From: Bradyrhizobium sp. CB1015
GTDB taxonomy: Bacteria; Pseudomonadota; Alphaproteobacteria; Rhizobiales; Xanthobacteraceae
Assembly: GCF_025200925.1 (NCBI RefSeq)
Contig: NZ_CP104174.1
Span: forward strand, 4,340,001-4,404,000
Direction: 5' to 3'
Length of the DNA: 64,000 nt
Made by a program: the position numbers and the translations under genes. Shown in pieces: positions 1 through 64,000 of the stretch (the stretch's first letter is position 1; each line of letters opens with the position of its first letter). The notes under the pieces were generated by a model. It worked only from the letters and a program-made list of their open reading frames with translations, had not been told where the DNA came from and ran no database searches.

Positions 1-1
1 C

Positions 2-718
<717 letters not shown>

Positions 719-728
719 TTCTCGGTCT

Positions 729-868
729 CGTGCCCCGGACGCAGCGCAGCACCTCTTCGGTGATGCGCTGCAGAGCCGGGGCCCATCTCTCCGCAACCTC
801 CCGTGTAGCTTTTTGGATCCCGGCTCTGCGCAGCAACGTTTCACGTTGCAGCGCGTCCGGGACACGAG
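729..868. repeat. Dispersed palindromic repeat, family A, copy 1
   Basis: A roughly 140-bp non-coding element between guaB and the next gene. Its ends are inverted copies of each other (CGTGCCCCGGACGCAGCG at the left, GCGTCCGGGACACG at the right), and internally it carries GCCGGGGCCCAT and GGATCCCGGCTCTGCGCAGC. Two more copies with the same ends and internal words lie at 28334-28500 and 62725-62872. It resembles a MITE-like or REP-type element that folds into a long hairpin. No protein is encoded. Confidence 0.75.
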
Positions 869-954
869 CTGTGCCAACCGCTCCACCGCTTTTGTATTGA
901 CGCAGCTACCAGCCTCCGCTTCCGTCCACGTCGAAAGACAAAAAGGAGGAAGCC

Positions 955-1977
955 ATGGCCCAAGCCAAACGCATCGTTCTCGCCGCGCGTCCCGTCGGCG
1001 AACCCAAGCCGTCCGATTTTCGCCTGGAGGAATTCGCCGTTCCGACGCCAGGGCCGGGCGAAGTCCTGCTGCGCACGATCTGGCTGTCGCTCGATCCCTA
1101 TATGCGCGGGCGCATGAGCGACGGGCCGTCCTACGCAGCTCCGGTGCCGGTCGGCGGCGTAATGGAAGGCGAGGCGGTCAGCGAGGTCGCGGCCTCCAAC
1201 AATCCCGATTTCGCGGTCGGCGACATCGTGCGCATCCGCTCCGGCTGGCAGACTCATGCGATCTCGAACGGCAAGGGCCTGATCAAGGTCGATCCCAAGC
1301 TCGGTCCGATCTCGACCTCGGTCGGCGTGCTCGGCATGCCCGGCATGACCGCCTATACGGGCCTGCTCGACATCGGCAAGCCGCAACCGGGCGAGACCGT
1401 CGTCGTTGCCGGTGCGTCAGGCGCGGTCGGCTCGGCGGTGGGGCAGATCGCCAAGATCAAGGGCGCACGCGCGGTCGGCATCGCCGGAGGCAAGGACAAG
1501 TGCGACTACGTGGTGCAGGAGCTCGGCTTCGATGATTGTCTCGATCATCGCGAAACCGATTTTCCGGCCAAGTTGAAATTCGCCTGCCCTGATGGCATCG
1601 ACGTCTATTTCGAGAATGTCGGCGGTGCCGTGTTCGAGGCGGTGTTCCCGCTGCTCAACCCGTTTGCGCGCGTGCCCGTTTGCGGCCTGATCGCCCATTA
1701 CAACGACACCGAGGCCAAGCCGCCGAAATGGGCGGCCAGCCTGATGCGTGCAACGCTCACCAAGCGGCTGACCTTCCGCGGCTTCATCGTGTCCGACTTT
1801 GCCGCCCGCCATGGCGACTTCCTGCGCGACATGTCCGCCTGGGTTCGCGAGGGCAAGGTCAAGTACAAGGAGTTCGTCACCGAGGGCCTGGAAAGCGCCC
1901 CCGGCGCCTTCATAGGGCTGCTGAAAGGGGCCAATTTCGGCAAGCAGCTGGTCCGGGTCGGGCCGGACAAGGCCTAG
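955..1977 (+). CDS. NADP-dependent medium-chain oxidoreductase (CurA/YncB-like)
   Basis: A 340-residue zinc-independent member of the medium-chain dehydrogenase/reductase superfamily, closest in pattern to NADPH-dependent curcumin/2-alkenal reductases. The N-terminal GroES-like domain contains the family signature LSLDPYMRGRM near residue 45. The Rossmann nucleotide-binding loop VVAGASGAVGSAVGQIAK is at about residue 146, followed by the diagnostic DVYFENVGG near 220. Such enzymes reduce activated double bonds of enones and enals, but the substrate here is unknown. A strong ribosome site (AAGGAGG) lies 7 nt before the ATG. It appears monocistronic. Confidence 0.9.
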   Translation: MAQAKRIVLAARPVGEPKPSDFRLEEFAVPTPGPGEVLLRTIWLSLDPYMRGRMSDGPSYAAPVPVGGVMEGEAVSEVAASNNPDFAVGDIVRIRSGWQTHAISNGKGLIKVDPKLGPISTSVGVLGMPGMTAYTGLLDIGKPQPGETVVVAGASGAVGSAVGQIAKIKGARAVGIAGGKDKCDYVVQELGFDDCLDHRETDFPAKLKFACPDGIDVYFENVGGAVFEAVFPLLNPFARVPVCGLIAHYNDTEAKPPKWAASLMRATLTKRLTFRGFIVSDFAARHGDFLRDMSAWVREGKVKYKEFVTEGLESAPGAFIGLLKGANFGKQLVRVGPDKA

Positions 1978-2052
1978 CGCGACAGGGAATGGGACTCACG
2001 TGGCCCCGCGGCCACACGCCGCGTGGGGATAGTTAAGAAAGAGTCACCAAAT

Positions 2053-2087
2053 GGTCACACCTGCCCGCAAAAGCCGCAGGTGTGACC
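2053..2087. other. Perfect 12-bp inverted repeat upstream of small membrane protein gene
   Basis: Arms GGTCACACCTGC (2053-2064) and GCAGGTGTGACC (2076-2087) are perfect reverse complements around an 11-nt loop. No T-run follows on either strand, so it is not a classical intrinsic terminator. It sits about 75 nt after the oxidoreductase stop and 60 nt before the next start. It could be a transcript-end hairpin or an operator. Confidence 0.5.
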
Positions 2088-2147
2088 GCCTGTTCATTGA
2101 CGGCCGGACGAAGGCATTGAATCATCGCGCATATTTCAGGTGCTGCG

Positions 2148-2441
2148 ATGTTAGAGATCGGTATTTTTTGCGTCATCCTGCTGGCCGCCGGCTATTGGGC
2201 GACCATGTTCATCATGGGCCGTCGCGACGACGTCATCCATGGCAAGTTCGTTCACGCCGAGGACGAGGGCGAATTCACGCCGGCCGCAAGGCCTGCGCCA
2301 CCGCCATTCCCGAAGCGTCCGGTCGAAGCTGCGCAGCCCGCCTTTGTTCAGCCGGTCGGTACCGAGGCCAAGCCGGTGAACAGCGCCGCGCTGCAATCGC
2401 TGCTCGCTGCCATCCAGCAGGATCTCAAGAGCGTCGCGTAA
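2148..2441 (+). CDS. Small single-pass membrane protein, function unknown
   Basis: A 97-residue protein with one hydrophobic segment at the extreme N-terminus (about residues 2-22, ending before GRRDD), then a hydrophilic proline/alanine-rich region and a C-terminal amphipathic stretch (LQSLLAAIQQDLKSVA). This suggests an inner-membrane anchor with a short cytosolic tail. I do not recognise the family. Its stop lies only 10 bp from the convergent LacI-type regulator gene. Codon use matches the neighbouring genes, which supports real coding. Confidence 0.65.
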   Translation: MLEIGIFCVILLAAGYWATMFIMGRRDDVIHGKFVHAEDEGEFTPAARPAPPPFPKRPVEAAQPAFVQPVGTEAKPVNSAALQSLLAAIQQDLKSVA

Positions 2442-2451
2442 GCCGCAACGC

Positions 2452-3516
2452 TCAGACGCTGCCGCGCTCGACCAGGAACAGATCGACCGCGAGCCGCTGC
2501 TCGGCGCGCGGCGTGCCCGAGAGCCGCGCCAAAAGCAGTTCGCCCGCGAGACGTCCCACGGCCGCCGCATCGAACGAGATGGTCGTGAGGCTGGGCGTGA
2601 TCTGATCGGCGACGTCGTTGTCACCGAAGCCCAGCACGGCCAGATCGCGCGGCACCGACAGGCCGCGGGCGCGAGCCTCGATCAGCGCACCGGTCGCGAG
2701 CAGGTCGTTGGCGCAGAACACGGCATCGACGTCGCCGCCGCGCTCGAGCAGGGCGGTGAAGGCGGCACGGCCGTCGACGAGCCCCGTCACCTCTCCAACA
2801 AGAATTTCGTGAACGATCGTGAGGCCGAGCTGTGCGGCGGCGGCGCGAAAGCCGTCGCGGCGCAGCGCGCCGCGGCCGCTGCTGCGGCCGATGAAGGCGA
2901 CGCGGCGATGTCCCGCCTGCGCCAGCCTGCGTGCCGCCATCGCGCCGGCATCCGCATTGGACAGGCCGACCAGCATGTCGATGGGATCGCGCGGGAACGC
3001 CCAGGTCTCGATCACGGGAATGCCGAGCTCGGCCAGCGCCGTGCGGTTCTCCTCGAGCTCGATGACGCCGGTGAACATCACCGCCGCGGGGCGGATGCCG
3101 CGCAGCGACTGGATCATCGCGACCTCCTTGGCATAGGAATAGGAGGTCTGGCCGACCAGCACCTCGAAACCTTCCGGCTCGAGCGTCGCGGCAAAGCTGC
3201 GCACTGCAAGGCCAAACTGCTGGCTGAGGATGTTGGAGACGAAGGCCACGACCACGTTGGAGCGGCCCGAGCGCAGCGCGCGCGCATGCGGGTTGGAGGC
3301 ATAGCCGGTCGCCTCGATTACCTCGAGGATGCGCTCGCGGGTCTTGCGATTGACCTTCTCGGGGTGGCGCAGCACCCGCGACACCGTGATCGGCGCGACG
3401 CCGGCGCGTTCTGCGACCTCCTCGATGCGCGGCGGACGTCCGGTCGCGTTGCTGCGGCCGGGCGGCGCCGGAATGCGCACGACGTCGTCATAGCTCGGCT
3501 TGGCCGGATCGGTCAT
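2452..3516 (-). CDS. LacI-family transcriptional regulator of the adjacent catabolic operon
   Basis: A 354-residue repressor-type protein. The LacI helix-turn-helix is at residues 31-50 (IEEVAERAGVAPITVSRVLR), followed by the hinge region and ALRSGRS. A periplasmic-binding-protein-like sensor domain follows, from SNVVVAFV to the end (GFGDNDVADQITPSLTTI near 300). The N-terminal extension of about 30 residues is a little longer than usual. It is the last gene of a minus-strand cluster for uptake and breakdown of an amino compound. A perfect LacI-type palindrome at 9497-9510 at the operon promoter is its probable operator. The inducer is unknown, presumably the transported substrate or a breakdown product. 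Confidence 0.9.
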   Translation of the reverse strand: MTDPAKPSYDDVVRIPAPPGRSNATGRPPRIEEVAERAGVAPITVSRVLRHPEKVNRKTRERILEVIEATGYASNPHARALRSGRSNVVVAFVSNILSQQFGLAVRSFAATLEPEGFEVLVGQTSYSYAKEVAMIQSLRGIRPAAVMFTGVIELEENRTALAELGIPVIETWAFPRDPIDMLVGLSNADAGAMAARRLAQAGHRRVAFIGRSSGRGALRRDGFRAAAAQLGLTIVHEILVGEVTGLVDGRAAFTALLERGGDVDAVFCANDLLATGALIEARARGLSVPRDLAVLGFGDNDVADQITPSLTTISFDAAAVGRLAGELLLARLSGTPRAEQRLAVDLFLVERGSV

Positions 3517-3587
3517 CGAATCCCTGGAGAGACGTCAGGTTAGTGCATCATGAGATCAGATCGTACTGCAACCGCGATGGCGGTGCG

Positions 3588-3731
3588 CTCCCTCCCCCGC
3601 CTGCGGGGAGGGTTGGGGAGAGGGTGTGTCCTCGTCGGGATCGTCCAAGGCTCACGGACGAAACCCCCAAGCGGAGAAAGCCCTCACCCGGCGCGCTTCG
3701 CGCGCGCCGACCTCTCCCGCAAGCGGGAGAG
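3588..3731. repeat. Palindromic intergenic repeat pair
   Basis: Fills most of the gap between the deacylase gene and the LacI regulator gene. The words CTCCCTCCCCCGCCTGCGGGG and, downstream, CCTCTCCCGCAAGCGGGAGAGG are strongly self-complementary. The core GGCGCGCTTCGCGCGC forms another hairpin. Such elements are common between rhizobial genes, and here one may separate expression of the regulator from the operon upstream. No gene is present. Confidence 0.6.
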
Positions 3732-3763
3732 GTGCAGCGAGTTCGCCGCGGCAACTGTTCACG

Positions 3764-4792
3764 TCACCGTCCCAAAACTTCCTCACGCTTCAGTGCGCGG
3801 CCGACCTGCACCAGGCAGTCGCCGCTCTGGCTGTCGGTGTGCAGCCGCTGCGAGATCACGATGCCGTCGTCGGGAAAGCGCAGCACCTCTTCGGGCAGGT
3901 CGGGACGCTCGAAGTCGTGATACCAGCCGGCGATGTCGCCCGCCTTGACCCGCGCACCCACGGTGACAGAGGGCTCGAACCAGCCACGGCGCGTCGCGAA
4001 CACCGCCTGGGCATGGCTCTGCAACGCCAACAGCTCGGTGGCGCGCTCGACCGGCGCATGCGGCCCCAGCACGGGCGCCTGGACGAAGCCGAGCGCGAGC
4101 AGCAATCGGTCGACCGCGCGCGCGGTGAACGCCATCGTCTGCGGCGTCACCGTGCCGCCGCCGCCGAATTCGCCGGAGAGTCCGATCGCGCCAGCGCGTG
4201 CGGCCGCCGCCATCGAGGTCGGCGCCGTGGCGCCGTTCTCGGCGATAAAGGCGAAGGGCATGCCGAGCCCTTCCATCAGGCGCAATGCGTGGCCGAACAT
4301 CTCGGGCGGTCCCTGCCGCTCGATCAACGCGCAAGGCACGTGCGCCATCGAGGTGCCGCCGGAATGGATGTCGAAGACGACGTCGTGGCGCGGAAACAGC
4401 TCGTGCTCAAGAAAATGCGCCAGCCGGAACGTCGGCGTGCCCGCGGCATCGCCGGGGAAGGCGCGGTTGAGATTGCCTTGGTCGAGCGGCGAACGGCGGC
4501 GCGCCGCCATCACGGCCGGCCAATTGGCGAAGGGCAGGATGGTGATCTCGCCCTTGATGTCCTTTGCATCCAACCGGCGATACAGCCGCGTCAGCGTGAT
4601 CTCGCCCTCATATTCGTCGCCGTGATTGCCGGCCATCAGCAGCAGCTTCGGCCCGGCGCCGTTCTTGATCCGGAAGATCGGGATCTTGAGCTGGTAGTAG
4701 GGCGAGCGGTCGATCGAGAAGGGAATGCCGAGATGGCCGGACCATTTCTGGTCCTTCTCGAAATCGATGTCGTGAAACAGTCCGGTATGCAT
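3764..4792 (-). CDS. AstE/AspA-family zinc deacylase (DoeB-like N-acyl amino acid deacetylase)
   Basis: An M14-type metallohydrolase of the succinylglutamate desuccinylase/aspartoacylase family, 342 residues from the chosen ATG. The zinc site is visible as GNHGDEYEGE (His and Glu ligands near residues 57 and 60) and the third ligand in DIHSGG near residue 143. A conserved GEFGGGG supplies the catalytic Glu region. Family members remove N-acyl groups from amino acids; DoeB acts on N-acetyl-diaminobutyrate in ectoine breakdown, but no other Doe genes are present, so the substrate is open. An upstream in-frame ATG at 4804 exists; the start at 4792 is preferred because GAGG lies 6 nt before it. 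It is in an operon with RidA and an ABC transporter. Confidence 0.87.
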   Translation of the reverse strand: MHTGLFHDIDFEKDQKWSGHLGIPFSIDRSPYYQLKIPIFRIKNGAGPKLLLMAGNHGDEYEGEITLTRLYRRLDAKDIKGEITILPFANWPAVMAARRRSPLDQGNLNRAFPGDAAGTPTFRLAHFLEHELFPRHDVVFDIHSGGTSMAHVPCALIERQGPPEMFGHALRLMEGLGMPFAFIAENGATAPTSMAAAARAGAIGLSGEFGGGGTVTPQTMAFTARAVDRLLLALGFVQAPVLGPHAPVERATELLALQSHAQAVFATRRGWFEPSVTVGARVKAGDIAGWYHDFERPDLPEEVLRFPDDGIVISQRLHTDSQSGDCLVQVGRALKREEVLGR

Positions 4793-4853
4793 GGTTGGCC
4801 TCATGGCCGCGTCGTCGCCGACGCCGGCCGAAGGTTGAAGAAAAAGCGGCGCC

Positions 4854-5198
4854 TTAGAGCAAGGCGACCGCGGTCATCTCGACGCGCAGATCGGGATCGG
4901 CGAGACGGGCTTCGACGCAGGCGCGCGCCGGCGGGTTGGCTGGATCGATCCAGGCGTCATAGACCGAGTTCATGGTGTCGAAGTCGGTGATATGCGGCAG
5001 GAAGACGTTGACCGCGATCAGCTTGGAGCGGTCGGAGCCGGCCTCCTTGAGCAGCGCGTCGATCTTGGCGAGCACCTGCTCGGTCTGCGACACGATGCCG
5101 GTCTTGCGGTCATCGGCGACCTGGCCTGCGATGTGCACCATGCCGCCGGCGGCGACGGCCTGGCTCATGCGCGATCCCACGACGTAACGTTTGATCAT
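4854..5198 (-). CDS. RidA/YjgF-family enamine/imine deaminase
   Basis: A 114-residue protein with the RidA fold signature: N-terminal SQAVAAGGMVHIAGQV, central KLIAVNVFLPHITDF and C-terminal PARACVEARLADPDLRVEM, whose arginine matches the conserved RidA active-site residue. RidA proteins form trimers and hydrolyse reactive enamine/imine intermediates such as 2-aminoacrylate, which PLP-dependent dehydratases release. This fits the same operon, which encodes a D-threonine aldolase/D-serine dehydratase-like enzyme. A clean ribosome site (GAGGAGAATTGAG) precedes the ATG. Confidence 0.92.
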   Translation of the reverse strand: MIKRYVVGSRMSQAVAAGGMVHIAGQVADDRKTGIVSQTEQVLAKIDALLKEAGSDRSKLIAVNVFLPHITDFDTMNSVYDAWIDPANPPARACVEARLADPDLRVEMTAVALL

Positions 5199-5255
5199 CT
5201 CAATTCTCCTCGTAAAGGTGGGCTCTCACAGATGATGCAAGAGCCCGTCCAAAAC

Positions 5256-6050
5256 TCACAGCGTCGGTAGCGACTGCTCTTCCTTGAACCATTTCAGCTG
5301 AAGCGCGCCGAGCTTGCCGTTGAGCTTGTTGAAGAAGATGTCGGTGTTGATCCAGTTGAGCAGGTTCTGCTCGCCCTGGCGGACGCCGACATGGGCCGGC
5401 GACTGGCGGATCAGGAACTTCAGCTCGACCTCCTTGGTCGGGTTCTGGTCCTGCACCTTCAGTGCAATGGCGCTGTTCTCCGCGAACGTGTCGGCCTGTC
5501 CGGCGAGATAGGCCGCAATCGCGGCCGGCGTGTCCTCGAAGCGCACCAGCTTCACCTTCGGCGCGTTGTCGGTGAGCCAGACGTCGAGCGTCGAGCCCTT
5601 GGCCACAGCAACGCTGCGGCCGTCGAGATTGTCGGGCTTCTTGCCGGCGGCTGAGGGAAGGGATTTCGCGCCGTAGACGCCGAGATTCACCACGGCATAA
5701 GGCTGCGAGAACATCACCTGCTGGGCGCGCTCGGGCGTTGCGCCGAGACCCGCGATCAGCATGTCGATCTTGTCCGACAAGAGGCTCGGGATGCGCGCGG
5801 CGCCCGTCACCGGGACGAGCTCAAGCTTCACGCCCATGTCGGCGGCGATCAGCTTGGCGAGATCGGCGTCGAGGCCGGCGATCTCGCCCTTGTCGTCCTT
5901 GAAGCCCCACGGCGCGGCATCGGTGAGAATGCCGACGCGAATCTTGCCGGCGCCGAGCACGTCCTGGAGCTTGTCGGCCTTGGCTAGGCTCGGTGCGGCG
6001 AGGACGGCGAGGGCCGCCGCAATGCTGAAGAAGGACTTCAACTTTCTCAT
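5256..6050 (-). CDS. Amino-acid-type ABC transporter periplasmic binding protein
   Basis: A 264-residue secreted solute-binding protein of family 3 (HisJ/GlnH type). A signal peptide covers about residues 1-25 and ends in LAKA. The mature protein begins with GKIRVGILTDAAPWGFKD, followed by DADLAKLIAADMGVKLELVPV, the usual lobe-1 ligand motif. It should capture a polar amino acid or derivative and deliver it to the two permeases encoded upstream. The ligand cannot be read from sequence. The gene order permease-permease-ATPase-binding protein and the short intergenic gaps support one transcript. Confidence 0.93.
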   Translation of the reverse strand: MRKLKSFFSIAAALAVLAAPSLAKADKLQDVLGAGKIRVGILTDAAPWGFKDDKGEIAGLDADLAKLIAADMGVKLELVPVTGAARIPSLLSDKIDMLIAGLGATPERAQQVMFSQPYAVVNLGVYGAKSLPSAAGKKPDNLDGRSVAVAKGSTLDVWLTDNAPKVKLVRFEDTPAAIAAYLAGQADTFAENSAIALKVQDQNPTKEVELKFLIRQSPAHVGVRQGEQNLLNWINTDIFFNKLNGKLGALQLKWFKEEQSLPTL

Positions 6051-6102
6051 GACTCTCTCCTTGAAGGGGAAGGTTTCACTTGGAAGGTTTCACTTGGAAG
6101 TT

Positions 6103-6831
6103 TCATTTGGCAGATGCGATGAAGCTTGCGAGCTCGGATGTCTCAGGATTGGCGAACAGTTTTGCCGGTGGCCCCTGTTCCCAGACGCGGCCCTGATGCA
6201 TGAAGACGATGCGGTCGGCGACGTTGCGGGCAAAGCCCATCTCGTGGGTGACCAGGATCATGGTCATGCCCTGTTCCGCCATCGCTTCCATCACTTTCAG
6301 GACTTCGCCGACGAGCTCGGGGTCGAGCGCCGAGGTCACCTCGTCGAACAGCATGAGGTGAGGCGCCATGGCGAGACAGCGGGCGATGGCGACGCGCTGC
6401 TGCTGGCCGCCGGAGAGCTGCTCGGGCCAGGCTTCGATCTTGTCGGCGAGCCCGACGCGGGTCAGCACGTCCTCGGCCAGCGCACGCGCTTTAGCCTTCT
6501 CGATGCGGCCGGTGAGCAGCGGGGCGAGCGTGATGTTGCGCTCGACCTTCAGATGCGGAAACAAATTGAAGGCCTGGAACACGATGCCGACGCGCTGACG
6601 GAATTTCTTCAGGTCAGGCATTTTGGCGTGGACCTTCTGGCCCTCGACCCGGATCTCGCCGGAATCGACGCTTTCCAGCGCGTTGATGCAGCGGAGCAGG
6701 GTCGACTTGCCCGAGCCGGAGCGGCCGATGATGGTGACGATCTCGCCTTCCTCGACGTCGAGCGAGACGCCCTTGAGCACCTCGACCTTGCCGAATGTCT
6801 TGCGCACGTCGCGGATTTCAACGAGAGCCAT
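6103..6831 (-). CDS. Polar amino acid ABC transporter ATP-binding protein
   Basis: A 242-residue ATPase of the GlnQ/HisP class. Walker A is GRSGSGKST at about residues 36-44, the ABC signature is LSGGQQQR near 142, Walker B is HLMLFDE and the switch histidine lies in LVTHEMGFA. It powers import by the adjacent permeases. Its start overlaps the end of the upstream permease gene by 14 nt, indicating translational coupling. Substrate class is inferred from the subfamily. Confidence 0.95.
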
Positions 6832-7468
6832 CGAGGCGGGCCTCCAGGGAGCGGGACCAGAGCGTGAGCGGCAGGCACAGCGCGAAATAAATCGCGGCGA
6901 CCAGGGCGTAGGTGAGCAGCGGCTGGAACGTCGCCGCGCTCACCACCTGTCCGGCGCGGGCGAGCTCGACGAAGCCGAGGATCGAGGCGAGCGATGTGCC
7001 CTTGATCAGCTGCACCAGGAAGCCGACGGTCGGCGGCAGCGACAACCGCAGCGCCTGCGGCGCGATGATGTGGCGGAATTGCTGCCAGGCGGAGAGGCCG
7101 AGGCAGGCGCCGGCCTCCCATTGCGCCTGCTTCACGGCCTCTAAACCACCGCGCCAGATCTCGCCGAGGAAGGCGGCGGTGTAGAGCGTGTAGGCGACGG
7201 TCACGGCGACGAGCGCCGGCACCTGGATGCCGAGGAAAACCGGCATGCCGAAATAGAAGAAGAACAACAGCCCGAGCAGCGGCACGCTCTGGATCACCTG
7301 GATGCACGCCGCCATCGCCCAGCGCAGCCCTGCGAACCGGCTGATGCGGCCGAGCGCAAGCCCGAGCGCCAGCGGCGCACCGAAGAGAAGCGCGAGTACG
7401 ACGAGGGCGACGGTCCAGCGCAGCGCCGCGAACAGCGAGACGAAATCGATGAGGGAGAAGGATCGCAT
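6818..7468 (-). CDS. Polar amino acid ABC transporter permease (second)
   Basis: A 216-residue inner-membrane permease of the HisMQ/GlnP type. The EAA-type coupling motif appears as EAGACLGLSAWQQFRHIIAPQA near residue 125, and five hydrophobic segments are evident. The same frame stays open far upstream, but that part is antisense-like Arg/Ala-rich sequence over the preceding gene. The real start is the ATG at 7468, whose ribosome site (GAGGGG) overlaps the stop codon of the upstream permease. It pairs with that permease as a heterodimer. Confidence 0.92.
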   Translation of the reverse strand: MRSFSLIDFVSLFAALRWTVALVVLALLFGAPLALGLALGRISRFAGLRWAMAACIQVIQSVPLLGLLFFFYFGMPVFLGIQVPALVAVTVAYTLYTAAFLGEIWRGGLEAVKQAQWEAGACLGLSAWQQFRHIIAPQALRLSLPPTVGFLVQLIKGTSLASILGFVELARAGQVVSAATFQPLLTYALVAAIYFALCLPLTLWSRSLEARLDGSR

Positions 7469-7479
7469 CGCTTCGCCCC

Positions 7480-8139
7480 TCAGCGCCGCCGCGGCCAGCG
7501 GAAGGCGGCCAGGCCGATGATCGCGAACAGCGCCTTGAACGACATCGCCATCGCGAAATAGACCGCGCAGATCACGGCATAGACCTCGAAGCTGCGATAG
7601 GTGCGGCTCTCGATGAAGCCGGCGACATGGAACAGCTCGTCGGCGGCGACCTGCGAGGCGAGCGAGGTGCCGAGCAGCAAAAGCACGAACTGGCTGGTCA
7701 CGGCCGGATAGGCGTTGCGCAGCGCCGGCGGCAGAATGATGTGGCGAACCACCTGCCAGCCTGACAACCCCAAGCATTGGCCGGCTTCGACCTGGCTGCG
7801 CGGAATGGAATCGAGACCGGCGCGGATGATCTCGACGGAATAAGCGCCGAAATAGAGCGACAGCGCAACGGCGGCGGCCTCGAAGGCCGGCAGCTTCAGG
7901 CCGAAGTTCGGCAGCACGAAGAAGACGATGAAGATCTGGATCAGCGAGGGCGTGTTGCGGAACAGCTCGATGTAACCGCGCACCAGCCAGCGCAGCGACG
8001 GGATGCGCCCCTTCAGCGCGACGGCCCCGGCAATGCCGATCACGAGCCCGGCCAGCGCCGAGATCACCGTCAGCTCCAGCGTGACGATCGCGCCGTCGAT
8101 GAGCTGGTTCTGATAGCGCCACAGCGGCAGGAAGTTCAT
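7480..8139 (-). CDS. Polar amino acid ABC transporter permease (first)
   Basis: A 219-residue integral membrane protein of the amino acid permease subfamily (HisMQ type). The N-terminal segment contains GAIVTLELTVISALAG, the coupling motif reads EAGQCLGLSGWQVVRHIILP, and about five transmembrane segments are visible. Its gene starts 10 nt after the end of the upstream PLP-enzyme gene and ends 11 nt before the second permease start, consistent with one polycistronic mRNA. Confidence 0.93.
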   Translation of the reverse strand: MNFLPLWRYQNQLIDGAIVTLELTVISALAGLVIGIAGAVALKGRIPSLRWLVRGYIELFRNTPSLIQIFIVFFVLPNFGLKLPAFEAAAVALSLYFGAYSVEIIRAGLDSIPRSQVEAGQCLGLSGWQVVRHIILPPALRNAYPAVTSQFVLLLLGTSLASQVAADELFHVAGFIESRTYRSFEVYAVICAVYFAMAMSFKALFAIIGLAAFRWPRRR

Positions 8140-8149
8140 CGCGCCGCTC

Positions 8150-9448
8150 TCAGCCGAACTGGGTGGGGAGGGCGCGCGTCACGACGCCATCGGCATCGAG
8201 GCCGAAGATGACGCGCCAGCGGTCGAGGCAGGTGCAGGGATGCGAGATGCCGAAGGCGATGATGTCGCCGACCGCAAGCGCGGCTTCGGGCGCGACCGAC
8301 AGGAATGCATGCTGGTCGTTGAGGCGGGTCACCGCGAGCGCGGTGGCGAGGCCTTGCTGCGCGACGCCGTCGCGGAACACGCGCAACGGCACGGGCAGTC
8401 CCTGGTCGAAGGAGGCATCGCGCATGCCGAAGCCTGCGATCGCAAGTCCGTCTTCGGGCCGCGACAGCACCTCGGCCCAGAGCGTCAGCGCGGGGCGAAA
8501 GCTCTCCGCGGCGAAGTGGTGAAGGCCGTCGATGACGAGGCCACCGCGCCGGTCGACTTCCGCGAAGGCGCGCGCATAGATGCCGTGATCGGCAAAGAAC
8601 AGCGCGCCCGAGCGCAGGATCACTTGGGCGTTGCCGTCGGCCTGAGCCGCGGGCGCAAGTGCGCGCGCGACGATATCGAAATAGGCCGAGCCGCCGGCAC
8701 TGATGATCAACGGCCGCTTCGGGGCGGCCGCGCGCACCAGCGCAAATGTCTCGATGGTGCGCTCCAGCAGCGCGGCCATCGCGCGCATCGTCTCGTTGGT
8801 ATCGGACGTTGCGGCGGCGCCTTCGTAAGTGGCGACGCCGCCGAGCACGAGCCGGTCGGCGGCGAGCACGGCTGCGATCGTTGCCTCGACTGCGGCGCGG
8901 TCGCGCGCGCCGGCGCGGCCGGCGCCGAGCTCGACCAGCACGGACAAATCCCGGCGGCCCGCGATCGCTGCGGCCTCGGCGAGAGCAGCAACCGCAGCCG
9001 GTGAATCTGCGAAGGCGTGAAATTCGACGTCGGGATAGGCGCTCAGGAGCGCGCCGAGCCGCCGACCGGCGGCGAGCCCGCCGATCTCATTGGCCAGCAG
9101 CAGGCGCCGCTCGCCGCTCGCGAGCAGCACGGCCGCCTGCTGGACGTTGGCAACCGTCGTGCCCCAGGCGCCGGCGGCGCGCAGTGAGCGGGCGAGCTCC
9201 GGCGACATCGGCGTCTTGGCGTGGGGCGCAACGGCAAGGCCTGAACTCGCGCACCATTGCAGGAAGAGGTCACGGTTGGCCGCGAAGGCGGCTTCATCCA
9301 GCGTGAGGACGGGCAGGGCGAGATCGCCGCGCGCAGGTGACCAGCGCTGGCTGCCGATGTCCTCGATGGTCACACCATCGACCAGGGGAATGCCCCGAAT
9401 AGCCGCCGACAGGCGTTGGTGATCCCACCGGGACAAGAACTGCATCAT
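8150..9448 (-). CDS. D-threonine aldolase / D-serine dehydratase-like PLP enzyme
   Basis: A 432-residue fold-type III PLP enzyme. The N-terminal alanine-racemase-like barrel has the PLP-binding lysine in APHAKTP (residue 78) and TTVANVQQAAVL after it. The C-terminal domain carries the probable metal-binding pair in NDQHAF and GISHPCTC, typical of the eukaryotic-type D-serine dehydratase/D-threonine aldolase group. It should cleave or deaminate a D-beta-hydroxy amino acid in the cytosol. As first gene of the operon, with an importer, deacylase and RidA behind it, it probably defines the pathway. The exact substrate cannot be assigned from sequence. Confidence 0.87.
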   Translation of the reverse strand: MMQFLSRWDHQRLSAAIRGIPLVDGVTIEDIGSQRWSPARGDLALPVLTLDEAAFAANRDLFLQWCASSGLAVAPHAKTPMSPELARSLRAAGAWGTTVANVQQAAVLLASGERRLLLANEIGGLAAGRRLGALLSAYPDVEFHAFADSPAAVAALAEAAAIAGRRDLSVLVELGAGRAGARDRAAVEATIAAVLAADRLVLGGVATYEGAAATSDTNETMRAMAALLERTIETFALVRAAAPKRPLIISAGGSAYFDIVARALAPAAQADGNAQVILRSGALFFADHGIYARAFAEVDRRGGLVIDGLHHFAAESFRPALTLWAEVLSRPEDGLAIAGFGMRDASFDQGLPVPLRVFRDGVAQQGLATALAVTRLNDQHAFLSVAPEAALAVGDIIAFGISHPCTCLDRWRVIFGLDADGVVTRALPTQFG

Positions 9449-9496
9449 CGCTCCCTCAGCGGCCCCCGACCGCTGCCAAGAAACGATACGTCCTTA

Positions 9497-9523
9497 TGAC
9501 AACGTTGTCATTAGCGGATTTTA
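9497..9523 (-). promoter_or_regulatory. Operon promoter -10 box and perfect LacI-type operator
   Basis: TGACAACGTTGTCA at 9497-9510 is a perfect 14-bp palindrome with the central CG typical of LacI-family operators. On the minus strand a TAAAAT -10-like box lies at 9523-9518, so transcription would begin right at the operator and a bound repressor would block it. The site is about 50 nt upstream of the first structural gene of the operon whose last gene encodes a LacI-family protein. No confident -35 hexamer was found. Confidence 0.75.
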
Positions 9524-9589
9524 GCCATTCTGAGGCCGAATTCGATGCAATGAGGTATTATGGTAAGGTGCGATGCCCCGTGCAGTAGG

Positions 9590-10432
9590 CTAGTGCCCGC
9601 CGCCCATCTGGATGAGCAGCTCCTCGATGTCGACATCGATCTGGCCGGCGGCCCTGACGTGGCGGACCTCAAGGCTGTCGGGCTGGAAGCGGTATTCGAC
9701 GAGGCCGACTTCCTTGATCGCGATCCGGTCCTGCCGCTGATCGTTGATGACGAAGCCCGCGGACGGCGCCCAGACGTGGCGGGTGTGGCGGAAGGTGAAG
9801 TCGCGGCGCTGGTGCACGTGGCCGCTGGCGACAAGACGCAGGTCGACATTGCCGAACATCTCGATCAGCCGCGCCCGCACCGGCTGCGGCACGTAGCGGA
9901 TCGACGTCTCCGGCGTCTCGGCGTCCTCGGGCAGGTTGAGAAAGAGCGGCTTGTGCAGGAACAGCGCGACCGGCCTGCCGTTCACGCGCGAGATTTCCTG
10001 AGACAGCCAGTCGAACTGCTCGGCCTCGAAGGCGAGGCCCGAATTCATCACCAGCGAATTGAGGCCGATGAAGCGCCAGCCCGCGGCCTCGAATGACCAA
10101 TGATCTTCGCCGATGATGTCGCAGAACTGCCGGCGGTGCGTCTCGTCGACCGACGGCTTCGGCGCAGGCCCGATCGCGGTCGGATTGTCGCCGATGTCGT
10201 GATTGCCGGGGAGATAGCGGCAGGTGACGGGCAGGGCGTCGTGCAGGCCTTTGGCGAATTCGACGTCGTCGCGGCTGGTCGGCCCGTCGAACGACACGTC
10301 GCCGGTGTTGACCACGAGATCCGGCCTGCCGGCGTCGATGTGCTCGCTGATGCGGTGGAAGTTGGCGATCAGGCCGGGAAAGCGCCGGCCGAGATGGGTG
10401 TCGGAAATCTGCGTGAGACGAAATTCGGACAT
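9590..10432 (-). CDS. Calcineurin-like metallophosphoesterase
   Basis: A 280-residue cytosolic protein with all metallophosphoesterase motifs in order: SDTH (D11, H13), NTGDVSFDG near 42, GNHD near 76, the LHKP histidine near 160 and GHVH near 205. These bind a dinuclear metal centre. Members of this subgroup (Icc/CpdA-like) hydrolyse phosphodiesters such as cAMP or phospholipid head groups, and the substrate is not determined here. No partner gene is obvious; it lies between the catabolic operon promoter and a membrane protein gene on the same strand. Confidence 0.88.
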   Translation of the reverse strand: MSEFRLTQISDTHLGRRFPGLIANFHRISEHIDAGRPDLVVNTGDVSFDGPTSRDDVEFAKGLHDALPVTCRYLPGNHDIGDNPTAIGPAPKPSVDETHRRQFCDIIGEDHWSFEAAGWRFIGLNSLVMNSGLAFEAEQFDWLSQEISRVNGRPVALFLHKPLFLNLPEDAETPETSIRYVPQPVRARLIEMFGNVDLRLVASGHVHQRRDFTFRHTRHVWAPSAGFVINDQRQDRIAIKEVGLVEYRFQPDSLEVRHVRAAGQIDVDIEELLIQMGGGH

Positions 10433-10501
10433 GCGATCATCCTACCCGTCGCCGCGCGTCGGAACGATGACGGCGCGGGCATGGATCGCAGCGAACAAAG
10501 T

Positions 10502-10585
10502 TTAAAGCACGCGGTAGCGGATGGTGTAGCCGTCCTGCGGGGCGACGGCACCGGCGAGCGGGGAGGCGATGCGGTCGGCGAGGTG
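10502..10585 (-). pseudogene. C-terminal segment separated by an in-frame TAG from the membrane protein gene
   Basis: Directly after the TAG at 10588-10586, the same frame continues for 27 codons with protein-like composition (HLADRIASP, then DGYTIRYRVL) before a TAA at 10504-10502. Other frames here give Arg/Pro-rich junk. Replacing TAG by TGG would restore FGPWHLADRI, a natural-looking join. I read this as the original C-terminus, cut off by a nonsense mutation or sequencing error. Confidence 0.6.
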
Positions 10586-11116
10586 CTAGGGGCCGAACTG
10601 GGCGGAGCGCTGCGGCTCGGCGGGCAGGCGGAGGCGGAACTCGAAGATGCCCTTGCCGGACAGGTTCACGACCAGAACGCGATCGGCCGTGCGGTGGTTG
10701 AGCACCACTGCGCCGCGCAGCACCGCCCGACCGTCCGGGAGGTCGCGCACGCCGTCCAGCAGCGCCAAAGTCTGGTTGCGGTCGGTGTGCAGCTCGATCT
10801 GGCTGTCGCCGACCGCCGTCAGCATCTCCCGGGGCATGCGGATCTCGAACTCGACGGCGGGCTTGGAGGGATTGAGGCCGAGATAGGCGAGCGCCGCGTG
10901 ACGCATGTCGTAGGCGGCAAAGGCGAACAAAGCGAGCGCGGCGAGCGTTGCGAGGCCGTGCCTGGCGACGTCGCGCCAGGTCCGGTAACTGAGGCGGAAG
11001 TAGACCGTCATCGCCAGCGCGACCGCGAGCGCTGCCGCAATCCCTGACAGCGCCGACATCAGGATGCCGAGCTGGCCCTCGGCGGCTTCGGTGAAGAAGC
11101 TGGACAAGAAATTCAT
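10586..11116 (-). CDS. Two-pass membrane protein with extracytoplasmic C-terminal domain, probably truncated
   Basis: A 176-residue protein of unknown family. Hydrophobic segments lie at about residues 16-36 and 51-66, the second within a LATLAALALFAFAAYD stretch. A soluble domain follows with beta-like segments (VEFEIRMPREML, SQIELHTDRNQTLALLDGV, DRVLVVNLSGKGIFEFRLRLP). The reading frame stops at a TAG after QFGP, although 27 further codons with coding character follow. The ATG at 11116 is preferred over one at 11200 because the hydrophobic architecture begins there. No functional context is visible. Confidence 0.65.
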   Translation of the reverse strand: MNFLSSFFTEAAEGQLGILMSALSGIAAALAVALAMTVYFRLSYRTWRDVARHGLATLAALALFAFAAYDMRHAALAYLGLNPSKPAVEFEIRMPREMLTAVGDSQIELHTDRNQTLALLDGVRDLPDGRAVLRGAVVLNHRTADRVLVVNLSGKGIFEFRLRLPAEPQRSAQFGP

Positions 11117-11271
11117 GGCGCTGTCTCGCCTCGGGGCACACGGGCCCAAAATCGCTTTAACAATCTGTGGTTGGTCGCAAGAGCGGGAACGCCGGTTCAA
11201 CTCGCTGATTGTCAGCGTGAGAAGCCGCGGCTAATGACGTCGGCGGCATTTCGCCTCCCGGGAAAGTTCCG

Positions 11272-11694
11272 ATGTCCGTTCAAATGGTCTTGCTGCCGGT
11301 CTTCGTGCAGGTCGCTCTCACCTTCGCGCTCCTGATCGGCATGGTCCTGGCGCGCCGCAAGGCCCTGGTCGCCGGCGAGACCAAGATCCGCGACATTGCG
11401 CTGGGCGAGCCGAACTGGCCGAAAGGCGCCACACAAATCGCCAATTGCTACCGCAACCAGTTCGAGCTGCCGGTGCTGTTCTATGTCCTGATCGCGCTGG
11501 CATTGCCCTTGCGCCGGGCCGACCTCTTCATCGTGCTGATGTCCTGGGTGTTCGTGGTGACGCGCTTTGCCCATGCCGGCGTGTTCGTCTCCTCCAACGA
11601 TCTCGGCCGCCGCTCCATGGTCTGGCTCGCCGGCGTGCTGGTGCTGCTCGCGATGTGGATCTACTTCGCGCTGAAGCTGCTGTTGCTGATCTGA
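11272..11694 (+). CDS. MAPEG-family membrane protein
   Basis: A 140-residue integral membrane protein matching the bacterial MAPEG (membrane-associated eicosanoid/glutathione metabolism) family. About four transmembrane helices are visible. The conserved loop NCYRNQFELPVLFYVLI at about residues 60-75 is the family hallmark, and FVVTRFAHAGVFVSSND resembles the second conserved motif. Eukaryotic members are glutathione transferases; bacterial roles are mostly unknown. The methyltransferase gene begins 35 nt downstream on the same strand. Confidence 0.88.
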   Translation: MSVQMVLLPVFVQVALTFALLIGMVLARRKALVAGETKIRDIALGEPNWPKGATQIANCYRNQFELPVLFYVLIALALPLRRADLFIVLMSWVFVVTRFAHAGVFVSSNDLGRRSMVWLAGVLVLLAMWIYFALKLLLLI

Positions 11695-11729
11695 GCCAAA
11701 CGCGCCGGATCCAATCTGAAAGATTTGAA

Positions 11730-13031
11730 ATGACCCCCGCTGCCCGGCTGTCCGCAGCCATCGAACTGATCGACACCATCGAAAAGGACCGCGTGCCCGC
11801 GGCGAAGGCGTTGAAGGAGTGGGGCACCGCGCACCGCTTCGCCGGCTCGGGCGATCGCGCCGCCATTGCCGGCCTCGTCTGGGACGTGCTGCGCCGCTAC
11901 GCCTCGAGCGCCTGGCTGATGGATTCCGATACCGCGCGGGCCCGGCTGATCGGCATGCTCCGCCTCGAACGCAACATGGACACGGCCACCATGGCCGCGT
12001 TGTTCGACGGCAGCCGGTATGCGCCGGCGCCGCTGACCGAGGCCGAGCAGGCCGCGCTCGCCTCGCGGTCGCTCGAAGGCGCGCCGGCCGCGATCGCCGG
12101 CGACTACCCGGAATGGCTCGACCCGCACTTTGCAAAAGTGTTCGGCGAGACCCGCGCCGCGGAAACCGCGGCGATGGCGAGCCGGGCGCCGCTGGACTTG
12201 CGCGTCAACACGCTAAAATCCAATCGCGACAAGGTGCTGAAGGCGCTTTCTCATCTTCATGCGAAACCGACGCCCTGGTCCGCAACCGGCCTGCGCATCG
12301 AGCTTTCCGCCGATGCGCGCAACCCGGGCATCCAGGCGGAAGAGGATTTCATCAAGGGTGCCATTGAAGTGCAGGATGAGGGATCGCAGCTTGCGGCCCA
12401 GTTCACCGCGGCAAAACCCGGCGAGCAGGTGATCGATCTCTGCGCCGGCGCCGGCGGCAAGACGCTGGCGCTCGCCGCCCTGATGCAGGGCAAGGGCCGG
12501 CTGATCGCGACCGACCGCGACAAGCGCCAGCTCGCGCCGATCCACGAGCGGCTGTCGCGCGCCGGCGTCCACAACGCCGACGTCCGCACGCCCAAGGGCG
12601 AGGCCGATCCGCTGGCCGACATCCGCGCCTCGGCTGATCTCGTCGTGATCGACGCGCCCTGCACGGGAACCGGCACCTGGCGCCGCAACCCCGACGCCAA
12701 ATGGCGGATGCGGCCGGGCGCGCTGGAGATTCGCCTGCGCGACCAGGCCGAGGTGCTGGAGCGAGCGGTTCCGCTGGTGAAGCCGGGTGGCCGCATCGCC
12801 TACATCACCTGCTCGGTGCTGGCGGAAGAGAACGGCGAGCAGGTGAGGGCATTCGTCGGCCGTCATGGCGAGTTCACGGTTGTCCCGCCCGAGCAGACCG
12901 CGAGCGTGCTCTGGGACAAGGCGGAAGCCTTTGGCGAGGCCGCGCTGCAATCAGCCGAGGGCTGGCTGATGACGCCGCGGCGGACCGGGACGGATGGGTT
13001 TTTCGTTTCGGTGCTGAAGAAGTCGGGCTGA
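11730..13031 (+). CDS. RsmB/NOP-family SAM-dependent RNA m5C methyltransferase
   Basis: A 433-residue RNA (cytosine-5) methyltransferase. The N-terminal third is an RNA-binding region that begins NusB-like (AARLSAAIELIDTI). The Rossmann domain carries the SAM loop DLCAGAGGKTLALAALM. The two catalytic cysteines are in the DAPCTGTGTWRRNPDAKWR block and in ITCSVLAEENGEQV. The target is probably 16S rRNA, in line with RsmB or RsmF, but tRNA cannot be excluded. The ATG is chosen at the first codon of the conserved N-terminal domain; the frame is open upstream only because it overlaps the MAPEG gene. Confidence 0.9.
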   Translation: MTPAARLSAAIELIDTIEKDRVPAAKALKEWGTAHRFAGSGDRAAIAGLVWDVLRRYASSAWLMDSDTARARLIGMLRLERNMDTATMAALFDGSRYAPAPLTEAEQAALASRSLEGAPAAIAGDYPEWLDPHFAKVFGETRAAETAAMASRAPLDLRVNTLKSNRDKVLKALSHLHAKPTPWSATGLRIELSADARNPGIQAEEDFIKGAIEVQDEGSQLAAQFTAAKPGEQVIDLCAGAGGKTLALAALMQGKGRLIATDRDKRQLAPIHERLSRAGVHNADVRTPKGEADPLADIRASADLVVIDAPCTGTGTWRRNPDAKWRMRPGALEIRLRDQAEVLERAVPLVKPGGRIAYITCSVLAEENGEQVRAFVGRHGEFTVVPPEQTASVLWDKAEAFGEAALQSAEGWLMTPRRTGTDGFFVSVLKKSG

Positions 13032-13039
13032 TCAACGTT

Positions 13040-13130
13040 GTCATTCCGGGGCTCGCGAAGCGAGAACCCGGAATCCATCAAGCCGCGCAACTTGCCGTCC
13101 GATGGATTCCGGGTTCGCCCCGGAATGACA
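13040..13130. repeat. Palindromic intergenic repeat
   Basis: Begins GTCATTCCGGGG and ends CCCCGGAATGAC, which are reverse complements. Internally, CCCGGAATCCATCA and GATGGATTCCGGG are again inverted. The element can form a long hairpin at the 3' end of the methyltransferase gene. The same end words recur at 53606-53667 and 55953-56056, indicating a genome-wide repeat family. Confidence 0.7.
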
Positions 13131-13137
13131 ATCAAAA

Positions 13138-13178
13138 ACAAAAGCCCCGCAGACCGATCCCGGTCGCGGGGCTTTCGA
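13138..13178 (-). terminator. Intrinsic terminator of the cold-shock gene
   Basis: Arms AAAGCCCCGC (13141-13150) and GCGGGGCTTT (13166-13175) form a 10-bp perfect stem. On the minus strand the stem is followed by a T-rich tract (TTTTGTTTTTG), the signature of an intrinsic terminator for the gene just upstream on that strand. On the plus strand no comparable T-run follows. Confidence 0.85.
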
Positions 13179-13226
13179 GTTCCAACGTTCTGCCGGTACG
13201 TCCGCGGTCAGAACGGTGCGTTGGCG

Positions 13227-13436
13227 TTAGCCGACGCGGAGATTGTCAGCCGAGGACTTGCCGCTGCGGCGATCGGCGACGATGTCGAACGAGACCTTCT
13301 GGCCCTCGTTGAGGGTCGAGAGGCCGGCGCGCTCGACGGCGCTGATGTGCACGAACACGTCCTTCTGGCCGTCGTCCGGCTGGATGAAACCATAACCCTT
13401 TTGGGTGTTGAACCACTTCACGGTGCCCATAGCCAT
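13227..13436 (-). CDS. cspA: Cold-shock protein, CspA family
   Basis: A 69-residue single cold-shock domain. The RNP1 motif [10 protein letters not shown] is at about residues 13-22 and RNP2 VFVHISAV at about 27-34. These proteins bind single-stranded RNA and DNA and melt mRNA structure. About 200 nt of non-coding sequence lie upstream on the same strand, as expected for the long structured leader of csp genes. The ribosome site (AAAGGAAATTCCC) is close to the ATG. A strong terminator follows the stop. Confidence 0.96.
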
Positions 13437-13696
13437 GGGAATTTCCTTTGTTAGAGAGAGTACGCACGCGGACCGGTACGCGTCGTTGCGCCCATGGTCC
13501 TGTTCAGTCGATGTTTGGAGAAGTCATCTGAAGCGTGCGCGCCCGTCGTAACGAAGCGAAGCGGCCCAGTCGTTCGGCCCAAGTATCGATGATCACAATA
13601 TAGCGAGAATTTGGGGCTACTTCAAGGCGCCACCCGTGGCCCGAAACGTCGCGCAACTTTGCTATTTTGCGGTGCAAATTAACCGTCGGGCGCGCC

Positions 13697-14029
13697 TCAG
13701 TCGACGATGAAGAGCGTCGCCCCCGTGGCCGTCGAGGACCGGTGCGCGGCGTCGCCGAAATCCGACACCTGGTAACTCATCCCCGCCGTGAGCTTGAATT
13801 TGCGCCCGTCGCGCAACTCAGAGTCGAGCTCTCCCTTCAGCACGTAGAGCACGTGGCCGCGGTCGCACCAATGATCGGCGAGATAGCCCGGCGAGTACTC
13901 CACCATCCGCACGCGGAGATCGCCGATGTTGAGCGTGCGCCACTTTGCCTCGCCGCTCTCGCCGGGATGCGTGGTCGGCTCGACCTTGCTCCAGTCGGTG
14001 ACGGTGAAGGGGGAGGTGGGGAGTTTCAT
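13697..14029 (-). CDS. DHCW-motif cupin-fold protein
   Basis: A 110-residue single-domain cupin-like protein with the sequence LADHWCDRGHVLYVLKGELD in its centre, carrying His and Cys residues that suggest metal binding. Beta-strand pattern and length fit a small bicupin half. Function is unknown; members may act as small-molecule sensors or isomerases. Start: ATG followed by KLPTSPFTVTDWSKVE, with a purine-rich ribosome site (GGATTCCCCC region) before it. No operon partner is apparent; it is flanked by intergenic repeats. Confidence 0.8.
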   Translation of the reverse strand: MKLPTSPFTVTDWSKVEPTTHPGESGEAKWRTLNIGDLRVRMVEYSPGYLADHWCDRGHVLYVLKGELDSELRDGRKFKLTAGMSYQVSDFGDAAHRSSTATGATLFIVD

Positions 14030-14091
14030 GGGGGAATCCTGTCTCTGAGCCGGCGGGCGCAGTGTTAGCGCACGCGCGCGCCGCAGTCTCC

Positions 14092-14170
14092 GTCATTGCG
14101 AGCGCAGCGAAGCAATCCAGAAATGCATCCGCAGAGGCAGCCTGGATTGCTTCGCTACGCTCGCAATGAC
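14092..14170. repeat. Palindromic intergenic repeat
   Basis: Inverted arms beginning GTCATTGCGAGCGCAGCGAA at the left and ending TTCGCTACGCTCGCAATGAC at the right, with AAGCAATCCAG/CTGGATTGCTT further in. The element lies in the 371-bp gap between the cupin and SnoaL-like genes and encodes nothing. Confidence 0.75.
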
Positions 14171-14202
14171 GCTTGCGGAAGCAGCCCGCTCCCTCTCTGT
14201 CC

Positions 14203-14366
14203 GTCATCCCGAGGCGCTCGTCCTGCGAAGCAGGACGAGCCTCGAAGGGGCGACAGCCCGGCTGCCAGCTCGGCCGTGCATCCTTCGAGGCTCGCCCTGC
14301 GTCGCTACGCGCCGCAGAACCCGCGCCTCCAGCGATAACGGCTTCGCCGTTACGCAGGGATGACGG
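14203..14366. repeat. Second palindromic repeat in the same intergenic gap
   Basis: Begins GTCATCCCGAGG and ends GGGATGAC. Inner words CTCGTCCTGCGAAGCAGGACGAG and TCGAAGG/CCTTCGA are self-complementary. It follows the previous repeat after about 30 bp, so this gap consists almost entirely of repeat sequence. No gene is present. Confidence 0.7.
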
Positions 14367-14400
14367 GGAGAGGGGCGTCGCTGCGCAAAAAGCGCCAGCC

Positions 14401-14772
14401 TCAATGCGTCAAATGATTCGCCGAGCCCTGCACGATCAGCCCCGCCTCATTCACCCGCAGATATTCGCAGATCTTCTTGCCCCGCTCGTTCTCGTAGAAC
14501 ACCACGAGGCTGTCCGGGCTGATGAACAGATCGATCAGCGAGAAATGCAGGTTCGGCAGCAGGGGAAGCGCCTTGCCCCAATAGGCGCGAAGCGCATCCT
14601 TGCCGCGCACCGTGCCGCTGGCGTCGAACCCCAGCATGGGAATGCGGTCCGAGGTCATCACGGCCGCCTCGTCGTAGAGCGTGAGGACGCGCTCGAGATC
14701 GCACGCATTCCAGGCCTCGATCCAGGTCCGGCCGAGTGCGGCAAGCGTTGATGGCTGATGGTGCTGTGACAT
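14401..14772 (-). CDS. SnoaL/NTF2-like fold protein
   Basis: A 123-residue protein of the nuclear transport factor 2-like superfamily. The typical sequence LGRTWIEAWNACDLERVLTLYDEAAVM forms the N-terminal helix and first strand, followed by GKDALRAYWGKAL and LHFSLIDLF. Such domains serve as small hydrolases, isomerases or ligand-binding modules; none can be assigned here. The ATG at 14772 is preferred because AGGGAGA lies 6-12 nt upstream; a longer alternative begins 17 codons earlier. It is divergent from guaA, whose promoter region it faces. Confidence 0.75.
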   Translation of the reverse strand: MSQHHQPSTLAALGRTWIEAWNACDLERVLTLYDEAAVMTSDRIPMLGFDASGTVRGKDALRAYWGKALPLLPNLHFSLIDLFISPDSLVVFYENERGKKICEYLRVNEAGLIVQGSANHLTH

Positions 14773-14922
14773 GGCATTCTCCCTGATCGGCCCCCTTTGT
14801 GAGGATGGGGCATAATAGGTCAATAATACTTACCTATATTCATTTGTCCATGCCCAAAGAAGCATGTGGGCGCGCACACGCGCGCGGTTGCGGCCCGCGC
14901 CGCACCGGCGTATCTGCTGGCC

Positions 14923-16521
14923 ATGACAGCAGCACAGAACGACCGCTCCGCGTCGACGCCCTCGGTGGCCTCGGCGCACGACAAGATTCTCATCGTCGAC
15001 TTCGGTAGCCAGGTGACGCAGCTGATCGCGCGCCGCGTCCGCGAGGACGGCGTCTATTGCGAGATCGTCCCGTTCAACAAGGCCGAAGCTGCCTTCGAGG
15101 AGATGAAGCCGAAGGCGGTGATCCTGTCCGGCGGTCCGGAATCGGTGCACGAGGCCGGCTCGCCCCGTGCCCCGCAACTGATCTTCGATTCGGGCGTGCC
15201 TGTGATGGGCATCTGCTACGGCCAGATGACCATGGCGGCCCAGCTGGGCGGCGAGGTCGAGGGCGGCCATCACCGCGAGTTCGGGCGCGCTGATGTCGAG
15301 GTCAAGGCCGAGAGCCAGCTGTTCGCGGACGTCTGGTCGTCAGGCAGCAAGAACCAGGTCTGGATGAGCCACGGCGATCGCATCACCAGGATGCCGCCGG
15401 GCTTCTCCGTCGCCGGCACCTCGCCGAACGCGCCGTTCGCGATCATCCAGGACGAGACGCGCAAATATTACGGCCTGATGTTCCACCCCGAAGTGGTGCA
15501 CACGCCCGACGGCGCGAAACTCATCCGCAACTTCGTGCGCAAGATCGCCGGCCTGTCCGGCGACTGGACCATGCGCGCCTTCCGCGAGGAGGAGATCGCC
15601 AAGATCCGCGCGCAGGTCGGCAAGGGCAGGGTGATCTGCGGCCTCTCCGGCGGCGTCGATTCGGCCGTGGCGGCCGTGCTGATCCACGAGGCCATCGGCG
15701 ACCAGCTGACGTGCGTGTTCGTCGACCACGGCTTGATGCGCCTCAACGAGGCCGAGCAGGTCGTCGACCTCTTCCGCCACCACTACAACATCCCGCTCGT
15801 GCACGTGGATGCCTCCAAGCAATTCCTCGGCGAGCTGGAGGGCGTGACCGACCCCGAAGCCAAGCGCAAGACCATCGGCCGCCTCTTCATCGAGGTGTTC
15901 GAGGCTGAGGCCAAGAAGATCGGCGGCGCCGACTTCCTGGCGCAGGGCACGCTCTACCCCGACGTGATCGAGAGCGTCTCCTTCACCGGCGGCCCCTCGG
16001 TGACGATCAAGTCGCACCACAATGTCGGCGGACTCCCTGAGCGCATGAACATGAAGCTCGTCGAGCCCCTGCGCGAGTTGTTCAAGGACGAGGTTCGCAA
16101 GCTCGGCCGCGAGCTAGGCCTCCCCGAAATCTTCGTCGGCCGCCACCCGTTCCCGGGCCCCGGCCTCGCCATCCGCTGCCCCGGCGAGATCACCAAGGAC
16201 AAGCTCGACATCCTGCGCAAGGCGGACGCGGTCTACATCGACCAGATCAGGAAGCACGGCCTCTACGACGAGATCTGGCAGGCGTTTGCGGTGCTGCTCC
16301 CGGTGAAGACCGTCGGCGTCATGGGCGACGGCCGCACCTACGACTACGTGGTTGGCCTGCGCGCCGTCACCTCGACCGACGGCATGACCGCGGACTTCTA
16401 CCAGTTTGACATGAAGTTCCTGGGCGAGACGGCGACGCGCATCATCAATGAGGTGAAGGGCGTGAACCGGGTGGTGTATGACGTGACGAGCAAGCCGCCG
16501 GGGACGATCGAGTGGGAGTAG
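14923..16521 (+). CDS. guaA: GMP synthase (glutamine-hydrolysing)
   Basis: Converts XMP, ATP and glutamine to GMP in the cytosol. The 532-residue protein has an N-terminal class I glutamine amidotransferase domain with the nucleophile Cys98 in GICYGQM and the His/Glu pair in MFHPEVVHT. The ATP-pyrophosphatase domain carries the PP-loop [13 protein letters not shown] near 245. The C-terminal dimerisation domain ends [11 protein letters not shown], the universal GuaA terminus. The ATG giving MTAAQNDRS is preferred over one 19 codons upstream, whose extension is not GuaA-like. A 10-20 residue variable tail before [10 protein letters not shown] is normal in this group. Confidence 0.97.
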
Positions 16522-16587
16522 GGGGCGCTTTCCAAGCTTAACATCACTGAGCTAGTTGTTACTTCCCGGACAGCGGCGCGACGAAAT

Positions 16588-17490
16588 ATGGGATTTGGGG
16601 TATTCATCCATCGATCGGACTCGATCTACGATGACAGCCCCGCTGAACGATATCAGTTTCCAAGCCAGTACTTGCGTCGCGTTCAAGCCTGCGTCGGTGA
16701 TTGGATCATCTACTATGAACCGAGCAAGGTAGCAGAAACGCGAGGTTACTTCGCGATTGCTCGGGTGCAACAAGTTGTTCCTGACCCAACCGCCTCGGGC
16801 ATGTTTCTCGCTCTGATCGAGCCCGGAAGCTATCTGGACTTTGCCAATCCGGTCGCTTTCAACGGACCGACGGGTCCTGTGGAGAGCGGCGTCCTGAATG
16901 AGCAGGGACGGATTTCGGGGCGTGCTCAGTCGGCAGTCCGTCCAATTTCGGCCGACGATTTCAATAGAATATTCGAGCTCGGCTTCGCGGAAGGTGTGCC
17001 GCTGCTGCCTCGAGTCGATGCAGATGTTCGATTGTCTCAACTCGACGAAAGAGAGCAGGTGCCGTTTATGCTTGAACAGCAGCGTGATCGCGTGAGTTTG
17101 ACGGTCTCGAGGGTATTGCGTGACCGGGTTTTTCGTCGGATCGTTTTGCGAGCCTACGACGAGCGCTGCGCCATCACCGGGCTGAAGCTCATCAATGGAA
17201 TGGGGCGGGCAGAGGTAGCGGCGGCGCACATTCGGCCCGTGGAGGCGAACGGGCCGGACATCGTGAGCAATGGGATCGCTCTGTCGGGAACTGCGCATTG
17301 GATGTTCGATCGTGGTTTGATCAGCCTGTCCGATGAATTGGAAATACTGATCTCGCGGCAGACAAACGATCTGGAAGGAGTTCGATCGGTCATCAACAAG
17401 TCCGGTCGTGCGCTCGAGCCAAGGAGGCCATCGGATCGGCCTCATCCGCATTTTCTGCAGTGGCACCGCGAAAATTGTTTCAAGCAATAG
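16588..17490 (+). CDS. HNH endonuclease with PUA-like N-terminal domain
   Basis: A 300-residue protein. The C-terminal third is an HNH_2-type nuclease: RCAITGL, then VAAAHIRPVEANGPDIVSNG and TAHWMFDRGLISL, giving the His and Asn residues and the FDRG tail typical of the family. The N-terminal part (GDWIIYYEPSKVAETRGYFAIARV) resembles PUA/EVE-like modified-base reader domains, although this is a pattern judgement. Such fusions are often type IV, modification-dependent restriction enzymes. Base composition is clearly less GC-rich than in neighbouring genes, suggesting transfer. The gene stands alone between guaA and a serine hydrolase, without a methylase. Confidence 0.75.
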   Translation: MGFGVFIHRSDSIYDDSPAERYQFPSQYLRRVQACVGDWIIYYEPSKVAETRGYFAIARVQQVVPDPTASGMFLALIEPGSYLDFANPVAFNGPTGPVESGVLNEQGRISGRAQSAVRPISADDFNRIFELGFAEGVPLLPRVDADVRLSQLDEREQVPFMLEQQRDRVSLTVSRVLRDRVFRRIVLRAYDERCAITGLKLINGMGRAEVAAAHIRPVEANGPDIVSNGIALSGTAHWMFDRGLISLSDELEILISRQTNDLEGVRSVINKSGRALEPRRPSDRPHPHFLQWHRENCFKQ

Positions 17491-17592
17491 ACGAACTCCT
17501 AGAGTCGCGCGCTTCAGCCTAGCGCTAGCCCTTGATGTGGACCGCAATCCCTCATGGTAGGAAATCTGCGTCGTTCTCTGGAGCCAGCCCTT

Positions 17593-18849
17593 ATGTCCGT
17601 CGCGCCCACCGCCAGCCAACCTGCAACCGCCATCACCACCGACCCCGAAACCCTCGGCTGGATGCGCGGCTTCCCGCCGTCGCCCGACCGCACCATTACC
17701 TTCCAGGACGGCTCGTTCCGCAGCTTCCCCGAACTGCGCTGGGCCTGGAGCAACATCCGTCAGCTGGTGCCGACGGTGAATGTCTGGCGCGGAGCTGGAC
17801 CTGCGTCGCCTTTGCCGCGCGCGGACCATGACATCGGCGGGGTCGCCTCGACAACGATGGACGGCCGGCCCATGACCTTCGCAAAGATGCTGGAGGAGAC
17901 CTACACCGACGGCATCGCGGTGCTGCATCGGGGCAGGCTGATCTATGAGCGCTATTTCGGCGCGCTGAAGCCGCACAAGCCGCATATCGGAATGTCGGTG
18001 ACGAAGGCGTTCACCGGCGTGCTCGCAGGGATTCTGGTCAGCGATGGCAGGATCGATCCGCAGGCGCCGGTGACGAACTATGTGCCGGAGCTGAAGCCGA
18101 GCGCGTTCGGCGATGCGCGTGTGCACGAGGTCATGGATATGACCACGGGGCTCGCCTACACCGAGGTCTATACCGACAAGAATTCGGACGTGTGGGGCCT
18201 TCGGCGCGCCAACGGCATGGCGCCGATCCCGCCGGGCTACGAAGGTCCTACCAACATTTTCGATTTCCTCATCGCGCAGAAGAAGCAGGGCGAGCACGGC
18301 AAGGCCTTTGCCTACAAGACCGTCAACACCGACGTGCTGGCGTGGATCATCAGGCGTGCCAGCAACATGACGCTGTCCGACCTCCTGTCCGAGCGCATCT
18401 GGCAGCCGATGGGCGCGGAGGAGGATGCGCATTATCACGTCGACCGCATCGGCACCGAGAGCGGCGGCGGCGGCCTCTCCACGACCTTGCGCGATCTCGC
18501 CCGCTTCGGCGAGACCATGCGCAATCACGGCCGCTTCAACGGCCACCAGATCGTGCCGTCGCAGGTGGTCGAGGACATCGCGCGCGGCGGCGACCCCGAA
18601 AAATTCAAGCCGGCCGGCTACACCACGCTGCCGGGTGCCTCCTACCGCAATCAATGGTGGGTGACCCACAACGAACACGGCGCCTACATGGCGCGCGGCG
18701 TCCACGGCCAGGGCATCTACATCGATCCCAAGACCGAGATGGTGATCGCGCGCTACGCCTCGCATCCCGTGGCCGGCAATGCCGCCAACGACCCGGTGAC
18801 GCTGCCGGCCTACATGGCGCTGGCGAAGGCGCTGATGGCGGGCGGATAG
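17593..18849 (+). CDS. Serine hydrolase, class C beta-lactamase family
   Basis: A 418-residue penicillin-binding-protein-like serine hydrolase. The nucleophile lies in SVTK (Ser135, Lys138), the second motif in YKTVNTD near residue 255 as Tyr-x-x-Asn, and the third region around HGQGIYIDP. It resembles 6-aminohexanoate dimer hydrolase (NylB-type) and EstB esterases more than true beta-lactamases. No signal peptide is visible, so it is probably cytosolic. The ATG at 17593 is preferred; a start 13 codons earlier is possible. Substrate unknown. Confidence 0.85.
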   Translation: MSVAPTASQPATAITTDPETLGWMRGFPPSPDRTITFQDGSFRSFPELRWAWSNIRQLVPTVNVWRGAGPASPLPRADHDIGGVASTTMDGRPMTFAKMLEETYTDGIAVLHRGRLIYERYFGALKPHKPHIGMSVTKAFTGVLAGILVSDGRIDPQAPVTNYVPELKPSAFGDARVHEVMDMTTGLAYTEVYTDKNSDVWGLRRANGMAPIPPGYEGPTNIFDFLIAQKKQGEHGKAFAYKTVNTDVLAWIIRRASNMTLSDLLSERIWQPMGAEEDAHYHVDRIGTESGGGGLSTTLRDLARFGETMRNHGRFNGHQIVPSQVVEDIARGGDPEKFKPAGYTTLPGASYRNQWWVTHNEHGAYMARGVHGQGIYIDPKTEMVIARYASHPVAGNAANDPVTLPAYMALAKALMAGG

Positions 18850-18883
18850 GGTTACGTCGCACGTTTCGCTCTCGGTGCGCACG

Positions 18884-19016
18884 CCTCGTCCTTCGAGACG
18901 GCCGCTTCGCGGCCCCTCAGGATGAGGCTAAGCGGCATGGGCGCTCGTCGGAACTGCCGCCGCGCACTCGGTCCTCATCCTGAGGGCCCGCCAGCGGCGG
19001 CAGTCTCGAAGGATGG
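18884..19016. repeat. Palindromic intergenic repeat
   Basis: Left part CCTCGTCCTTCGAGACGGCC with CCTCAGGATGAGG, right part CCTCATCCTGAGGGCC and GTCTCGAAGGATGG, which are inverted relative to each other. It separates the serine hydrolase from the convergent cupin gene. Non-coding. Confidence 0.7.
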
Positions 19017-19040
19017 CCACAGAGAAATTGCCATCACGCT

Positions 19041-19391
19041 TCACTCGCGCGCCTCCTGCCAATGCGGGTAGGTGACGTACGCGGTCACCGCGCCTTGCTC
19101 GTGCGAGCGGATGGTGACCGCCTCGCCCTTCGGCATGTAGACGATCTCGCCCGGGCCTGCGGTAACGGTGCTGCCATCGCTCGTGACCGAGAGCTTTCCT
19201 TCCAGCACGAGCATGACATCGTCGACTGCGAGCGTCTCGTCGAGTCTCTGGTTCGGCGCGTAGCGGCCGAAGCCGATGGTGATCGGTCCGCCGTGGCGCT
19301 GGTCGATCACATTGCCGGCGAAGATATCGCCGTCCTGTCCCGGCGAACGTTCGAGCGATGCATCGGCAATGGCAAATTTGCGAACTTTCAT
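19041..19391 (-). CDS. Cupin-domain protein (EutQ-like)
   Basis: A 116-residue single cupin. Beta-strand pattern LAVDDVMLVLEGKLSVTSDGSTVTAGPGEIVYMPKGEAVTI is the typical second cupin motif followed by the PKG turn, as in ethanolamine-utilisation EutQ-type cupins. The histidine cluster of classical metal cupins is reduced, so catalytic activity is uncertain. An alternative ATG three codons upstream exists. No eut genes are nearby, so a role in ethanolamine use is not supported. Confidence 0.75.
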   Translation of the reverse strand: MKVRKFAIADASLERSPGQDGDIFAGNVIDQRHGGPITIGFGRYAPNQRLDETLAVDDVMLVLEGKLSVTSDGSTVTAGPGEIVYMPKGEAVTIRSHEQGAVTAYVTYPHWQEARE

Positions 19392-19451
19392 GAGTTCCAT
19401 CCGTTTTGGGCGGGCTTGGTGGGAAGAGGGCACCGATAGACGCCTGGGCAG

Positions 19452-19724
19452 GTGTTTGGTTCGCGTCGGGCCGCGAGGCGGTTTGACGCAGCGGGACAGC
19501 ACCTCAAGGTCTTGCGAGAGAGCGGCTTCGCGAGCGTGCGGGCCGAGGCGCAAAGGCGGCTCTATTCGGTCGACGCGGCCGGGCTGCAAGCGGTCGATGC
19601 CTGGCTCGGCCAGTTCAGGACGTTCTGGGAGCCGAAGCTGGACGCGCTCGCGACCGAGATCGCGCGCGGCAAGCGAGCGCGTCGCAAAGCGCCGATCGCC
19701 AAGCGGAGCGGGAAGAGGGCGTGA
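19452..19724 (+). pseudogene. ArsR-family regulator remnant lacking the N-terminal part of the DNA-binding domain
   Basis: The sequence QHLKVLRESGFASVRAEAQRRLYSVD is the recognition helix and wing of ArsR-type regulators, followed by the usual tail LDALATEIARGKRARRK. The first 35-40 residues that normally precede it (dimerisation helix and SQPAVS turn) are missing, and no frame upstream supplies them. The open frame begins MFGSRRAARRFDAAG, which is not ArsR-like. This looks like a 5'-deleted gene between the cupin gene and the deformylase-like gene. Confidence 0.65.
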
Positions 19725-19734
19725 TCGGACTTCC

Positions 19735-19769
19735 GTAGCCCGGATTGCGCTGCGCTCCATCCGGGCTAC
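19735..19769. repeat. Short REP-like palindrome
   Basis: Perfect 11-bp arms GTAGCCCGGAT and ATCCGGGCTAC around TGCGCTGCGCTCC. Located after the ArsR remnant. Such palindromes are common between genes in this group and may end transcripts or be repeat-family members. Confidence 0.7.
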
Positions 19770-19809
19770 AGGAGCGTGTGTAAGGCGCTCGCGCTTCCAC
19801 TAATTCACC

Positions 19810-20310
19810 CTACGAACTCCGTGACATCTTCTCATACTTTTTCACCAGCCGCTCCCGCTTCAGCCGCGACAATCGCTGGATCCAGAACATGCCGTCGAGC
19901 TGGTCGATCTCGTGCTGGTGGCACACGGCGCGCAAGCCCTCCGCTTCCTCGCTTTGCACATGGCCGTCGACATCCCGGTAGCTGATCCGCACCCGCGCAT
20001 GGCGCTGCACTTCGTCATTGACCCCCGGCATCGAGACGCTGCCTTCGCGATGCATGATCATCTCCGGCGAGGCCCATGTGATCTCCGGATTGACGTAGGT
20101 CCGCGCGCCGTCCTTCGCGTCGAGCTCCAGCACCACGACGCGCAGGGGCACGCCGATATGCGGCGCGGTGATGCCGATGCCGGGCGCTGAGCGCATCGTG
20201 TCGAGCAGATCCTGCGCGAGCTCGCGCAAGGCATCGTCGAACGCGGTGACGGGGCGGGCCGGCTGCGCGAGCCGGCGATCGGGATAGCGCACGATCGGGC
20301 GAATGGTCAT
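19810..20310 (-). CDS. Peptide deformylase homologue with altered metal-binding motifs
   Basis: A 166-residue protein clearly homologous to peptide deformylase, with the same start (IRPIVRYPDRRLAQPARPV) and length. All three active-site motifs deviate. Motif I is GIGITAPHIG instead of the G-x-G-hydrophobic-A-A-x-Q form (Gln replaced by His). Motif II is EGSVS instead of EGCLS (metal-ligand Cys replaced by Ser). Motif III is HEIDQ instead of HExDH (second metal His replaced by Gln). Codons AGC and CAG confirm the changes. A functional Fe/Zn deformylase is therefore unlikely, and the main def gene must be elsewhere. The role is unknown. Confidence 0.85.
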   Translation of the reverse strand: MTIRPIVRYPDRRLAQPARPVTAFDDALRELAQDLLDTMRSAPGIGITAPHIGVPLRVVVLELDAKDGARTYVNPEITWASPEMIMHREGSVSMPGVNDEVQRHARVRISYRDVDGHVQSEEAEGLRAVCHQHEIDQLDGMFWIQRLSRLKRERLVKKYEKMSRSS

Positions 20311-20362
20311 GCTGGCTCCTACCACTCACTCACGGATCATTGAAGCATCCTCGCTTGACTGC

Positions 20363-20380
20363 CTACCTACTGGAAGGTAG
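20363..20380. promoter_or_regulatory. TetR operator candidate 1
   Basis: CTACC and GGTAG arms of an imperfect palindrome, with the core TACC-N8-GGTA, 10 nt upstream of the TetR gene start. The same TACC-N8-GGTA core recurs before the next gene at 21031-21046. The position fits autorepression. Confidence 0.7.
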
Positions 20381-20389
20381 CTAAACGCC

Positions 20390-20974
20390 ATGAGCACCGT
20401 TTCCACCACTGCCGACGACATTCTTGCCTGTGCCCGCGCGCTGATCATCGCCGGCGGCTACAACGGTTTCAGCTACGCCGACATCGCCGACGTGGTCGGC
20501 ATCCGCAAGCCGAGCATCCACCACCATTTCGCCAGCAAGGTCGATCTGGTCCGCACCCTCGTGGCGCGCTATCGCGAGGAGGCCCAGGCGGGACTCTCGG
20601 CGCTCGAGCGCAATGTCGCTGACCCCGCCGAGCAGCTCAAAAGCTACGTTGCGTATTGGGAGGCATGCATCAAGGACGCGACGGCTCCCTTCTGCGTCTG
20701 TGCGCTGCTTGCCAGCGAGCTTCCGATCCTGCCCGAGGAGGTGGCGCACGAAGTCCGCGCGCACTTCCGCTCCTTGTCGTCCTGGCTGGCTGCGGTGATG
20801 GAGCGCGGCAAGCGGCAGGGCCGGCTACATCTCTCCGGCACGGCGCGGGTCGAGGCGGAGGGATTCCTGGCAACCGTTCATGGCGCGATGCTGTCGGCGC
20901 GGGCTTATGGCGATCCCAAAATGTTCGGCACCATCACCCGGCCGCTGCTGGACCGGCTTTCCACGAGGCACTGA
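20390..20974 (+). CDS. TetR/AcrR-family transcriptional regulator
   Basis: A 194-residue repressor. The N-terminal TetR helix-turn-helix is YADIADVVGIRKPSIHHHFASKVDLV at about residues 28-53. The remaining helices form the ligand-binding and dimerisation domain, with two cysteines in FCVCALLAS that could sense reactive compounds. It lies directly upstream of a four-helix membrane protein gene on the same strand, and matching operator-like palindromes precede both genes, suggesting it controls both. The inducer is unknown. Confidence 0.9.
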   Translation: MSTVSTTADDILACARALIIAGGYNGFSYADIADVVGIRKPSIHHHFASKVDLVRTLVARYREEAQAGLSALERNVADPAEQLKSYVAYWEACIKDATAPFCVCALLASELPILPEEVAHEVRAHFRSLSSWLAAVMERGKRQGRLHLSGTARVEAEGFLATVHGAMLSARAYGDPKMFGTITRPLLDRLSTRH

Positions 20975-21030
20975 CGAGATCGGCACAGGCTGGGCAGGGC
21001 GGGCGCGGCGCGTCCGCGTCGCACTTAAAC

Positions 21031-21046
21031 TACCAACTAGTAGGTA
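21031..21046. promoter_or_regulatory. TetR operator candidate 2
   Basis: TACCAACTAGTAGGTA, a near-palindrome with perfect ACTAGT centre and TACC/GGTA ends, 13 nt upstream of the membrane protein start. It shares spacing and end bases with the site before the TetR gene. Confidence 0.7.
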
Positions 21047-21058
21047 AGGAGAGAGAAA

Positions 21059-21637
21059 ATGACAGATCGTAACGTGGCTGCGGACACGACCGACCAGGCG
21101 CAATGGCTGAAACAGTACTATTTCCTGCGTGCCGCGTTTTCGGTCGCTTGGGTCATTGCGGCCTTCGCAATCGCGCCGTCGTCCGCTGCGATCGCAGCGA
21201 CGTTGCTTGTCGCCTATCCCGCGTGGGACGCTGCCGCCAATTATCTCGACGCGCTCAGGAGCGGCGGCTTGAACCACAACCGCACGCAGGGCCTGAACCT
21301 GCTGGTCAGCCTGGCCACTACCATCGCGGTCATCCTGGCCTTGCAGGTCAGCATGAACTGGGTGCTCGGAATCTTCGGGGCCTGGGCGATCCTGTCCGGA
21401 CTGCTCCAGCTCGGCACGGCCGTGCGGCGCTGGAAGCGCTTCGGCGCGCAATGGGCCATGGTGCTCAGCGGTGGCCAGTCGGCGCTGGCGGGCGGTTTCT
21501 TCATCTTTCAGGCCGCAATGCCGGCGGTGCCGTCGATTGCGAATGTCGCAGGCTATGCTGCGGTCGGCGCGATCTACTTCCTGGTCTCGGCGGTCTGGCT
21601 CACGGTCGGCAACTGGCGCCGCAGTGCGGCCGTGTGA
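21059..21637 (+). CDS. DUF308-like multi-pass membrane protein
   Basis: A 192-residue inner-membrane protein with six hydrophobic segments arranged in pairs, in the manner of HdeD/DUF308 proteins. Recognisable stretches are YFLRAAFSVAWVIAAFAIA, LGIFGAWAILSGLLQLGTAVRRWKR and GGQSALAGGFFIFQAA. The charged AVRRWKRFG loop after the fourth helix is typical of the group. The probable function is stress-related but undefined. It follows the TetR gene and has a matching operator-like site, so it is the likely regulated target. Confidence 0.75.
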   Translation: MTDRNVAADTTDQAQWLKQYYFLRAAFSVAWVIAAFAIAPSSAAIAATLLVAYPAWDAAANYLDALRSGGLNHNRTQGLNLLVSLATTIAVILALQVSMNWVLGIFGAWAILSGLLQLGTAVRRWKRFGAQWAMVLSGGQSALAGGFFIFQAAMPAVPSIANVAGYAAVGAIYFLVSAVWLTVGNWRRSAAV

Positions 21638-21780
21638 GCCGCGGATAAGGCCTGCCATCCTTGTGCAGGTGGCCGCCGTCCAATGCCGGGCTCATCATGT
21701 CGACTTGCAGCTGTTTTGCCCGACGTGTCAAACCGGTCTGCGATGATGTCGGCCACGGGCGAGGGGAGCCGCCTCAGTAA

Positions 21781-21827
21781 GTCATTGATCCCGCTGGCGC
21801 CGGCTACTGTGCATGGGGTTGTTTTTC
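21781..21827 (+). repeat. Conserved 47-nt intergenic element, copy 1
   Basis: GTCATTGA followed after 13 nt by GCTACTGTGCATGGGGTT and a T-run. A second copy with identical core, identical 13-nt spacing and the same orientation lies at 61187-61233. Both lie 110-160 nt upstream of a plus-strand gene. Function unknown; it could be a regulatory element or a short dispersed repeat. Confidence 0.6.
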
Positions 21828-21936
21828 GAGTTTTGTTGCCAGGTCACGAAAGCGTGCGGCAAAAATGACGTCGGCCTGTCGGCCGGCGCAGTTCCCATTC
21901 GTCTTCCACGCGAGACAGACCTGACGGGAGACTGAA

Positions 21937-23157
21937 ATGACTTCCTCTAACTATCGCTGGGTGATCGTCGCCGCAGGCGGCCTGCTCGGCTGCGTCGCGA
22001 TCGGCGGCATGTTTTCGCTGCCGGTGTTCCTGCAGCCGATCACCAAGGACACCGGCTGGTCGGTGACCGGCATCTCCAGCGCGATGACGATCGGCTTTCT
22101 GGCGATGGCTTTCACCAGCATGGCCTGGGGCACGCTGACGGACCGGTTCGGGCCGCTGCCGGTGGTGCTGACCGGATCGACCATGCTGGCGCTCAGCCTG
22201 TTCGCCGCGAGCCACGCCACCTCGCTGATCGTGTTCCAGATCGTATTCGGCCTCCTGGTCGGCGCGGCCTGTGCGGCGATCTTCGCGCCGATGATGGCGA
22301 CCGTTACCGGCTGGTTCGACACCAATCGCGGCCTTGCCGTGTCGCTGGTCTCGGCCGGCATGGGCATGGCGCCGATGACGATGTCGCCGCTGGCGGCCTG
22401 GCTCGTCTCCGGCCACGACTGGCGAACCTCGATGCAGATCATAGCGCTCGTGGTCGGCGCCATCATGATCCCGGTCTCGTTCCTGGTGCGCCGTCCGCCG
22501 GCGCTCGCGCAAGGCCCGGCAGCGCCCGTCGGCGAAGCCGCCGGACAAAACGAGATGTCGATGGGCGAAGCGCTGCGCTCGCCGCAATTCCTGATCCTGC
22601 TCGCCACCAACTTCTTCTGCTGCGCGACGCATTCCGGCCCGATCATCCACACCGTCAGCTATGCCGTGAGCTGCGGCATCCCGCTGGTCGCGGCGGTGAC
22701 GATCTACAGCATCGAGGGGTTTGCCGGCCTCGGCGGGCGCATCGCCTTCGGCCTGATGGGCGACCGCTTCGGCGCCAAGCGCGTGCTGGTCTCGGGCCTG
22801 CTGCTGCAGGCCTTCGGTGCGCTCGCCTATGTCTTCGCGCAACAGCTCACGACGTTCTATGCGGTCGGCGCCATCTTCGGCTTCATCTATGCCGGCACCA
22901 TGCCGCTCTACGCCGTGCTCATCCGCGAGAACTTCCCGCTCAAGATGATGGGCACTGTGATCGGCGGCACGGCGATGGCCGGCAGCCTCGGCATGGCGAC
23001 CGGCCCGCTCGCCGGCGGCCTGATCTACGACGCCTTCTCCAGCTATGCCTGGCTCTACATCGCCTCCTGGGCGATGGGCCTCGGTGCCTTCCTGATGGCG
23101 ATGACGTTCCGCCCCTTCGCGAAGCCGCAAGGCGAGGTGGCGCCGGCGGCGGCTTGA
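21937..23157 (+). CDS. MFS transporter
   Basis: A 406-residue major facilitator superfamily permease with 12 hydrophobic segments in two six-helix halves. The signature loop between helices 2 and 3 is GTLTDRFGPLPVVLTG, and the equivalent second-half loop is GLMGDRFGAKRVLV. The pattern (WVIVAAGGLLGC, GMFSLPVFLQPITKDTGWS) fits the oxalate/formate and monocarboxylate-type antiporter subgroup, but the substrate is unassigned. The ATG follows a GGGAG ribosome site. It stands alone, with a conserved 47-nt element upstream. Confidence 0.9.
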   Translation: MTSSNYRWVIVAAGGLLGCVAIGGMFSLPVFLQPITKDTGWSVTGISSAMTIGFLAMAFTSMAWGTLTDRFGPLPVVLTGSTMLALSLFAASHATSLIVFQIVFGLLVGAACAAIFAPMMATVTGWFDTNRGLAVSLVSAGMGMAPMTMSPLAAWLVSGHDWRTSMQIIALVVGAIMIPVSFLVRRPPALAQGPAAPVGEAAGQNEMSMGEALRSPQFLILLATNFFCCATHSGPIIHTVSYAVSCGIPLVAAVTIYSIEGFAGLGGRIAFGLMGDRFGAKRVLVSGLLLQAFGALAYVFAQQLTTFYAVGAIFGFIYAGTMPLYAVLIRENFPLKMMGTVIGGTAMAGSLGMATGPLAGGLIYDAFSSYAWLYIASWAMGLGAFLMAMTFRPFAKPQGEVAPAAA

Positions 23158-23178
23158 GCTCGAGATCGAGGCGCGGCG

Positions 23179-23565
23179 TCAGAGCTGCGCCTCGATCGCG
23201 GCCTTGTCGATCACCGACCAGACCTGCCGGATCTTTCCGTCTCGAAATTCGTAGAACACGTTTTCGCAGAAGGACACGCGCCGCCCGTTGACGGCAAGAC
23301 CGAGGAATCTCCCGGCTGGTGTGCAGTCAAACTTCAATCGGGCGGCGATGCGGGGAGGATCGGAGATCAGCATCTCGATGTGGAACTGCAGATCGGGGAT
23401 CTCCCGAACATCCCGTTCCAGCATCGCGCGATAGCCCTCAAGCCCAAGGGGCCGCGCGTTGTGAGCGACCTCATCATGCACGAATTGTCCGAGTGTCGGC
23501 CAATCTCGCCGATTCAGGCAAGTGATGTAGGCGCGGTAGATGTCGGCGAGGTCGTCTCTCGTCAT
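23179..23565 (-). CDS. SnoaL-like ester cyclase-family protein
   Basis: A 128-residue NTF2-fold protein. The pattern YRAYITCLNRRDWPTLGQFVHDEVAHN and IPDLQFHIEMLISDPPRIAARLKFDCT followed by FCENVFYEFRDGKIRQVWSVIDK matches the SnoaL-like polyketide cyclase/ester cyclase family. Such proteins are common in rhizobia and mostly uncharacterised. It converges on the MFS gene, with 21 bp between stops. Confidence 0.8.
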   Translation of the reverse strand: MTRDDLADIYRAYITCLNRRDWPTLGQFVHDEVAHNARPLGLEGYRAMLERDVREIPDLQFHIEMLISDPPRIAARLKFDCTPAGRFLGLAVNGRRVSFCENVFYEFRDGKIRQVWSVIDKAAIEAQL

Positions 23566-23635
23566 ACCGAAGCTCCCAAGGCTTCGACTAACACGGCTTC
23601 GACCTAACGCGCGAGGATCGCGAACCGGTCCAATA

Positions 23636-24508
23636 TCAGAGCCGCTTCTCGAAGAACAAGTCCGGGTAGGGATCGTCGTTGAAGCGCGGGATCTCGCGCC
23701 AGCCCGTGCTGCGATAGAGCTGACCGGCCTCGGGCAGTGCGCTGTTGGTGTCGAGCCGCAACAGGGCGATACCCAGCTCGCGCGCGGCGCTCTCGGTCGC
23801 GTCCATCAGGCGCCGGCCGAGCCGCAACCCGCGCGCGGCGGGAGCGACCCACAGCCGTTTGATCTCGGCATAGCCGTGATCGGTTCCCTTCAGGCCGACG
23901 CAGCCGATCGGCAGCGTGTCCGACATCGCGACGATGAAGGTGCCGCGCGGCCGGCGCATGTCCTCGGCGTCCGGATCGCGCGACAGCGAGACGTCGAAGC
24001 CTTGTTTGAAGCGGCGGCCGAGCTCGGCATAGTACTCGCCGAGGCAGTAGCGCGCTTGCTCGCAGCGCGGATCCATTTCCTCCAGCGTGACGCGCTCGCG
24101 CGTCAGCGCGGAGGCGATCAGGTCCATCGCCGCCAGCAGCGCCTCGCGTTGCGAATGTTGCGCAAGGAGGCCTTCAGCCTGCGCGTTGGACAGCGCCTCG
24201 TAGGCCGCGAACTCGCGCCGGCCCGCGCGCGTGAGCTTTGCCATGCGCCGCCGCGCATCGTCGTCGCGTGCGGCAGTCTCGATCAGCCCTTCGTCCTCGA
24301 GGCTGCGGAGCAGGCGGCTCATCAGCCCTGAATCGAGGCCGAGATAGTCCCGGATCTCCGCCACGTCCGATCGCCCGTGCCCGATCGCATTGAGCACGCG
24401 CGCGGCGCCGAGCGGCCGACCGCGCCCGAGAAACGACGTATCGAGCGCGCCGACGGCGGAAGTGACGGCGCGGTTGAAGCGACGGACGCGGGAGGCGGGA
24501 TCGAGCAT
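23636..24508 (-). CDS. MarR-type regulator fused to GNAT acetyltransferase
   Basis: A 290-residue two-domain fusion. Residues 1-140 form a MarR winged helix (RVLNAIGHGRSDVAEIRDYLGLDSGLMSRLLRSLEDEGLIE). Residues 150-290 form a GNAT domain with the acetyl-CoA loop AARGLRLGRRLMDATE and C-terminal FNDDPYPDLFFEKRL. This architecture is a known bacterial family in which a regulator and N-acetyltransferase share one chain. Target DNA and acetyl acceptor are unknown. It precedes a cupin gene of the same strand by coordinates but has its own leader. Confidence 0.88.
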   Translation of the reverse strand: MLDPASRVRRFNRAVTSAVGALDTSFLGRGRPLGAARVLNAIGHGRSDVAEIRDYLGLDSGLMSRLLRSLEDEGLIETAARDDDARRRMAKLTRAGRREFAAYEALSNAQAEGLLAQHSQREALLAAMDLIASALTRERVTLEEMDPRCEQARYCLGEYYAELGRRFKQGFDVSLSRDPDAEDMRRPRGTFIVAMSDTLPIGCVGLKGTDHGYAEIKRLWVAPAARGLRLGRRLMDATESAARELGIALLRLDTNSALPEAGQLYRSTGWREIPRFNDDPYPDLFFEKRL

Positions 24509-24562
24509 GATGTCTGACTTTAGTCAGATATTATGCGCAGGTCAATTGGGGGAGCGCCGGCG

Positions 24563-24976
24563 TCACTTCGCCAGCGTCAGAAGCGGCTTGTCCTTGGCGA
24601 CGATATAGGTTGCAAGTTCGCTGGCGGTCTCACCGCCTACGTTCTTTGCTGCATGCACCGTACCGGCAGGGATGAACAGCACGTCGCCGGCTCTCAGCGT
24701 GACCGGCGGCTTGCCCTCGACGTCGTATTCGATGGCGCCCGCAAGCACGTAGACGATCTCTTCGCCCGGATGGGCGTGCCGACCGAACGCCACGCCCGGG
24801 GCAAGGTCGACGCGGACCTGCACCGCCTCGCGCCCGGGCGAGCTGAGATCGTGGCGCTGCAGGTTGGTGCGCGTGACGCCGGCCTGCGCCGCCGCGGCCG
24901 GCAGTGTGAACAGGTTTGCCGCGAACAGAACTGCGCTCGACAGCACGCGGAGGGTTCGCAGATGACGATGGCTCAT
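24563..24976 (-). CDS. Secreted cupin-domain protein
   Basis: A 137-residue protein with an N-terminal signal sequence (about residues 1-30, hydrophobic SSAVLFAANLFTLPAAAAQA) and one cupin domain. The metal-binding motif appears as FGRHAHPGEEIVYVLAGAIEYD with both His, and the second motif as AGTVHAAKN. Periplasmic cupins of this type may act as small-molecule dioxygenases or isomerases. Its gene is divergent from an OhrR-like regulator gene, with 152 bp between starts, so it is a candidate target of that regulator. Confidence 0.82.
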   Translation of the reverse strand: MSHRHLRTLRVLSSAVLFAANLFTLPAAAAQAGVTRTNLQRHDLSSPGREAVQVRVDLAPGVAFGRHAHPGEEIVYVLAGAIEYDVEGKPPVTLRAGDVLFIPAGTVHAAKNVGGETASELATYIVAKDKPLLTLAK

Positions 24977-25128
24977 GGTCGGCTCCTTGTGGTCGCGAGA
25001 TTGTCCGCCGCGCGGGCCCGGCCGATGCCGGCCGGTCCGCGTCGTGGCGCTTCACACGAGGGTGGTGGTCACCTCGATATTGCCGTGCACCGCCTTCGGT
25101 TCATAGATCACGAATTGCGGAGGATCCC

Positions 25129-25587
25129 GTGGCCCGTTCCCCCAAATCAGCCGGCAAAGGCCGGAAACTGTCGAATTTCCTCTGCTTTGCGATCTATTCG
25201 GCCAATCTCGCCTTCGGCCGGGCCTACAAGCCTCTGCTGGACAAGGTCGGCCTGACCTATACGCAGTACATCGCCCTGGTGGCGCTGTCGGACGAGGACG
25301 AGCAGACCGTCAGCACGCTGGGCGAGAAGCTGTTCCTGGAATCCAACACGCTGACGCCGATCCTGAAGAAGCTCGAGCAGATGGGGCTGATCAAGCGCCA
25401 CCGCGATCCTGCCGACGAGCGGCAGGTGCGCCTGAACCTGACGCCCGCGGGGCGCAGGCTGATCGAACAGGATCTCGGCGGGTCGCTGATTGAGGCGACA
25501 GGTCTTGGCGACGATTTTCCGGTGGTGCAGAAGACGGTGAGCAGATTGCGCGACAATCTGCTGCGTGCGACCAAGGCCCATGACTAG
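25129..25587 (+). CDS. MarR-family regulator, OhrR-like
   Basis: A 152-residue winged-helix regulator. The N-terminal FLCFAIYSANLAFGRAYKPLLDKVGLTYTQYIALVAL closely follows the OhrR pattern, including the single N-terminal cysteine that senses organic peroxides. The DNA-binding wing is LEQMGLIKRHRDPADERQVRLNLT. A GTG start is proposed because GGAGG lies 5 nt upstream and the protein begins at the expected point; no in-frame ATG fits. An ohr peroxidase gene is not adjacent; instead the divergent neighbour encodes a secreted cupin. Confidence 0.82.
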   Translation: MARSPKSAGKGRKLSNFLCFAIYSANLAFGRAYKPLLDKVGLTYTQYIALVALSDEDEQTVSTLGEKLFLESNTLTPILKKLEQMGLIKRHRDPADERQVRLNLTPAGRRLIEQDLGGSLIEATGLGDDFPVVQKTVSRLRDNLLRATKAHD

Positions 25588-25667
25588 CGCATCGAACCAT
25601 GACAAGCGGGAGTTTCCGCCGCGGCAGGCCCGTCGCCGAGAGACCGGGCCCCACCACGGAGGACATC

Positions 25668-26408
25668 GTGAGCAAAGCGAGTGAAGCGGCAGACCGGTTG
25701 GTCGCAGCGAGAGACGGCGGGCCGGCGGTCGCCTGGCGCGACATTCTCTCTTCGGATCGTGCCGGCGCCTACGCGATCCAGGATGCCACGCTTGCCCGGA
25801 TCGGTCCGCTCGGCGGCTGGAAGGTCGGCGCGTCGAGCCCTGACGCCGAGCCCGTCTGCGCGCCGCTTCCTGCGTCCGGCCTGCTTGCCTCCGGCGCGCG
25901 GCTCGGTCCGGAATTCCGCCTGCGGGGTGTCGAGGTGGAGGTCGCGCTCCGGGTCGGGCGCGCGCTCGCGGCTGACGACGCCACGTTGCCCGATCGCGAA
26001 CTTGCGAGTGCCTTCGACGCCTATCCCGCGATCGAGGTGGTCGAGACGCGTCTCAAGGACTGGACGGACAGCGCCGCCCTGGCCCAGCTCGCCGATTTGC
26101 AGAGCCACGGCGCGTTGCTGATCGGAACGGCCGCGGCAGTCAGCCCTGCATCCATCGATCTGAGGGCCGTCGAGGCGGATCTTAAGATCGGTGAAGCCAT
26201 CAGCCGTCGAACCATCGGCGGCAATCCGGCAGGAGACATCTGGCGTCTGCTGCGCTGGCTGGTCCGCCATTGTGCGGACCGGAATGTGCCTCTCTTGCCG
26301 GGCCAGCTCGTCACGACCGGTTCGTGCACCGGCATGGTCTTCGCAGAAGCGGGGAGCAGCGCCCGTGCGCGCCTTGTGGGTTTGGGCGAAGTTGCCGTCG
26401 ACTTCTGA
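25668..26408 (+). CDS. Fumarylacetoacetase/2-keto-4-pentenoate hydratase-like protein
   Basis: A 246-residue protein of the hydratase/decarboxylase (MhpD-like) branch of the FAH superfamily. The conserved parts are GWKVGASSPDAEPVCAPL near residue 45, the acidic cluster VEVEVALRVGRAL with metal-ligand Glu residues, and PAIEVVETRL. These enzymes hydrate dienoates or decarboxylate oxo-acids in aromatic degradation. No ring-cleavage genes lie nearby, so the substrate is open. The GTG start is chosen because GGAGG stands 5 nt upstream; an ATG 23 codons earlier overlaps less well with family length. Confidence 0.82.
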   Translation: MSKASEAADRLVAARDGGPAVAWRDILSSDRAGAYAIQDATLARIGPLGGWKVGASSPDAEPVCAPLPASGLLASGARLGPEFRLRGVEVEVALRVGRALAADDATLPDRELASAFDAYPAIEVVETRLKDWTDSAALAQLADLQSHGALLIGTAAAVSPASIDLRAVEADLKIGEAISRRTIGGNPAGDIWRLLRWLVRHCADRNVPLLPGQLVTTGSCTGMVFAEAGSSARARLVGLGEVAVDF

Positions 26409-26658
26409 GGTCCTTGATCTCCAGCTTTCGGGCCGGATCAGCTTGATGTTATGGTTGGCAGCCTAGGCGGCAACGTCCTCGCACTTCGGCGCCTGCACGA
26501 GATACGTCGTGAGCTCGGCGTCAAAGCGCTGTTGCTCGCATGGCAACAGCGAAGTTGATGTCCTGCCTTTCTTTGTGAGTTGTGCCGGGGCGGCAGGCCG
26601 CTACCATGCGCCGGCTCGACTGGAACTCGAGAGTCAAGCACAACGACCGGGAGGCGAC

Positions 26659-28323
26659 ATGAGCGGCCAGCAACGCAAGGCGAAGGGATCGGACCTGTTT
26701 GTCGCCGCACTGGAGAATGAAGGTGTCGACCGCATCTTCGGCATTCCCGGCGAAGAGAATCTCGATCTCGTCGAATCGCTGCGCGCCTCCAGGATCGAGC
26801 TGGTCCTGACCCGGCACGAGCAGGCTGCCGCCTTCATGGCCGCCACGCATGGGCGGCTGACCGGCAAGCCCGGCGTCTGCCTGTCGACGCTCGGCCCCGG
26901 TGCACTCAATCTGTCCACCGGCGCGGCCTATGCGCATCTCGGTGCGATGCCGATGATCCTGATCACCGGCCAGAAGCCGATCATGAGCAGCCGGCAGGCC
27001 CGTTTCCAGATCGTGGACGTGGTCGCAACCATGAAGCCGCTGACCAAGCTGTCGCGGCAGATCGTCAGCGCCTCCAGCATTCCGACCGTGGTGCGCGACG
27101 CCTTTCGCGTCGCGATGGAGGAGCGGCCGGGTCCGGTGCATCTCGAGCTGCCCGAGGACATCGCGGGTGACGAGGTGTCTGACGTCCCGGTGATCCCGGT
27201 TCATCCGATCGAAATCCCGGTCGCCCATCGCGCCGCGCTCGATCGCGCCGCCGAGATGATCATGGCCGCAAGGCGCCCGCTGGTGATGATGGGCGCTGCG
27301 ACCAGCCGGCCGCGCTCGACCCACGGCATCGCAAATTTCGTGCGGCGCACCGGCATTCCGTTCTTCACGACGCAGATGGGCAAGGGCACCGTTCCCGGCG
27401 GCACCAATCTCTACATGGGCACGGCGGCGCTGTCGGAGCGCGATTACGTTCACGACGCGATCGAGGCCGCTGACCTGATCATCGCCATCGGTCACGACCC
27501 GATCGAGAAGCCGCCCTTCATCATGGGCCCCTCAGGGCCGAAGGTGATTCACGTCAGCTACACGCCGGCGAGCGTCGAGCAGGTCTATTTCCCCGATGCC
27601 GAGGTCGTCGGCGACGTCGGCCCGAGCCTGGAGCTGCTGGCAGACCGGCTCGAAGGCAAGCTGCCGCAGGCTGCGGCGCTGCTGCCGCTGCGCGACGAGA
27701 TCCTGAAGCACCTCGCCGACCGCGCCACGGAGGCGCGCTGGCCGCCGACGCCGCAGCGCATCGTGCACGACATCCGCCAGGTGATCCCCGAGAACGGCAT
27801 CGTCGCGCTCGACAACGGCATGTACAAGATCTGGTTCGCGCGCAATTACCGCACCCGCGTCGCCAACACGCTCCTGCTCGACAATGCGCTGGCGACCATG
27901 GGCGCCGGCCTGCCGTCCGCGATGATGGCCGCGATGCTCTATCCCGATCGCCGCGTGCTTGCAGTTGCCGGCGACGGCGGCTTCATGATGAACAGCCAGG
28001 AGATGGAGACGGCGGTCCGCCTCAAGCTCAATCTCGTCGTGCTGGTACTCGAGGACAACGCCTACGGCATGATCCGCTGGAAGCAGGCGGTGGATCATTT
28101 CGCCGATTACGGCATGACGTTTGGCAATCCCGACTTCGTCCTCTATGCGAAGGCTTACGGGGCGAAAGGACATCGGATCGAGACGATCGAGAGCTTCGGC
28201 CCGACGCTCGACGCCGCCTTTAGGGAAGGCGGCGTGCATCTGGTCTCGATCCCGGTCGACTATTCGGAGAACGTCCGGGTGCTCGTGGACGAGCTACGGG
28301 CGCACGAGAAGGCGAAGGCGTGA
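26659..28323 (+). CDS. Acetolactate synthase-like large subunit (TPP enzyme)
   Basis: A 554-residue thiamine-diphosphate enzyme. The N-terminal PYR domain has the catalytic Glu in TRHEQAAAFMA. The central domain is FAD/Rossmann-like. The C-terminal PP domain shows the TPP motif GDGGFMMN followed by NAYGMIRWKQ. The protein looks like a stand-alone catabolic-type acetolactate synthase or related 2-oxo acid decarboxylase; no regulatory small subunit gene is adjacent, so it need not serve valine/isoleucine synthesis. The ATG at 26659 follows GGGAGGCGAC. It probably acts in the cytosol. Confidence 0.88.
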   Translation: MSGQQRKAKGSDLFVAALENEGVDRIFGIPGEENLDLVESLRASRIELVLTRHEQAAAFMAATHGRLTGKPGVCLSTLGPGALNLSTGAAYAHLGAMPMILITGQKPIMSSRQARFQIVDVVATMKPLTKLSRQIVSASSIPTVVRDAFRVAMEERPGPVHLELPEDIAGDEVSDVPVIPVHPIEIPVAHRAALDRAAEMIMAARRPLVMMGAATSRPRSTHGIANFVRRTGIPFFTTQMGKGTVPGGTNLYMGTAALSERDYVHDAIEAADLIIAIGHDPIEKPPFIMGPSGPKVIHVSYTPASVEQVYFPDAEVVGDVGPSLELLADRLEGKLPQAAALLPLRDEILKHLADRATEARWPPTPQRIVHDIRQVIPENGIVALDNGMYKIWFARNYRTRVANTLLLDNALATMGAGLPSAMMAAMLYPDRRVLAVAGDGGFMMNSQEMETAVRLKLNLVVLVLEDNAYGMIRWKQAVDHFADYGMTFGNPDFVLYAKAYGAKGHRIETIESFGPTLDAAFREGGVHLVSIPVDYSENVRVLVDELRAHEKAKA

Positions 28324-28333
28324 AAGCGATAGT

Positions 28334-28500
28334 CTCATGCCCCGGACGCAGCGCCCGTCGGCGGTGCGCTGCTGAGACGGGGCCCATCCATCAGCGAACT
28401 CTGTGGCTTCCTGGGTCCCGGCTCTGCGCAGCAACGCCAAAGGCGCGGCAACGCGCGTCTTCGGCACGCTATGGCGTTGCAGCGCGTCCGGGACACGAGA
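28334..28500. repeat. Dispersed palindromic repeat, family A, copy 2
   Basis: Same end words as copies at 729-868 and 62725-62872 (CATGCCCCGGACGCAGCGC at left, GCGCGTCCGGGACACGAG at right) and the same GGTCCCGGCTCTGCGCAGC middle. This copy carries an extra internal stem (AAGGCGCGGCAACGCGCG). Non-coding, between the acetolactate synthase and Lin0512 genes. Confidence 0.75.
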
Positions 28501-28574
28501 GGGGCGATCGCTTGTGCCGCAGTCGCTGATCGCAGACATTCTCAATCACCAAACCAACCACAGGAAAATATGAA

Positions 28575-28922
28575 ATGACCCGCATTCGATGTGTCACCGA
28601 GATGGGCATGGGCGTCGATGTCCACGGCCGGGACGCCACCAAGGCGGCCAAGCGGGCGGTGTCGGATGCCATCAGGCATTCCAGCCTCGGTTTCTTCCGG
28701 ATGATCGGCAAGACCGCGAATGACATGTTCGTGGACGTCACGATCGGAGTGCCGAATCCTGAAGCCGTCGACAAGGAGGCTGTCGCCAAGGAGCTGCCTT
28801 ACGGCACCGTGACAGTCACCGCGGTCAAGGGCGGGCTGGAGATTCCATCGGCCACGGAAGTCGCCAATGACCCCATCCTGATTGCCAATGCCGCCGTCAT
28901 CGTCAGCTTCGACAAGGACTAG
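28575..28922 (+). CDS. Lin0512-family protein
   Basis: A 115-residue protein of the small Lin0512 family, recognisable by VTEMGMGVDVHGRDATKAAKRAVSDAIRHSSLGFFRM near the N-terminus. The rest shows alternating strands and helices (FVDVTIGVPNPEAVD, GTVTVTAVKGGLEIP). No catalytic activity is established for the family. Its stop is 4 nt from the start of an acetyltransferase gene, so the two are almost certainly co-translated. Confidence 0.85.
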   Translation: MTRIRCVTEMGMGVDVHGRDATKAAKRAVSDAIRHSSLGFFRMIGKTANDMFVDVTIGVPNPEAVDKEAVAKELPYGTVTVTAVKGGLEIPSATEVANDPILIANAAVIVSFDKD

Positions 28923-28926
28923 GCCG

Positions 28927-29619
28927 ATGTCCGCGAGCGATGAGGCGCTGCTGGATCGTCCGATCTGGAGCGCGCTGACGACGAGCCAGAAGCACTTGGC
29001 GGAGGGCGGCCCGCGGGCCTTGCGCTATCCCGTGGACATGACGCCGTTTGCCGATATGGCAGACATGTCCGCCGCGAGTTTTGCGGCGCTCGGCGATCTC
29101 ATGTCGGGCTCGCAAGTCGCGGTGCTGTTCACGCCCGAGCCGGTCGAAATTCCCGCCGGCTTCAAGGTGCTGCTCGCCGAGCCCGGCGAGCAGATGATCG
29201 GCTCGCCCGCCGATAGTTCGCTGCGTGATGCCGAGATCGTCCGCCTGGGCGCGGCCGACGTTCCCGCCATGATGGGGCTGACCGAGCTGACCAAGCCCGG
29301 GCCGTTCGCGGCGCGGACACACGAGCTCGGTATCTTCCTCGGCATCCGCGCTCGCGGTGAGCTGGTCGCCATGGCCGGCGAGCGGATGAAGCCAGGCAAT
29401 TTCACCGAGATGACGGCGGTCTGCGTGCATCCCGACCATCGCGGTCGCGGTTACGCGCAGGCGTTGCTCGCCGCCATCGCGCGCGAGATCGAGGCGCGCG
29501 GGGAAATTCCGTTCCTGCACGTGTTCTCGAGCAATACGTCTGCCATTGCGCTGTACCAGCGGCAGGGCATGCGGATCCGGCGTCGCCTGCACGTCACAGT
29601 GCTGATGAAGCAGGGATGA
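28927..29619 (+). CDS. GNAT-family acetyltransferase (FR47-like)
   Basis: A 230-residue protein with a C-terminal GNAT domain. The acetyl-CoA binding loop VHPDHRGRGYAQALLAAI is near residue 160, followed by HVFSSNTSAIALYQRQGMRIRRRL, the FR47-type ending. The N-terminal half is a divergent GNAT-like region. It probably acetylates an amine of unknown identity. It lies 4 nt behind the Lin0512 gene, indicating an operon. Confidence 0.85.
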   Translation: MSASDEALLDRPIWSALTTSQKHLAEGGPRALRYPVDMTPFADMADMSAASFAALGDLMSGSQVAVLFTPEPVEIPAGFKVLLAEPGEQMIGSPADSSLRDAEIVRLGAADVPAMMGLTELTKPGPFAARTHELGIFLGIRARGELVAMAGERMKPGNFTEMTAVCVHPDHRGRGYAQALLAAIAREIEARGEIPFLHVFSSNTSAIALYQRQGMRIRRRLHVTVLMKQG

Positions 29620-29689
29620 GCTGCGCGGTGGGCTTCATATCCCATCAAATCGCGCTATATCGATTCCAACCACAATTGGGGGGAGACAC

Positions 29690-30874
29690 ATGGACGCCAG
29701 GGTCAGCGATTTTTCCGCCGTACGGACGGCGATGCAACGCTACGTCGATCAGGAGATCATTCCCGGCGTATCCTGGGCCGTGCTGCGCGGCCGCGAGGTG
29801 GTCGATCAGCAATGCGTCGGCTTTGCCGACCGCGAGGCCAACACTGCGCTGCGGCCCGACCACATCTTCCGCGCGTTCTCCAACACCAAGATCTTCGTCA
29901 CCTGCGCGATCATGCTGCTGGTCGAGCAAGGCGGCATCAGGCTCGATGACGCAATCGAAAAATTCCTGCCGCAGCTCGGCAATCGCAAGGTCCTGAAGCA
30001 GGGCGCTTCGAGCCTCGCCGATGTCGAGCTGGCGAAGAGCCCGATCACGATCCGCCAGCTCCTGACCCACACCTCCGGTCTCAGCTACGGTATTTTCGAT
30101 CCCGGCACGGTGCTGTTCAAAGGCTACAACGAGGCGCGGGTGCTCAATCCGCTGACGCCGCTCTCCGACATGATCGACAAGCTCGCCGACCTGCCGCTGT
30201 CCTATCATCCCGGCACGGCCTGGGAATATTCGGTGGCGACCGACGTGCTCGGACGCGTCGTGGAGGTCGTCTCGGGCAAATCCCTCGATGCCTTCCTCAA
30301 GGCGCGCATCTTCGATCCCCTGGGCATGACCGATACTGGCTTCTACGTGTCGGAGGCGCAGCAGGGCAGGCTGGTCGCGCTCTACTATGGCGCCGACGTG
30401 CTCGATCCCATGAAGCCCGGCCTCACGCGCGCGGACAATCTGCCGTTTCCGCAGGCCTATCGGCGGCCATTCCCGCGGCTCTCGGGCGGCGGTGGTCTGG
30501 TCTCGACCCTGCCGGACATGCTCGCGCTGGTCCGCGCGCTGCTGCCGGGCTCAGACGCGCTGCTGAAGCCGGAGACGCTGCGGCAGATGATGACGAACCA
30601 GCTGCCCGCAGGCCAGACCATCCGCTTCGCCAATCTCGGGCCGATTCCCGGCAAGGGCTTTGGCCTCGGCGGCGCCGTCACCTTTGCGCCGACGCCGTTC
30701 GATCCGCCGAACTCGACCGGCGAATTCCAATGGGGCGGCCTTGCCGGAACTCATTGGTGGATCTGTCCCGAGGCCAATACTGCCGGCGTCCTGATGGCGC
30801 AGCGCCATATGGGGTTCTGGAATCCGTTCTTCTTCGAGTTCAAGCGCTTGGCCTATCAGGCGGTCGGAGGCTGA
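29690..30874 (+). CDS. Serine hydrolase, class C beta-lactamase family (second)
   Basis: A 394-residue serine hydrolase. The catalytic SxxK is Ser64-Lys67 within RAFSNTKIFVT. The Tyr of the YxN-like motif lies in WEYSVATDVLGRVVE, and the third motif region is FQWGGLAGTHWW. It resembles carboxylesterases of family VIII (EstB) and 1,4-butanediol diacrylate esterases. No signal peptide is evident. Start ATG with GGGGGAGAC ribosome site close by. Not closely similar to the other serine hydrolase in the window, so not a recent duplicate. Confidence 0.87.
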   Translation: MDARVSDFSAVRTAMQRYVDQEIIPGVSWAVLRGREVVDQQCVGFADREANTALRPDHIFRAFSNTKIFVTCAIMLLVEQGGIRLDDAIEKFLPQLGNRKVLKQGASSLADVELAKSPITIRQLLTHTSGLSYGIFDPGTVLFKGYNEARVLNPLTPLSDMIDKLADLPLSYHPGTAWEYSVATDVLGRVVEVVSGKSLDAFLKARIFDPLGMTDTGFYVSEAQQGRLVALYYGADVLDPMKPGLTRADNLPFPQAYRRPFPRLSGGGGLVSTLPDMLALVRALLPGSDALLKPETLRQMMTNQLPAGQTIRFANLGPIPGKGFGLGGAVTFAPTPFDPPNSTGEFQWGGLAGTHWWICPEANTAGVLMAQRHMGFWNPFFFEFKRLAYQAVGG

Positions 30875-30907
30875 CAAAGCCGGCGGTCTCGTTCCTCAAA
30901 CGATGAA

Positions 30908-30936
30908 ACGAGCGGGACGCACCGCCTCCCGCTCGT
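30908..30936. terminator. Bidirectional hairpin between convergent genes
   Basis: Perfect 10-bp arms ACGAGCGGGA (30908-30917) and TCCCGCTCGT (30927-30936) around a 9-nt loop, lying between the stops of the serine hydrolase and rtcB. The T content after the stem is low on both strands (TTTC on the minus strand), so it is a likely but weak intrinsic terminator. Confidence 0.6.
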
Positions 30937-30944
30937 CATTCGCT

Positions 30945-32285
30945 TCAATCCTTCCACGGATCGAACTCGCCTTCGCCGGCCATAGCGACGGCGAACGGCC
31001 GCAGCGTGTGCAGCACGCGCACGGTGCCGGCGTGCTGCGCCAGCACGTCGGGCAGGCGGCGATAGGCCATCGGGCTCTCGTCGAGGTCGGCGCCGATCAA
31101 GGTGACGCCGCGCTCGTTCAGCCAGCGGTCCATCTCGTCGCGCGAGAAGCGCCGCTTCGCCTCCCGTCGTCCGAACAGGCGGCCGGCGCCGTGCACGGTC
31201 GAGTAGAGCGAGGCCTTGGCTTCGGGGCTGTCGACGCCTTCGAGAATGACGGCGTCGTCGCCCATGGAGCCGCCGACGAACCCCTTCTGGCCGGGAAACG
31301 CCGGCGTCGCGCCCTTTCGCACCACCCACAAATCCTTGCCGTCGTGAGTCTCACGCCAGGCATAATTGTGGTGGTTGTGCACGCTCTCGATGACGCTGCC
31401 GCCGATGATCTGGCGGACGCGCTCGACCACCCACTCGCGGCCCGCATAGGCGTAACGTCCGGCGAGCTGCATCGCCGCGATGTAGCGGCGGCCGAGCTCG
31501 CTGTCCTCGTCGACCACGGCGGGCGGGACGTTCATGCCGTCCTTGCCGCCGGCAGCCTTGAGGTAGCGCGTCGCGGAGGTGTGTCCGAGGCCGCGGCTGC
31601 CGAAGTGGACGCCGATCCAGACGAAGCCTTCCTCGTCGCGCATGAGATCGACATAGTGGTTGCCCGATCCGACCGTGCCGAGCTGCTTCACCGCCTTCTG
31701 ACGGTAGTCCTCCATGTCGCTTTCGCGCCAGGCGTCGCCGTCGTCGAACAGGTCGTGCTCGGCCCGTTCCGCATTGGCACGGCCGACGCCGAACGAGATC
31801 ACCTTGGCGACGTCGCGGATGATCGTGGGAGCGATCTCCGCAATGTCGTCGAAGCGGGTGTCGAGCCGGGCCGCCATGTTGCCGCAGCCGATGTCGAAGC
31901 CGACGCCGGAGATGCTGATCTGCTTCTCATAGGCGATGACCCCGCCGACCGGCTGGGCGTAGCCGAGATGGCCGTCGGCGCAGATCACGCCGGTGACGAC
32001 ATTGCCGATCGCCATGCAATTGCGCATCTGCGCGATGGTCGCGTCCTCGTGCGGGCCGAAGACCTTCAGCGGCGCGTTCTGGAATCGGGCATCCTGCGTC
32101 CGAAACTCGGCAATCGAGCTCGCGGTCGCATTGGCCTCACGGGCAAGATGCTCCTTGCGCGCGGCGTCCTTGTACAGGCACCAGGCCGGCTGGCCGCGTC
32201 CTTCGCCGACGCGCGAGTCGGGATCGATACCGGCGGCGAGGCAGAGCTCGCGGGCGCGCTCCATGTAGGGATCGGGTCGTCGCAT
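30945..32285 (-). CDS. rtcB: RtcB-type RNA-splicing/repair ligase
   Basis: A 446-residue RtcB ligase, which joins RNA 2',3'-cyclic phosphate or 3'-phosphate ends to 5'-hydroxyl ends using GTP and Mn2+. Family motifs in order are ICADGHLGYAQPVGGVIAY, GFDIGCGNMAAR (Cys metal ligand), GSGNHYVDL, VHFGSRGLGH, SVHNHHNYAW, RKGATPAFPGQKGFVGGSMG and the guanylylated histidine in STVHGAGR. It is downstream of and in the same direction as a Ro60-type gene and four tRNA-like RNA units, which makes RNA repair or surveillance the likely role. Neither an RtcA cyclase nor an RtcR regulator is adjacent. Confidence 0.95.
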   Translation of the reverse strand: MRRPDPYMERARELCLAAGIDPDSRVGEGRGQPAWCLYKDAARKEHLAREANATASSIAEFRTQDARFQNAPLKVFGPHEDATIAQMRNCMAIGNVVTGVICADGHLGYAQPVGGVIAYEKQISISGVGFDIGCGNMAARLDTRFDDIAEIAPTIIRDVAKVISFGVGRANAERAEHDLFDDGDAWRESDMEDYRQKAVKQLGTVGSGNHYVDLMRDEEGFVWIGVHFGSRGLGHTSATRYLKAAGGKDGMNVPPAVVDEDSELGRRYIAAMQLAGRYAYAGREWVVERVRQIIGGSVIESVHNHHNYAWRETHDGKDLWVVRKGATPAFPGQKGFVGGSMGDDAVILEGVDSPEAKASLYSTVHGAGRLFGRREAKRRFSRDEMDRWLNERGVTLIGADLDESPMAYRRLPDVLAQHAGTVRVLHTLRPFAVAMAGEGEFDPWKD

Positions 32286-32350
32286 GGTCTAGGTCCTTGT
32301 CATTCCGCGCGCACCATAACGGGGCGGGCGGATCATTTCAGAGATTTTGC

Positions 32351-32381
32351 TGGCCCCGGGCGCGGCTCGCGTCCGGGGCCA
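32351..32381. other. Intercistronic hairpin between Ro60 and rtcB genes
   Basis: Perfect 9-bp arms TGGCCCCGG and CCGGGGCCA around 13 nt that contain an inner self-complementary GCGCGGCTCGCG. It lies in the 109-bp gap between the Ro60 stop and the rtcB start. No T-run follows on the minus strand, so partial termination, RNA processing or mRNA stabilisation are possible. Confidence 0.45.
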
Positions 32382-32394
32382 TTGTCGTGGCGCA

Positions 32395-33720
32395 TCAGTT
32401 CAACGCCGTCTCCGACGCCGCGATCCACGCGACGACGGCCTCGGAGAAGCCGTTGACGCGGGTCCAGGCGCCGTGACCGACACCGTGCTGATACGAGGCC
32501 ACGTTGACCATGGTGCCGCGCGCCTTGGGCTCGGGCACCTGGTCGTGGCTCTGCTCGTCGGTGAAGACGATCAGGCGATCGCCCTTGCGGTCGATCTCCG
32601 TCACAGCCTTGCCGAGATACGTTCCGCCATGCGGCTGCGAGTTGATGATCCCGTCTCGAAGCGCGAAGCCGCGGCGGGGCGGGACCTTCACGACCTCATT
32701 GGAGAAGGTGAAGATCTCGACCTCGTCGCAGATCTCGCGCGCGAGGATGGCAAGGCCACACGCCGCCTCCGCACGCGTCATTTCCGACTGCGCGGAGAGG
32801 GTCGCGAACATCGAGCCCGACACGTCGATCAGGAGCCGGGTTCGGCCCGGAAGCCGCACATGGTCCTTGATCGACTTGAGCATCGCAGCCTCGAGCTCGG
32901 GCTCGAAGTCCGGCGCATAACGCGCCGCCGTGATGAAGCGATAGGGAAGGATACGATCCGTCCGCATCGCCTCGATCGCGCCTGCGATGGTCTCGCGCGG
33001 GACCTGCGCAGTCTGCATCAGGCGCAGATTGCGCAGCAGCGCGAGGCCGCCGAGCTTCCGCTCGGCGATCAGCCGCTCGAAGGTCTCGCGCTTGTTCTTG
33101 CCGGCCGAGAGCGAAACCTCCCAGGTGTCGGGGGAGGCGAGCTCGCCGTCGACGAGCTGCTTCCACACCTTGGCCTGATCGGCATCTTTCGGCTTGGCGT
33201 GCACCAGGAACAACACGTCCCTGATGCGCACCGCGCCGTCGCGGTCCCACTTGGCGAGCTGATAGGCGTCGAACCTGGTCAGTGCCCGGGCAAGACCCTT
33301 CTTGACCTGCGCCGAGACCGGCTGACGCTTGCGCTGCTGCATCGGCCCCAGCGCATCCGCCCAGTAGATCGCGAGCAGCTCCGTCATCTCGTCGGGACGC
33401 TGGATCACCTCAGCGAGCGTATCGGCGACGAGGGCGCGGTGCTTCTCGTTCCGTGCCATCTCGCGGATGACGAGGAGCGGTGCGTGCCGCAGCTTCATCA
33501 CCTCGCGCGCCTCGATCGCAAGCTGCGCGACGCGCTCCGGCGCGACCATGGGCACGAGGGCCTTGATGCGGTCTGCGATCGCAACGCCGTCCTCGTAGAA
33601 CTGGTCCTCCCACAGAAGGCAGTTCATCAGTGCCCGCTTCAGCTCCATCTCGGGCGTGAAGCGCCTTGCACGCGCGCCCTCCCGCGTGAAGGCGCGAACG
33701 ATCTTGTTGAGCCTGACCAT
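32395..33720 (-). CDS. rsr: TROVE/vWA protein, bacterial Ro60 (Rsr) orthologue
   Basis: A 441-residue ring-shaped RNA-binding protein. The N-terminal TROVE HEAT-repeat region includes ELKRALMNCLLWEDQFYEDG and LAIEAREVMKLRHAPLLVIREMAR. The C-terminal von Willebrand A-like domain carries the metal-ion-dependent adhesion site DVSGSM at about residue 300 and DRLIVFTDEQSHD. Bacterial Ro60 proteins bind Y RNAs and assist RNA maturation and decay under stress. Four tRNA-like RNA units end just 44 nt upstream, and a strong ribosome site (GGAGGAGG) precedes the ATG. rtcB lies downstream, so the locus forms one RNA-repair/surveillance operon. Confidence 0.93.
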   Translation of the reverse strand: MVRLNKIVRAFTREGARARRFTPEMELKRALMNCLLWEDQFYEDGVAIADRIKALVPMVAPERVAQLAIEAREVMKLRHAPLLVIREMARNEKHRALVADTLAEVIQRPDEMTELLAIYWADALGPMQQRKRQPVSAQVKKGLARALTRFDAYQLAKWDRDGAVRIRDVLFLVHAKPKDADQAKVWKQLVDGELASPDTWEVSLSAGKNKRETFERLIAERKLGGLALLRNLRLMQTAQVPRETIAGAIEAMRTDRILPYRFITAARYAPDFEPELEAAMLKSIKDHVRLPGRTRLLIDVSGSMFATLSAQSEMTRAEAACGLAILAREICDEVEIFTFSNEVVKVPPRRGFALRDGIINSQPHGGTYLGKAVTEIDRKGDRLIVFTDEQSHDQVPEPKARGTMVNVASYQHGVGHGAWTRVNGFSEAVVAWIAASETALN

Positions 33721-33763
33721 GACGGCCTCCTCCTGGGTTGATCGGGGACATGAAAGGGGTGCC

Positions 33764-33891
33764 GGGGAACAAGCGAGGCTGTCCTGCCCACGAGGGGCTC
33801 CACATGCTCTACCGCTGAGCTACGGACTTCCGTCCGGAAGGAGTCGAACCTTCGACAGTGTGATCACGAAGTAACAGCGCTCTTCACCACC
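33764..33891 (-). ncRNA. tRNA-like Y RNA candidate, unit 4 (nearest Ro60 gene)
   Basis: About 128 nt. Opens with GGTGGTGAAG (33891-33882), a 10-nt loop ending CTGTTA, then CTTCG, forming the common 5' hairpin. A T-arm with GAAGG/CCTTC stem and TTCGACT loop is at 33837-33853. An acceptor-like stem CGGAC/GTCCG closed by a GGAA tetraloop follows at 33823-33836, then TA and a canonical D-arm GCTCAGCGGTAGAGC. Ends with CGCTTGTTCCCC. The acceptor ends are joined, so it is not a normal tRNA. 44 nt downstream is the Ro60 start. Confidence 0.75.
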
Positions 33892-33916
33892 GGCGGTGGC
33901 TAAGGGGACACGATCC

Positions 33917-34062
33917 GGGAACAGGCGATTGCTGTGACCCGACGAGCCGAAGCTCGCCGGAAAGCGCTCTATCCTCTGAGCTACCGGTGCATGGGACACC
34001 GGGCGGGATTCGAACCCGCGACCTCTCGCGTTGCAGGCGAAGTAACAGAAATCTTCACCACG
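33917..34062 (-). ncRNA. tRNA-like Y RNA candidate, unit 3 (most tRNA-like)
   Basis: About 146 nt. After the 5' hairpin (GGTGAAG paired with CTTCGCC, 7 bp) come a T-arm with GCGGG/CCCGC stem and TTCGAAT loop (34003-34019), the acceptor 3' strand CCGGTGT, a 5-nt linker CCCAT, and the acceptor 5' strand GCACCGG. These two strands form a 7-bp stem with one G-U pair. Then follow TA, a D-arm with GCTC/GAGC stem (33966-33981) and a 9-bp hairpin capped by TTCG at 33939-33960. The unit ends TCGCCTGTTCCC. The halves of a tRNA are thus present in swapped order. Confidence 0.78.
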
Positions 34063-34079
34063 GACGTGATGGGGTTGGC

Positions 34080-34196
34080 GGGGAACGATCGATGCTGTTG
34101 CTGCCCTTGCGGGCGATCCGCCTTTCGGCGCGCGGGAGTCGAACCCGCTCGGCGCAGTTGCGCCGTCACCATGAAGTAACAGACACCTTCACCACC
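34080..34196 (-). ncRNA. tRNA-like Y RNA candidate, unit 2
   Basis: About 117 nt. 5' hairpin from GGTGGTGAAG with loop GTGTCTGTTA and CTTCA; here a T-A pair replaces the T-G pair of the other units, a compensatory difference. A small GGCGC-AACT-GCGCC hairpin precedes the T-arm (34132-34148, GCGGG/CCCGC with TTCGACT loop). The acceptor-like stem is shortened to CGCC/GGCG closed by GAAA, and the D-arm position is filled by GCCC-GCAA-GGGC. The unit ends GATCGTTCCCC. Confidence 0.7.
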
Positions 34197-34237
34197 GCCA
34201 GGCCGGTGCTCTCGCATCGGCCCTTGATGGGTACGCT

Positions 34238-34375
34238 GGGGAACAGGCGATACCGCCTTTTTGGGATGGCAACCAAGTGTCCTTCCACCTGTGACAGCAG
34301 CGCAGAGCGCGCAAGTCAGAGGCGGAATTCGAGCCCGCTCTTCCATCGTGCGAAGTATTCGATATCCTCACCACC
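34238..34375 (-). ncRNA. tRNA-like Y RNA candidate, unit 1 (most divergent)
   Basis: About 138 nt. 5' hairpin from GGTGGTGAGG with loop ATATCGAATA and CTTCGC. T-arm GCGGG/TCCGC with loop CTCGAAT at 34322-34338. The following part no longer shows a clear acceptor or D-arm; instead it holds GCGC-TCT-GCGC and GGCG-GTAT-CGCC hairpins. It ends with the shared TCGCCTGTTCCCC. It is recognisable as a family member by both ends and the T-arm. Confidence 0.6.
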
Positions 34376-34413
34376 AGCGTCGGTTGAGCCGCGACCATCC
34401 GCGGCAAACCGAG

Positions 34414-34497
34414 TTACAATAATTCGATCGCGGCGCTGTCGACGCGCCGCATGTTGCGAACCATCGGGGTTCGCTCTGCCATCGGTATCCGGCTCAT
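34414..34497 (-). CDS. Possible 27-residue peptide upstream of the RNA array
   Basis: A short frame beginning MSRIPMAERTPMVRN and ending AAIELL, with GGAGGG 9 nt before the ATG, just upstream of RNA unit 1 and after the terminator at 34621-34655. It could be a leader peptide of the RNA-array operon. No family is recognised and chance cannot be excluded. Confidence 0.3.
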   Translation of the reverse strand: MSRIPMAERTPMVRNMRRVDSAAIELL

Positions 34498-34620
34498 CGC
34501 CTCGTTCCCTCCGGCAGGCCCCGCGCGCTTGGGCACGCGCCTTCTCAGCGCGAGCCCGGGGATCCGGGTCTCCCGTTCCGGCCAGTGCCGGGGTGTTCGG
34601 TTGATCCGCGCGGCGGGCAA

Positions 34621-34655
34621 CAAAAAACCCTCCGGAGCGGCAGGCTCGGGAGGGT
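34621..34655 (-). terminator. Strong intrinsic terminator upstream of the tRNA-like array
   Basis: Outer arms ACCCTCC (34627-34633) and GGAGGGT (34649-34655), continued inward after one G-G mismatch by GAGC/GCTC. On the minus strand the stem is followed by six T. It must end a minus-strand transcript, yet no convincing protein gene lies between it and 34891. Confidence 0.85.
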
Positions 34656-34821
34656 CCGTGAGAAGCGGACTGTCGATCTTGCGGTCAGGCAAGATCGCTC
34701 CCATGAGCCGGGCATGCGCAATCGAATAGCTTGGGGCTATTCGGCATGCGGACAATTCTTTCGTAGCGGTACGACATCGCTCGGTTCATGGTGTCTGTCG
34801 CAAACGGAAGTGCTTGCGAGG
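34622..34821 (-). ncRNA. Candidate small RNA or attenuator leader
   Basis: The roughly 200-nt segment between a sigma-70-like promoter (34828-34856) and a strong terminator, all on the minus strand. It contains two further perfect hairpins: CGATCTTGC/GCAAGATCG with 6-nt loop at 34674-34697, and CGAATAG/CTATTCG flanked by GCATGC on both sides near 34710-34750. No protein gene with a ribosome site is present. It could be an independent small RNA, or a leader whose terminator controls entry into the RNA-repair operon. Confidence 0.5.
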
Positions 34822-34827
34822 GCGCGG

Positions 34828-34856
34828 GACATACGCCCGCAACTTGCGGATGTCAA
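34828..34856 (-). promoter_or_regulatory. Sigma-70-like promoter of the candidate small RNA
   Basis: On the minus strand, TTGACA at 34856-34851, a 17-bp spacer and TATGTC at 34833-34828. The -35 hexamer is a perfect consensus and the spacing is optimal; the -10 is a moderate match. Transcription would start near 34821 and run towards the terminator at 34655-34621. Confidence 0.6.
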
Positions 34857-34891
34857 GCGATACGCGCGCGGAAACTGAAATTGACGGACAC

Positions 34892-35563
34892 ATGATTTGC
34901 CAAAACTATTTGGGGCTCGACGGATTTCGTTTCGGCTGGGTGGCAGCGTGGATCGACGATCGCGGCGATCACGGTTTCGATTATTCGTCCGGCTTGACGC
35001 GTCTGCTCGCGATGCCGCACGCCCGCGCGATGATCGACATGCCGATCGGACTGAACGTGAGCGGCTACCGCGCCTGCGATTTGCGCGCACGTGAGCTGAT
35101 CGGCCCTGCCGTGTTTCTCGGCGCGCGCCGCGACCTCTGGACATTTCCGGACATGGCGGCGGCCAATCGCCATTACTGGGAGCATGAAGGCAGGGGCAGG
35201 GGCGTGTCGGCGCAGCTCTGGAATATCAGGGACAAGATGAGGGAGGTCGACGAGGCCATGACGCCGGCGCGGCAGGCGACGATCGGCGAAGCGCATCCGG
35301 AATTGATCTTCTGGAATTTGGCAGGGCGAGTGCGGCTCGAACCGAAGACCTCGCCGCGGGGGCGCGAGCAGCGTATCGCGCTCTTGAGAGATCGCGGCTT
35401 TACTGAGGTCGAGAGATTGCTCGCGCTTCGCCACGGCACCGGGATCGGTCGCCACGATCTCATCGACGCCTGTGCCTGCGCCGTCGCAGCGCGCGACAGC
35501 GCGCAATCCGTTGGTGACGGCAGGACCGATCCGCGCGGATTGCGGATGGAGATAAACTTCTGA
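34892..35563 (+). CDS. DUF429-family protein
   Basis: A 223-residue protein of the DUF429 family, whose members have an RNase H-like fold. The N-terminal strand with conserved Asp is YLGLDGFRFGWVAAWID, the second acidic motif is MIDMPIGLNVSGYRACDLRAR, and the third is DLIDACACAVAARDS. These acidic positions match the nuclease-like active site, though activity is unproven. The ATG at 34892 aligns with the usual start a few residues before LGLDG; upstream ATGs would overlap the opposite-strand promoter. Divergent from the RNA-repair locus. Confidence 0.82.
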   Translation: MICQNYLGLDGFRFGWVAAWIDDRGDHGFDYSSGLTRLLAMPHARAMIDMPIGLNVSGYRACDLRARELIGPAVFLGARRDLWTFPDMAAANRHYWEHEGRGRGVSAQLWNIRDKMREVDEAMTPARQATIGEAHPELIFWNLAGRVRLEPKTSPRGREQRIALLRDRGFTEVERLLALRHGTGIGRHDLIDACACAVAARDSAQSVGDGRTDPRGLRMEINF

Positions 35564-35569
35564 CGGCGA

Positions 35570-35776
35570 TCAGGCCTCGACTTCGCCTTCGAGGTCACCG
35601 CGGCTGTTGGGGTCTGGATACGAGCTGCCGCTCTCCTCGTCCAGTCTCGTTGCTCGCGCTTCGTACTCGTCGGCCATCGCCCGCAGCCGTTGCGCGGCTT
35701 TGCTGTGGGCGAGATCGTTCGCGACGCAGCGACAGCGTTCGGCGTGGTCAAGCAGCGCGCGTTTCTCGATGTTCAT
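35570..35776 (-). CDS. Small helical protein, function unknown
   Basis: A 68-residue hydrophilic protein, mostly helical (LLDHAERCRCVANDLAHSKAAQRLRAMADEYEARA), resembling the small uncharacterised proteins common in rhizobia that share a C-x-x-x-A-x-D-x-A-x-x-x-x-x-x-x-L-x-x-M-A-x-x-Y/W-x-x-x-A pattern. Its stop converges on the DUF429 stop with 6 bp between. Likely real but unassigned. Confidence 0.6.
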   Translation of the reverse strand: MNIEKRALLDHAERCRCVANDLAHSKAAQRLRAMADEYEARATRLDEESGSSYPDPNSRGDLEGEVEA

Positions 35777-35940
35777 TGAGCGACAACGCGCGAGGGGGCC
35801 ATTGGTCCCTGCGCAAGCCGCCGGAACAGCACGATCGCTTCGCAGCCGGATCGGGAAAAAATAGCAATATTTTGGTGCCGCCTGGAACGTGGCGCCTGAG
35901 CCGACGTTTTACGCCAGAGGCTGTCGAGGGACATAATACC

Positions 35941-36087
35941 ATGTACGACGTGTGCCAATTGGCGACCGCGATTCTCGCGATTGCCTTTACGGCCCTGCTG
36001 TTGATTACGGGTCAACGGTTCATCGAATCTCGGCTGCAGCGTGACGCAATGCCCCCGATCGTAGCGATGGCGACGCTGCCGCCCTAG
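35941..36087 (+). CDS. Small single-pass membrane protein (48 residues)
   Basis: Begins MYDVCQLATAILAIAFTALL and has one transmembrane segment (about residues 6-24), then a short charged tail ending MATLPP. A GAGGG motif lies 11 nt upstream. Length and position suggest a small membrane peptide; no family recognised. Confidence 0.4.
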   Translation: MYDVCQLATAILAIAFTALLLITGQRFIESRLQRDAMPPIVAMATLPP

Positions 36088-36165
36088 GCACAGCCGGAAG
36101 TCACTTGCGCGGTGCGGTATCTTGCCTAGATTGAGCACGCCTCAGTCGATGCACCCAAGGTCCCG

Positions 36166-36870
36166 ATGTCCGATCTGTCCGTCTTCCCCATCACCAAGCG
36201 TTGGCCAGCCAAGCATCCCGAACTACTCCAGCTCTATTCGTTGCCGACGCCGAACGGCGTCAAGGTCTCGATCGTGCTGGAGGAGATCGGGCTTCCTTAC
36301 GAAGTCCACCTCGTCGATTTCGGCAAGGACGATCAGAAGACGGCAGAATTCCTCTCGCTCAATCCGAACGGCAAGATCCCGGCGATCCTCGATCCGAACG
36401 GCCCTGGCGGCAGGCCGCTGCCGCTGTTCGAGTCCGGAGCGATCCTGCAATATCTCGCGGAGAAGACCGGCAAGCTGCTGCCGCAGGATGCCGCGCGGCG
36501 TTATCAGACGCTTCAGTGGCTGCACTTCCAGATGGGCGGCGTCGGGCCGATGTTCGGCCAGGTCGGCTTCTTCCACAAATTTGCCGGCAAGGATTACGAG
36601 GACAAGCGGCCCCGTGACCGCTACGTCGCCGAAGCCAAGCGCCTGCTCGGCGTGATGGATGCGCATCTCGCCGGCCGGCAATGGTTCATGGACGAGGACT
36701 ACACCATCGCCGACATCTCCATGCTCGGCTGGGTGCGCAATCTCATCGGTTTTTATGGCGCTGGCGAGCTCGTCGAGTTCACCCAATTCAAGGCAGTCGG
36801 CGCCTGGCTCGAGCGCGGGCTTGCGCGCCCGGCGGTGCAGCGCGGATTGAATATTCCGAAGCGGCCGTAA
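36166..36870 (+). CDS. Glutathione S-transferase family protein (YghU/YfcG-like)
   Basis: A 234-residue GST. The N-terminal thioredoxin-like domain contains LYSLPTPNGVKVSIVLEEIGLPYEVHLVDF, the NPNGKIPAIL cis-proline motif and ESGAILQYLAEKTGKLLP. The alpha-helical C-terminal domain has WLHFQMGGVGPMFGQVGFFHKFA and the N-cap box YTIADISMLGWVRN. This pattern is that of the nu-class disulfide-bond oxidoreductases YfcG and YghU. It is probably cytosolic and glutathione dependent. Monocistronic. Confidence 0.92.
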   Translation: MSDLSVFPITKRWPAKHPELLQLYSLPTPNGVKVSIVLEEIGLPYEVHLVDFGKDDQKTAEFLSLNPNGKIPAILDPNGPGGRPLPLFESGAILQYLAEKTGKLLPQDAARRYQTLQWLHFQMGGVGPMFGQVGFFHKFAGKDYEDKRPRDRYVAEAKRLLGVMDAHLAGRQWFMDEDYTIADISMLGWVRNLIGFYGAGELVEFTQFKAVGAWLERGLARPAVQRGLNIPKRP

Positions 36871-36879
36871 GTCATCCCT

Positions 36880-36980
36880 AAAGCGCGATGCGATTAGGAT
36901 GAATCGTCATCGCGCTTTAGGTTATTGTTTGAGCATGATCTTTTCGGAAAACCGCTACACACCTTTCCGGATCATGCTCT
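36880..36980. repeat. Alphaproteobacterial palindromic repeat, copy 1
   Basis: First a hairpin AAAGCGCGATG/CATCGCGCTTT, then GAGCATGATC with GGAAAACCGCTACACAC and TTTCCGGATCATGCTC. The second part is nearly identical in inverted orientation to sequence at 44308-44340. The csaA stop codon lies in the last bases of the element. Confidence 0.75.
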
Positions 36981-37350
36981 AGAACAGCCGCCCGCCGTTC
37001 GGCACGGGCTTGCTCGGCTGCACCAGCACGACCTTGCCGTTGGCATCGGGGAAGCCGAGCGTCAGCACCTCGGAGACGACCGGGCCGATCTGGCGCGGCG
37101 GGAAATTGACGACGGCCGCGACCTGTTGCCCCACGAGGGTTTCGAGCGGGTGGTTTTCAGTGATCTGGGCCGAGCTCTTGCGCACGCCGATGGCGGGGCC
37201 GAAATCGATCCACAGCCGCCAGGCCGGCTTGCGTGCTTCCGGAAACGGCTTTGCGTCGACGATGGTGCCGACACGGACGTCGACCGCGAGGAAAGTGTCG
37301 AAGTCGATGGTCGGTGCGGCGGCCGCTGCGGGATCGTGTGTGACGTGCAT
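36979..37350 (-). CDS. csaA: tRNA-binding CsaA-like protein
   Basis: A 123-residue dimeric OB-fold protein of the CsaA family, which resembles the tRNA-binding domain of methionyl-tRNA synthetase. Typical sequence: FDTFLAVDVRVGTIVDAKPFPEARKPAWRLWIDFG, then TENHPLETLVGQQVAAVVNFPPRQIGPVVSEVLTLGF. CsaA has been linked to protein export and chaperone-like activity in Bacillus, while tRNA binding is shown for the fold. ATG chosen at 37350. Divergent from the arsC-like gene. Confidence 0.92.
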   Translation of the reverse strand: MHVTHDPAAAAAPTIDFDTFLAVDVRVGTIVDAKPFPEARKPAWRLWIDFGPAIGVRKSSAQITENHPLETLVGQQVAAVVNFPPRQIGPVVSEVLTLGFPDANGKVVLVQPSKPVPNGGRLF

Positions 37351-37455
37351 GGTGATGTCCGTTCGGAGATTTGGCGCTGTCGCAATATTGTCGCGCGACG
37401 CGGAGTTTCGTACAACGCCACGCATATCACCGATACGCCATGCGCGAGGACTGGC

Positions 37456-37815
37456 TTGCCCACCATCATCTACGGCATCAAGAACTGCGACACCATGAAG
37501 AAGGCCCGCGCCTGGCTTGATGCCCATGGCGTGGCTTACGCGTTTCACGACTACAAGGCGGCGGGTGTGGAGAAGGACAGGCTCAAGCAGTGGAGCGACA
37601 AGGTCGGTTGGGAGACCCTGCTCAATCGCGCCGGGACGACCTTCAAGAAGCTCCCCGACGCCGACAAGGAAGGCCTCACCGAGAAGAAGGCGCTGGCATT
37701 GATGCTAGCGCAACCATCGATGATCAAGCGGCCAGTGCTCGAAATCGGCAGCAAGCTGCTGGTCGGCTTCAAGCCGGATATCTATGCCAAGGAGGTCGGC
37801 GGCAAGGCGCGCTGA
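37456..37815 (+). CDS. ArsC/Spx-family reductase
   Basis: A 119-residue thioredoxin-fold protein of the ArsC/YffB type. The active cysteine is in IYGIKNCDTMKKARAWLDAHG and the C-terminal signature is MIKRPVLEIGSKLLVGFKPDIYAKEV, where the arginine of the KRPV motif corresponds to the conserved ArsC family residue. No ars operon is adjacent, so it is more likely a YffB-like glutathione-dependent thiol reductase. No in-frame ATG fits; a TTG start at 37456 with GAGG 6 nt upstream gives the expected LPTIIYGIKNC beginning. Confidence 0.87.
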   Translation: MPTIIYGIKNCDTMKKARAWLDAHGVAYAFHDYKAAGVEKDRLKQWSDKVGWETLLNRAGTTFKKLPDADKEGLTEKKALALMLAQPSMIKRPVLEIGSKLLVGFKPDIYAKEVGGKAR

Positions 37816-37818
37816 CGG

Positions 37819-38499
37819 CTAGTTCAGCTCGATGATCTCGGTGGTGACAGCGGGGCCCCGCCCGTCGGAGCACTCGACCGTCTCGGCGGGTGCGATGCGG
37901 CCGGGGGCGCGATGAAACAGCTCGCGATCGATCACGGCCCGCAGCTTTGGGCGCGGCAGCGCGTCATTTCCGCGCATCAGATTCTTGATCTCGAAGCCGC
38001 CGTCCTCGCAGAATGTCTTCACTGACGCGATGACGTGGCTGACCCTGCCGTCGGTCAGGAACGGCAGCAGCAGCCGCTCATACGCGACGATGCGGCCATA
38101 CATGTCGTCGACGTCGGCAACGTTGTAGACCGGAAGGCCGCGCGCGACGCATTCGTGATAGATCGGCACCACGTGAGGCGCGAGCCGCGGTCCGACGTAA
38201 TCATCGAGCGAAACGCCTTTGCCGGTATGCCCATAGGCGCGCGAGATGCGCGTGCCTTCGCTCTGGATGACGAGACGCGGCGTCGGCGTCGAAAGCTCCA
38301 CCGTATAGTAGATCAGATCCGACAGCTCCTCCTCGAGGCGCGCGGGCTGATACTCCCAGATCGCCGGAGCGATCTGCTGACGCGCATAAAGTCGCAGCCA
38401 CGTGTTCAGGAGATCGCGCTGCCGGATCGACTTGACGACGGAGGGAGTCGCGCTTGCAAAATCCAAAGCAATATTCTCCGCACGTGAAAACCCGCGCAT
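37819..38499 (-). CDS. PAS-domain protein (PAS_5 type)
   Basis: A 226-residue cytosolic protein with a rhizobial-type PAS_5 domain: SIRQRDLLNTWLRLYARQQIAPAIWEYQP at residues 24-52, a beta-rich centre RLVIQSEGTRISRAYGHTGKGVSLDDYVGPRLAP and VSHVIASVKTFCEDGGFEI. No output domain is attached, so it may act through partner proteins. Its stop is 3 bp from the convergent ArsC-like stop, and a 17-bp tandem duplication lies just upstream of its start. Confidence 0.8.
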   Translation of the reverse strand: MRGFSRAENIALDFASATPSVVKSIRQRDLLNTWLRLYARQQIAPAIWEYQPARLEEELSDLIYYTVELSTPTPRLVIQSEGTRISRAYGHTGKGVSLDDYVGPRLAPHVVPIYHECVARGLPVYNVADVDDMYGRIVAYERLLLPFLTDGRVSHVIASVKTFCEDGGFEIKNLMRGNDALPRPKLRAVIDRELFHRAPGRIAPAETVECSDGRGPAVTTEIIELN

Positions 38500-38502
38500 G
38501 AC

Positions 38503-38536
38503 GGGGCTTGCGGGAAAATGGGGCTTGCGGGAAAAT
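38503..38536. repeat. Perfect tandem 17-bp duplication
   Basis: GGGGCTTGCGGGAAAAT occurs twice without spacing, 4 bp upstream of the PAS-protein start codon. It lies in the leader or promoter region and may affect expression. The rest of the gap up to 38822 has no gene and no clear signal other than the ribosome site of the next gene. Confidence 0.7.
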
Positions 38537-38822
38537 TTTCGATGAAGGCTGGCGCGGGAGACGAAAGACCGTTAACGACGGCTTGATGGCCGGTGCCTTG
38601 CGAACCGGGAAGGCCGGGCAGGCACGACATCGACCTCTGCGACTAAGGGAGCATTTGGATCCCAGCCGAAGGCCTGACCTGCTCAGCTTTCCGCCTTGCC
38701 TAACCCCCGTCACCTCCGGCATATTCCGCGCCCGGAGGCGGCGCCCCGGGTGGGCTGCAAGTCCTCCGGACAGCCGAAGCAACAAAGACAGCCACGCGCC
38801 GCGCGGGCAGGGGGAAAACTGT

Positions 38823-39578
38823 TTGGCCGATGAGTTCATTCTCGAAACGGAAGGCTTGACCAAGGAGTTCGCGGGCTTCTTCGCCGTCCGCGACGTTGCG
38901 CTCAAGGTTCGCCGTGGGAGCATTCATGCGTTGATCGGCCCGAACGGGGCCGGCAAGACGACCTGCTTCAATCTCTTGACCAAGTTTCTCAAGCCGTCGG
39001 CCGGGAAAATCCTGTACAAGGGGCAGGACATCACCGCGATGGCGCCGGCGGACGTGGCCCGCATGGGTCTGGTCCGCTCGTTCCAGATTTCGGCGGTGTT
39101 TCCCCATCTCACCGCGCTGGAAAACGTCCGTGTCGCGCTGCAGCGCCAGCATGGCTCCTCGTTCGACTTCTGGCGCTCCAAATCCGTGCTCAACCGCTTT
39201 AATGATCGCGCGCGCGAGCTTTTGAACGACGTCGGCCTCAGCGAGTTTGCCAATACGCCCGCGGTCGAGATGCCCTATGGGCGCAAGCGCGCGCTCGAAA
39301 TCGCAACCACGCTGGCGCTCGACCCGGAGATGATGCTGCTCGACGAGCCGATGGCCGGCATGGGCCACGAGGACATCGACAAGATCGCGGCGCTGATCAA
39401 GCGCATCTCCGCGAAATACACCATCCTGATGGTCGAGCATAACTTGAGCGTCGTGGCCAACCTCTCCGACATCATCACCGTGCTGACGCGCGGGCAGGTG
39501 CTCGCGCAGGGCCATTACTCAGAGCTCACCAAGGACGAGCGCGTCAAGGAAGCTTACCTGGGAGCCGGTCATGCCTGA
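38823..39578 (+). CDS. livG: Branched-chain amino acid-type ABC transporter ATPase (LivG type)
   Basis: A 251-residue ATPase. Walker A is GPNGAGKTT near residue 40, the Q-loop region is VRSFQISAVFPHLTALENV, the signature region is MPYGRKRALEIATTLALDPE (degenerate, as in LivG) and Walker B is MMLLDEPMAGM. A TTG start is proposed: the AGGGGG ribosome site lies 7 nt upstream, and the resulting protein begins at the normal LivG position; no suitable ATG exists. The following ATPase gene overlaps its end by 8 nt. First gene of a complete five-gene uptake operon. Confidence 0.92.
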   Translation: MADEFILETEGLTKEFAGFFAVRDVALKVRRGSIHALIGPNGAGKTTCFNLLTKFLKPSAGKILYKGQDITAMAPADVARMGLVRSFQISAVFPHLTALENVRVALQRQHGSSFDFWRSKSVLNRFNDRARELLNDVGLSEFANTPAVEMPYGRKRALEIATTLALDPEMMLLDEPMAGMGHEDIDKIAALIKRISAKYTILMVEHNLSVVANLSDIITVLTRGQVLAQGHYSELTKDERVKEAYLGAGHA

Positions 39579-40317
39579 CACTGCGATCGCCGAGGCTCCG
39601 GCCAAGGCTGCGACCGGCGGGAACATCCTGCAAGTCCGCAACCTCGAAGCCTGGTACGGCGAGTCCCACATCCTGCACGGGATCAACTTCGACGTGAACG
39701 CGGGCGAGGTCGTCACCCTGCTCGGGCGTAACGGCGCCGGCAAGACGACCACGCTGAAGTCGATCATGGGCATCATCGGCAAGCGCACCGGCTCGGTGAA
39801 GTTCAACAACCAGGAGATCATCCGCGCGACCTCCGACAGGATCGCGCGCATGGGCATCGCCTTCTGCCCGGAAGAGCGGGGCATATTCTCCAGCCTCGAC
39901 GTCCGCGAGAATCTGATGCTGCCGCCGGTGGTCCGCGAAGGCGGATTGCCGCTCGATCAGATCTTCGAGCTGTTCCCGAACCTGAAGGAGCGGCTGAGCA
40001 GCCAGGGCACCAAGCTGTCGGGCGGCGAGCAGCAGATGCTCGCGATCGCGCGCATCCTGCGCACCGGCGCGAGCTTCCTGATGCTGGACGAGCCGACCGA
40101 GGGGCTTGCCCCCGTCATTATTCAGCAGATCGGCCACACCATTGCGCGGCTCAAGAAGGAGGGCTTCACCATCCTCCTGGTCGAGCAGAATTTCCGCTTC
40201 GCCTCCACCGTCGCCGACCGCTATTACGTGGTCGAGCACGGCAAGATCATCGACGGATTTTCCAATTCCGAGCTTGCCGCCAACATGGACAAGCTCCACA
40301 CCTATCTCGGTGTGTAG
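39571..40317 (+). CDS. livF: Branched-chain amino acid-type ABC transporter ATPase (LivF type)
   Basis: A 248-residue ATPase with Walker A GRNGAGKTT near residue 55, signature LSGGEQQMLAIARIL and Walker B FLMLDEPTEGLAP, plus the LivF-typical tail TYLGV. It begins inside the last codons of the LivG gene, so translation is coupled. It forms a heterodimer with LivG on the inner face of the permease pair. An unusual N-terminal 15-residue extension (DTAIAEAPAKAATGG) precedes the normal start. Confidence 0.94.
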   Translation: MPDTAIAEAPAKAATGGNILQVRNLEAWYGESHILHGINFDVNAGEVVTLLGRNGAGKTTTLKSIMGIIGKRTGSVKFNNQEIIRATSDRIARMGIAFCPEERGIFSSLDVRENLMLPPVVREGGLPLDQIFELFPNLKERLSSQGTKLSGGEQQMLAIARILRTGASFLMLDEPTEGLAPVIIQQIGHTIARLKKEGFTILLVEQNFRFASTVADRYYVVEHGKIIDGFSNSELAANMDKLHTYLGV

Positions 40318-40372
40318 CCGAGCAGGCCGGACGATCGAGAGTAACTATCAAAGGAATATTGGGAGGCGGATT

Positions 40373-41593
40373 ATGAAGCACAGCATTTCGGCAATGTTGC
40401 TCGGGACGGCCCTGGCGCTCGGCGCGGCAGGCGGCGCAGTCGCGCAGGACAAGAACATCAAGATCGGCGTGCTGACCGACAATTCGGGACTCTATGCCGA
40501 CCTCGGTGGTGCTGGCTCGACCGTCGCAGCCCAGATGGCGATCGAGGATTCCGGGCTCGCTGCCAAGGGCTGGAAGCTCGACCTGATCTCCGCCGACCAT
40601 CAGAACAAGCCCGACATCGGCTCCACGATTGCGCGGCAATGGATCGACGTCGAGAAGGTAGACATCTTCATGGATGTCCTGAACTCCGGGGTTGCGCTGG
40701 CGGTGAACAACATCGTCAAAGAGAAGAACTCGATTCTGATCGACACAGGTGCGGCGACGTCGGATCTCACCAACGCGCAATGCTCGCCGAACACGATCCA
40801 CTGGGTCTATGATACCTATATGCTGGCCAACAGTACCGGACAGGCGCTGGTGAAGGCGGGCGGCGACACATGGTATTTTCTCACCGCGGACTACGCCTTT
40901 GGACATGCCCTCGAGCGCGACACCGCCGCGGTCGTGGTGAAGTCGGGCGGCAAGGTGATCGGCAACGTCAAGCATCCCCTGAATACTGCCGACTTCTCGT
41001 CGTTCCTGCTTCAGGCGCAGGCCTCCAAAGCCAAGATCATCGGCATGGCGAATGCCGGCGGCGACACCACCAACACCATCAAGCAGGCGGCGGAGTTCGG
41101 CATCGTCTCGGGCGGCCAAAGGCTTGCGGGCCTGCTGCTCTTCATCACCGACGTGCACTCGCTCGGTCTGAAGGTGGCGCAGGGCCTTAACTTCACCGAG
41201 ACCTTCTACTGGGACCTGAATGACGGCACGCGCGCGTTCTCCAAACGCTTTTCCGAGCGCATGAAGAACAAGGCGATGCCCTCGATGGTGCAGGCCGGCG
41301 TCTACTCGGGCCTGCTGCACTATTTCAAAGCGCTGGAGGCGATGGGCGGCAACCCGCATGACGGGGCCAAGGTGGTCGCGAAGATGAAGGAGATGCCGAC
41401 GGACGATCCCCTGTTCGGCAAGGGAACGATCCGCGTGGACGGTCGCAAGCTTCATCCCGCCTATCTGTTCGAGGTCAAGAAGCCCGAGGAATCCAAGGCG
41501 CCCTGGGACTATTACAAGCTGATCGGCACGACCCCCGGCGACCAGGCCTTCCGGCCGCTGTCGGAAAGCGCCTGTCCGCTGGTGAAGAAGTAA
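40373..41593 (+). CDS. Periplasmic binding protein of the Liv-type operon
   Basis: A 406-residue solute-binding protein of the LivK/AmiC type. Signal peptide: about residues 1-23, ending AVAQ. The mature N-terminus DKNIKIGVLTDNSGLYADLGG is typical. It is a clear paralogue of the orphan protein encoded at 53677-54900, sharing DHQNKPDIG and DYAFGHALERDT, so the two arose by duplication. The ligand may be an amino acid, amide or urea-like compound and is not determined. ATG follows GGGAGGCGG. Confidence 0.93.
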   Translation: MKHSISAMLLGTALALGAAGGAVAQDKNIKIGVLTDNSGLYADLGGAGSTVAAQMAIEDSGLAAKGWKLDLISADHQNKPDIGSTIARQWIDVEKVDIFMDVLNSGVALAVNNIVKEKNSILIDTGAATSDLTNAQCSPNTIHWVYDTYMLANSTGQALVKAGGDTWYFLTADYAFGHALERDTAAVVVKSGGKVIGNVKHPLNTADFSSFLLQAQASKAKIIGMANAGGDTTNTIKQAAEFGIVSGGQRLAGLLLFITDVHSLGLKVAQGLNFTETFYWDLNDGTRAFSKRFSERMKNKAMPSMVQAGVYSGLLHYFKALEAMGGNPHDGAKVVAKMKEMPTDDPLFGKGTIRVDGRKLHPAYLFEVKKPEESKAPWDYYKLIGTTPGDQAFRPLSESACPLVKK

Positions 41594-41668
41594 CGGTGAA
41601 CGATGCAGGCCGGCGCGCAGCGGCGCCGGCCTGTTGTTGAGGAATAGAAGGGACCGGGTGCGGGATCG

Positions 41669-42532
41669 ATGCAGGCTCTCTACGCTCAGCTATTGGTGGG
41701 ACTGATCAACGGCTCGTTCTACGCGCTGCTCAGTCTCGGCCTTGCCGTCATCTTCGGCATGCTCAACATCATCAATTTCGCCCACGGCGCGCTCTACATG
41801 ATGGGCGCCTTCGTCGCCTATTTCCTGTTGAACCTCGGCGGCATCAACTATTGGTGGGCGCTGTTGCTGGCGCCGATCATCGTCGGCGTCTTCGGCATGA
41901 TCCTGGAGCGGACCATGCTGCAATGGCTGACCGGGCTCGATCATCTCTACGGCCTGCTCCTGACCTTCGGCATCGCCCTGATCGTGCAGGGCGTGTTCCA
42001 GAACTATTTCGGCTCTTCGGGCCTGCCTTACGCCATTCCCGACCAGCTCAGGGGCGGCATGAATCTCGGCTTCATGTTCTTACCGATCTACCGCGGATGG
42101 GTCGTCGTGTTCTCGCTGGCGGTGTGCCTCGCGACCTGGTTCCTGATCGAGAAGACGCAGCTCGGCGCTTACCTGCGCGCCGCCACCGAAAATCCGACGC
42201 TGGTGCGCGCCTTCGGCATCAACGTGCCGCGCATGATCACGCTCACTTACGGTCTCGGCGTCGGCCTTGCCGCGCTCGCCGGCGTGCTCTCGGCACCGAT
42301 CAACCAGGTGCGGCCGCTGATGGGCGCCGACCTCATCATCGTCGTGTTCGCCGTGGTCGTGATCGGCGGCATGGGTTCGATCATGGGCTCCATCATCACC
42401 GGATTCGCACTCGGTGTGATCGAGGGCCTGACCAAGTATTTCTACCCCGAGGCGTCCAACACCGTCGTGTTCGTGCTGATGGTGCTGGTGCTCCTGGTGA
42501 AGCCGACGGGATTGACGGGAAGGGCGGCCTGA
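41669..42532 (+). CDS. livH: Liv-type ABC transporter permease (LivH type)
   Basis: A 287-residue inner-membrane permease with about eight hydrophobic segments. Family markers: GLINGSFYALLSLGLAVIFGMLNIINFAHGALYM at the N-terminus, the coupling region RAATENPTLVRAFGINVPRM near 175, and FAVVVIGGMGSIMGSIITGF near 235. Pairs with the LivM-type permease, whose gene starts 1 nt after this stop. Confidence 0.95.
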   Translation: MQALYAQLLVGLINGSFYALLSLGLAVIFGMLNIINFAHGALYMMGAFVAYFLLNLGGINYWWALLLAPIIVGVFGMILERTMLQWLTGLDHLYGLLLTFGIALIVQGVFQNYFGSSGLPYAIPDQLRGGMNLGFMFLPIYRGWVVVFSLAVCLATWFLIEKTQLGAYLRAATENPTLVRAFGINVPRMITLTYGLGVGLAALAGVLSAPINQVRPLMGADLIIVVFAVVVIGGMGSIMGSIITGFALGVIEGLTKYFYPEASNTVVFVLMVLVLLVKPTGLTGRAA

Positions 42533-42533
42533 G

Positions 42534-43502
42534 ATGACAACCCTGACGGACGACACGCTGCCGACAACCCCGCGCGCGATGCGCGACGAGATGATCGTGT
42601 TCGTGGCGATGGCGCTGCTGCTGGCAGCGGTGCCGTTCACAGGCGTCTACCCGTTCTTCGTGATGCAGGCGCTGTGCTTTGCGCTGCTCGCCTGCGCGTT
42701 CAATCTGCTGGTCGGCTATGGCGGCCTCTTGTCGTTCGGCCACGCGATGTTCTTGGGAACAGCCGGCTATTGCAGCGCGCATGCGCTGAAGGTGTGGGCG
42801 CTGCCGCCGGAGCTCGGCATTCTCGTCGGCATTGCCGCGGCGTTCGTGCTGTCGATCGTGACCGGCTACATCTCGATCCGACGCCAGGGCATCTATTTCT
42901 CGATGATCACGCTGGCGCTGTCGCAGCTGTTGTACTTCATCTATCTCCAGGCCCCGTTCACCCATGGTGAGGACGGCATCCAGGGCATCCCGCAGGGACG
43001 CATGTTCGGCCTGCTCGATCTGTCCAGGCCGACCGTGCTGTATTATGTCGTGCTGGTCGGATTCCTCGCCGGCTTCCTCCTGATCTTCCGCATCATCAAC
43101 TCGCCGTTCGGCGAAGTCCTGAAGGCGATCCGCGAGAACGAGCCGCGCGCGATCTCGCTCGGCTACCGCACCGACCAGTACAAGTTCCTGGCCTTCGTCC
43201 TGTCAGGGACGCTCGCCGGCTTTGCCGGCGCGCTGAAGGTGTTCGTGGCGCAGAACGCCTCGCTCACCGACGTGCACTGGACGATGTCGGGCGAAGTCGT
43301 GCTGATGACGCTGGTCGGAGGGCTCGGCACCATTTTCGGTCCCGTGGTCGGCGCTTTCGTGATCATCGCCATGCAGCAATATCTGGCGGGCTTCGGCCAG
43401 TGGGTGACGGTGATCCAGGGCGCGATCTTCGTGATCTGCGTGCTCACCTTCCGCCGCGGCGTCATCGGCGAAATCGCGCATTACTTCCGGCGGTCGCTCT
43501 AA
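42534..43502 (+). CDS. livM: Liv-type ABC transporter permease (LivM type)
   Basis: A 322-residue permease with the LivM pattern: CAFNLLVGYGGLLSFGHAMFLGTAGY near residue 50, the coupling loop LKAIRENEPRAISLGYRTDQYKFLAFVLS near 205 and LMTLVGGLGTIFGPVVGAF near 265. It completes a five-gene importer (two ATPases, binding protein, two permeases). Stop followed by about 150 nt of non-coding sequence containing a Pho box. Confidence 0.95.
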   Translation: MTTLTDDTLPTTPRAMRDEMIVFVAMALLLAAVPFTGVYPFFVMQALCFALLACAFNLLVGYGGLLSFGHAMFLGTAGYCSAHALKVWALPPELGILVGIAAAFVLSIVTGYISIRRQGIYFSMITLALSQLLYFIYLQAPFTHGEDGIQGIPQGRMFGLLDLSRPTVLYYVVLVGFLAGFLLIFRIINSPFGEVLKAIRENEPRAISLGYRTDQYKFLAFVLSGTLAGFAGALKVFVAQNASLTDVHWTMSGEVVLMTLVGGLGTIFGPVVGAFVIIAMQQYLAGFGQWVTVIQGAIFVICVLTFRRGVIGEIAHYFRRSL

Positions 43503-43599
43503 GTGACTGATATTACATCAAATTTATTGGTTCATGAAAGCGGTGGATGATCCGGCTCCGCGGGCGTGAGACGACACGCGCGCGGATCAAAAATGGTCT

Positions 43600-43617
43600 A
43601 TGACAGTTTTGTGACAG
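43600..43617. promoter_or_regulatory. Pho box upstream of DUF47-pit
   Basis: Read on the minus strand: CTGTCACAAAACTGTCAT, two CTGTCA repeats 11 bp apart with a 4-bp spacer. It matches the enterobacterial and rhizobial PhoB consensus (CTGTCAT, N4, CTGTCAT) with one base difference in the first repeat. It lies 43-60 nt upstream of the DUF47 start. In Sinorhizobium the orthologous orfA-pit operon is known to be repressed by PhoB under phosphate limitation, which would fit a reversed box close to the start. Confidence 0.8.
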
Positions 43618-43659
43618 CCCTTTCGGGCCTGACCATTTTCCAACCGGTAGCCTATCCTC

Positions 43660-44304
43660 ATGATGCGATGGTTTCGTGCGTTCCTGCCCAGGGAAGAGCG
43701 GTTCTTCGACCTGTTCGATCGGCATGCCCAGACTGTGATCCAGGGCGCCGTCGCGCTCCAGGGCATGCTCAACGGGGGCGAGGAGACGCCGGTCTATTGC
43801 CAGCGCGTCAATCAGTTCGAGAACGACGCCGACAACATCACCCGCGAGGTGCTGACGGCGGTGCGCCGCACCTTCATCACCCCGTTCGATCGCGGCGACA
43901 TCAAGAACCTGATCACCTCGCTGGACGATGCCATCGACCAGATGCAGCAGACGGCCAAGGCCGTGATGCTGTTCGAGGTGCGCAGTTTCGAGCCGCCGAT
44001 GCGCGAGATCGGTGGGCTCTTGATCGAATGCGCCAATCTGGTCGGCCGTGCGCTGCCGCTGATGCAGGAGATCGGCAAGAACGTCGCCATGCTGACCGCG
44101 ATCACCGAAGAGCTCGGCAAGCTCGAGGGCCGGGTCGACGATCTCCACGATATCGGCCTGAAGGAGCTGTTCCTCAAGCATCGCGACGGCAATGCGATGG
44201 ACTTCATCGTCGGGGTCGAGATCTACGACCATCTCGAGAAGGTGGCCGACCGTTTCGATGACGTTGCGAACGAAATCAACAGCATCGTCATCGAGCAAGT
44301 ATAG
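43660..44304 (+). CDS. DUF47/PhoU-like phosphate transport regulator (OrfA type)
   Basis: A 214-residue all-helical protein of the DUF47 (PhoU-related) family. The recurring metal-binding E/D-x-x-x-D-type pattern appears as NQFENDADNITREVLTAV, DDAIDQMQQTAKAVML and GVEIYDHLEKVADRFDDVANEINSIVIE. In rhizobia this gene sits upstream of pit, and the protein is thought to assist or regulate the Pit transporter. Here pit follows after a 94-bp gap that contains a palindromic repeat. A Pho box precedes the gene. Confidence 0.92.
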   Translation: MMRWFRAFLPREERFFDLFDRHAQTVIQGAVALQGMLNGGEETPVYCQRVNQFENDADNITREVLTAVRRTFITPFDRGDIKNLITSLDDAIDQMQQTAKAVMLFEVRSFEPPMREIGGLLIECANLVGRALPLMQEIGKNVAMLTAITEELGKLEGRVDDLHDIGLKELFLKHRDGNAMDFIVGVEIYDHLEKVADRFDDVANEINSIVIEQV

Positions 44305-44307
44305 CGC

Positions 44308-44386
44308 ATGATCCGGAAAAGTGTGCAGCGGTTTTCCTTCGCGACAAACGCGGAACGCGTTTGCGCGGAGATCGTGCGCAAAGCGT
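44308..44386. repeat. Alphaproteobacterial palindromic repeat, copy 2
   Basis: Begins GCATGATCCGGAAAAGTGTG, almost identical to the reverse complement of the repeat end at 36940-36980, then GCGGTTTTCC and a region of GCG/CGC inverted words (ACGCGGAACGCGT). It is inserted between the DUF47 gene and pit. Confidence 0.75.
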
Positions 44387-44398
44387 AGGGGCCTCGCC

Positions 44399-45403
44399 GT
44401 GGATGCCGCGTTGGGTCTTCCCGTCCTGGTCGGCTTGATCGCCGTCGCGCTGCTGTTCGATTTCCTGAACGGCCTGCACGATGCCGCCAATTCGATCGCG
44501 ACCATCGTCTCGACCCGCGTGCTGCGGCCGCAATTCGCGGTGTTCTGGGCCGCGTTCTTCAATTTCATCGCCTTCCTGGTGTTCGGGCTGCACGTCGCCC
44601 AGACCATCGGCACCGGCATCATCGATCCCGCGGTCGTCGACACTCAGGTGATCTTCGCGGCACTCGTCGGCGCCATCGTCTGGAACCTCGTGACCTGGGC
44701 GCTCGGCATCCCGTCCTCGTCCTCGCACGCGCTGATCGGCGGCCTCGTCGGCGGCGGCATGGCCAAGGCCGGCATTTCGGCCGCGGTGTGGAGCGGCCTG
44801 TCCAAGACAGTGCTGGCGATCGTGCTGTCGCCGCTGGTCGGCTTTCTGCTCGCCATGTTGCTGGTTGCGATCGTGTCCTGGGCCTCGGTGCGCTCGACGC
44901 CGTTCGCGGTCGACCGTGCCTTCCGCATCCTGCAATTCGCCTCCGCCTCGCTCTATTCGCTCGGCCATGGCGGCAACGATGCGCAGAAGACCATGGGCAT
45001 CATCGCGGTGCTGCTCTATTCGCAGGGCCATCTCGGCAGCGACTTCTCGGTGCCGTTCTGGGTGGTGCTGTCGTGCCAGGCGGCGATGGCGCTGGGCACG
45101 CTGATGGGCGGCTGGCGCATCGTCCGCACCATGGGCCTGCGCATCACGAAATTGACCCCGATGCAGGGCTTTTGCGCCGAGACCGGGGGCGCGGCGACCC
45201 TGTTCATGGCGACCTATCTCGGGGTTCCCGTCTCGACCACCCACACCATCACCGGCGCCATCGTCGGCGTCGGCGCCGCCCGCCGCGTCTCGGCGGTGCG
45301 CTGGAACGTCGCCAGCTCGATCGTCTATGCCTGGGTGATCACGATCCCGGCCTCGGCCATCGTGGCCGCGCTGACCTGGTGGGTGGTCCAGCTCGTCAGG
45401 TAA
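44399..45403 (+). CDS. pit: Low-affinity inorganic phosphate transporter PiT
   Basis: A 334-residue PiT-family phosphate permease with about ten transmembrane helices. Both family signatures are present: [21 protein letters not shown] near the N-terminus, and [19 protein letters not shown] in the second half, followed by [20 protein letters not shown]. It imports metal-phosphate driven by protons. The GTG start (GTGGATGCCGCG) is chosen because the protein then begins like other rhizobial Pit proteins, which share this length. Operon with DUF47 and probable PhoB control. Confidence 0.94.
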
Positions 45404-45710
45404 CGAGCTTCAGTCCGATGATGCCGGCGACGATCAGGCCGATGCTGGCGAGGCGGAAGGCCGTGGCCGGCTCGCCGAACAGAACAATGCCGAGCGTCGC
45501 CGTGCCGACCGCGCCGATGCCGGTCCAGACCGCATAGGCGGTTCCGACGGGCAGGGATTTGAGCGCAAGCCCGAGCAGGATGACGCTGCCGGCCATGGCC
45601 GCAAGCGTGACCGTGGACGGAACAAGCTTGCTAAAACCCTCGGTATATTTCAGGCCGATCGCCCAGGTGATCTCGAGAAGACCGGCGACGAACAGGATGC
45701 TCCAGGCCAT
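45396..45710 (-). CDS. gdx: SMR-family guanidinium exporter (Gdx/SugE)
   Basis: A 104-residue four-helix small multidrug resistance protein. The active-site glutamate lies in [20 protein letters not shown] (Glu13) and the C-terminal part has [26 protein letters not shown]. The TWAIGLKYT pattern is that of the SugE/Gdx branch, which exports guanidinium with protons, rather than the EmrE branch. A guanidine-II riboswitch directly upstream strongly supports this. Stop overlaps the convergent pit stop by 8 nt. Confidence 0.93.
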
Positions 45711-45726
45711 GGCGACCCTCCGTTCA

Positions 45727-45783
45727 AGGCAGGGTCGTCCCCGCGGCTGAGGTGCTGATGGGCAGGGGAGGCCGTCCTCCCCC
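45727..45783 (-). promoter_or_regulatory. Guanidine-II (mini-ykkC) riboswitch
   Basis: On the minus strand two hairpins each carry the diagnostic ACGR tetraloop. The first (45782-45765) has a GGGGAGG/CCTCCCC stem and ACGG loop. The second (45744-45729) has a GCGGGG/CCCTGC stem with one G-U pair and ACGA loop. They are 20 nt apart, and the second is followed after 13 nt by GGAGGG, the ribosome site of gdx. This is the classical architecture: guanidine binding joins the loops and frees the ribosome site. Confidence 0.85.
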
Positions 45784-45885
45784 AAGACTGATCTATCCAA
45801 GCGCCGATATGGGGCTGGCCGGAAGTCCCCGCAATCACCAAATGAGGCTTGATCAGGCCCGTTTTCCCTGCCACACGCTCCCGCC

Positions 45886-47508
45886 ATGTCCGACATCGCC
45901 ACCACCACAGCCGAATCGCCGGCCCGTTCCCCGCTTGCCGCTGAGGTGGCGCGGCGGCGGACTTTTGCGATCATCTCCCATCCCGACGCCGGCAAGACCA
46001 CGCTGACCGAAAAGCTGCTGCTGTTCGGCGGCGCCATCAACCTAGCCGGCCAGGTCAAGGCCAAGGGCGAGCGGCGCAACACCCGTTCTGACTGGATGAA
46101 GATCGAGCGCGAGCGCGGCATCTCGGTCGTGACCTCGGTGATGACCTTCGAGTTCGAAGGCCTCGTCTTCAACCTCCTTGACACGCCGGGCCACGAGGAC
46201 TTTTCGGAAGACACCTATCGCACGCTGACCGCGGTCGATTCCGCGGTGATGGTGATCGACGCCGCCAAGGGCATCGAGGCGCGCACCCGAAAACTGTTCG
46301 AGGTGTGCCGCCTGCGCGACATCCCGATCATCACCTTCATCAACAAGATGGACCGCGAGAGCCGCGACGTGTTCGAGCTGCTCGACGAGATCGAGAAGAC
46401 GCTGGCGCTCGACACCACGCCGATGACCTGGCCGGTCGGCCGCGGCCGCGACTTCCTCGGCACCTATGACGTCGTCAATGGCGGCGTGCGTCTGCTCGAA
46501 GGCGGCGGCGCCAAGACCGGCGCGGCGCAGCAGATCGCGATCGAGGAGCTGGCCAAGCTCAACGCAAATCTCGACGTCTCCACCGTGAAGGACGAACTCG
46601 AGCTCGTCACCGCGGCGTCGAAGCCGTTCGAGCTCGAAGCGTTCCGCGAGGGCCATCTGACGCCGGTCTATTTCGGCAGCGCGCTGCGCAATTTCGGCGT
46701 CGGCGATCTCCTGGAAGGCCTCGGCAAGTTCGCGCCCGAGCCGCGCGCGCAGGACAGCGACCAGCGCAAGGTCGAGGCCACCGATCCGCGCATGAGCGCC
46801 TTCGTGTTCAAGATCCAGGCCAACATGGATCCCAACCACCGCGACCGCATTGCGTTTGCGCGCCTCTGCTCGGGCAAGCTCAGCCGCGGCATGAAGGCGA
46901 AGCTGGTGCGCACCGGCAAGAGCATGCCGCTGTCGAGCCCGCAATTCTTCTTCGCGCAGGACCGCTCGGTCGCGGACGAAGCCTTTGCCGGCGACGTCGT
47001 CGGCATTCCCAACCACGGCACGCTGCGCATCGGCGACACGCTGACGGAAGGTGAGGAATTCAACTTCGTCGGCGTGCCGAGCTTTGCGCCCGAAATCGTC
47101 CGCCGCGTCCGTCTCACCGACGCGATGAAGGCGAAGAAGCTGAAGGAAGCGCTGCAGCAGATGTCGGAAGAGGGCGTGGTCCAGGTGTTCCGCCCCCGCG
47201 ATGGCGCCCCGGCGCTGGTCGGCGTGGTCGGCGCGCTGCAGCTCGACGTGCTCAAGGCGCGGCTCGAGGCGGAATATTCGCTGCCCGTCGAGTTCGAGGT
47301 CAGCGAGTTCCAGCTGGCGCGCTGGGTCTCCTCCGAGGACCGCAAGAAGCTCGACACCTTCATCGCCGCCAACACCTCGAGCATCGCCGACGACGTCGAC
47401 GGCGATCCCGTGTATCTCGCCCGCAACGAGTTCTATCTCGGCTACACCAGGGAGCGCGCGGAGGGCATCGAGTTCAGCAACGTCAAGGACGTCAAGAAGA
47501 AAGGATAG
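45886..47508 (+). CDS. prfC: Peptide chain release factor 3
   Basis: A 540-residue translational GTPase that recycles RF1/RF2. G1 is [10 protein letters not shown] near residue 28, G2 lies in the [12 protein letters not shown] block, G3 is DTPGHEDF and G4 NKMD. The C-terminal domain contains [25 protein letters not shown], specific to RF3. The start ATG gives a short disordered N-terminus ([14 protein letters not shown]) normal in this group. Divergent from gdx. Confidence 0.96.
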
Positions 47509-47713
47509 GGCGGCGGCGCGCCCTCCGCTGGGCGGCCACACACTCCCGCGCAGGCCGCGCAACAGGTCAAATGCGCACATCCGTCTCGGCGCACGGGGTC
47601 GTCAAGCTGGACGACGACAGTGTGCCTTGAACGCGCGCACGTGAACGGCGATAGCCTTGACGTTGTCGGCGTCAGTACCACGTTCGACGTACCTGGTCCT
47701 GCGAACGCAAAGC

Positions 47714-48259
47714 ATGTGGCGCTCTCTCATCCTTGCACTCCTCGCTGTGGCAGTCCTCCCGGCGTCGGCCGATGCGTGGCGCCGACCTCTCGAGGAGATT
47801 CCATTCTCGTACGAGCCATGCGGCGGGCCCTTTCAGGGACCCTGCATCACCGAGATTCCCTTTCCATTCGGCGAGACGCTCCAGCTCACGGTCGAGAGCG
47901 TTCCATCGCCGGCCGACAGCGCGAAGTACCAGAAGCCCGATCACGATCTCGATACGATCGGCGATCTCTTCGCCGAGTTGCGTTCGTGCTGGTCACCTCC
48001 GTCCGCCGACCAAGCGCGGGCGGGCATGCAGATGTCGGTGCGGTTCAGCCTCAACCGATCGGGCAGCCTGATCGGCCCGCCGCGTATGACATTTGCGACC
48101 GCGGGGGTCCCGGCAGAGACCCGAACCACCTACCTCAACGCGATCAATTCATCGCTGAGAGCCTGCCTGCCGCTGAAATTCACCAGCGGCTTTGGCGGCG
48201 CGCTGGCGGGCAGGCCGATCGCGATCCGCTATGTCGACAATCGCGAGCTGGGGAAATAG
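47714..48259 (+). CDS. Secreted protein with TonB/TolA-like C-terminal domain
   Basis: A 181-residue exported protein. Signal peptide about residues 1-20 (SLILALLAVAVLPASADA). A cysteine pair in EPCGGPFQGPCITE follows, and the C-terminal part MQMSVRFSLNRSGSLIGPPRMTFATAG with RACLPLKF is typical of TonB/TolA C-terminal-like domains in rhizobial periplasmic proteins. Function unknown. The ATG at 47714 is preferred because the signal peptide starts there; earlier in-frame ATGs give no export signal. Confidence 0.7.
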   Translation: MWRSLILALLAVAVLPASADAWRRPLEEIPFSYEPCGGPFQGPCITEIPFPFGETLQLTVESVPSPADSAKYQKPDHDLDTIGDLFAELRSCWSPPSADQARAGMQMSVRFSLNRSGSLIGPPRMTFATAGVPAETRTTYLNAINSSLRACLPLKFTSGFGGALAGRPIAIRYVDNRELGK

Positions 48260-48369
48260 CTCTATCCTCGCATCCGGAGGCGCGCCCCGCACCACGCGGA
48301 GGAGGAGTTGCGACCGGCCGCCGATCGATGATACCTCAGTGGCGGGGGCTGCTTTGCCGGGAGGATGTC

Positions 48370-48954
48370 GTGGGTCTGCTGGTCATGATCCTGGGGCTGG
48401 TGCTGTTCTTCGCCACCCACATTTTTACGACGAAACGAAAGGCCCGTGCGCAGGCGATCGCGAGGCTGGGCGAGGGGACCTACAAGATTCTCTACACTGT
48501 GGTCTCACTCGCGGGGCTGGCGCTGATCATCTGGGGCTTTGCCCACTATCGCAGCTCCGGCTGGATCGACGTCTGGTATCCGCCGAAGGCGATGAAGCAC
48601 ATCGCAGTTGCGCTGATGCTGCCGGCGGTGATCCTCGTGGTCGCCTCGTATTTGCGCGGCCGCATCTATGCGACGCTGAAGCATCCGATGCTGGCCGGTA
48701 TCAAGCTGTGGGCCGCGGCGCATCTTTTGGCCAACGGCGATCTCGGCTCCATCATCCTGTTCGGCTCTTTCCTGGGCTGGGCGGTCTATGACCGCATCTC
48801 GTTTAAAGCTCGCACCGACGCCGGCGGCCCGCCGATTCCGGTCGGCGGCGTCAGCAACGATCTGATCGCGGTCGCGGTCGGCGCGGTCGCTTATCTGGCC
48901 CTGGCGTTTGCGTTCCATCCGGTCGTGATCGGCGTTCCCGTGATCGGGGTTTAG
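48370..48954 (+). CDS. NnrU-family membrane protein
   Basis: A 194-residue integral membrane protein of the NnrU family, with about five transmembrane segments. The motif FFATHIFTTKRKARAQAIARLGEGTYKILYTVVSLAGLALIIWGF at the N-terminus and KLWAAAHLLANGDLGSIILFGSFLGWAVYDRIS are characteristic. NnrU was named from denitrification gene clusters, but no such genes are here; some members act in carotenoid isomerisation. A GTG start is chosen because GGGAGG lies 5 nt upstream and the first helix follows at once. Confidence 0.85.
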   Translation: MGLLVMILGLVLFFATHIFTTKRKARAQAIARLGEGTYKILYTVVSLAGLALIIWGFAHYRSSGWIDVWYPPKAMKHIAVALMLPAVILVVASYLRGRIYATLKHPMLAGIKLWAAAHLLANGDLGSIILFGSFLGWAVYDRISFKARTDAGGPPIPVGGVSNDLIAVAVGAVAYLALAFAFHPVVIGVPVIGV

Positions 48955-49026
48955 CCGGTCAGCACAAGACGCAACCCGGCTGTCCATGGGCTGAAGCTGA
49001 CAAGAGCAACAAGCCGAGGTTCTTCG

Positions 49027-50619
49027 ATGGATTGGTCGCAATCTCAAATCCCGCCGATGCGGCTCGAGGCGCGCTTCGGCGATCGCGTGGTGCCGGCATT
49101 TTCGCAGCGGCCTGCCAGCCTCTGGGCGATGATCGCGGACGCCCGCGACCGCAACGCCGATGCCGAAGCTCTGATCTGCGGCAATGTCCGCCTGAGCTGG
49201 CGGCAGGCGTCAGAACAAGCCGCGCGGATCGCTGCGGGATTGCGTAAACACGGATTGCAGCGCGGCGATCGTGTCGCCATCCTGCTCGGCAACCGCATCG
49301 AATTTCCGCTGCTGCTGTTCGCCGCCGCGCATGAGGGGCTCGTCACGGTGCTGCTCAGCACGCGCCAGCAGAAGCCGGAGATCGCCTATGTGCTCGCCGA
49401 TTGCGGTGCCAAGATCCTGATCCACGAGGCCGCGCTCGCCGAGCGGCTGCCCGACGCGCATGATGTGCCCGATGTGATCCATCGCATCGCCGTCGCCGAT
49501 GATCCGGCTCTGTCGCGTTTCGCAGTGCTCGCCGACAACCCGCCGGCCGTGGCACCGATCGAGGTGGGCGAGGAGGACACCGCGATGATTCTCTACACCT
49601 CCGGCACCACGGGCAAGCCGAAGGGCGCGATGCTGGCCCATTGCAACATCGTCCATTCCTCCATGGTGTTCGTGTCCTGCCTGCAATTGACGGGGGCCGA
49701 TCGCTCGATCGCAGCGGTGCCGCTCGGCCACGTCACGGGGGTCGTCGCCAACATCACCACCATGATCCGCTGCGGCGGCGCGCTGATCATCATGCCCGAG
49801 TTCAAGGCCGCCGATTACCTCAAGCTCGCCGCGCGCGAGCGCGTCACCTACACGGTGATGGTGCCGGCGATGTACAATCTCTGCCTGCTCCAGCCCGATT
49901 TCGACGGCTACGATCTGTCGAGCTGGCGCATCGGCGGCTTCGGCGGCGCGCCGATGCCGGTTGCCACCATCGAGAAGCTCAAGGCGAAGATTCCCGGCCT
50001 GAAGCTGATGAACTGCTACGGCGCGACCGAGACGACGTCGCCCTCGACGATCATGCCGGGCGAGCTGACCGAGAGCCACATCGACAGCGTCGGCCTGCCG
50101 TGTCCCGGCGCACGCATGGTCGCGATGGGACCGGACGGGCGCGAGCTGCCTCCCGGCGAGATCGGCGAGCTCTGGATCCAGAGTGCCTCCGTCATCAAGG
50201 GCTACTGGAATAATCCGAAGGCCACCGCTGAAAGCTTCACGGGCGGATTCTGGCATTCGGGCGATCTCGGCTCGGTCGATGCGCAAGGGTTCGTTCGCGT
50301 GTTCGACCGGCAGAAGGACATGATTAATCGCGGCGGCCTGAAGATCTATTCGGCCGAGGTCGAATCCGTGCTGGCCGGCCATCCCGCGGTGGTCGAGAGC
50401 GCGATCATTGCCAGGGCCTGCCCGGTGCTGGGCGAGCGCGTCCACGCCGTGGTGGTGACGCGACAGCCGGTGACGGAAACGGACCTGCGCGCCTGGTGCG
50501 CCGAGCGCCTGTCCGACTACAAGGTTCCCGAAACCATGGCGATCACATCGGACCCGCTGCCGCGCAATGCCAATGGCAAGGTGCTGAAGCGGCAGCTGCG
50601 GGAGCTGCTGGGGGCTTGA
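49027..50619 (+). CDS. Class I adenylate-forming ligase (acyl-CoA synthetase)
   Basis: A 530-residue AMP-dependent synthetase/ligase. The P-loop-like motif ILYTSGTTGKPKGAML is near residue 190, the acyl-site motif NCYGATETTSPS near 335, and the hinge motif DRQKDMINRGGLKIYSAEVE near 430, with the catalytic Lys in NANGKVLKR near the end. It activates a carboxylic acid as acyl-AMP and transfers it to CoA. Chain length is not readable. It stands alone, so the pathway is open. Confidence 0.9.
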   Translation: MDWSQSQIPPMRLEARFGDRVVPAFSQRPASLWAMIADARDRNADAEALICGNVRLSWRQASEQAARIAAGLRKHGLQRGDRVAILLGNRIEFPLLLFAAAHEGLVTVLLSTRQQKPEIAYVLADCGAKILIHEAALAERLPDAHDVPDVIHRIAVADDPALSRFAVLADNPPAVAPIEVGEEDTAMILYTSGTTGKPKGAMLAHCNIVHSSMVFVSCLQLTGADRSIAAVPLGHVTGVVANITTMIRCGGALIIMPEFKAADYLKLAARERVTYTVMVPAMYNLCLLQPDFDGYDLSSWRIGGFGGAPMPVATIEKLKAKIPGLKLMNCYGATETTSPSTIMPGELTESHIDSVGLPCPGARMVAMGPDGRELPPGEIGELWIQSASVIKGYWNNPKATAESFTGGFWHSGDLGSVDAQGFVRVFDRQKDMINRGGLKIYSAEVESVLAGHPAVVESAIIARACPVLGERVHAVVVTRQPVTETDLRAWCAERLSDYKVPETMAITSDPLPRNANGKVLKRQLRELLGA

Positions 50620-50783
50620 GCCGGGCAGGGGCATCCGGGCTGCCCCGGTGGTTAACGCCTTGATCGGGCTCGCTTTGCCTTGCCACCGCCATATCGTTAG
50701 GCTACCTCGCCGCCACACGGGGACGGGATTCCTGACGCGAACGCCTTGGCGCGCGCACCCGGACGGGTATGGGATTAGCATAA

Positions 50784-51437
50784 GTGTCTGAATTATTTGA
50801 CGAAGTCGACGAGGAAGTCCGTCGCGAACAGTTCAAGAAGCTGTGGGACAAGTATTCGATCTACTTCATCGCCCTGATGGTGCTGATCGTGGCCGCCGTC
50901 GGCGGCTGGCGCGCCTATCAATATTTCGAGGCCAAGAAAGCCGCCGAGGCCGGCGCCATCTTTGAGAAGGCCGTCGAGCTGTCCGAGCAGGGCAAGCACG
51001 AGGACGCCGAGAAGGCCTTCACCGAGCTCGCCGCCAAGGCGCCGTCCGGCTATCGCACCCTGGCGCGGCTGCGCGCTGCGGCCGAGGCCGCGAGCCGCGA
51101 TCCCAAGGCGGGTGCGAAGATGTATGACGACATTGCCGCCGACCGCAGCATCGGCGGCGAGTGGCAGGACCTGGCCAAGATCCGCGCCGCGGGCCTCCTG
51201 CTCGACAGCGCCAGCTACGCCGACATACAGCAGCGGCTGGAAGCTTCCGCCGCGCCAAAATCGACCTTCCGCCACAGCGCCCGCGAGATGCTGGCGCTGT
51301 CGGCTTGGCGCAACAACGACATGACCGCAGCCCGCAAATGGCTCGAGGCGATTGACGGAGACGGCGAAACGCCGCCCGGCCTGCGCTCGCGCGCCGAGGC
51401 GCTCCAGGCATTGTTGCCACCCGTCGCCAAAAGCTGA
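50784..51437 (+). CDS. YfgM-like TPR membrane protein
   Basis: A 217-residue single-pass membrane protein. A short cytosolic head (SELFDEVDEEVRREQFKKLWDKY) precedes a transmembrane helix at about residues 26-44, followed by a TPR-like periplasmic domain. This is the architecture of YfgM, the ancillary SecYEG subunit that links to periplasmic chaperones. A GTG start fits the family N-terminus. The neighbours downstream, a lipoprotein gene and der, resemble the enterobacterial yfgM-bamB-der order. Confidence 0.85.
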   Translation: MSELFDEVDEEVRREQFKKLWDKYSIYFIALMVLIVAAVGGWRAYQYFEAKKAAEAGAIFEKAVELSEQGKHEDAEKAFTELAAKAPSGYRTLARLRAAAEAASRDPKAGAKMYDDIAADRSIGGEWQDLAKIRAAGLLLDSASYADIQQRLEASAAPKSTFRHSAREMLALSAWRNNDMTAARKWLEAIDGDGETPPGLRSRAEALQALLPPVAKS

Positions 51438-51468
51438 CGACGGTTCTCTGACGTAACGAGACACCAAG

Positions 51469-52011
51469 ATGCGCCGCACGCCACGCTTGATCGCAGCCGC
51501 CGTCCTGATCGCCTTCACCGGCGTCCTGGGCGGCTGCTCCAGCTTCGATCCGAGCGACCTGCTCGACTTCCTCGACACCAAGAAGAAGCTGCCGGGCGAC
51601 CGCAAACCGGTCTTCCCCGAGGGCGTGCCGGGGCTCGAGCAGGGTGTGCCGAGGGATCTGTACAAAGGCGCGCAGCAGCAGCCTGACCCGAACGCGCCTG
51701 CCGTGGCGGCATTGCCTGCGGAGCCGGAGCCGGCCAAGCCGGCGAAGGGGACCAAGGCAAAACATGCCAAGCAGCCCACCACGGCGGCTGCGCCGGCCGA
51801 AGCACCCGCCGGCGAGGTCGACGGCGAGGCCCAGCCCGAGGCCGCGCCGGCGACGTCCGCTCCGCCGCCCAAGCACAAGATCGTCCGCAGGCGCACCACC
51901 GCGCCGCCGCCGGACCAGCCGGCCCAGCAGGCGCAGCCGACCCAGGCTCCGCAGCGGCAATCGCAGAGCGCCTTCCCGGCACCGCTGCCGAGCGGCAGCT
52001 TCTCGCGCTGA
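51469..52011 (+). CDS. Alanine/proline-rich lipoprotein in the yfgM-der context
   Basis: A 180-residue lipoprotein. Signal peptide with lipobox GVLGGC gives an N-terminal acylated Cys at residue 23. The rest is a low-complexity Pro/Ala/Lys/Gln-rich chain (GQ-rich QPAQQAQPTQAPQRQSQ), with no beta-propeller. In enterobacteria the gene at this position between yfgM and der encodes the eight-bladed BamB lipoprotein; this short protein occupies the same place but is not BamB by sequence. Could be a divergent remnant or an unrelated envelope lipoprotein. Confidence 0.8.
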   Translation: MRRTPRLIAAAVLIAFTGVLGGCSSFDPSDLLDFLDTKKKLPGDRKPVFPEGVPGLEQGVPRDLYKGAQQQPDPNAPAVAALPAEPEPAKPAKGTKAKHAKQPTTAAAPAEAPAGEVDGEAQPEAAPATSAPPPKHKIVRRRTTAPPPDQPAQQAQPTQAPQRQSQSAFPAPLPSGSFSR

Positions 52012-52061
52012 TATTTTTCGTTGCATTGACAGGCGCAGCCCCGGCAGCGCACGAATGACCG

Positions 52062-53444
52062 ATGTCCTTCACGATCGCCATTATCGGCCGGCCCAATGTC
52101 GGCAAGTCGACGCTGTTCAACCGCCTGGTTGGGCAGAAGCTCGCGCTGGTCGATGACCTGCCTGGCGTCACCCGCGACCGCCGCGAAGGCGAGGCCAGGC
52201 TCGGTGATCTCCGCTTCACCATCATCGATACCGCCGGCCTCGATGAGGGCGCCAAGGGTTCGCTGACCGCGAGGATGCAGGAGCAGACCGAGACGGCGAT
52301 CGCGCAGGCCGACGCGCTGTTCTTCGTCATCGACGCCCGTATCGGCCTGACGCCGACCGATCGCGCCTTCGCCGATTTCGCCCGCAAGGCCAACAAGCCG
52401 GTGCTGCTGGTCGCCAACAAGAGCGAGGGCAAGCACGGCGATGCCGGCGCGATGGAAGCGTTCGCACTCGGCCTCGGCGATCCCATTCAGATCTCGGCCG
52501 AGCACGGCGAGGGCATGGGCGAACTCTACGACGCGCTCGCCGGGCTGATGCCCGAGCCCGTCGACGAGGATGAGGACGAGGATGATGCGGAGCTTTCCGA
52601 GGAAGAGGCCGCCACGCGTCCGATCCGGGTCGCCATCGTCGGCCGGCCCAATGCCGGCAAGTCGACGCTGATCAACCACCTGCTCGGCGAGGAGCGCCTG
52701 CTGACGAGCCCCGAGGCCGGCACCACGCGCGACTCCATCGCCGTCGAGATCAACTGGAAGGGCCGCGACTTCCGCGTGTTCGACACCGCGGGCCTGCGCC
52801 GGCGCTCGCGCATCGAGGAGAAGCTGGAGAAGCTCTCGGTTGCGGACGCGCTGCGCGCGGTGCGCTTTGCCGAAGTCGTCGTGCTGATGATGGACACGCA
52901 GAACCGCTTCGAGGAGCAGGACCTGCGCATTGCGGACCTGATCGAGCGCGAGGGACGGGCGGTCGTGCTCGCCGTCAACAAATGGGACCTGATGGAGACC
53001 AGGGGCGGCGGCGCGATCTCGGGCCTGCGCCGCGACGCCGACCATTGGCTGCCGCAGCTCAAGGGCGTGCCCATCGTCGCCGTCTCGGGCCTGATGGGCG
53101 AGGGCATCGATCGCCTGATGCAGGCGATCCAGGACGCCTATGCGATCTGGAACAGGCGCGTGCCGACCTCAGCGCTCAATCGCTGGTTCGAGCAGGCGAT
53201 CCAGGCCAACCCGCCGCCCGCGGTCTCCGGCCGCAGGCTGAAGCTGAACTACATCACCCAGACCAAGGCGCGCCCGCCGAGCTTCGTGCTGTTCTGCTCG
53301 CGCGCCGACGCCGTGCCGCAATCCTACTTGCGCTATCTCACCAATTCCATGCGCGAGACCTTCGAGCTGCCGGGCACGCCGGTGCGCATCACGCTGCGCG
53401 AGAAGGCCAATCCCTTCGCGCATAAGCGCAAGCGGCCGTCGTGA
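52062..53444 (+). CDS. der: Ribosome-associated GTPase Der (EngA)
   Basis: A 460-residue tandem GTPase needed for 50S ribosome assembly. The two G domains each have a full set of motifs: GRPNVGKST near residue 8 with DTAGL, and GRPNAGKST near 195 with [10 protein letters not shown] and NKWD. A KH-like C-terminal domain with [21 protein letters not shown] follows. An acidic linker rich in Asp/Glu (about residues 166-180) separates the two domains. Confidence 0.97.
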
Positions 53445-53501
53445 GCGACGGTGCCGGCGAGGCGGTGGTGCAGGACGCTGGTTGCGACGAAGACAGTCTC
53501 G

Positions 53502-53591
53502 TAGGGTGGGCAAAGCGAAGCGTGCCCACCGCGTCTTGAGCCGTGGAAACAGATGGTGGGCACGGCGCTTAGGCGCCTTTGCCCACCCTAC
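53502..53591. repeat. Palindromic intergenic repeat
   Basis: Arms GTAGGGTGGGCAAAGCG and CGCCTTTGCCCACCCTAC are nearly exact inverted copies; inner GTGCCCACC and GGTGGGCAC are also inverted. Located after der. Confidence 0.75.
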
Positions 53592-53605
53592 AGCTTGAGC
53601 TCATC

Positions 53606-53667
53606 GTCATTCCGGTCCGGTGCTGCGGGATCGCTTCGCGGTCCCGTGCGCACCATCCCGGCATGAC
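53606..53667. repeat. Palindromic intergenic repeat
   Basis: Begins GTCATTCCGGTCCGGTGC and ends GCACCATCCCGGCATGAC, with GGGATCGCTTCGCGGTCCC as inner hairpin. Related in its ends to the repeats at 13040-13130 and 55953-56056. Confidence 0.7.
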
Positions 53668-53676
53668 GCTACGCGG

Positions 53677-54900
53677 TCACTTCTTCACCAGCGGGCAGTC
53701 GCTGTCCTTGAGCGGCTTGGCCGCATCTTCCGGCGCGATGGTGGCGACCAGCTTGTAATAGTCCCACGGCCCCTTCGACTCCTCGGGCTTCTTCACCTCG
53801 AACAGATAGGCGGGGATGAGGCGGCGTCCGTCCTGGCGCAGCGGGCCCTTGCCGAACAGCGGATCGTCGGTCGGCAGCTCCTTCATCTTGGCAACGACCT
53901 TGGCGCCGTCACGCGGATTGCTGCCGAGCGCGTCCATCGCCTTCAGGTAATGCAGAATCTCGGCATAGAGGCCCGCAACCGTCATCGAGGGCATCGAGCC
54001 CTTGGGCGAGACCTTCTGGAAGCGCTTCGACCATTCGCGGGTCTGGTCGTTAAGATCCCAATAGAAGGACTCGGTGAAGGTCAGGCCCTGCGCGGTCTTC
54101 AGGCCGAGCGAGTGCACGTCGTTGATGAACAGCAGCAGCGCGGCGAGCTTCTGGCCGCCCTGGACGATGCCGAACTCGGCGGCCTGCTTGATCGCGTTGG
54201 TGGTGTCGCCGCCCGCATTGGCAAGGCCGATGATCTTGGCCTTGGAGGACTGCGCCTGGAGCAGGAAGGAGGAGAAGTCCGCCGTGTTCAGCGGATGCTT
54301 GACGCCGCCGAGCACCTTGCCGCCGGTCGCGGTGACGACCGCGCCGGTGTCGCGCTCCAGCGCATGGCCGAAGGCATAATCCGCGGTGAGGAAGAACCAG
54401 CTGTCGCCGCCCGCCTTGGTCAGCGCCTTGCCGGTGCCGTTGGCGAGCATGTAGGTGTCATAGGTGAAGGACACGGTGTTGGGCGTGCAGGCCTTGCCGG
54501 TGAGGTCGGCAGTGGCCGCACCCGAATTGAGCAGCACCGCATTCTTTTCCTTGACGAGGTTGCTTACCGCGAGCGCGACGCCGGAGCTCGGCGTGTCCGC
54601 GATGGCGTCGACCTTGTCGGCGTCGATCCATTGCCGGGCGATGTTGACGCCGATGTCGGGCTTGTTCTGGTGATCGCCGGAGAGCACCTCGATGGTCCAG
54701 CCCTTGGCCTTCAGGCCGGAATCCTCGACCGCCATCTTCACTGCCGCGACCGAGTTCGGGCCGCCGATGTCGGCATAGAGGCTCGACATGTCGTTGAGCA
54801 CGCCGATCTTGATGGTCTTGTCTTGCGCGAAGGCGGATGTGGCAAAGCCGAAAGCGGCACAGGCCAGAAGAGCCGCGGTGCGGCGTGCGGGCATCGTCAT
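53677..54900 (-). CDS. Orphan Liv-type periplasmic binding protein, paralogue
   Basis: A 407-residue LivK/AmiC-type solute-binding protein with signal peptide (about residues 1-25, ending SAFAQ). It is clearly homologous along its whole length to the binding protein of the liv operon in this window, with the shared stretches DHQNKPDIG, DYAFGHALERDT and the ending DCPLVKK versus ACPLVKK. No permease or ATPase genes lie nearby, so it may supply substrate to the other transporter or an ABC system elsewhere. Confidence 0.92.
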   Translation of the reverse strand: MTMPARRTAALLACAAFGFATSAFAQDKTIKIGVLNDMSSLYADIGGPNSVAAVKMAVEDSGLKAKGWTIEVLSGDHQNKPDIGVNIARQWIDADKVDAIADTPSSGVALAVSNLVKEKNAVLLNSGAATADLTGKACTPNTVSFTYDTYMLANGTGKALTKAGGDSWFFLTADYAFGHALERDTGAVVTATGGKVLGGVKHPLNTADFSSFLLQAQSSKAKIIGLANAGGDTTNAIKQAAEFGIVQGGQKLAALLLFINDVHSLGLKTAQGLTFTESFYWDLNDQTREWSKRFQKVSPKGSMPSMTVAGLYAEILHYLKAMDALGSNPRDGAKVVAKMKELPTDDPLFGKGPLRQDGRRLIPAYLFEVKKPEESKGPWDYYKLVATIAPEDAAKPLKDSDCPLVKK

Positions 54901-55166
54901 AAAAGGCTTCCTCCATTGTCAAATATGCGGACGGCTCTCTGCGGGAGCCTTGTTCCAATCGACGCTCTACCGTGTCCCACGGCTGACGGCAATGCACCTA
55001 AAGCCGGATGACGCTGCGTCGTAGCGTCATCCTTCGGTTAACTTTTGGGCAAAATGCGTTGAGACGCTATGTCAGCGCGTGCGATGTCAGCGTGAATGTC
55101 TGAATGCGCTTTCCGCTATCGACCACGGCGGTATGGCCGTGCCCCCGGCATGGCGTTCGAGGGCAA

Positions 55167-55907
55167 TCAGGCCGGCGCGCGGAAGCTCATCAGGGTGCGG
55201 GTCTTGTAGTCGTAGAATTTGCCGGTCTCGGTCCAGTCGGGCGCGCATAGCGGCACGATGAATTCTGCGACCTGCTCGGGCGTGTCGAGCGTTGCCGGAT
55301 CCTCGCCGGGCATCAGGGTGGCGCGCATGCGGGTGCGGACCGGGCCGGGATTGAACAAATTGACGCGCAGCTTGGTGTTCGCAGTCTCGTGTGCCCAGGC
55401 GCGCGCCAGCGTCTCCAGTGCGGCCTTGGACGCGGCGTAGGGGCTGACATAAGCGGTCGCCTTGTTGGCGGCACCCGAGGTGATGAACACGGCGCGGCCG
55501 GCATCGGACTGCTTCAGCAGCGGCTCCATACAGCGGATCAGCTGGAAGTTCGCCGAGACGTTCACCGCCATCACGTCGGTGAAGGTCTTCAGCTCGATAT
55601 GGCCGATCGGCGAGGACGGGCCGAGCACGCCGGCATTGCCGACAAGAATATCGAGCTTGCCGTAGCGCTCGTGCAGGCCGGCGCCGAGACGCGCGATGCC
55701 GTCGGAATCGGTGAGGTTGAGCGGCACCAGGGTGGCGCTGCCCCCCTCTTTCCGGATCTCGTCGTCGAGCTCTTCCAGCCCTCCTTGCGTACGCGCCACC
55801 GCAACGATGTGCGCGCCGGCTTTCGCCAATGCCTTGGCGGTGGCGAAACCGATGCCGCGCGAGGCGCCGGTGACGAGAGCGATGCGGTCAGCGAGGGGCT
55901 TGGTCAT
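55167..55907 (-). CDS. SDR-family NAD(P)-dependent oxidoreductase
   Basis: A 246-residue classical short-chain dehydrogenase. Cofactor loop TGASRGIGFATAKAL is at residue 14, LVGNAGVLGP near 87, the catalytic Ser in FITSGAANKAT and Tyr-Lys in YAASKAALETLARAWAHE. It resembles FabG-like or glucose dehydrogenase-type SDRs; the exact substrate cannot be inferred. Monocistronic, with a repeat between it and purF. Confidence 0.9.
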   Translation of the reverse strand: MTKPLADRIALVTGASRGIGFATAKALAKAGAHIVAVARTQGGLEELDDEIRKEGGSATLVPLNLTDSDGIARLGAGLHERYGKLDILVGNAGVLGPSSPIGHIELKTFTDVMAVNVSANFQLIRCMEPLLKQSDAGRAVFITSGAANKATAYVSPYAASKAALETLARAWAHETANTKLRVNLFNPGPVRTRMRATLMPGEDPATLDTPEQVAEFIVPLCAPDWTETGKFYDYKTRTLMSFRAPA

Positions 55908-55952
55908 GGCGGGGTTTTACAGCCGTGGACGGCCGGGACAAGCCCCCGCATG

Positions 55953-56056
55953 GTCGTCATTCCGGGGCGATGCGAAGCATCGAACTATGGTGCGCAATTG
56001 CGCACCTGAGAATCTCGAGATCCCGGGTTCGGTCCTCTGGACCGCCCCGGGACGAC
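55953..56056. repeat. Palindromic intergenic repeat
   Basis: Begins GTCGTCATTCCGGGGCGATG and ends CGCCCCGGGACGAC. The core GTGCGCAATTGCGCAC is a perfect palindrome. It lies between the SDR gene and the end of purF. Confidence 0.7.
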
Positions 56057-56066
56057 GCCTTCGCCG

Positions 56067-57590
56067 TCAGCTCGCCTCCGCCAGCAGCGACAATTGCCGC
56101 GGCTGCGGCTCGGTCTGGGTCTGGTCGGTGAGGTGGGTCGGATAGACGCCGGTGAAGCAGTGATCCGCAAACTTTGGATTGGCGGGATCGCGGCCGGGCT
56201 CGCCCATGGCGCGGTACATGCCGTCGATCGACAGGAAGGCGAGTGAGTCCGCGCCGATGAGCTCGCGCATCTCCTCCAGCGAATGCGTCGCGGCCAGGAG
56301 GCCGCCGCGGTCGGGCAGGTCGATGCCGTAGTAGTCAGGGTAGAGGATCGGTGGCGAGGCGAGGCGGAAATGCACCTCCTTGGCGCCGGCATCGCGCATC
56401 ATGCGCACGATCTTCTTCGAGGTGGTGCCGCGCACCAGGGAGTCGTCGATCAGGATGATGCGCTTGCCTTCGATCGCGGCGCGGTTGGCCGAGTGCTTCA
56501 TGCGCACGCCGGATTCGCGGATCGCCTGCGTCGGCTGGATGAAGGTGCGGCCGACATAGTGGTTGCGGATGATGCCGAGCTCGAACGGCACGCCGGAATA
56601 CTGGCTGTAGCCGACCGCGGCCGGCACGCCGGAATCCGGCACCGGCACCACGACGTCGACCGGAACGTGGCTCTCGCGCGCGAGCTGCGCGCCGAAATTC
56701 TTGCGCACCTCGTAGACCGAGCGGCCGTGCACGATGGAATCCGGCCGCGAGAAGTAGATGTATTCGAAGATGCAGGGGCGCGGCGCCATCGGCGGGAACG
56801 GCTTGTGGATGTCCTGGCCGTTCTCGTCGAACACGATGACTTCGCCGGGCTCGATGTCGCGCACGAAACGCGCGCCGATGATGTCGAGCGCGCAGGTCTC
56901 CGAGGTCAGGATCGGGCAGCCGTCGAGCTCGCCGAGCACGAGCGGGCGGATGCCGCGCGGATCGCGCGCGCCGACCAGCTTCTTGTTGGTGAGCGAGACC
57001 AGCGCATAGGCGCCTTCGATCTCGCGCAGCGCGTCGATATAGCGCTCGATGAAGCGGCTGCGCCTCGAGCGCGCCACCAGATGCAGGATCACCTCGGTGT
57101 CGGAGGTCGACTGCATCATCGCGCCGTTCTTGACGAGCTCGCGGCGCAGCGTCAGGCCGTTGGAGAGGTTGCCGTTGTGGGCGACCGCAAGGCCACCGGC
57201 ATTGAGCTCGGCGAACAGCGGCTGCACGTTACGCAGGATGGTCGCGCCTGTGGTGGCGTAGCGGACATGGCCGACTGCGACACTGCCGGGCAGGCGGTCG
57301 ATCACTTCGCGGCGGGAGAATGTGTCGCCGACGAGGCCGAGGCGGCGTTCGGAATGGAAGCGGTTGCCGTCGTAGGAGACGATGCCGGCGGCCTCCTGGC
57401 CGCGGTGCTGCAGGGCGTGAAGGCCGAGCGCGGTGATGGCGGCCGCATCGGGATGGCCGTAGATGCCGAAGACGCCGCATTCCTCGCGCAGCGTATCGCC
57501 TTCCAGATCGTCCTGAAGCTCGAGTGCGGCCGGGCCTGGACCGGCGTCTGGATCGAGATCAAGCAGGGCGTCCTGGTCAGGGTGTCGCAT
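56067..57590 (-). CDS. purF: Amidophosphoribosyltransferase
   Basis: First committed enzyme of purine synthesis: transfers ammonia from glutamine to PRPP. 507 residues with an N-terminal propeptide of about 37 residues ending LREE before the nucleophile Cys38 (CGVFGIYG), so self-cleavage is expected. The glutaminase domain contains HNGNLSNG, and the phosphoribosyltransferase loop is IILIDDSLVRGTTSKK near 365. cvpA is directly upstream on the same strand, as in the E. coli cvpA-purF operon. Confidence 0.96.
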   Translation of the reverse strand: MRHPDQDALLDLDPDAGPGPAALELQDDLEGDTLREECGVFGIYGHPDAAAITALGLHALQHRGQEAAGIVSYDGNRFHSERRLGLVGDTFSRREVIDRLPGSVAVGHVRYATTGATILRNVQPLFAELNAGGLAVAHNGNLSNGLTLRRELVKNGAMMQSTSDTEVILHLVARSRRSRFIERYIDALREIEGAYALVSLTNKKLVGARDPRGIRPLVLGELDGCPILTSETCALDIIGARFVRDIEPGEVIVFDENGQDIHKPFPPMAPRPCIFEYIYFSRPDSIVHGRSVYEVRKNFGAQLARESHVPVDVVVPVPDSGVPAAVGYSQYSGVPFELGIIRNHYVGRTFIQPTQAIRESGVRMKHSANRAAIEGKRIILIDDSLVRGTTSKKIVRMMRDAGAKEVHFRLASPPILYPDYYGIDLPDRGGLLAATHSLEEMRELIGADSLAFLSIDGMYRAMGEPGRDPANPKFADHCFTGVYPTHLTDQTQTEPQPRQLSLLAEAS

Positions 57591-57618
57591 CTGGTTCTCG
57601 CCTCTCTCTAGGGCTCTA

Positions 57619-58248
57619 TCAACGCGCCGCAGGTTTCTCGATCAGCTTTTTCATGCCGTCACGAGCCGATTTACTGTACCCGTCGCCACTGCCCGAAGGC
57701 TGCTGCTCGGATTCAGCTTGATCATCATCTGGTTTGTTTTTCTTGAATCTCTTCAAGATGGTGTTCTCGGGGTCGTCAGGCAAGAGGGCCATCAGCCAAT
57801 CGCCGGTTCCCTGCAGCACGACGCGGGACTTGGCCCCGGTGACCCAGTCGGGGCGCTGCTTGTCCGGCACCAGCCAGGTGAAGAACAGGAACGCGACCAC
57901 GACGATCAAAAGCCCGCGAGCCAGCCCAAACAGGAAGCCGAGGGTGCGATCCAGCGCGCCGATCCGCGAATCCAGGATCATGTCGGAGATCCGGACCGTG
58001 ATGACGGAGACCACGACCAGGGTGCCGACGAACACGCCCGCGACCACGACCACGCTCGCGACCGTGTCGTTGTTGAAATAGGTCTTGGCGGTCGGCAGCA
58101 GCTTCGAGAAGGAATACAGCGTCACGATTGCCGCCGCACCCCAGGCCGCGATCGACAGGATTTCGCGCATGAAGCCGCGGACCATGGCGAGCAGGCCCGA
58201 AATCAGCATCACACCGAGCAGGATCAGGTCGAGGAGTGTTACTGGCAT
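57619..58248 (-). CDS. cvpA: CvpA-family membrane protein
   Basis: A 209-residue inner-membrane protein with four hydrophobic helices. Family markers: LLDLILLGVMLISGLLAMVRGFMREILSIAAW at the N-terminus, and SDMILDSRIGALDRTLGFLFGLARGLLIVVVAFLF near 95. The C-terminal about 50 residues are hydrophilic (KKNKPDDDQAESEQQPSGSG). CvpA is required for colicin V export and envelope homeostasis in enterobacteria. Its stop is 28 bp before the purF start. Confidence 0.93.
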   Translation of the reverse strand: MPVTLLDLILLGVMLISGLLAMVRGFMREILSIAAWGAAAIVTLYSFSKLLPTAKTYFNNDTVASVVVVAGVFVGTLVVVSVITVRISDMILDSRIGALDRTLGFLFGLARGLLIVVVAFLFFTWLVPDKQRPDWVTGAKSRVVLQGTGDWLMALLPDDPENTILKRFKKNKPDDDQAESEQQPSGSGDGYSKSARDGMKKLIEKPAAR

Positions 58249-58415
58249 CGGCTGGTCTGGTCCGCTCGTACTTCAAAGGTGCTCTAGCGAATCGGTGTTT
58301 GGCCGCTGCCCTAAAAGAAGGGCAGACGGCGTTCCCGGCAAGGCCGCAACCACGCAATCCCATGCTGCTTTTGTGACGGCTGTATAGCGGCGAGGGCCTC
58401 CGCCGTCACCTCCAC

Positions 58416-59861
58416 CTACCCCTCTCCGCGGCGGAATCTTGCCGGTGTGGCATTTTTCTCTGGCTGCGCGCTGGATTCGCCCCGGCGGGAGCCCCGGGCT
58501 GCGATCTCGGCGACCAATGTCGTCAGGCTGTTCACCGCGTTCAGGGACAGTCCGGCGTCGCCGCCCGCATCGCCCCGTGCCGATTCGGGCAGCACCGCGC
58601 GCTGGAAGCCGAGCTTTGCCGCCTCCTTCAGCCGGGCCGCGGTCTGCGCCACCGGGCGCACCACGCCCGACAGCGAGATTTCGCCGAAATAGACGGCATC
58701 GGTAGGTAACTGCGCATTAACCAGCGATGAAACCAGTGCAGCGGCGGCGGCGAGATCGGCCGCCGGCTCGTGGATGCGCAGTCCGCCGGCAACATTCAGA
58801 TAGACGTCGTGGCCGGACAGTTTGACCCCGCAATGGGCCTCCAGCACCGCCAGCACCATCGAGAGCCGGCTCGGATCCCAGCCGACCACGGCCCGGCGCG
58901 GGGTGCCGAGCGAGGTCGGGGCCACCAGTGCCTGCAATTCGACCAAAACGGGCCTCGTGCCTTCGATGCCGGCGAAGACGGCGGTGCCGGGCGTGCCGAG
59001 ATCGCGCTCCGACAGGAACAGCTCGGACGGGTTGGTGACCTCGCGCAGGCCGAGGCCCGTCATCTCGAACACGCCGATCTCGTCGGTCGGGCCGAAGCGG
59101 TTCTTCACCGCGCGCAGGATGCGGAATTGCTGCGAGCCTTCGCCCTCGAACGACATCACCGCATCGACCATGTGCTCGACCACGCGGGGTCCGGCGATCT
59201 GGCCGTCCTTGGTGACGTGGCCGACCAGGATGATGGCAGCCCCGGTCTTCTTGGCGAAGCGGATCAGCGCCTGGGCCGAGGCGCGCACCTGCGTCACCGT
59301 GCCGGGCGCCGATTCCACCGTGTCGGTCCACATGGTCTGGATCGAGTCGATCACGATCAGCCGGGGCACCGCGCCCTCCGACAGCGTCGAGACGATGTCC
59401 TCGACCGAGGTCTCGGCCGCGAGCTGCACCGGCGCGTCCGACAGCCCGAGCCGCTCGGCGCGCAGGCGCACCTGGGCGACCGCCTCTTCGCCGGAGATGT
59501 AGACGACGCGGTGGCCGCCTCGCGCCAGCAGGCTGGTCGCCTGCGTCAGCAGCGTCGACTTGCCGATGCCGGGATCGCCGCCGACCAGCAGCACCGAGCC
59601 GCGCACGAAGCCGCCGCCGGTGACGCGGTCGAGCTCGGTCATCCCGGAGGACAGGCGCGGCGCGTCCGGACTCTTGCCGGCGAGACTCTCCAGCGCGAAC
59701 GTTCGGCCCTTGCGCCTGGAGCGGATCGAGACCGGCACGCTGCCGCTGGTGTCTTCTTCCGCCAGCGTATTCCACTCGCCGCAGGACTCGCACTTGCCCT
59801 GCCAGCGGTTATAGGCCGCGCCGCAGTTCTGGCAGACGAAGGACAGCGTGGATTTGGCCAT
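58416..59861 (-). CDS. radA: DNA repair protein RadA
   Basis: A 481-residue RecA-related helicase for branch migration in recombination. N-terminal zinc finger: CQNCGAAYNRWQGKCESCGEW. Walker A GGDPGIGKST near residue 95, the RadA-specific KNRFGPTDE near 255, and a Lon-protease-like C-terminal domain (VYLNVAGGLRIHEPAADLAAAAALVSS). Start ATG is 12 nt after a GGGG-rich site. Complete by family length, with a slightly longer C-terminal tail. Confidence 0.96.
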   Translation of the reverse strand: MAKSTLSFVCQNCGAAYNRWQGKCESCGEWNTLAEEDTSGSVPVSIRSRRKGRTFALESLAGKSPDAPRLSSGMTELDRVTGGGFVRGSVLLVGGDPGIGKSTLLTQATSLLARGGHRVVYISGEEAVAQVRLRAERLGLSDAPVQLAAETSVEDIVSTLSEGAVPRLIVIDSIQTMWTDTVESAPGTVTQVRASAQALIRFAKKTGAAIILVGHVTKDGQIAGPRVVEHMVDAVMSFEGEGSQQFRILRAVKNRFGPTDEIGVFEMTGLGLREVTNPSELFLSERDLGTPGTAVFAGIEGTRPVLVELQALVAPTSLGTPRRAVVGWDPSRLSMVLAVLEAHCGVKLSGHDVYLNVAGGLRIHEPAADLAAAAALVSSLVNAQLPTDAVYFGEISLSGVVRPVAQTAARLKEAAKLGFQRAVLPESARGDAGGDAGLSLNAVNSLTTLVAEIAARGSRRGESSAQPEKNATPARFRRGEG

Positions 59862-59932
59862 GGGGAGAGCGAGTCGTTGCTTCGTTCAGCGTGCTTAGCA
59901 CGATCAGAGATGGGAGTGCGAAGCGTTCCGCG

Positions 59933-60343
59933 CTACCGCGCTCTCGGCAACTCGTCCTTGCGCTTGCACCGCAGGTAGGGCTTCCCGTCGATCTTGATCG
60001 TGCCGTTCGCGCCGGGCGCCAGCCTGATCGTGACCGTGCTGCCGTTCGTGCCCTTGGTGTAGTCGTCCCAGAACTCGAAGCAGGTGGCGGACAGCACGAG
60101 GGCGTCGCCCGCCGGAACCCTGCGGTCGATGCGGCAGTGGTTCTCGTATCGGTCGATCAGGGGTGCCGGCTTGCCCTTGATGACGTTGTCGAGGTCGATC
60201 ATCGTCTTGCTGTCCGGGCCGTCCTTGTCGCGGCAATCTTTTTTCGTCGAGGCCCACAGGCCGTCGAATGGCTGCGCGGCGAGCGCCGGCTGCATTGAGA
60301 AGAGGATGACGCCGGCGGCGGCGATCATGGCAACGATGCGCAT
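59933..60343 (-). CDS. Small secreted protein, function unknown
   Basis: A 136-residue exported protein: signal peptide about residues 1-22 (ending PALAA), then FDGLWASTKKDCRDKDGPDSKTMIDLDN and two further cysteines (NHCRIDRRV, ATCFEFWDDY), suggesting disulfide bonds in the periplasm. The C-terminal strands (TVTIRLAPGANGTIKIDGKPYLRCKRK) look like a beta-sandwich. I do not recognise the family. The ATG at 60343 is preferred because the signal sequence begins there. Confidence 0.7.
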   Translation of the reverse strand: MRIVAMIAAAGVILFSMQPALAAQPFDGLWASTKKDCRDKDGPDSKTMIDLDNVIKGKPAPLIDRYENHCRIDRRVPAGDALVLSATCFEFWDDYTKGTNGSTVTIRLAPGANGTIKIDGKPYLRCKRKDELPRAR

Positions 60344-60374
60344 GCACTGGTGTCCTTTACCCGGGGGAGCGCAG

Positions 60375-61094
60375 TCAGAACGCATTGAACAGCATCGTCA
60401 AGCCGGCCGTCAGCATGATGCCATCCATCAGCAGCCGAAACTTCTCCGGCTTGAGGTGCAGCACGAAGCGCTTGGCGATGAAGGCGCCAAGCATCAGCGA
60501 TGAGCCCGCGATCAGTCCCTTGATGAAGACCTCCCCGGTCAGGGCGCCGAAACGCTCGAAGGTCACCGACTTCGCGAAATAGAGCCCGAGCGAGGAGGCC
60601 GCTTCGGTGGCGAGGAAGGCGCCCTTGGACAGGCCGTAGAACAGGAACAGCGGCACGCTGAGCGGCCCGGTCGAGACCACGATGCCGGTGAGATAGCCGA
60701 TCACCGCGCCGCCGATCGCAAGATGCCAGAGATTGGCCTTGAGATCGTGCCGCGCCAGAAAGTGCCGCACCGGCACCATCGCGATCAGGAAGATGCCGAT
60801 GGTGAGATCGACTGCATGCGAGGGCAGTGCCAGCAGCGTTCGCGCGCCGAGCGCAGCCGCCGGAATGCCGGTGACCGAATAGGCCGCGCAGGCCCGCCAA
60901 TCGACCTCGCGCCACCACGCCAGGATCCGCGAAAAATTCGCCATCACGGAGGCCACCGCCATGATCGGCACCGCCTCCTTCGGCCCATAGGCATAGACCA
61001 GCACCGGCATCAGCATGATCGACGAGCCGGTGCCGACGATGCCTGAGATGGTGCCGGCGATGAGGCCGACGGTGAGGACGAACAGGAAGGCCAA
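60375..61094 (-). CDS. TauE/SafE-family anion exporter
   Basis: A 239-residue membrane protein with about eight transmembrane segments. The two family repeats are visible: GLIAGTISGIVGTGSSIMLMPVLVYAYGPKEAVPIMAVASVMANFSRI in the first half and GAVIGYLTGIVVSTGPLSVPLFLFYGLSKGAFLATEAASS in the second. TauE/SafE proteins export sulfite, sulfoacetate or related anions. No sulfonate genes are adjacent, so the substrate is open. Confidence 0.92.
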   Translation of the reverse strand: MAFLFVLTVGLIAGTISGIVGTGSSIMLMPVLVYAYGPKEAVPIMAVASVMANFSRILAWWREVDWRACAAYSVTGIPAAALGARTLLALPSHAVDLTIGIFLIAMVPVRHFLARHDLKANLWHLAIGGAVIGYLTGIVVSTGPLSVPLFLFYGLSKGAFLATEAASSLGLYFAKSVTFERFGALTGEVFIKGLIAGSSLMLGAFIAKRFVLHLKPEKFRLLMDGIMLTAGLTMLFNAF

Positions 61095-61186
61095 AGGGAG
61101 CGCTCCGGGAATCGGGGCAGTCTAGCCGCGGCCAGGGGTAAGGGCGATGCGCGCCAGGCGGGGACAGCTATTCGGTGGTGCGTTAA

Positions 61187-61233
61187 GTCATTGAGAAGAC
61201 AGGGCTCGGCTACTGTGCATGGGGTTGTTTTTC
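61187..61233 (+). repeat. Conserved 47-nt intergenic element, copy 2
   Basis: GTCATTGA and, after the same 13-nt spacing as in copy 1 at 21781-21827, GCTACTGTGCATGGGGTT plus a T-run. It lies about 95 nt upstream of the GFA-family gene on the same strand. The surrounding sequence is not otherwise similar to copy 1. Confidence 0.6.
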
Positions 61234-61324
61234 ATGTTCTTGTTTTGGGGCATCCCGCTGCTGACAGCATGTTGGCAGCAGGGGCGGGCTACGACCACCT
61301 CCTGACAAAAGGGGAGAGCGGATC

Positions 61325-61693
61325 ATGCCGATCGAGGCAAGCTGTCATTGCGGTGAGACGGTGTTCGAGGTGACGGAGGCGCCTTCGAGCGTGACGCGCT
61401 GCACCTGCACTCTCTGCGCCAAGCGCGGCGCGCTGTGGGCCTATTACAAGCCGGCGCAGTTTCGCCTGCTGTCGCCGCCAGAGAACGTCGCGACCTATCT
61501 CTGGGGCAGCCGCACCGTCAAACACCATTTTTGCGCGTCTTGCGGCTGCGGCACCTATTCGGAGTCGCCGGACTGGTCGAGCGGCAAGCCCGATTTCGAC
61601 AATCCCAAGGTCGCCGTCAACGCGCGACTGTTCGACGATTTCGATTTGGAGGCCGTGCCGGTGAACGTCATTGACGGCAGGAATTTGTGGTGA
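61325..61693 (+). CDS. GFA-family glutathione-dependent formaldehyde-activating-like protein
   Basis: A 122-residue zinc protein of the GFA (Mss4-like) family. The cysteine ligands are in SCHCGETVFEV, TRCTCTLCAKRG and HFCASCGCGTYSES. GFA proteins were named for formaldehyde-glutathione condensation, but most members lack proof of this activity. The ATG follows GGGGAGAGC. Convergent with the exonuclease gene, 3 bp between stops. Confidence 0.93.
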   Translation: MPIEASCHCGETVFEVTEAPSSVTRCTCTLCAKRGALWAYYKPAQFRLLSPPENVATYLWGSRTVKHHFCASCGCGTYSESPDWSSGKPDFDNPKVAVNARLFDDFDLEAVPVNVIDGRNLW

Positions 61694-61696
61694 GGG

Positions 61697-62467
61697 TCAC
61701 CGCAACACCACCCACGCCGGCGCGTGGTCGCTCGCGCCATCCTCGCCGCGGATCTTCTTGTCGACGCCGGCCTTCGTTAACCGTGAGGCCAAGGCAGGGC
61801 TAAGCAGGAGATGGTCGAGCCGCAGGCCCGCATCGCGCGGCCAGCGGTTCCGCATGTAGTCCCAGAACGTGTAGATGCGCTTGTGCGGATGCAATTCGCG
61901 GATCGCGTCGCACCAGCCTTGCTCGACCAGCGCGGCAAAGGCGGCGCGGCTCTTCGGCTGGATCAGCGCATCCTTGTCCCAAGAGCGCGTCGGATAGATG
62001 TCGATCTCATCAGGCGCGACGTTGTAGTCGCCGGCGAGCACCACCGGCAGGTCCTGCTTGATGAAGGTCTTGGCGTGGCGCCGCAGCCGCGCGAACCAGT
62101 CGATCTTGTAGTCGAATTTCGGTCCCGGCTGCGGATTGCCGTTCGGCAGGTAGATGCTGGTGACGACGATGCCGCGCACGGCCGCTTCGATGTAGCGCGC
62201 TTCGAGATCGGCAGGCTTTCCCGGCAACCGGTCGCGCGTCAGCACGGGCTCGGCATTGCGGGCGAGGATGGCAACGCCGTTCCAGGCCTTTTGTCCACGC
62301 CACACCGCGCCATAGCCGGCCTTTTCGATGGCGGCCGCCGGAAATTCGCCATCACTTGCCTTCAACTCCTGAAGCGCGACGACATCGGGCTTCGCCGCGC
62401 GCAGCCATGCCAACAAATTGGGCAGGCGGCGGTTGATGTTGTTGATGTTGAATGTCGCGATCTTCAT
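61697..62467 (-). CDS. xth: Exodeoxyribonuclease III
   Basis: A 256-residue AP endonuclease/3' exonuclease of base-excision repair. Family motifs: KIATFNINNINRRLPNLLAWL, the metal-ligand Glu in ALQELKASDGEFP, IYLPNGNPQPG, GDYNVAPDEIDIY and the catalytic SDHAPAWVVL at the C-terminus. Length and all active-site residues match XthA. Monocistronic. Confidence 0.95.
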   Translation of the reverse strand: MKIATFNINNINRRLPNLLAWLRAAKPDVVALQELKASDGEFPAAAIEKAGYGAVWRGQKAWNGVAILARNAEPVLTRDRLPGKPADLEARYIEAAVRGIVVTSIYLPNGNPQPGPKFDYKIDWFARLRRHAKTFIKQDLPVVLAGDYNVAPDEIDIYPTRSWDKDALIQPKSRAAFAALVEQGWCDAIRELHPHKRIYTFWDYMRNRWPRDAGLRLDHLLLSPALASRLTKAGVDKKIRGEDGASDHAPAWVVLR

Positions 62468-62507
62468 GTAGAGCTACCGGCTCCTGCCTTCCGTCCTCGG
62501 AGATACA

Positions 62508-62723
62508 ATGTCCAAGTTGAGCTTTGCCGCTACTGTATTCGTCGTCGCGTTCTCCGGGGCCACGGCACAGTCAGCCGAAACGCGCGGCGCGTGCAAGGCG
62601 GACTACGACAAATTCTGCGCCGGCATCGCGCCGGGTGGCGGCATCGTCGCCTGTCTCAACGCCAAGCGCGACCAGCTCAGCGCCACCTGCAAGACAGCGC
62701 TGGACAGCAGAAAGAAGAAATAA
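62508..62723 (+). CDS. Small secreted cysteine-rich repeat protein
   Basis: A 71-residue protein with a signal peptide (about residues 1-23, ending QSAE). The mature part has four Cys-containing elements in the pattern of the cysteine-rich (Golgi apparatus protein-like) repeat: ACKADYDKFCAGIAPGGGIVACLNAKRDQLSATC. Such small periplasmic proteins are common in rhizobia and of unknown role. Divergent from the exonuclease gene with 40 bp between starts. Confidence 0.75.
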   Translation: MSKLSFAATVFVVAFSGATAQSAETRGACKADYDKFCAGIAPGGGIVACLNAKRDQLSATCKTALDSRKKK

Positions 62724-62724
62724 T

Positions 62725-62872
62725 CCTCGCGTCCCGGACGCGCGAAGCGCGAGCCGGGCCAGAAGGCCACACGGGATACTGTTGAAAGATGGGCCCCGGC
62801 TCTGCAGCGCATCGCTGACCGGACGATGCTTCGCATCGCCGGCATAGCGCTGCACTGCGTCCGGGTCACGAG
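62725..62872. repeat. Dispersed palindromic repeat, family A, copy 3
   Basis: Ends CGTCCCGGACGCGCG and GCGTCCGGGTCACGAG plus GGGCCCCGGCTCTGCAGCGC in the middle, matching copies at 729-868 and 28334-28500. Non-coding, between the small secreted protein gene and alr. Confidence 0.7.
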
Positions 62873-62880
62873 AGCGTCGT

Positions 62881-64000
62881 CTAGCTCGGCAGCGGCGGCA
62901 ACGCCGGCGGCTGCTCGATCGGCGGCGGGGTGGGCGGCTGCCCGGCGTTCGACGCGGGCTCCGGCTTCGTCAGCGGCTCCTCGACATTGCCGCCCTTGTA
63001 GACGCGGGCATAGCGGTGGCCGAGGCTGGTCAGCACCTCATAGCCGATCGTGCCGAAATGGTGCGCGAGCTCGTCGACGGTGATGCCTTCGCCGAGCAGC
63101 GTCACCATGTGGCCGCGCCGCACCGCGTTCGGCGGCAGATCGGTGATGTCGATCGCGATCAGGTCCATGGAGATGCGGCCCGCGACAGGGCAGCGCTTGC
63201 CGGCCACGATGACCTCGGCGCCACGGGTGCCGTCATTGGAGCTGGCGGCGCGGAAATAGCCGTCAGCATAGCCGACCGCGATGATCGCCAGTTTCGTCGG
63301 CCGGCGCGCGGTCCAGGTGCCGCCATAGCCGACGGTCTCGCCGCGATCGATGGTGCGGATCTGCACGATGCGCGCCTTGAGGTCGACCACCTGCTGCATC
63401 GGATTGTCGGCCTCCGGCGTCGGGTTGACGCCGTAGAGCGCAGCTCCCGGCCGCACCAGGTCGAACTGGAAGGGCGCGCCTAGGAAGATACCGGAGGAGT
63501 TGGCGAGCGCCGCCGGCACGCCTGTGAACTCGCTGGCGATGCTGCGGAAGGCCGCGAGCTGTCTGGCATTGATCGGGCTGTTGAGCTGCTCGGCCGAGAC
63601 CAGATGGCTCATCACCAGCGTGATGCCGTGATCGCCGGCATTGATGCGGGGGATGATGGCCTGCGCTTCCGACAGCGTCAGCCCGAGCCGGTTCATGCCG
63701 GTGTCGATGTGAATAGCAGCACCCCCGTTCCAGCCGGTGCGGCGGCAGAACACGTCCCATTCGGCGAGCTCGTTGAGATCGCCGATCACCGGACGGCAAT
63801 TGATCGTGGCGTAGTGCTCGCCGGTGTTCTGGAAGTAGCCGCCGAGCACGTAGATCGTGGGCTCCGGAACGGCGGCCCGCACCTTGCGCGCTTCCTCGAT
63901 GGTGGCGACGAAGAAGGTCTTGCAACCGGCTTTGCTCAGGGCTCGCGACACTTGCTCGGCGCCGCAGCCATAGGCGTCGGCCTTGATCACCGCCGAACAT
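62881..64000 (-). CDS. alr: Alanine racemase, N-terminus beyond window edge
   Basis: PLP enzyme that converts L- to D-alanine for peptidoglycan. 373 codons are visible; the window cuts off the first 30-40. The PLP lysine is in MIKADAYGCG at the visible N-terminus, the barrel contains AIHIDTGMNRLGL and HLVSAEQLN, and the second-domain tyrosine is in ETVGYGGTWTARRPT. The C-terminus carries an unusual 30-residue proline-rich tail (NAGQPPTPPPIEQPPALPP) beyond the normal end. Identification secure. Confidence 0.95.
   Translation of the reverse strand, partial: CSAVIKADAYGCGAEQVSRALSKAGCKTFFVATIEEARKVRAAVPEPTIYVLGGYFQNTGEHYATINCRPVIGDLNELAEWDVFCRRTGWNGGAAIHIDTGMNRLGLTLSEAQAIIPRINAGDHGITLVMSHLVSAEQLNSPINARQLAAFRSIASEFTGVPAALANSSGIFLGAPFQFDLVRPGAALYGVNPTPEADNPMQQVVDLKARIVQIRTIDRGETVGYGGTWTARRPTKLAIIAVGYADGYFRAASSNDGTRGAEVIVAGKRCPVAGRISMDLIAIDITDLPPNAVRRGHMVTLLGEGITVDELAHHFGTIGYEVLTSLGHRYARVYKGGNVEEPLTKPEPASNAGQPPTPPPIEQPPALPPLPS

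What the first reader, a model, noticed from the sequence alone, without database searches (positions are those of the whole stretch)
33764..34375. Four tandem tRNA-mimicking RNAs upstream of a Ro60-RtcB operon
Four collinear units with shared ends (5' hairpin beginning GTGGTGAAG or GTGGTGAGG with a 10-nt loop, 3' end TGTTCCC) and a T-arm lie directly upstream of the Ro60-type gene, followed by rtcB. Bacterial Y RNAs of the YrlA type are known to bind Ro60 and to contain a tRNA-like module, usually one or two copies next to rsr. A tandem array of four, leading straight into the mRNA for both protein and ligase, looks like an expanded RNA-repair or surveillance cassette, with several different tRNA-like baits in one locus. 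The Y RNA assignment is inference; the units, their order and the neighbouring genes are visible directly.
Basis: partly seen in the sequence, partly recalled or inferred. Interest (0 to 1): 0.88.

Follow-up and report, generated by a model that had tools for sequence, protein, structure and literature searches.

The report
Y RNA array with peptide-leader switch
A soil bacterium carries four Y RNAs, two of them full tRNA mimics, in front of its Ro60 and RtcB RNA-care genes, and just upstream lies what looks like a switch that tests whether a short peptide can be translated before letting the whole set be transcribed.

Summary
Four collinear minus-strand units (33761-34380) precede a TROVE/Ro60 gene and rtcB in a Bradyrhizobium-type genome. 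They are Y RNAs of the YrlA kind: units 3 and 4 carry a circularly permuted tRNA-like module, unit 2 a T arm and hairpin, unit 1 a variant T arm. The array is not exceptional: all four units are called in 28 of 51 related loci, each position an orthologous type, and 19 of 29 more distant loci have 3-5 called.

The surprising part lies upstream (34430-34860). A leader ORF of about 34 codons ends in a hairpin apex (stop triplet in 36 of 36 chosen loci, 11.3 expected), inside mutually exclusive antiterminator and terminator structures. This looks like ribosome-dependent attenuation of the Y RNA-Ro60-RtcB operon; no RtcR or RtcA was found in the genome. A second leader of this design lies downstream in 7 of 80 loci; the next gene is a MATE efflux gene wherever tested (6 of 6, one in a further genome). 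A conserved RNA without Rfam match sits between switch and array. Regulation and its direction are inferred; no expression or binding data were available.

The parts
34851..34856 (-). -35-like element TTGACA of a conserved promoter-like site
   Evidence: Conserved before GCGTAT in the alignment of 50 Bradyrhizobium-type loci; a similar TTGACTT...CGTA pattern stands before the second (MATE) leaders (read). The consensus scan found no sigma-70 site here.
34827..34836 (-). -10-like element GCGTATGTCC
   Evidence: Conservation; position. Not found by the consensus scan.
34798..34820 (-). 5' hairpin of the leader, just before the leader start codon
   Evidence: Complementary ends with matching changes in relatives (read by eye; not counted formally).
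34685..34789 (-). Leader ORF, 34 codons, MNRAMSYRYERIVRMPNSPKLFDCACPAHGSDLA; stop codon in the HP1 apex
   Evidence: An in-frame ATG 85-125 nt before the stop, without a stop between, in 57 of 58 loci (46 distinct sequences); the other two frames are open over the same span in 0 and 9 of 46; 44 of 46 are exactly 105 nt. L057 is the exception.
34698..34709 (-). Antiterminator 5' arm GGCTCATGGGAG, inside the leader ORF
   Evidence: Complementary to 34643-34652; at most 5 of 200 shuffles have as low a duplex energy in 31 of 36 loci.
34674..34697 (-). HP1, hairpin that holds the leader stop codon in its apex
   Evidence: All 9 pairs have two-sided changes; stop triplet in the apex in 36 of 36 loci, 11.3 expected from shuffled letters.
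34654..34670 (-). HP2, small hairpin inside the antiterminator form
   Evidence: 4 of 5 pairs with two-sided changes, 70% of cells paired.
34622..34655 (-). Intrinsic terminator with T run; its 5' arm (34643-34652) is also the antiterminator 3' arm
   Evidence: CCCUCC/GGAGGG in 36 of 36 loci, outer pair AU in 20 and CG in 16; the loci were located through GGAGGG and the T run, so only the 5' arm is an independent result. The simple terminator scan found none here, probably because the stem has a mismatch.
34430..34576 (-). Module M: conserved structured RNA between terminator and array (hairpin with loop GACCCGGA, possible pseudoknot to CGGG, further stems)
   Evidence: 50 invariant columns in 24 sequences (located by a 15-base motif of M, up to 3 mismatches); 12 pairs with two-sided changes, 0 of 500 shuffles as high; the pseudoknot pairs themselves never vary. 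Model R2 at 34453-34576. No Rfam match on this strand within M up to E 10.
34233..34380 (-). Y RNA unit 1 (variant T arm 34322-34338; no D arm)
34076..34200 (-). Y RNA unit 2 (T arm 34132-34148, acceptor-like hairpin 34119-34131; no D arm)
33909..34068 (-). Y RNA unit 3 (T arm 34003-34019, acceptor-like hairpin 33984-34002, D arm 33966-33983)
   Evidence: RF02553 YrlA 39.9 bits, E 5.5e-7, gathering 69; covariation; positions.
33761..33894 (-). Y RNA unit 4 (T arm 33837-33853, acceptor-like hairpin 33823-33836, D arm 33806-33822)
   Evidence: RF02553 YrlA 34.4 bits, E 2.3e-5; covariation; positions.
32395..33720 (-). Ro60/Rsr-type TROVE-vWA protein (441 aa)
   Evidence: PF05731 E 3.8e-13; PDB TROVE proteins 9l5y and 9kop, E 2.8e-25 and 2.9e-25, over residues 12-397.
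30945..32285 (-). RtcB-family RNA ligase (446 aa), the only RtcB match in the genome
   Evidence: PF01139 E 1.1e-66; single match; PDB RtcB 4dwr E 1.5e-29.

Best explanation
One minus-strand transcription unit: promoter, leader ORF with attenuator, module M, four Y RNAs, rsr (Ro60), rtcB. Shown by sequence comparison: the four Y RNAs, two with permuted tRNA-like modules; the conserved leader frame ending in hairpin HP1; two predicted structures that exclude each other; co-occurrence with Ro60. Inferred: RNA polymerase and a leading ribosome are coupled. If the ribosome reaches the stop codon it covers HP1 and part of the antiterminator 5' arm, the terminator forms and transcription stops at about 34622. 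If translation stalls in roughly the first 20 codons (damaged or missing tRNAs, blocked ribosomes), the antiterminator forms first and polymerase reads through, producing Y RNAs, Ro60 and RtcB. The Y RNA ends bind Ro60, the tRNA-like heads recruit or compete for tRNA-binding factors, and RtcB religates broken RNAs. The switch would stand in for RtcR, which was not found in this genome. Split of belief: Y RNA identity about 0.93, leader-peptide attenuation about 0.75, induction by failing translation about 0.6.
For: Y RNA: 99.4% of 1421 pair cells kept, 16 of 25 pairs with two-sided changes, 205 such cells, 0 of 500 shuffles as high, slid controls 32-46% paired. The units had been picked by closing stem, T loop and D-arm motif; the three helices not used for picking (inner end-to-end stem, T stem, acceptor stem) hold 139 of the 205 cells. 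YrlA hits; positional orthology 28 of 28 for each unit. Leader frame. Stop triplet in the HP1 apex: 36 of 36, with 27 distinct apex sequences and all three stop codons used. HP1 covariation 9 of 9 pairs; terminator arms 36 of 36. Folding: antiterminator is the best fold before the terminator 3' arm exists in 36 of 36; with the ribosome-covered part removed the terminator is best in 36 of 36. Linkage: the leader DNA matches in 11 of 11 Ro60-positive and 0 of 25 Ro60-negative genomes of the genus, and model R1 hits before rsr in 69 of 80 loci (35 of these 69 were in the model). No RtcR or RtcA match in the genome. Same leader design before a MATE gene in 6 of 6 tested places.
Against: No transcript, translation or binding data. 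The complete uncovered RNA prefers the terminator in 34 of 36 loci, so the state without any translation is uncertain. Shuffled antiterminator 5' arms still gave 6 or more pairs in 817 of 1800 folds, and in 5 of 36 loci the duplex energy is not clearly better than shuffles. None of the 9 main antiterminator pairs has a two-sided change; their 3' arm is shared with the terminator. Leader codons 2-20 show more nonsynonymous than synonymous pairwise differences (2126 to 679, not independent counts), so the frame but not the peptide is conserved. No clear Shine-Dalgarno sequence before the leader start, and no consensus promoter found. Five other alphaproteobacterial Ro60 loci have no R1 match. 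L057 lacks a start codon in range; L037 and L072 have no leader. In the genus itself the Y RNA closing stems are 95-99% paired but hold only 15 two-sided cells in four units.
Confidence: 0.7

Rival explanations
1. The upstream stretch is a separate small RNA with its own promoter and terminator, and the Y RNA array is transcribed from an internal promoter; there is no switch.
For: A strong terminator ends the leader in 36 of 36 aligned loci; the complete RNA prefers the terminator in 34 of 36. In L087 the leader, module M and several Y units lie over 2 kb from rsr with opposite-strand ORFs between.
Against: An antiterminator arm complementary to the terminator arm is kept in loci where its letters change; the leader frame and its stop in the HP1 apex are kept; no conserved promoter-like element was seen between terminator and unit 1 (by eye).
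Confidence: 0.15
2. The leader is an attenuator, but the signal is not translation failure: Ro60, a Y RNA or another factor binds the leader and sets the fold (autoregulation).
For: The leader is tied to Ro60 loci; module M is a large conserved RNA next to it.
Against: A conserved ORF with the stop in the apex is not needed for protein binding; the same design stands before a MATE gene, which has no obvious link to Ro60 apart from being its neighbour.
Confidence: 0.12
3. The leader ORF encodes a functional small protein and the RNA structures are secondary.
For: Conserved frame and length.
Against: Amino acids in codons 2-20 change freely, and the conserved C-terminal residues coincide with the antiterminator arm and HP1.
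Confidence: 0.05
4. The four units are decayed tRNA genes or an ordinary tRNA-Cys locus, as ARAGORN and the Rfam tRNA model suggest.
For: ARAGORN calls one tRNA-Cys at 33992-34067 and Rfam tRNA scores 29.8 bits (gathering 29) there.
Against: That call uses the Ro60-type stem as an acceptor; the order T arm, closed acceptor hairpin, D arm is a permuted tRNA, and 57 aligned units share Y RNA ends and covarying stems.
Confidence: 0.02

Closest known systems
YrlA, bacterial Y RNA with tRNA-like domain (Rfam RF02553; Salmonella rsr-yrlBA-rtcBA operon)
   Same: T arm, closed acceptor hairpin and D arm in permuted order; ends pair with each other; next to rsr and rtcB.
   Different: Scores below the Rfam gathering threshold; four units instead of YrlA plus YrlB; two of the four are reduced; no RtcA or RtcR found in the genome.
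RtcR-controlled RNA repair operon (PMC7790460, passages seen)
   Same: Ro60, Y RNAs and RtcB in one operon.
   Different: RtcR, the activator that answers to damaged tRNAs, was not found in the genome; a leader-peptide attenuator may stand in its place.
Ribosome-dependent transcription attenuation (trp-type amino-acid leaders, recalled; uORF attenuators of antibiotic-resistance genes in gram-positives, as summarised in PMC12218461, passages seen)
   Same: Short ORF, competing antiterminator and intrinsic terminator, stalled ribosome predicted to give read-through.
   Different: No run of regulatory codons; the stop codon is in the apex of a hairpin nested inside the antiterminator; the target is a Y RNA and RNA-repair operon.
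S. meliloti DUF1127 uORF attenuation under tetracycline (PMC12218461, abstract and passages seen)
   Same: Alphaproteobacterial leader that monitors translation through a uORF.
   Different: [quoted passage not shown] this one has an intrinsic terminator and a predicted antiterminator.

Membership tests
Bacterial Y RNA (YrlA type) | Encoded next to a Ro60 (rsr) gene | tested here: met
   conserved in relatives.
Bacterial Y RNA (YrlA type) | 5' and 3' ends pair into a stem that carries the Ro60-binding site | tested here: met
   Closing stem 100% paired with two-sided changes at 5 of 5 pairs (units were picked partly by this stem); unpicked alignments by position are 95-99% paired with few two-sided changes. 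Inner end-to-end stem, not used for picking: 98.5% paired, 4 of 6 pairs with two-sided changes. Binding not tested.
Bacterial Y RNA (YrlA type) | tRNA-like module with T arm, acceptor-like hairpin and D arm | tested here: met
   Units 3 and 4. Units 1 and 2 lack the D arm and do not meet it on their own.
Bacterial Y RNA (YrlA type) | Match to Rfam RF02553 at or above its gathering score | tested here: not met
   39.9 and 34.4 bits against 69. This is a curated threshold, not a biological feature.
Bacterial Y RNA (YrlA type) | Binds Ro60 | not testable with these tools
   Needs pull-down.
Ro60/Rsr (TROVE) protein | TROVE domain with vWA domain | tested here: met
   PF05731 49.8 bits, cut-off 23; vWA_Ro60 23.7 bits, below its cut-off of 27.7. 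The NCBIfam Rsr equivalog scores 20 with a cut-off of 900, so it is a divergent member.
RtcR-regulated rtcBA RNA repair operon | RtcR activator gene in the genome | tested here: not met
   PF06956: 0 matches in the own genome; the control search rang in E. coli.
RtcR-regulated rtcBA RNA repair operon | RtcA cyclase | tested here: not met
   PF01137: 0 matches in the own genome; the control rang in 5 of 14.
Ribosome-dependent transcription attenuator | Short translated ORF | tested here: inconclusive
   Frame with a start in range in 57 of 58 loci; translation not shown, no clear Shine-Dalgarno sequence.
Ribosome-dependent transcription attenuator | Intrinsic terminator and an antiterminator that exclude each other | tested here: met
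   as predicted structures; the shuffled control is weak.
Ribosome-dependent transcription attenuator | Read-through changes with translation of the ORF | not testable with these tools
   Needs reporter or 3'-end mapping.

The most novel reading that the evidence does not exclude
Alphaproteobacteria without RtcR control RNA repair by a ribosome-monitoring attenuator: when a leader of about 34 codons cannot be translated, a burst of several distinct Y RNAs, some of them tRNA mimics, with Ro60 and RtcB is made, and in some lineages a second switch of the same design next door turns on a MATE efflux pump. Module M is a further non-coding RNA class of this response. RNA repair would then belong to a local translation-stress regulon rather than a DNA-damage response.
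Probability: 0.45. Interest if true: 0.86.

Novelty: new variant of a known kind. Interest (0 to 1): 0.7.

Why it matters
What turns on bacterial Ro60, Y RNAs and RtcB in species without RtcR is, as far as I know, open, as is what the tRNA-like heads do. A built-in translation sensor in the same transcript gives a direct, cheap test: slow or block translation and see whether Y RNAs, Ro60 and RtcB appear. The fixed order of four distinct Y RNA types, kept across related species, also argues that the units have separate jobs and are not redundant copies. Module M adds a conserved RNA of unknown role that can be tested beside them.

Tried and rejected
Rejected: an ordinary tRNA-Cys gene. The four-unit array as exceptional. 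A wider regulon from model R3: of its 3 matching genomes in 289, the hits in G234 and G321 lie at ordinary 3' ends of genes, so only G103 is real. PADLOC defence families: none for Ro60 or RtcB. An exact 27-base piece of module M in viral contigs: 0. Identity of module M: Rfam gave no match on its strand within it up to E 10; no assignment made. The first alignment of the upstream regions was wrong because several loci were reversed; redone. The first antiterminator folding control was weak; duplex energies were used beside it.

Literature: ten searches. The rows listed showed no paper on a leader-peptide attenuator of an rsr or rtcB operon, or on this array in Bradyrhizobium; several listings were capped (15 of 140, 12 of 281, 15 of 19, 10 of 18). 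Chen 2014, Sim and Wolin 2018 and Wang 2018 on bacterial Y RNAs are not held; what is said of them is recalled or taken from citing passages. PMC2965389 (passages by search terms) has no mention of RtcB, TROVE or Bradyrhizobium in its main text. Most subscription papers are not in the library, so absence from print is not shown.

Full report
Observation. The minus strand of the window carries four units between 34380 and 33761, each beginning near GTGGTGA and ending near GTTCCC, followed by a TROVE/Ro60 gene and rtcB. The genome is 8.41 Mb in one contig; the closest named records with this Ro60 gene are Bradyrhizobium. The finding's coordinates are right; the units reach 4-8 bases further at both ends.

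What the units are. Rfam YrlA (RF02553) matches unit 3 (39.9 bits, E 5.5e-7) and unit 4 (34.4 bits, E 2.3e-5), below its gathering score of 69. Both show T arm, then a closed acceptor-like hairpin, then D arm: a circularly permuted tRNA. Unit 2 has T arm and hairpin without D arm; unit 1 has a variant T arm. Fifty-seven tRNA-like units were aligned: two from the window and 55 chosen for diversity from the 109 listed. On a named structure 99.4% of 1421 cells pair, 205 cells have two-sided changes and no shuffle of 500 reaches any measure; partners slid by 1-3 columns give 32-46% paired. Two limits: the structure was drawn on the window's unit 4, and the 109 units had been picked by a closing stem of at least 5 pairs, a T-loop motif and a D-arm motif, so helices 1 and 5 are partly built in. 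Helices 2-4 (inner end-to-end stem, T stem, acceptor stem) were not used for picking; they are 98.5-100% paired and hold 139 of the 205 cells. Alignments made by position in up to 50 close loci, without picking, have closing stems 95-99% paired but only 15 two-sided cells, because they vary little.

Conservation. A motif-plus-stem caller finds four units in the window, and none in 85 of 88 shuffled upstream regions or 85 of 87 coding stretches. Of 51 distinct loci with rsr at least 85% identical, the window's own included, 28 have all four called; the other 23 have 1-3, many probably through the caller's strictness. In those 28 loci the best match of a unit in another locus always has the same position (28 of 28 for each of four); the loci are close relatives. 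Of 29 more distant loci (rsr 69-84% identical, some of them Bradyrhizobium, with enough upstream sequence) 19 have 3-5 units called, and the caller merges some. L134 has 7 called upstream of rsr, some short, and one false call inside rsr; L135 has four YrlA matches, the weakest at E 0.098. An array of four is thus ordinary for this group.

What lies upstream. Among 50 relatives the stretch 34860-34430 is in large part more conserved than units 1 and 2. Its DNA matches in 11 of 11 Ro60-positive and 0 of 25 Ro60-negative genomes of the genus; one of 24 other genomes had a 27-base match at E 6e-4. It has two parts. The first is a leader: promoter-like elements, a 5' hairpin, an ORF of 34 codons, hairpin HP1, hairpin HP2 and an intrinsic terminator. 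An in-frame ATG 85-125 nt before the stop, with no stop between, is present in 57 of 58 loci with rsr over 83% identical (46 distinct sequences; L057 is the exception); over the same span the other frames are open in 0 and 9 of 46, and 44 of 46 are exactly 105 nt long. For 36 chosen sequences (the window and 35 of the 69 loci with leaders, located through the terminator's GGAGGG and T run) the HP1 apex holds a stop triplet in 36 of 36, with all three stop codons and 27 different apex sequences; 11.3 would be expected from shuffled letters, and the apexes of HP2 and the terminator have 3 and 1. HP1 has two-sided changes at 9 of 9 pairs; the terminator arms are complementary in 36 of 36.

The switch. 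The last part of the ORF (34698-34709) is complementary to the terminator's 5' arm (34643-34652). Before the terminator's 3' arm is made, the antiterminator is the best fold in 36 of 36; with the stretch that a terminating ribosome would cover removed, the terminator is best in 36 of 36. In the window both full forms are nearly equal (-40.7 and -40.3 kcal/mol). Against this: the complete naked RNA, taken from the antiterminator arm on, prefers the terminator in 34 of 36; shuffled arms gave 6 or more pairs in 817 of 1800 folds; the duplex-energy control is clear in 31 of 36; and the main antiterminator pairs show no two-sided change.

Distribution. Model R1 (leader) hits upstream of rsr in 69 of 80 genome-contig loci, 34 of them not used in the model. 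Of the 11 without, L053, L061, L073 and L083 have less than 1 kb upstream, L097-L101 are acidobacterial by title, and L037 and L072 lack it despite longer upstream sequence. In 289 alphaproteobacterial genomes R1 and the module model R2 each match only the own genome and G103, both Ro60-positive; 7 of 289 have PF05731, and stretches around Ro60 in the other five have no R1 match up to E 5. The leader therefore belongs to one branch of Ro60 loci.

A second switch. Seven of 80 loci hold a second R1 match downstream of rtcB (L059, L064, L076, L077, L081, L083, L102; E 4.7e-9 to 0.015), with its own ORF and a stop soon after the antiterminator arm. The next gene is a MATE efflux protein in all 5 of these loci where it is held and was tested; L083 and L102 end too early. 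G103 also has a second match, and its next gene is MATE too. Two further genome hits of model R3 are ordinary 3' terminators. Shared control of an efflux gene and of RNA repair fits a translation-stress signal, but this is inference. The own genome gave no second match.

Module M. Between terminator and unit 1 lies a second conserved RNA (34430-34576), found by R2 in 59 of 80 loci (23 of them in the model, one cut by a contig end). It is absent from eleven loci that have the leader, 8 of which are Hyphomonadaceae by title. It has 50 invariant columns in 24 sequences, which were located by a 15-base motif of it, covarying stems, and an invariant CCCG/CGGG complement that could be a pseudoknot; Rfam offers no match on its strand. 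It lacks Y RNA ends. My best guess, at low confidence, is a separate stable RNA or 5' cap of the array transcript.

Operon context. The genome has one RtcB match and none for RtcA or RtcR. In Salmonella the operon is activated by RtcR in response to damaged tRNAs (PMC7790460, passages seen); here a leader that reports on translation could do the equivalent. In L076 and L077 the leader, module M and two called Y units are separated by an ammonium transporter gene from the last Y unit, rsr and rtcB. In L087 they are over 2 kb away, with opposite-strand ORFs between, which does not fit one transcript there.

Assessment. The Y RNA array is a new member of a known kind and common in its group. The leader-peptide switch on a Y RNA-Ro60-RtcB operon, and its twin on a MATE gene, are the surprising part; the listings of ten searches of the held library show no report of it, but several listings were capped and most subscription papers are missing.

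Noticed in passing
L059:6921-7032, L064:6805-6920, L076:7676-7792, L077:7437-7549, L081:7652-7758, L083:5597-5709, L102:9188-9297, L134:2722-2824 (-): Second leader of the same design downstream of rtcB; the next gene is a MATE efflux protein in the six places tested.
   Followed up: partly
L138:2415-2496, L138:2300-2399, L139:3019-3086: Near other alphaproteobacterial Ro60 genes, RNAs match the Rfam model of a nematode small RNA (RF01656; best 38.2 bits with gathering 38, the others below it), including GGAG...GGUUAUC and the 3' pairing strand. From memory these nematode RNAs are Y RNA homologues, so the Ro60 site may be shared very widely.
   Followed up: partly
L076:2472-3719, L077:2003-3586: An ammonium transporter gene (PF00909) sits inside the Y RNA locus, between leader-proximal Y units and the last Y unit before rsr. 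In L077 the domain starts at residue 124 of the listed ORF, so the true start is later.
   Followed up: no
window 33992-34067 (-): ARAGORN and the Rfam tRNA model call a tRNA-Cys here; it is part of Y RNA unit 3, so automated annotation may carry a false tRNA gene.
   Followed up: yes
window 34414-34497 (-): A 27-codon ORF with a GGAGG before it overlaps module M; relatives show non-triplet gaps and a lost start codon there, so it is probably chance.
   Followed up: partly
window 32395-33720 (-): The Ro60 protein is divergent: the only significant PDB relatives by sequence are two TROVE proteins, 9l5y and 9kop; the Rsr equivalog of NCBIfam scores far below its cut-off.
   Followed up: no
L057: The leader ORF lacks a start codon in range although attenuator and module M models match well.
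   Followed up: no
L037: Only the last Y unit is called; leader and module M models do not match upstream of an otherwise similar rsr.
   Followed up: no
L087:451-1536: Leader, module M and at least three called Y units lie over 2 kb upstream of the Y unit and rsr, with opposite-strand ORFs between: possibly a detached Y RNA operon.
   Followed up: partly
L134:5904-7038 (-): Seven Y units called in one locus of a genome outside the family, with both leaders.
   Followed up: partly
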